From positions 1 to 14,205 of the forward strand of contig JAUPKV010000285.1 in the NCBI GenBank assembly GCA_030837265.1: a DNA stretch of 14,205 nt, written 5' to 3'. Shown here piece by piece: positions 1 through 14,205 of this stretch (the stretch's first letter is position 1; the number at the start of each line of letters is the position of its first letter). The DNA comes from Methanobacteriota archaeon. GTDB taxonomy: Archaea; Halobacteriota; Methanosarcinia; Methanosarcinales; Methanosarcinaceae. The position numbers and the translations under genes are program-made. Below the pieces are notes generated by a model. That model had not been told where the DNA came from, ran no database searches, and saw only the letters and a program-made list of their open reading frames with translations.

Positions 1-3000
1 CAATCCCCTGCGATCACCACCAAAACCTGTTCCTACACGTTACCTGCATCCGGTAGCAATATCTCCTGGGCGCGGGTCTTTGTAGACGTCTATTCCGGCT
101 CTGGAGATAATAACTGGCCAGTCGGTATTACCACCGAACTCGACCCAACAGGTAGCGGAAGCTGGTCAACTCTTGGTGTTGAGAAAGGGGATATCCAGTC
201 CGAATCGAATACCGCATCACCCGATGGGCAGCCTTATGTCTATCCTGTCAATGATCATATGACCAAAGTCTATTCGGACTACGAGGTATGGTATGATGTA
301 ACCGGCCTGCTCACCTCCACTACCCCGCAGATCCGCGTGACTTCATCCGATATCGGTGCTCCGGTAGGTCCGGACAATAGTTTCGATGGTCGGATCAAAG
401 GAATCACTCTCGTGGTAGCTTACAACGACGGTTCTACCAAACAGGTGAAGTACATCGTGAACCACGGAAACGACTGGATGACCGGAAGCAGTTCTACTGC
501 ATTTGATGCGAGTTCGTTTATTAGTGGATGGACAAATGCAACAATAAAAGAAGTTGCTCATTCGAGCACAGATGCAATCTATACCCTTAATAGCGGTAGC
601 ATTTCGAAGATTTCCTTAGGATCAAGCTCGTACTGGAAATACAATTCCTTCAATGTGACCAGTGCACTTAACCCGGCTGCATTAAACTCTTTTGGGTTCA
701 CGAACAATGGCGCTTCTTTCAAGATCTGTCTAGCAACATTGACAGCCACATATCCCGGAACTACACAAGAGACAGCACCTGTTCCCAATTTCACTGCAAA
801 TACAACCAGTGGAACAGCCCCTCTAATGGTTCAGTTCACAGATAGCTCAACAGGCAATGTGACTTCATACTCTTGGGACTTCGGTGACGGTAATAATTCA
901 ACAAATCAGAGCCCTTCGCATACTTACAGCACAGCTGGCACCTACAATGTGAACCTCACAGTCACTGGACCTGGTGGAAGCAATTCAATGGTAAAGACTG
1001 GATATATTGTTGTCAACAACCCAGCAGCGCCAGTTGCAAGCTTTACTGCAACACCAACTTCCGGTAATACGCCGTTAACTGTTCAGTTTACTGATGCTTC
1101 AACCGGTGCCGTATCTTCATATGTATGGGACTTTAACGGTGATGGAATTGTTGACAATACTACACAGAATCCTTCGTATACTTACAGTTCAGTCGGAACA
1201 TACACTGTCAACTTAACGGTTATCGGACCGGGAGGACGGGATTCTGAAGTTAAGACAAACTACATCACTGTAAATGAAACCGCTGTGTCTGCTCCAGTTG
1301 CCGGTTTTACAGCTACACCTTTAGTAGGCCCAGCTCCTCTCTCGGTTACATTCACTGATCAGTCCACAAATTCACCAAGCTCCTGGAAGTGGGAATACAA
1401 TAACGGTTCAGGCTGGACCCAGTTCTCAACTGATAAGAATGCGACATTCAGTTTCACAACTGCATGCCCATATGATATACGACTCACTTCAACAAACAGT
1501 GGTGGCAGTGATGACGAGACAAAGCTGCACTACATAGCCGTAGCTACTGGCCGCGAGCCACTTACTACTGTCCAGTCAGGTGTTGTTTCCGGTGACCTCT
1601 TTATCAGTTCACCAACGACATACGTAACTGGAGTAACTGAAGTAAGCAAGACGTTTACCCTGCCAGCATCTGCAGCAGGAAATATCCGGTGGGCAAAATT
1701 GTATGTAAACACCTACTCGGGTTCGGCAGCGAACACATATGCTCTTACCTCAACCGTGAAATTAGATGGAAATGGCGACGGGACCTATGAAACCACTCTT
1801 GGAAACGAGACCATGGACATCGCATCCGAAACAAACGGCAATTCCTATCCACTTAACGACCATATAAACAAGGTATACTCCGATTACGAAGCCCAGTATG
1901 ATGTGACTAACCTGATCTCCGCATCAAATCCATCAGTTAATGTAAAAAACCAGGCTATTTCTGGAAAGAGCTTTGAAGGGCGGATCAAGGGAGTTACGCT
2001 CGTTGCTGCATACAATGATCCTTCATCCACGAACCAAACTTACTACTGGGTGAACCATGGCGGCGACTGGTCAAGTCCGGCAAACGGGCAAACAACATTT
2101 AATACCGCAGATCTCGTCAGTGGTTGGGTTAACGCAGAAAGCAAGATCCGCCAATTTTCAAGTTCGGATGCCAACTATACATTCAATGGTATTACAAAAA
2201 TAAATGGAGGATCTACACTCAACTTAGATGGACTGAATACCTGGGATGTTACAAACAATATCACTGCCGGACAGGACAGTACTCTTGCATATTCCAAGGG
2301 CAGTTCATTCAAAACAACACTTGCAACCTTAAAAGTTAAATACGTTACACAAACAGCTCCGGTTGCAAACTTTACTGCAACACCAACCTCTGGAGATTCT
2401 CCGCTTACGGTTCAGTTTACAGATGCTTCAACTGGAACAGTTGCCTCATATGCATGGGATTTTGGTGACGGTAATAATTCAAACAATCAGAACCCTTCAC
2501 ATACTTACAGTGCTGCCAGAACCTACAATATCAGCCTGACTGTCACTGGACCGGGTGGAAACAATTCAATGGTAAAATCCGGTTACATCGTAGTAAACGA
2601 ACCGCTTCCGGAAGCACCTGTAGCCAATTTCACAGCAGCACCTACTTCTGGTAATGCTCCACTGATGGTTCAGTTTACAGATGCGTCAACTGGTACTGTA
2701 TCTTCATATGAATGGGACTTTGGTGATGGCACCAATTCGACCGAACAGACCCCCTCACATATATACAGTACAGCTGGCACCTATAATGTGAACTTCACAG
2801 TCACCGGACCGGGCGGAAGCGATTCCGAAGTAAAGGCCGGGTACATTGTCGTAAATGAAGCATTATCAACAGCACCAATTGCGGCATTTGCAGTAACTCC
2901 AACTTCCGGCGATGTCCCATTAGCTGTCCAGTTCACGGACCAGTCCACAGGTACCCCCACATCCTGGATCTGGGACTTTGGTGATGGTAATAACACAACA

Positions 3001-4641
3001 GGGCAGAATGTCACACACATATACACATCTGCTGGTATCTATATTGCTAATCTGACAGTTAGTAATGCAAACGGTACAAATTCAACATCTGCTTCAATAA
3101 CTGTTACAGAAAAAAACACTCCGATACTTCCTATCGCAAATTTCAGCGCTAACACAAGTGAAGGCTACACTCCTCTGGCTGTTCAATTTACAAACATGTC
3201 AGAAAATGCAGTCTCTTTGATCTGGGATTTTGGAGACGGAATGAATTCAACCGAGCAGAATCCAGTTCATACTTACTCTGAGGCAGGTAACTATACTGTT
3301 AATCTGACAGCAAGCAATGAGAATGGAACGGATTCAAAATTCGCTACTATAAACGTTTTCGAAAAATCTGCTCCAGTACTCCCGCTTGCTAACTTCAGTA
3401 GCAATGTGACTGAGGGTTTTGCTCCCCTTTTCGTTCAATTTACGGATCTTTCAGAAAATGCAACTGTAATTAACTGGTATTTTGGAGATGGAACTAATTC
3501 AACAGAGAAGAACCCACTGCATATTTATAATACATTTGGAAATCATACAGTAAACCTGACTGCAAGCAATGAAAATGGTACAGCCTCAATATCTACTGTG
3601 ATAACTGTTCTAAAACAGCCAGCAGTACTTCCGGTTGCAAATTTCAGTAGCGATGTCACAACTGGTTATACTCCCCTTTCTGTTCAGTTTACAGACATGT
3701 CTAAGGATGCAACTGCATGGAATTGGGACTTTGGAGATGGAGCAAAATCAACCGAGCAGAATTCACCTCATACTTACAATGCAAGCGGAATTTACACAGT
3801 AACGCTTACAGTAAGCAATGAAGCTGGAATAGACAATGAGACAAAAACCGGTTATATAAAAGTAACATCGGCCCCCTCAAAGTTTGCTGCTGCTTTTACT
3901 GTATCCCCAATCTCAGGAAATGCCCCCTTGAAAGTTGTATTTACCGACAAAAGCACGGGATCTCCCAGCTACTGGAAATGGAGTTTTGGAGATGGAACCT
4001 ATTCGACTGCAAGGAACCCTGTGCATACATACAGCAAAGCTGGAAAATATACTATTTCCTTGACAGTAAAGAATGCTAAATACAGTAGTTCGGTAACGAA
4101 GAAATACCTTATAAATGTTACAAATTACGTAAAACCTCCGGTTGCTGCTTTTGCTGCATCCCCTACTTATGGAAACGCTCCCCTTAAGGTAGCATTTACA
4201 GATCGGAGCAAAGGGTCTCCCACCTCCTGGAAATGGAGTTTTGGAGATGGAACTTATTCGACTGACCGAAACCCTGTACATACATACAGCAAAGCTGGAA
4301 AATATACCGTTAGCTTAACAGTGAAAAACAGTGCAGGAAAATGTTCGATAACAGGATTCAATTATATAAAAGTTGCAGCTCCTTTAAAACCTCCTGTTGC
4401 TGCTTTCTATGGATCTCCTACATCAGGAAAAGCACCATTGAAAGTAACTTTTGTTGACAAAAGCTCAGGAAACCCTACTTCATGGAAGTGGAGTTTTGGA
4501 GATGGAACATATTCAACCGCCAGGAACCCTGTACATGCTTACACTAAAGCTGGAAAGTACACTGTTACCTTAACAGCAAAAAATGCCAAGGGCAGTAGCA
4601 CAAAAACAACATATGGGTATATTAAAGTCTCTAAAAAATAA
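1..4641 (+). CDS. Giant surface protein with two DUF3344 modules and twelve PKD domains (5' end outside window)
   Basis: The frame is open from base 1, so the first ATG at 259 is internal and the true start lies upstream; 1546 residues are visible. Bases 1 to about 770 encode a DUF3344 module (NISWARVFVDVYSGSG, then NDHMTKVYSDYE and GRIKGITLVVAYND). Three PKD domains follow (about 775-1545), a second DUF3344 module (about 1560-2355), then nine PKD domains starting near 2356, 2614, 2872, 3127, 3379, 3628, 3883, 4135 and 4390. Most PKD domains show the WDFGDG and HTYS.AGTY.V signatures. PKD 3 lacks the DFGDG loop. PKD 2 carries DFNGDGIVD and the second DUF3344 carries DGNGDGTYE, both resembling calcium-binding loops. 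No C-terminal membrane helix or sorting signal is visible; the protein ends right after PKD 12. PKD domains usually serve extracellular adhesion or spacing, so a surface or matrix protein is inferred. The partner is unknown. Confidence 0.93.
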   Translation, partial: QSPAITTKTCSYTLPASGSNISWARVFVDVYSGSGDNNWPVGITTELDPTGSGSWSTLGVEKGDIQSESNTASPDGQPYVYPVNDHMTKVYSDYEVWYDVTGLLTSTTPQIRVTSSDIGAPVGPDNSFDGRIKGITLVVAYNDGSTKQVKYIVNHGNDWMTGSSSTAFDASSFISGWTNATIKEVAHSSTDAIYTLNSGSISKISLGSSSYWKYNSFNVTSALNPAALNSFGFTNNGASFKICLATLTATYPGTTQETAPVPNFTANTTSGTAPLMVQFTDSSTGNVTSYSWDFGDGNNSTNQSPSHTYSTAGTYNVNLTVTGPGGSNSMVKTGYIVVNNPAAPVASFTATPTSGNTPLTVQFTDASTGAVSSYVWDFNGDGIVDNTTQNPSYTYSSVGTYTVNLTVIGPGGRDSEVKTNYITVNETAVSAPVAGFTATPLVGPAPLSVTFTDQSTNSPSSWKWEYNNGSGWTQFSTDKNATFSFTTACPYDIRLTSTNSGGSDDETKLHYIAVATGREPLTTVQSGVVSGDLFISSPTTYVTGVTEVSKTFTLPASAAGNIRWAKLYVNTYSGSAANTYALTSTVKLDGNGDGTYETTLGNETMDIASETNGNSYPLNDHINKVYSDYEAQYDVTNLISASNPSVNVKNQAISGKSFEGRIKGVTLVAAYNDPSSTNQTYYWVNHGGDWSSPANGQTTFNTADLVSGWVNAESKIRQFSSSDANYTFNGITKINGGSTLNLDGLNTWDVTNNITAGQDSTLAYSKGSSFKTTLATLKVKYVTQTAPVANFTATPTSGDSPLTVQFTDASTGTVASYAWDFGDGNNSNNQNPSHTYSAARTYNISLTVTGPGGNNSMVKSGYIVVNEPLPEAPVANFTAAPTSGNAPLMVQFTDASTGTVSSYEWDFGDGTNSTEQTPSHIYSTAGTYNVNFTVTGPGGSDSEVKAGYIVVNEALSTAPIAAFAVTPTSGDVPLAVQFTDQSTGTPTSWIWDFGDGNNTTGQNVTHIYTSAGIYIANLTVSNANGTNSTSASITVTEKNTPILPIANFSANTSEGYTPLAVQFTNMSENAVSLIWDFGDGMNSTEQNPVHTYSEAGNYTVNLTASNENGTDSKFATINVFEKSAPVLPLANFSSNVTEGFAPLFVQFTDLSENATVINWYFGDGTNSTEKNPLHIYNTFGNHTVNLTASNENGTASISTVITVLKQPAVLPVANFSSDVTTGYTPLSVQFTDMSKDATAWNWDFGDGAKSTEQNSPHTYNASGIYTVTLTVSNEAGIDNETKTGYIKVTSAPSKFAAAFTVSPISGNAPLKVVFTDKSTGSPSYWKWSFGDGTYSTARNPVHTYSKAGKYTISLTVKNAKYSSSVTKKYLINVTNYVKPPVAAFAASPTYGNAPLKVAFTDRSKGSPTSWKWSFGDGTYSTDRNPVHTYSKAGKYTVSLTVKNSAGKCSITGFNYIKVAAPLKPPVAAFYGSPTSGKAPLKVTFVDKSSGNPTSWKWSFGDGTYSTARNPVHAYTKAGKYTVTLTAKNAKGSSTKTTYGYIKVSKK
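3883..4638 (+). repeat. Three tandem lysine-rich PKD repeats, 255-bp period
   Basis: The last three PKD domains share near-identical DNA around the codons for WKWSFGDGTYST and the following NPVHTYSKAGKYT. The TGG codon opening this block lies at 3973, 4228 and 4483, exactly 255 bp (85 residues) apart. These domains use Lys where the preceding nine mostly carry Asp, Glu or Asn, so this part of the protein has a strongly basic charge. Recent tandem duplication or gene conversion is the likely origin. Confidence 0.85.
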
Positions 4642-4694
4642 ATGAAAGTTTAATTTAAAAAAGACTGAAAATATCAAGCCCAATGTTACTGGAG

Positions 4695-4802
4695 GAGCTA
4701 TTGTAAATCAGACGAAGGTCAGATTCATCCTGTTGAATGAATTGAAGCCATCTGGTTTTTGATTTTAATAGCTCATTCTACAATTTTTATAATTAGTTTT
4801 TT
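4695..4802 (+). terminator. Probable transcription termination region of the giant PKD gene
   Basis: Three oligo-T tracts (4756-4760, 4784-4788 and 4797-4802) follow the gene on the coding strand, the usual signal for archaeal RNA polymerase termination. An 8-bp inverted repeat, GAGCTATT at 4695-4702 and AATAGCTC at 4767-4774, spans the same stretch. Its loop is long, so the T-tracts are the stronger evidence. Confidence 0.4.
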
Positions 4803-4836
4803 CAAGAATAAATCTTGACCATATCTTCTACGAAGA

Positions 4837-4881
4837 AATAATCAAATTTTTAACTTGATTGTATAGACAAGTTTGATTATT
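4837..4881. repeat. Two-part inverted repeat
   Basis: Outer arms AATAATCA (4837-4844) and TGATTATT (4874-4881) and inner arms AACTTG (4852-4857) and CAAGTT (4868-4873) pair perfectly. A 7-nt bulge sits on the left side only and the loop is 10 nt. It lies about 60 bp upstream of the first TATA-like box of the next operon, so it may be a regulator site or an RNA hairpin. No function is shown. Confidence 0.5.
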
Positions 4882-4943
4882 TAAAACAAACTAAATACAA
4901 TAATCTTTTTTTAAAAGTAGTTAACATTAATTAGAAAAATTGA

Positions 4944-5000
4944 TATATAAATACCATATAAAGTATGAAAAATTACAAAATTTGTTAGAATATATTATAA
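4944..5000 (+). promoter_or_regulatory. TATA-like promoter elements for the 5103-8077 operon
   Basis: Two candidate archaeal TATA boxes are present: TATATAAATA at 4944-4953 and TATATTATAA at 4991-5000. With the usual spacing of about 25 bp, transcription would start near 4975 or 5023 and leave an untranslated leader of roughly 130 or 80 nt. The region is so AT-rich that chance matches are likely, so which box is used cannot be decided from sequence. Confidence 0.35.
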
Positions 5001-5102
5001 CTAAAAATAAAAATAAACAATTAAAAATTGTGAAAAAATAAACGTTAGTTAAGTTAAGAGTTACCAGGACAAAAACCTTGAATTGAAAACGGGAGAACAA
5101 AT

Positions 5103-6890
5103 ATGCTTTCAAAATGTAGGAAATTAAGCAGATCATTTATATGTATCTCAGGTATCTTGATTTTTTTTATATATGTTTCCCCATGCCTGGCAACTTATAA
5201 TTCAGAAGGTACCCCTGAACAAGATAAATTGATTGAAATTACATCAGGTACTGTAAAAGGCGGACTTTACGTCGATGGAGGGGAAGGGATTAAGCAGACC
5301 CCTTATGTCCAGGAATTCAATATTCCGGGAGATTCAATGAAATGGGCCCGGGTTTATGTAGGAGTTTGGGGTGGTAATGAAGAAAAAACCGGGACTTTGG
5401 ACCTCATTGTCAATGGAAAAGATTTCGGAAGCGTGGATCTGAAAGGCAAAGCAGATACAGGGGACGATGAAGTTCAGAATCCTTCCATTTATTGCACGGG
5501 GCATGGCGTATACTGGGTTGCTTATGATATGAGCACGAACATAAGCACAGGACCGGTAAAAGTGGAAGCCAGAACCGAAGGGGATATTGATGGCAGAGTC
5601 TATGGGATTGTCCTCGCAGCCGTATATGAAGATAAAGAGGGGAAGGAAACAAAGTATTGGGTCGAAGAAGGAAACATGAACCTACACGGCACAGGGTGGA
5701 GTGGAGGTTTGTCATCTACCCATGACGAGGGAAATGCGTACTTTTCTGGAGATCTGGATACAGATAAATATAAGACTGCAAAACTGGATGTAGCTTATTT
5801 ATGTGGAACTCCCGGGCTTGAAGACTCTCTCTATTTTAACGAAGAACAACTTTCGGATGGGGACAATAAGAATGACATAGCTAGTTCGAAAGAATATTTT
5901 GATTTGAAAAACTTCGATGTACTGGACTTTCTTACCAAAGATGACAACAAAGTCAAGTTCCAAAGAGATGATGAAGACTATGTGCATCCTGTACTGGCTG
6001 CTCTTACTTTAGGAACGGGAGAAGCTGGCAGTTCTTCAGATCTGTTAATCTCTGGACTCACTTTACCTGTGCTTTACGCTGGAAAAGACAACACAATAAG
6101 GGCAAATATTGAGAATATAGGACAAGATTCAGCAAATGGATTCCAGGCAGCACTCTCTGCCGATGATGAAATAGTATCTACTGCTTCCATATCTTCTCTT
6201 GCAAGTGGAAAAAGTAAAACTGTAAATTTTAACTGGAAGCCTGCCGGTGACGGAGTAAAGGCTTTAAAAGTATATACTGACTACACGAACAAAGTAAAAG
6301 AAACAAATGAAGTAAACAACTGGAATACAGCTGTTTTTGTAAATATTATAGATTTGACTCCTCCTAAATTAGAAATAAAGTCACCTGAAGATGGGAGCTT
6401 TTCAGATGCTGGAAATATTACTGTCAGCGGAACTGTTGAGGACACAAGTAGAAACCTGACAGTTGACGTGAACGGTGAGAAAGCCATTCTTTCGGGTGGT
6501 ACCTGGAGTGCAAATGCTTCTTTGGTTTCATCCGGTCCCAATGTAATCTCCGTTTACGCTGTAGATGGAGCAAATAACACTGCAAAGGAACTCGTTGTTG
6601 TAAACAGAAGAGGTTCTTTTCAGCATGATTACAATAAATCCATGTCTGAAAAAAAGGAAATAGTTGTTGAAGACTTGCAAAATAGTAAAGATGCCTTTAT
6701 ACAAAATTTAAATTATACTTTTATACAAAATACTAAAGATAAGTTTATACAGAACATTAAAGATAAGTTTCAGAGTTCATTGAATAAAGAGGTTAAAACA
6801 CACGCAGGTTCCTCTAAATTTTGCATAATTGCAGGGCTTATTTCCGCTGTTTTGCTTCTTAAGTTTCGAAACAGGGGGAAGCAGCTATGA
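5103..6890 (+). CDS. Membrane-anchored DUF3344/CARDB/Ig-like surface protein
   Basis: The 595-residue protein starts with a signal peptide or anchor (hydrophobic 11-30). A DUF3344 module spans about 44-305 (GGLYVDGGEG, MKWARVYVGVWGG, GRVYGIVLAAVYED), the same module found twice in the upstream giant protein. A CARDB-like domain follows at about 310-413 (NIENIGQDSANGF, VKETNEVNNWN), then an Ig-like domain of the glucodextranase type at about 419-502 (PPKLEIKSPEDGS, NVISVYAVDGANNTA). Residues 526-560 hold an 8-residue FIQN repeat, and a C-terminal membrane helix at about 572-587 is followed by a basic tail, so the protein should be anchored with its domains outside the cell. The start has a GGGAG ribosome binding site at 5091-5095. 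The gene overlaps the next one by ATGA, indicating an operon. The ligand is unknown; adhesion or cell-envelope structure is inferred. Confidence 0.9.
   Translation: MLSKCRKLSRSFICISGILIFFIYVSPCLATYNSEGTPEQDKLIEITSGTVKGGLYVDGGEGIKQTPYVQEFNIPGDSMKWARVYVGVWGGNEEKTGTLDLIVNGKDFGSVDLKGKADTGDDEVQNPSIYCTGHGVYWVAYDMSTNISTGPVKVEARTEGDIDGRVYGIVLAAVYEDKEGKETKYWVEEGNMNLHGTGWSGGLSSTHDEGNAYFSGDLDTDKYKTAKLDVAYLCGTPGLEDSLYFNEEQLSDGDNKNDIASSKEYFDLKNFDVLDFLTKDDNKVKFQRDDEDYVHPVLAALTLGTGEAGSSSDLLISGLTLPVLYAGKDNTIRANIENIGQDSANGFQAALSADDEIVSTASISSLASGKSKTVNFNWKPAGDGVKALKVYTDYTNKVKETNEVNNWNTAVFVNIIDLTPPKLEIKSPEDGSFSDAGNITVSGTVEDTSRNLTVDVNGEKAILSGGTWSANASLVSSGPNVISVYAVDGANNTAKELVVVNRRGSFQHDYNKSMSEKKEIVVEDLQNSKDAFIQNLNYTFIQNTKDKFIQNIKDKFQSSLNKEVKTHAGSSKFCIIAGLISAVLLLKFRNRGKQL
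6696..6767 (+). repeat. In-frame 24-bp tandem repeat encoding FIQN octapeptides
   Basis: Three imperfect 24-bp units (6696, 6720 and 6744) encode FIQNLNYT, FIQNTKDK and FIQNIKDK, and a partial unit FQSS follows. They sit between the Ig-like domain and the C-terminal membrane helix. The pattern of one Phe-Ile pair every eight residues among polar and charged residues suggests a stalk or oligomerising segment next to the membrane. Confidence 0.75.
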
Positions 6891-8077
6891 ATAAAAGCAG
6901 TCACTTCTACATAATTATGGTTTTTTTAATTGTCTCTTACATGCTTATAGGCATCATGCCTGCAGCAGCAAATGAAGACGACTGGAACAACCTGACCGTC
7001 ACCCTCGGAACCGAAAATTCAGTAGTCTCTGTAAACGGCTATACTCTGGAAGCACTGAAATTTGACGGTTATGGTATGGTATGGCTTCAAGTCTCGAAAA
7101 ACGGTGCGACTCTTGGGGATGCAGTCCTGGAAAATAATAGTTCAAGCTGGTGCTACATGGACAGCGACAACATACGGCTTAAGGCATGCAATGTCACTGA
7201 TAGGAGAAGCCTTCCTATGTTCTCTAATCTCTGTTCGCCAGAAGCAGAGGTTGTTTTCGAAACAAAAAAGCCTGCATCAGATAACATGAGCCTGGATCTT
7301 GATTTGGAAGCAGACAAAGACGAGTACTTGCTTGGAGATGAGGTAATTGTTGATACTCAGATTAGAAACACGGGGGAAGTGGTAGCAGACAAAATAAAAT
7401 TTGATTTGAATCCCGATGGGCTTCTTGTTCAAAATGAAGTCCCTGAAAATTTGGCTCTTGAGAAAGGCTCCAAAAACTCCTTTGAACTCCACTTCAGGTT
7501 TCCGGAGAATATAAAAGAAGATTATAATATAACTGCAAATGTGAGCTGGGAGGACAACTCAGGTAAGCATTTCCTTTCCGAAATTGTTGAAATTAAAGTT
7601 AGCAAACCCCTGGAAATCTACAAGAATACAGTATCAGATGTTTTTTTGGGAAGTCCTGCATATGTTACAGTTTCTGTAAAAAACGTCCAGGACAGGCCTG
7701 TAAACGTCTCATTAATCGACCTGTTGCCGGAAACATTTGCATTAACGAACAACTCAGACTCAAACTCCAGTTTTTTTAATTTGAATAATCCATCCTATTT
7801 GAACCAGAGATTTATACTGTCCCCGGAAGAAATGAAGACATTTTCTTACTCTATTATATCCGAACAACTCGGAGCACATAGGGTACCCCAAACACATGCA
7901 TATGCAAATTTATGCGGGCAGATGTATAATGAGAGTGCGGACTCCGAAAATATAATCACGGTATATGAAAATATGTCATATAAAGAATACAAAAATGATA
8001 CATCCATAGAAACTATACCTCCTGAAACTATACCTCCTGCAGAAGTAAAATTGCATGTTAATGTAGCTACTACATAA
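6887..8077 (+). CDS. Secreted protein with S-layer-like N-terminal module and COG1361-type domains
   Basis: The 396-residue protein has a signal peptide (hydrophobic 8-27, likely cleavage after AAA). The N-terminal part (about 33-105; GYTLEALKFDG, VWLQVSKNGATL) resembles the repeat unit of Methanosarcina S-layer proteins (S-layer family duplication domain). Residues about 135-238 and 245-360 look like two Ig-like domains of the COG1361 or NEW3 sort (LLGDEVIVDTQIRNTGEV, AYVTVSVKNVQDRPVNV). The C-terminus has a short ETIPP repeat and stops without a membrane helix. The start overlaps the stop of the upstream anchored protein (ATGA) and has a G-rich ribosome binding site, so the two are probably co-translated and may act as a surface pair. 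Cys 89, 101, 116 and 343 could form disulfides. The S-layer similarity is judged by eye; the precise role is unknown. Confidence 0.85.
   Translation: MNKSSHFYIIMVFLIVSYMLIGIMPAAANEDDWNNLTVTLGTENSVVSVNGYTLEALKFDGYGMVWLQVSKNGATLGDAVLENNSSSWCYMDSDNIRLKACNVTDRRSLPMFSNLCSPEAEVVFETKKPASDNMSLDLDLEADKDEYLLGDEVIVDTQIRNTGEVVADKIKFDLNPDGLLVQNEVPENLALEKGSKNSFELHFRFPENIKEDYNITANVSWEDNSGKHFLSEIVEIKVSKPLEIYKNTVSDVFLGSPAYVTVSVKNVQDRPVNVSLIDLLPETFALTNNSDSNSSFFNLNNPSYLNQRFILSPEEMKTFSYSIISEQLGAHRVPQTHAYANLCGQMYNESADSENIITVYENMSYKEYKNDTSIETIPPETIPPAEVKLHVNVATT
8009..8038 (+). repeat. Perfect 15-bp tandem duplication near the end of the S-layer-like gene
   Basis: The unit GAAACTATACCTCCT occurs twice in direct succession (8009-8023 and 8024-8038), coding ETIPP twice. 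A multiple of three keeps the frame, so slippage could change copy number without breaking the gene. It forms a short proline-rich linker at the C-terminus. Confidence 0.85.
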
Positions 8078-8153
8078 ATTCTTTAACTTCAAAGGCAACT
8101 GCGTTGAAAACAATAGGATAGAATCGACTTCTTTGTATAAAACGACGTAAAAT

Positions 8154-8179
8154 ATGAGATAATTTCTCTCATCTATTTT
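8154..8179 (+). terminator. Hairpin plus T-run after the S-layer-like gene
   Basis: ATGAGA (8154-8159) and TCTCAT (8167-8172) form a perfect 6-bp stem with a 7-nt loop, followed closely by a T5 run at 8175-8179. It lies 77 bp after the stop codon in the right orientation to end the 5103-8077 operon. Confidence 0.6.
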
Positions 8180-8282
8180 TGAAGATAATTCTTTTATAAA
8201 ATATGATTTTAGAAATAAAATATCTATGGATAATATATTACAAATTTATTCGCTTATGTTACTTATAACATATAAATATTGT

Positions 8283-8318
8283 ATACTTCTTAAGTATTCG
8301 AATAATTTAAATACTTAA
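8283..8318. repeat. Overlapping inverted repeats sharing one arm
   Basis: TTAAGTATT (8290-8298) and AATACTTAA (8310-8318) form perfect 9-bp arms with an 11-nt spacer. ATACTT at 8283-8288 can also pair with AAGTAT at 8292-8297 across 3 nt. The middle arm can therefore pair to either side, but not both. A TATA-like run overlaps the right end. This could be an operator with three half-sites, or alternative RNA hairpins. Confidence 0.55.
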
Positions 8319-8623
8319 TATATATCACTTCTTTTAGAATAATTGAATTTTTTACATCAAATTCTTCAATAAATCCAACTTTATAATATAAATTGCTAGG
8401 AGCTGATATAAATCTATTAAACTTTGCAAAAAATCAGAATTCCCCTCAGTGCATCAGCCTGTTTACTCGCTCCTGAGCATAATAATAGTTACCGAATTCG
8501 TTCAATATTTACATAACCCTCTTCAAATCAGCAAATTAAATAGCACAACTTACTTCATCAAAATATTATTTTCTACTCTAATGATGAATTCAGATAGAAA
8601 ATGGATTTTTATTGAAACACTCT

Positions 8624-8665
8624 GTCAGAATTTTTACCCTTCAGACGGACTATAAAAGTTCTGAC
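8624..8665 (+). promoter_or_regulatory. Promoter of the beta-helix gene inside a 13-bp inverted repeat
   Basis: The left arm at 8624-8636 (GTCAGAATTTTTA) and right arm at 8653-8665 (TAAAAGTTCTGAC) pair in 12 of 13 positions, the other being a G-T wobble, with a 16-nt spacer. A good TATA-like box, TATAAAAG at 8651-8658, overlaps the right arm. Transcription would then start near 8680, leaving a leader of about 70 nt before the ATG. The overlap fits an operator covering the TATA box. Confidence 0.45.
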
Positions 8666-8751
8666 CAATAGCAGTTGCACATAATGAATGGGAAGAAAAA
8701 GAACCTCCTTAATCATCTTGGAGTTAATCAAAAAACTATAGAGGTATTATT

Positions 8752-10905
8752 ATGTATATATTAAAAAAACCTGGTATTTATTTACTGTTGGCTTTTTTTT
8801 TATTGCCGGGAATTGCGGGTGCGTCCGGGCAGGATTCTATTAATGATTTAATAAAAAATGGTGGGAATGTTAATCTTTCTGGGACATATACATTAACGGG
8901 TCCAATTATGTTATCTTCCGATTTGAAACTTAACGGCCAAAATTTGACCACAATAACGATACCTGATAATGCTAATTGGTCAGTCTGGGTTCCTCTCATA
9001 AAAGGAGTAGGATTGCACGATGTTACGTTGGAAGGAATTGAGTTTAACGTTAACTCCGATGGCAATGACGAGACTCCGCACGGGCGAGGTTATTACAATT
9101 GTATTCATTTAATAAATTGTACAAATGTAACTGTAAAAAATTGTATATTCCATGATGGTAAAGGCGATGGATTAAGGACAAAATACTGTAAGAATGTTCA
9201 ATTTTACAATAATATAGCTTATAAACTAGGACATGATTGTTTTTATGCAATCGATTCCGAAAATATTTGGGCATGGAATAATACTTTGACAACCAGGACA
9301 AACTCGGGACTCCGAATCTGGAATTCTAAAAACGTTCAATTCTTCTGTAACCGGATAAATGCACAGCTTGACAGTTTAGGGGGAAATCCTGGCATACAGA
9401 TAGAAGACTCAAAAGGCACGATGGACGATGTCAGAGTGTTCGCAAATGATATTTATAAAACGTGGGGACCTGGCATCTGGCTGATTTCATACGATACAGG
9501 CTCAGAAAATTCTCAAAACATCACGGTTGATCACAATCTTATATTAAAAGATGGTGTTTCATACAATATTGAATATACTGCAGGCATCACAATTGATGGA
9601 GTAAAAGGCACAAACATAAGTAATAACGTTTTTGATGGCTGTAATAACGCTGGAGTTCTTGTACTGGATGGTGAAAGTAACACTGTTATTAAAAACAATA
9701 TCATAACTAACACCAACGAACACGCCGCAATATCTCAAACCGGTACTGGATATGGGGTTAATAATAGGCAAGAAGCCCCGATTTCTATCTTAAATAATTG
9801 TTTCTTCAATAATGTCAATGGAAACGTCTTTGGAGCAGACTCTACAGGAAATGACCTGCAAGATCCTACTAATCATAATACGTCTTCTGATTGGGTTTGG
9901 AAGGACAATGCATGGTCATGTGATTATTTAAGAGAAATGGAAAATTACGTGAATGAGAATTCGACTTTTTTCAATGAGATTTTTGATAACGAAACTATTA
10001 ATGAAGGTGCAGACAATGCAAATGATAATGATTTACATGAAATAACTTATGTCTATAAAAACAATACTTGTCAATTGAAAAACATAACGGGTAATTTGAC
10101 TGATAGTAATAGTGAGTATGAAACCATGTGTTCAGAGTTTAATAATACTCAATTAGTATTGAAGGTTATAGATAACTCTCAATCTGAAACTGACTCCGAG
10201 AATAACTCAAGTGATGGAACCTCGTCAGTTAAGTCTCAAACTCAAAATGTAAGTTCTTATCAGCTGGCGTCGAACAACTCAAGTGGCGGAACAACAACTG
10301 AACTTAATCAGACGGTCACATCAGTTTCCACACCTATCCTACCTGTATCCGTATTTATAACTAATCCTATAAACTGTAGTGGGAATGTTCCGCTTATAGT
10401 TGATTTTCACAGCACTGCGCTTAATGCAAGCACAATAAAATGGGACTTTGGCGATACAGTAAACAATAGTGCAACCGGAACAGATGTTTCACACACCTAT
10501 TCTGCCAATGGAACCTATACTGTGATTCAAACAGTTATAAATTCAAATGGCACACTTACTTCAGAAGCTCAGATAAATGTAAATTCTATTACTGCACCCT
10601 CTGTAGCTGACTTCATAGCAACGCCCATAAATGGTAAAGCACCTTTTAGAGTTAACTTTACAGATAAGTCTCAGTATACTGCTGCACCTGGATCTGTAGT
10701 GATTTATAATTTCGGTGAAGGTGAAGGCACAAGCAGCGAGAGAAATACTTCCCATATCTATATGATTCCTGGAACTTATTATGCTACTCAAGCCGTAACA
10801 AATTCTGAAAATCCTGCAGGAGTCAATACAAAAACAGTTATTATAACCGTTGGAGAGTCAAATGTTTCTCTTGTATCAAATTTCAACGGTAACAGTACAA
10901 GTTGA
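8752..10905 (+). CDS. Secreted right-handed beta-helix (NosD-like) protein with two PKD domains, C-terminally truncated
   Basis: The 717-residue product has a signal peptide (hydrophobic 9-22, then GASG). Residues about 35-365 form a right-handed parallel beta-helix, seen as repeated short strands with Asn ladders (CTNVTVKNCIFHDG, SKNVQFFCNRINA, GTNISNNVFDGCNNAGVLV, NTVIKNNIITN), as in NosD/CASH and polysaccharide lyase or epimerase families. Residues about 400-525 are a Ser/Thr/Asn/Glu-rich linker with many N-glycosylation-type sites. Two PKD domains follow (about 530-612 with WDFGD and HTYSANGTYTV; about 616-701 with an altered YNFGEGEGT loop). Residues 706-717 look like the start of a third PKD, cut by TGA. 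The start has GAGGT at 8741-8745, 6 nt before ATG. The beta-helix suggests binding or modifying a surface polysaccharide; catalytic residues are not evident, so an enzyme activity is not claimed. Confidence 0.88.
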   Translation: MYILKKPGIYLLLAFFLLPGIAGASGQDSINDLIKNGGNVNLSGTYTLTGPIMLSSDLKLNGQNLTTITIPDNANWSVWVPLIKGVGLHDVTLEGIEFNVNSDGNDETPHGRGYYNCIHLINCTNVTVKNCIFHDGKGDGLRTKYCKNVQFYNNIAYKLGHDCFYAIDSENIWAWNNTLTTRTNSGLRIWNSKNVQFFCNRINAQLDSLGGNPGIQIEDSKGTMDDVRVFANDIYKTWGPGIWLISYDTGSENSQNITVDHNLILKDGVSYNIEYTAGITIDGVKGTNISNNVFDGCNNAGVLVLDGESNTVIKNNIITNTNEHAAISQTGTGYGVNNRQEAPISILNNCFFNNVNGNVFGADSTGNDLQDPTNHNTSSDWVWKDNAWSCDYLREMENYVNENSTFFNEIFDNETINEGADNANDNDLHEITYVYKNNTCQLKNITGNLTDSNSEYETMCSEFNNTQLVLKVIDNSQSETDSENNSSDGTSSVKSQTQNVSSYQLASNNSSGGTTTELNQTVTSVSTPILPVSVFITNPINCSGNVPLIVDFHSTALNASTIKWDFGDTVNNSATGTDVSHTYSANGTYTVIQTVINSNGTLTSEAQINVNSITAPSVADFIATPINGKAPFRVNFTDKSQYTAAPGSVVIYNFGEGEGTSSERNTSHIYMIPGTYYATQAVTNSENPAGVNTKTVIITVGESNVSLVSNFNGNSTS

Positions 10906-11060
10906 GTTACACCTTCATCTGAATCATTCATTGATGTGTCAACTATGCGACGATCTATGCTTGGGAATTCGAAGATAATAACGGGACTTCCTCAGAAAAG
11001 AATACTATCCGCGTTTTTTCCAGGCTGATAACCGCATGTTTAAAAGAACTGCTCACATTC
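10906..11060 (+). pseudogene. Remnant of a third PKD domain downstream of the beta-helix gene stop
   Basis: Read through the TGA at 10903-10905, the same frame gives VTPSSESFIDVST, the expected continuation of a PKD domain after SNFNGNSTS; the TGA stands where PKD domains usually have Gly (GGA to TGA is one base). From 10950 the match continues in a shifted frame as TIYAWEFEDNNGTSSEKNTI, the WDFGDG region, so there is also a frameshift. After about 11012 the match to the HTYS..GNYTV region is poor. The beta-helix protein once had a longer C-terminus. Confidence 0.75.
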
Positions 11061-11163
11061 AGGTGTTTTAATACATCAACCGTATAAAGCCGGGCGACCA
11101 TATTTTATGAATCCAAAAAATTCGGTTTAATGAAGAAAAAGGAGATGACGAAAAATGTGATTT

Positions 11164-11679
11164 TCATCTTCTGATATTTACCATTAATCTTTTTTTAGTT
11201 ATGGGAATCAATTTTTTCCACTCCACCACCACATCTTCGCAAAAAACATATTCATCCACTGTTTTATCCGAGAATTTCCCGTCTACTTCATATACATAAA
11301 ACCCCTCTTCCCCATCCGTAGAGACGACTTTGACCCGATTTCCCATTTTAGTCACCTCTACGGCAGCCACACTTTTAAGGGCTTCAAGAAGGGTTGTACC
11401 CTTTTCGACTTCAAGTTTCCTGTTTTCTGCGAAATGATCCAGAAAAGAAAAGACGTTGTTCAGTTTTATGCCTATCATATGGGTATTTCCGACCTTTTTC
11501 CGCTCTACAAGCTCGGCTTTTTCCAGGATTTTGATATGTTTAGCCGCTACGGGCACAGAAATCCCAATTTCCCTGGCAAGGCCAGAGATATGCTTATCCC
11601 CTTCGTTCAGGCTTTCCAGAATGGATAGGCGGGTATTACTTGAAATTGCTTTGAAAAGGTTTTCTCCACTGCCGTTCAT
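11164..11679 (-). CDS. ArsR-family transcriptional regulator with a DUF4430-like sensor domain
   Basis: The 171-residue protein begins with an ArsR-type winged helix-turn-helix (about 6-72): LFKAISSNTRLSILESL, then GLAREIGISVPVAAKHIKIL with the recognition helix at about 41-55, then the wing. The usual ArsR metal box (ELCVC) is absent and there is only one Cys (147), so it is not a classic arsenic or cadmium sensor. Residues about 89-157 resemble DUF4430: VEKGTTLLEALKSV at the start, a GFYVYEVDG strand pair in the middle and EDVVVEW at the end. DUF4430 also covers the C-terminal domain of the vertebrate cobalamin carriers, so a corrinoid-like ligand is a possibility, not a conclusion. The start has GAGGA 8 nt upstream. 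It is divergent from the DUF2162/ExbB/DUF2149 operon across a 316-bp gap with palindromes, and is the natural candidate to regulate it and itself. Confidence 0.88.
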   Translation of the reverse strand: MNGSGENLFKAISSNTRLSILESLNEGDKHISGLAREIGISVPVAAKHIKILEKAELVERKKVGNTHMIGIKLNNVFSFLDHFAENRKLEVEKGTTLLEALKSVAAVEVTKMGNRVKVVSTDGEEGFYVYEVDGKFSDKTVDEYVFCEDVVVEWKKLIPITKKRLMVNIRR

Positions 11680-11709
11680 TCATGGGTTCCTCATAACACT
11701 TACTAGCAT
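11680..11709 (-). CDS. Possible nine-codon leader peptide abutting the regulator start
   Basis: On the minus strand an ATG at 11709 with a strong AAAAAGGAG ribosome binding site opens a 9-codon frame (MLVSVMRNP) ending in TGA at 11682-11680, immediately followed in the same frame by the regulator ATG. It could be a leader peptide that couples translation, or the old start of a longer regulator later interrupted by TGA. The regulator has its own GAGGA site within this frame. Confidence 0.35.
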   Translation of the reverse strand: MLVSVMRNP

Positions 11710-11734
11710 GATAATCTCCTTTTTATCTCAAATG

Positions 11735-11742
11735 CTTATAAG
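11735..11742 (-). promoter_or_regulatory. TATA box of the ArsR/DUF4430 regulator gene
   Basis: CTTATAAG lies 56-63 bp upstream of the regulator ATG. With the usual 25-bp spacing, transcription would start near 11710, right at the short leader frame. The motif is itself palindromic. Confidence 0.45.
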
Positions 11743-11859
11743 TATTTCCCTACATAAAACAAGTAAAGTATATTATTCCTTTATTTAATTGCTTTTTCTA
11801 TTTTCAATTTCATCAAATTTACTTTAATTCTATTATTTGCTTTCCGAAAAAGATCTTCT

Positions 11860-11871
11860 CATTTGCAAATG
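11860..11871. promoter_or_regulatory. 12-bp perfect palindrome, candidate operator
   Basis: CATTTGCAAATG reads the same on both strands and lies about midway between the divergent genes. A dimeric winged-helix regulator of the ArsR type typically binds such a site, so this is a candidate operator for the adjacent regulator. Confidence 0.45.
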
Positions 11872-11918
11872 GCAATGAAAACTTAATCCCTTGTTAAAAA
11901 GTGTAATCAATTGACATT

Positions 11919-11951
11919 ATTACCCAAAATGATAACGGATATTACCCAAAA
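11919..11951 (+). promoter_or_regulatory. Two 11-bp direct repeats 22 bp apart upstream of the ExbB-type operon
   Basis: ATTACCCAAAA occurs at 11919-11929 and again at 11941-11951, identical over 11 bp. The start-to-start distance of 22 bp is about two DNA helical turns, so two bound proteins would sit on the same face. The pair lies 45-77 bp upstream of the DUF2162 start, suitable for an activator or repressor of this operon. Confidence 0.5.
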
Positions 11952-11995
11952 ACTAACTTTTATTTATTTCTACTATAGATGCTCAGAAGGTATAT

Positions 11996-12688
11996 ATGGA
12001 TTCTACTGCATGGACTGTTATCGGTATTTTGATAGGTATCCTTATTTTTGGGATTAAAACCGGATTAGGTTGTGGATTTTCGAACATTACTAAGCGAGAA
12101 ATTTTAGCAATTGGAGCCAGTTATTTTTTTCTGGCGCTTTTATTCGGGAGCATTGCTGATCGCGTAAGCTTTGACGCTTTTGAGAGACTTTCTTCCCTGG
12201 GTATGGAAGTTCATGTGCTTCTCTCCCTGCTTCTTATCGGGGCTGGTATTTACACCCAGAAAAAGTGGAATTTAGGAAAGGATGTTTCCAGACACACTTT
12301 CATGGTTTTATCCATGCCCTGCCCGGTCTGCCTCGGGGCACTTGCCCTGTCCTGTATGCTGCTTTCTGCAAATGTCCACCTTTCCGGGATAAAAATTGGG
12401 CTCCTTGTAGGATTTGCTTTTTTTACATCCATTATAGTATCTTCTTTTCTTTTCAGGTTGGGAAAGATAAAGATGGAAAAGACTCCCGAAACCCTTGGAA
12501 GCGCAATGATGATGCTCGGAATTTTCTATTTGTTAGGAGCAATACTCATCCCGGCATACATGCAGACAAAACAAATGAACTTTGTCTCGACAGGCAGTGA
12601 AGAGACAGCAATAGTTCCGCTTCTGATTTGTGGGTTCATTGCACTTGCTGGCTTTCTGCTGGAAAATCTGAGGAGAGCTGATCGATGA
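11996..12688 (+). CDS. DUF2162 polytopic membrane protein (putative transporter)
   Basis: The 230-residue protein is almost entirely membrane helices (about 6-24, 36-54, 70-86, 103-124, 131-154, 168-188 and 205-223), fitting six or seven spans. It matches what I recall of DUF2162, a family of predicted archaeal transporters that I believe belongs to the LysE superfamily. Noteworthy residues are GLGCGF (Cys26) near the end of helix 1 and a CPVC motif (109-112) plus Cys120 in helix 4, an arrangement that recalls CcdA/DsbD-type thiol carriers of the same superfamily or a metal path. The start has AGAAGG at 11985-11990. Its TGA overlaps the ATG of the ExbB-type gene (ATGA at 12685), so the two are translationally coupled. 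Substrate unknown; metal, corrinoid or electrons are possible. Confidence 0.85.
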   Translation: MDSTAWTVIGILIGILIFGIKTGLGCGFSNITKREILAIGASYFFLALLFGSIADRVSFDAFERLSSLGMEVHVLLSLLLIGAGIYTQKKWNLGKDVSRHTFMVLSMPCPVCLGALALSCMLLSANVHLSGIKIGLLVGFAFFTSIIVSSFLFRLGKIKMEKTPETLGSAMMMLGIFYLLGAILIPAYMQTKQMNFVSTGSEETAIVPLLICGFIALAGFLLENLRRADR

Positions 12689-13314
12689 GCTTAACAAGTT
12701 TATTGTCCGGGATGATGAATATCATTTCCTCGTCCCTGTTGACTCCGGTATTGATAGTCCTGGCTATTCTTGTGCTTTTTTCGTTAATGCAGTTAGGAGA
12801 ATTCCTTTCCGAATATACAAAAAGACACAGGGACTGGAACAGCCTGGAAACAAATTGTAAACAAATCCAGGATGACCTCCAAAACTCGGACTTCTCTAAA
12901 GCTTCCCGAATTCTTGAAAATATAAAACAAAACTATATGGTTACTTCCTTTGCAAAAGACGCTGCAAAGTATCTTGAAGGGAAGCAAATTTCTGCCATCG
13001 GAAAGCTCCCTCTGGAGTATGAAATCAAGATGGCGAAACGGCTTGAAATTTCAAAAATAATATCTACAATCGGCCCCATGCTCGGGCTCATGGCAACCCT
13101 GATCCCTCTGGGTCCTGCTCTGCTATTTCTTACCCAGGGAGACATCCAATCCCTTGCAGAACACCTGAGAATCGCTTTCGCAGCGACAGTTGTCGGGCTT
13201 TTTGCAGCCACATTCGGTTACGTGTTTACACAGGTCCGAAGGCGCTGGTATATGGAAGATATGTCGGATATCGATTACATTCTGGATACGATTGAAGAAA
13301 AAATTCCGGGATAA
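12685..13314 (+). CDS. MotA/TolQ/ExbB-family proton channel protein
   Basis: The 209-residue protein has the three-helix layout of ExbB and TolQ: helix 1 at about 17-38, a cytoplasmic, partly helical stretch (about 40-120), then the conserved block with helix 2 (about 125-149; ISTIGPMLGLMATLIPLGPAL) and helix 3 (about 163-184; IAFAATVVGLFAATFGYVFT) followed by a basic RRRW. Known relatives form a pentameric ring around an ExbD, TolR or MotB dimer and use the proton gradient to do mechanical work. The partner here is probably the DUF2149 protein encoded 29 bp downstream. Bacterial versions energise an outer-membrane receptor or cell-wall task; an archaeon lacks the outer membrane, so the target must differ. 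The start overlaps the DUF2162 stop. Confidence 0.92.
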   Translation: MSLTSLLSGMMNIISSSLLTPVLIVLAILVLFSLMQLGEFLSEYTKRHRDWNSLETNCKQIQDDLQNSDFSKASRILENIKQNYMVTSFAKDAAKYLEGKQISAIGKLPLEYEIKMAKRLEISKIISTIGPMLGLMATLIPLGPALLFLTQGDIQSLAEHLRIAFAATVVGLFAATFGYVFTQVRRRWYMEDMSDIDYILDTIEEKIPG

Positions 13315-13343
13315 CCGGATTCCCGGACAAGGAGAATAAAAAC

Positions 13344-13835
13344 ATGCGAAAATCCAGAAAATATAGAAGACATAGCTTATTAGATGATTCGGATGACCAT
13401 AACCCAATGAGCGGAGTTATCAATATATTTGATGTAGCAATAGTTCTGGTCATGGCTCTTATGGTTGTGCTTGCTATGTCTCCTCATATGCCCAATGTCT
13501 TGAAATTAGGTGAAAATACCACAATTGTGAGAAATCCCGGTTCCCAGAATATGCAGATTGTCGTCAAGGAAGAAGGAAAACCCATCGAAGTCCTGAACAT
13601 GACCGATAAAATCGGCGGAGGTACCGGGGAAGTTCTGGGGACGGCGTACAGGCTTGCCGACGGCAGGGTAATCTATGTGCCTGATACTGCTAAAGACAAT
13701 GGTACATCTTCATCAGGTACATCTGCCTCTTCAAGCACATCTGCTTCATCAAGTGCATCTTCTTCCTCAGGTACACCTGCTTCACCGGGACAATCCGGTA
13801 CACCCAAAACTATTAAAGCAACGGCTTCAGAATAA
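13344..13835 (+). CDS. DUF2149 protein, probable ExbD/TolR-like partner
   Basis: The 163-residue protein has a basic and acidic cytoplasmic N-terminus, one membrane helix (about 26-45, INIFDVAIVLVMALMVVLAM) and an outer domain (about 55-117), then a Ser/Thr/Ala/Pro-rich tail (about 118-163). The pattern INIFD followed by a hydrophobic helix is very like ExbD and TolR, where an Asp at the start of the helix carries protons; here that is Asp30. Length and topology also fit ExbD, apart from the tail. It lies 29 bp after the ExbB-type gene with an AGGAG site before its ATG, so it is the third gene of the operon. The family is DUF2149; the ExbD role is my inference from topology, motif and context. 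The flexible tail could reach through the S-layer or be glycosylated. Confidence 0.85.
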   Translation: MRKSRKYRRHSLLDDSDDHNPMSGVINIFDVAIVLVMALMVVLAMSPHMPNVLKLGENTTIVRNPGSQNMQIVVKEEGKPIEVLNMTDKIGGGTGEVLGTAYRLADGRVIYVPDTAKDNGTSSSGTSASSSTSASSSASSSSGTPASPGQSGTPKTIKATASE

Positions 13836-13861
13836 CTTGTTGGATAAATCTGACAAGTTTT
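13834..13861 (+). terminator. Hairpin at the end of the ExbB-type operon
   Basis: AACTTGT (13834-13840) and ACAAGTT (13853-13859) form a perfect 7-bp stem with a 12-nt loop, starting within the stop codon of the DUF2149 gene and ending in T4. The T-run is short, so termination here is plausible but not certain. Confidence 0.45.
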
Positions 13862-13886
13862 CCACATTGTAAAACGCCAAAAACGC

Positions 13887-13911
13887 AAAAAAAACAGGCC
13901 CAGGTACTGGG
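13887..13911 (-). terminator. Hairpin plus T8 terminator on the minus strand
   Basis: On the minus strand CCCAG and CTGGG (13911-13899) form a 5-bp GC-rich stem with a 3-nt loop, followed after CCTG by eight T (13894-13887). It is placed to end transcription of the hicBA remnant coming from the right edge. Confidence 0.65.
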
Positions 13912-13941
13912 TGAAGTTACTATTGTGGAGGTTTCTGTTGG

Positions 13942-14088
13942 TTAAGCTCCCCCAGTTTCCGGGAAAAAGCTAATAAGAACCCTCGGGAAATTGGGTTTTG
14001 TTCTTATCAGGCAGAAGGGTAGCCATGTAATTTTACAAAGAGAATCGAACCTGATCACTGTTCCAGACACAACTGGTAATTTAGACAT
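13942..14088 (-). pseudogene. hicA: Decayed hicA toxin gene remnant
   Basis: The ATG at 14088 overlaps the end of hicB and opens with MSKLPVVSGT, the usual beginning of HicA mRNA-interferase toxins (MSKLPVVSG.EVIKAL). After residue 10 the 48-residue frame no longer resembles HicA: the helix region and the RQ.GSH active-site segment are missing. A fragment that may correspond to that segment (SGSILFVKLHGYPSA) lies in another frame just after, suggesting a deletion plus frameshift. An 8-bp inverted repeat (ATAAGAAC at 13973-13980, GTTCTTAT at 14000-14007) sits inside. The toxin is most likely inactive. Confidence 0.65.
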
Positions 14089-14205
14089 GGGAAACTTCCA
14101 CTAAGGTCAGATAAGGTTTAGAAACTTGTTGTGGAAGGTCTTCAGTCCCAAAGCTCTCGATGTACAGTTCAATAGCTTCTTTAATATTCTTTTCAGCTTC
14201 TTCAA
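14081..14205 (-). CDS. hicB: HicB-family antitoxin, C-terminal part (5' end outside window)
   Basis: Forty residues are visible up to the TAA at 14083-14081; the start is beyond the right edge. The segment EEAEKNIKEAIELYIESFG matches the conserved helix of HicB antitoxins (EAL.NI.EAIELYLE), followed by a short C-terminal stretch with PYLTLVEV. HicB normally binds and neutralises HicA and represses its own operon. The gene order is hicB then hicA with a short overlap. With HicA apparently broken, this would be an orphan antitoxin. Confidence 0.78.
   Translation of the reverse strand, partial: EEAEKNIKEAIELYIESFGTEDLPQQVSKPYLTLVEVSHV

Follow-up and report, generated by a model that had tools for sequence, protein, structure and literature searches.

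A candidate motor and permease half of a Hmu-like chelatase system in methanogenic archaea

Introduction

What does an ExbB-type proton channel work on in an archaeon? The question is raised by four genes of a 14 205-nucleotide stretch of DNA from a member of the Methanosarcinaceae (contig JAUPKV010000285.1), which was analysed at its full length and is called the window below. A sequence-only reading had inferred here an energized membrane machine, responsive to corrinoids or metal, with no described target.

In the hmuSTUV operons of Bacteroidota, HmuS is a CobN-type heme de-chelatase. The purified protein turns heme into protoporphyrin with NADH, and in the model put forward in the same paper HmuU and HmuV power the outer-membrane receptor HmuR (PMC12583661). 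According to published work, complete hmu operons are lacking in archaea. Against this absence, archaea do possess the motor half of hmu: the operon supplies to methanogens this missing half, together with a putative permease, a regulator and an operator-like site. We consider it likely, if well short of certain, that the operon is the motor and permease half of a Hmu-like extracytoplasmic chelatase or de-chelatase system that responds to cobalt or corrinoids. Salvage of metals from tetrapyrroles would matter to methanogens and ANME archaea with their hunger for cobalt and nickel. Since the operon is found in genetically tractable methanogens, the question can be tested.

Results and discussion

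Gene content and promoter of the locus

The regulator gene (REG; 11164..11679, minus strand) encodes a 171-aa ArsR-type winged-helix protein (HTH_5, 39.5 bits) with a DUF4430-like C-terminal domain. Three genes are read divergently from it on the plus strand. They encode a polytopic DUF2162 membrane protein with a PCPVC motif (11996..12688; Pfam, 228.2 bits), a proton channel subunit of the MotA/TolQ/ExbB family that is the counterpart of HmuU (12685..13314; Pfam MotA_ExbB, PF01618, 36.7 bits for a cut-off of 22.9) and a DUF2149 protein, counterpart of HmuV (13344..13835; Pfam, 102.8 bits). The start of the ExbB gene overlaps the end of the DUF2162 gene via ATGA. Pfam matches thus place all four genes, and the tight divergent operon, where the earlier reading had put them. 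The scan for DUF2162 gave 111 confirmed loci, of which the best 80 were kept. ExbB followed DUF2162 in 78 of these 80, with DUF2149 after it in 74; the remaining six loci break off inside the operon.

The DUF3344/PKD/CARDB genes upstream in the window were considered as partners and rejected, as they show no linkage elsewhere. Regions 5103-6890 and 6887-8077 had zero homologues in loci L001-L180 at E<=1e-5, and region 259-4641 gave matches to other surface proteins, with 26 ORFs counting the window's own. No known RNA was found across the window at the gathering cut-off.

A putative operator with half-sites TTAYCC, GRTAAC and TTAYCC lies at 11920..11947 (plus strand) and is kept in 17 aligned promoters (locus L013 was excluded from this alignment). 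Directly 3' of it, a TATA-like box of the operon was read by us at 11958..11969 (plus strand); it is the best conserved intergenic block of the 17 rows. The strict form of the operator occurred once in 13 of the 16 genomes searched, and the reversed control gave 0. The window's own copy misses the strict form, its first half-site being ATTACC. Judged from the sequence, 11920..11947 is probably the site to which the regulator binds.

The ExbB-DUF2149 pair and DUF2162

The profile of the ExbB family matches ExbB, TolQ and MotA structures in the PDB (best E 7.9e-6). DUF2149 has one transmembrane helix with a conserved Asp, followed by an extracytoplasmic C-terminal part. The structure model (mean pLDDT 54) places the helix at 23-45; only this helix is confidently modelled and the C-terminal part is poorly predicted. 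Asp30 is present in 36/36 archaeal rows and, in an alignment that includes bacteria, in 19 of 20 rows, the remaining one having Glu. Stator partners of the ExbD/TolR type likewise cross the membrane with a single helix that bears an acidic residue towards its N-terminal end. DUF2149 was not retained as an ExbD homologue by sequence: ExbD/TolR is missing from its seven PDB matches at E<=10. The PF01618 match and the DUF2149 helix with its Asp support the proposal of an ExbB/ExbD-like motor in an archaeon. This motor shares with ExbBD, TolQR and MotAB the ExbB-type helices with a conserved Thr and a partner with a single transmembrane helix and a conserved acidic residue. It differs from them in that the partner is DUF2149 and that the archaeal operon comes without TonB, Pal or flagellum, its probable load being a chelatase.

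The PCPVC motif of DUF2162 was found in 8/8 aligned rows, Trichlorobacter among them. Alignment of DUF2162 with NicO gave an hhalign probability of 58.9%, and DUF2162 is probably a NicO-like permease.

Counterparts in bacterial hmu operons and plasmids

The ExbB-DUF2149 pair is the HmuU-HmuV pair of the Bacteroidota hmuSTUV operons, and the window operon is therefore no orphan. The order of ExbB and DUF2149 beside CobN is identical in the hmu operons of Prevotella, Bacteroides and Aureibacter, and the CobN-type chelatase linked in related archaea has, as in these operons, a hydrophobic N-terminus, a C-terminal anchor and the catalytic His of the HmuS GTHG motif. The archaeal loci differ by the position of CobN, which is downstream where HmuS is upstream, by a regulator family found near cobalt/corrinoid genes and by DUF2162 in the place of HmuT; HmuY and HmuR were not seen. 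No homology between DUF2162 and HmuT was detectable, and HmuT was set aside as its homologue: comparison with three HmuT proteins gave an hhalign probability of 0.1%, and none of the three had a DUF2162 match.

A close counterpart is on pGLOV01 (pSZ77), the cobalamin plasmid of Trichlorobacter (Geobacter) lovleyi SZ, where a TonB receptor gene precedes DUF2162-ExbB-DUF2149-CobN. The order of the last four genes is identical to the archaeal one, cobalamin genes are near and the CobN has the LDNDD motif. Unlike the archaeal locus, the plasmid belongs to a Gram-negative host and bears TonB receptors as well as a distinct ExbB-ExbD-TonB set; no regulator of this type is annotated within the 16.5 kb examined. 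Because Trichlorobacter has this second, standard set and Methanosarcina has no outer membrane, ExbB-DUF2149 need not serve TonB. CobN and DUF2149 stood beside ExbB in 6/6 annotated plasmid records examined (of 10 with an ExbB match). Since the ExbB-DUF2149-CobN linkage exists in organisms without an outer membrane, the part of the published model in which HmuU and HmuV power HmuR (PMC12583661) is open to question.

An anchored CobN as candidate load

The window stops 370 bp past DUF2149, too early for a downstream CobN to be visible, and the earlier reading had rightly reported none. Its suggestion of CobN-like genes near related clusters was supported: CobN lies 3' of the operon on the same strand in 46 of the 64 archaeal loci with at least 1 kb of room. 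A CobN gene would be expected in this genome as well. Together, this linkage to CobN and the hmuSTUV operons as counterpart give the motor a concrete candidate load; that the machine has no described target is not supported.

The operon-linked archaeal CobNs are giant proteins whose N-terminus is signal-like and which, as HmuS does, carry an anchor at the C-terminus. The hydrophobic anchor is present in 48/49 archaeal non-soluble CobNs and in 0/5 soluble ones. A tree of 41 of 60 CobN sequences (A_L008, which has no GTHG motif, is among those omitted) divides anchored from soluble proteins with an SH-aLRT of 100; only this split was taken from the tree because three rows have long branches. As in the class I chelatases CobNST and ChlHID, these proteins belong to the CobN/ChlH family and keep the catalytic His. 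CobNST and ChlHID, unlike the linked CobNs, are soluble and work with AAA+ and VWA subunits. Methanosarcina-type genomes encode, apart from the linked protein, a CobN that is soluble and has a TIGR02442 partner; TIGR02442 is found at full length in 15/16 genomes and missing from G015, which has six PF02514 matches. Tandem CobN paralogues also occur.

CobN could instead be an independent neighbour of a pair that drives some other surface process, such as S-layer-associated transport. As purified HmuS works with NADH (PMC12583661), the motor is not needed for the heme chemistry itself, and 18 of the 64 loci, like the visible part of the window, have no CobN downstream. Two of these 18 (L020 and L079) nevertheless have CobN upstream, and the other 16 come from 15 genomes, each with a PF02514 match, which may be anchored or soluble. 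Moreover, the linkage recurs on either side of ExbB-DUF2149 in archaea, Bacteroidota, Geobacterales and Alphaproteobacteria, and a second operator-like site in G015 lies upstream of an anchored CobN gene. We therefore hold an unconnected CobN to be improbable.

The substrate was approached through 39 archaeal CobNs, long ORFs hand-picked as a subset of the list (10 more were added separately). Stripping of heme iron by a surface CobN with uptake aided by the motor, as in Bacteroidota, would agree with the best PDB match of the L001 CobN, which is HmuS (9d26; 455.7 bits vs 408.4 for CobN and 381.7 for ChlH), and with the catalytic His538 of GTHG in 38/39 proteins. A proteomics study of Methanosarcina barkeri reported two CobN-like BtuS proteins as up with Fe(II)/Cys and FeS2 vs Fe(II)/HS- and put forward the reuse of heme iron (PMC10846266); one of the two may be the anchored type. 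Other HmuS features are mostly missing: His1209 (LSLDH) is replaced by Asp in 37/39 archaeal CobNs and His254 (HGR) is His in only 5/39. Heme is thus not the obvious substrate. At least 90% of archaeal rows have a gap where Prevotella HmuS carries a Met-rich insertion (119 aa, 23 Met), but the HmuS of B. finegoldii itself has only 14 residues there.

In the Hmu-like system that we favour, the CobN-type protein, provided with a signal peptide and a C-terminal anchor, would stand outside the membrane, its gene being just downstream of the operon in most relatives. It would bind a metallo-tetrapyrrole or a related chelate and take the metal out, insertion being less likely. DUF2149, whose membrane helix has the ExbD-like Asp, would join the ExbB-like channel in turning proton flow into movement, which would act on CobN or on how its ligand is loaded and released. 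DUF2162, as a distant NicO-like permease with the PCPVC motif, may handle the freed metal or electrons.

In a bolder version, which we advance tentatively and with more doubt than belief, the proton motor is a stator unit that directly works the surface-anchored CobN. ExbB-DUF2149 would then take the role that AAA+ ATPases play for cytosolic CobN and ChlH, and archaea without an outer membrane would thereby be able to demetallate corrinoids or F430 extracellularly, in a space that has no ATP. If so, HmuUV of Bacteroidota would be the motor of HmuS and not of the TonB receptor HmuR.

Regulator family and metal

The regulator would bind at the one operator that lies over the promoter and may sense the corrinoid or cobalt state through its DUF4430-like domain. 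In the family of the regulator, this domain, claimed in the sequence-only reading, was matched at E<=0.05 in 24 of 30 proteins (best 1.5e-6); the window protein itself stays below the cut-off (18.2 vs 23.8 bits), and precomputed Pfam gives DUF4430 in 5 of the 120 homologues listed. The regulator model has a mean pLDDT of 74. The 50 fold-search matches listed align via the winged-helix half, and the two longer alignments have an rmsd near 12. The tie between regulator and operon is supported in close relatives: of the 30 genomes with the best matches, 29 have the regulator divergent from DUF2162 and less than 1 kb from it. In the wider set it is next to the operon in only 23 of the best 80 of 111 loci, and beyond Methanosarcina and a few other cases the two mostly stand apart.

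Cobalt/corrinoid genes were found near regulator homologues in 21/40 loci and in 2/40 controls, the loci being partly orthologous and the gene panel having been taken from some of them; the other 19 loci had no panel gene. As the neighbours are CbiZ, CbiM, CbiN-CbiQ-NicO, CbiD/E or FecCD genes, the proposed connection with cobalt or corrinoids is supported. These neighbourhoods also speak against heme and iron acquisition, which we regard as unlikely.

A further reading, to which we give a small but real chance, is a nickel machine that serves methanogenesis by recovering the metal of F430 or of other chelates. Methanogens have a large demand for nickel and DUF2162 resembles NicO. In Runella, CobN-ExbB-DUF2149 lies inside a [NiFe]-hydrogenase maturation cluster, preceded by an annotated 'urease accessory protein' (DsbD_2 and NicO matches below cut-off). 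In Azospirillum it lies within ~7 kb of nikR, and the genes that separate the two encode an iron-type ABC transporter and a TonB receptor. In archaea, by contrast, the regulator family is near corrinoid genes (CbiZ, CbiD/E), although nickel could also be a cargo of CbiMNQO and NicO, and inspection by eye of the listed Methanosarcina loci showed no recognizable nickel gene at the operon. A radical-SAM gene is a neighbour common to 18 of the 40 regulator loci.

Genes of the window

We consider it rather probable that this is an archaeal, Hmu-like and surface-anchored chelatase system that has a regulator, a permease and probably a substrate of its own. The sequence-only reading was right in what it observed, and sequence and profile searches confirmed its four genes at their positions. 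An ArsR-type winged-helix regulator with a DUF4430-like C-terminal part (REG; 11164-11679, minus strand) diverges from a plus-strand operon of a DUF2162 gene (11996-12688), an ExbB-family gene (12685-13314; ATGA overlap with the DUF2162 gene) and a DUF2149 gene (13344-13835). The DUF4430 call on the regulator was supported in its family (E ≤ 0.05 in 24 of 30 members, best 1.5e-6) but was weak for the window protein itself, whose 18.2 bits fall below the cut-off of 23.8; a precomputed Pfam list gives DUF4430 for 5 of the 120 REG homologues listed. DUF4430 is described in an excerpt of PMC4350170 as the C-terminal domain of transcobalamin-type proteins. No Rfam family reached its cut-off in the window.

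Upstream, positions 259-8077 hold large DUF3344/PKD and CARDB surface-protein genes; no homologue of 5103-6890 or 6887-8077 was found in loci L001-L180. Different genes (fibrillarin-like, by eye) lie upstream of REG in the listed Methanosarcina loci, and the window flank therefore looks rearranged. A disaggregatase-related beta-helix protein with PKD domains is encoded at 8752-10905 (Pfam Disaggr_assoc, 91.7 bits). The end of an antisense reading frame, HicB-like by eye, lies at the window edge (14084-14203, minus strand).

Conservation of the operon and its regulator

DUF2162 was scanned in one genome per species and the best 80 of 111 confirmed loci were used; these were mostly from Methanosarcinales and ANME archaea, a few being labelled only 'Euryarchaeota'. 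ExbB followed DUF2162 in 78 of these best 80 loci, and DUF2149 came next in 74, the other six stopping within the operon. DUF2149 was present in 150 of 237 genomes of the host's class and REG homologues in 103 of 111 genomes of its family. The proposed linkage of REG with the operon stood in 29 of the 30 best-matching REG genomes, where REG was divergent from DUF2162 at 1 kb or less (the odd one had no DUF2162 within its 2.9-kb locus, L108), but only 23 of the wider best 80 of 111 had REG divergent and adjacent (L001-L017, L019, L047, L056, L057, L060, L069). In L054, REG was 2.4 kb from DUF2162 in the other strand order. The link is therefore an exception outside Methanosarcina, and this low count weighs slightly against the overall reading.

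Linkage and types of CobN

CobN is absent from the window, which stops 370 bp past DUF2149; this is uninformative because the gap between operon and CobN is 2.5 to 7.7 kb in four Methanosarcina loci (L005, L007, L009, L010). In 64 loci DUF2149 is followed by 1 kb or more of sequence; in 46 of them CobN was downstream on the same strand, mostly within 0.5 kb. Two of the other 18 (L020, L079) had CobN upstream; the remaining 16 came from 15 genomes, all with matches, anchored or soluble, to the CobN profile PF02514.

Sixty CobNs were compared: 49 archaeal (operon neighbours or members of CobN arrays), six bacterial and five soluble. The C-terminal end of 48/49 archaeal proteins carried a strong hydrophobic segment, in most cases with basic residues behind it; the exception (L057) stops at a contig edge. 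An N-terminal segment was likewise found in 48/49 (threshold 1.6; L020 at 1.35). Both segments occurred in 6/6 bacterial CobNs and neither in 5/5 soluble ones (Halorussus and four from Methanosarcina-type genomes). Anchored and soluble CobNs were split in a tree of 41 of the 60 sequences, which has some long branches (SH-aLRT 100).

Soluble CobN and its AAA+/VWA partner TIGR02442 were sought in sixteen genomes whose REG is at least 83% identical, four of these genomes being named Methanosarcina. A high-scoring soluble-size CobN and a full-length partner were found in 15. The sixteenth, G015, had neither, yet had six PF02514 matches; the five of these examined in full all had a hydrophobic anchor at the C-terminal end. 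Anchored CobN is therefore independent of that ATPase partner.

Several CobN copies were unusual. Genome G082 (L242, L248, L249, L253; 5.8 Mb) held 12 PF02514 and three DUF2149 matches, and its CobN at G082:C1:5460684-5463953 had in-frame stop codons. An anchored CobN-like frame without the GTHG motif (L008:12201-16541) is possibly an altered or divergent copy. The soluble CobN of Methanosarcina-type genomes (L243, L244, L245, L252) carried a CCC triplet at the Leu-Asp-His of HmuS, and thus may not be an ordinary cobaltochelatase.

Bacterial counterparts and comparison with HmuS

In Bacteroidota the order hmuY-hmuR-hmuS(CobN)-hmuT-hmuU(ExbB)-hmuV(DUF2149) appears in an annotation printed in a transcriptomics paper (PMC10434189). 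It was also found in plasmid records of Prevotella, Bacteroides and Aureibacter, although in Aureibacter HmuY comes after the receptor. On pGLOV01 of Trichlorobacter lovleyi the order was TonB receptor-DUF2162-ExbB-DUF2149-CobN; the cluster adjoins cobT, BzaF and cobyric acid synthase genes, and the plasmid additionally holds its own ExbB-ExbD-TonB. An excerpt of a 2012 paper on this plasmid (= pSZ77) gave its CobN as lacking a CobS/CobT partner and of unknown role (PMC3403914). In Runella, the ExbB-DUF2149 pair and CobN lie inside a hydrogenase maturation cluster, preceded by a 'urease accessory protein' with DsbD_2 and NicO matches below cut-off. In Azospirillum, nikR is about 7 kb away from them, and the intervening DNA encodes an iron-type ABC transporter and a TonB receptor. 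CobN and DUF2149 stood beside ExbB in all six annotated plasmid records examined, of ten with an ExbB match; CobN, ExbB and DUF2149 therefore form the constant core, next to a membrane protein that varies. HmuT was considered as a DUF2162 relative and rejected, as three HmuT showed no detectable homology.

HmuS is a heme de-chelatase of solved structure, and loss of its catalytic His538 (GTHG motif) abolishes heme conversion, according to excerpts of PMC12583661. The equivalent of His538 was retained in 38/39 archaeal CobNs. The second ligand, His1209, was Asp in 37/39 (45/49 once ten further sequences were added) and likewise in Trichlorobacter, Runella and Halorussus CobN; at His254 of the heme site, His was found in only 5/39. 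Prevotella HmuS has a Met-rich insertion of 119 residues that was missing from archaeal CobNs, but it is no firm HmuS criterion because the same region is just 14 residues long in Bacteroides finegoldii HmuS. In the PDB, L001 CobN matched HmuS best (455.7 bits), above CobN (408.4) and ChlH (381.7). By sequence, archaeal anchored CobN thus appears HmuS-like in architecture and, on the tested residues, falls outside the HmuS family.

No description of an archaeal CobN-ExbB-DUF2149 operon was found among the open-access papers listed; an excerpt of the EMBO J paper (PMC12583661) states that archaea lack a complete hmu operon, their homologues having an unclear role.

Proposed energy coupling and DUF2162

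The ExbB-family profile matched structures of ExbB, TolQ and MotA (best E 7.9e-6), and the Thr of its GLM(G/A)TL stretch, aligned with a Thr of ExbB, was invariant (18/18 rows). One transmembrane helix was confidently predicted in DUF2149. Its Asp, which we take to be like that of ExbD, was present in 36/36 archaeal rows; in an alignment including bacteria it was present in 19/20, with Glu in the remaining row. A PDB search by sequence gave no ExbD match to DUF2149. Methanosarcina has no outer membrane, and Trichlorobacter carries a standard TonB set in addition to the pair; the load of ExbB-DUF2149 would be CobN or the handling of its ligand. Against a load on CobN, purified HmuS is active with NADH (excerpt of PMC12583661). 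The proposed energy coupling and the probable substrate of the archaeal system are both testable in Methanosarcina.

The PCPVC motif of DUF2162 was invariant in 8/8 aligned rows, Trichlorobacter included, and aligned to PCPAA in a profile comparison with NicO (58.9% probability). Our best guess is that DUF2162 may be a metal permease; a CcdA/DsbD-like electron carrier is a less probable alternative that would fit reductive de-chelation.

Predicted operator and genes around REG homologues

In a 17-row promoter alignment, the best conserved stretch was a TTAYCC-GRTAAC-TTAYCC block (11920-11947) together with the TATA-like box that follows. Column agreement was 0.79-0.90 within the site and 0.84-0.96 in the part between it and the start codon, compared with 0.38-0.72 at 11756 to 11915 and 0.58-0.78 nearer REG. 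The strict pattern had a single occurrence in each of 13 of the 16 genomes (reversed control, 0/16). By coordinates, 12 of these sites fall in the interval separating REG from the operon; the 13th, in G015, is about 0.36 kb upstream of an anchored CobN gene. The window and L001 miss the strict pattern because their first half-site is ATTACC. We infer that REG binds this predicted operator.

The proposal of a corrinoid- or metal-responsive, energised membrane machine was partly right. Forty further REG loci (L141-L180) were picked from matches away from the operon (one, L171, had DUF2162 2.4 kb away after all) and searched for a cobalt/corrinoid panel (CbiZ, CbiM, CbiN, CbiQ, CbiD, CbiE, NicO, CobN). 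A panel gene was found in 21/40 REG loci versus 2/40 controls, both CobN; the controls were arbitrary stretches taken across 21 genomes of this family, of which 17 had also contributed REG loci. The Fisher p of 3e-6 is too small, since the loci include orthologues of one another and some of them served to choose the panel genes. Pfam confirmed CbiZ, CbiM, CbiQ, CbiN, CbiD, NicO, tetrapyrrole methylase and FecCD near REG homologues. Against cobalt/corrinoid sensing, 19/40 loci had no panel gene, and 18/40 had a radical-SAM protein close to REG, mostly with DUF4130 and MutS-like genes. Outside Methanosarcina, REG homologues often lie in a conserved radical-SAM/HHH, DUF4130 and MutS-like cluster (L143-L160, L179).
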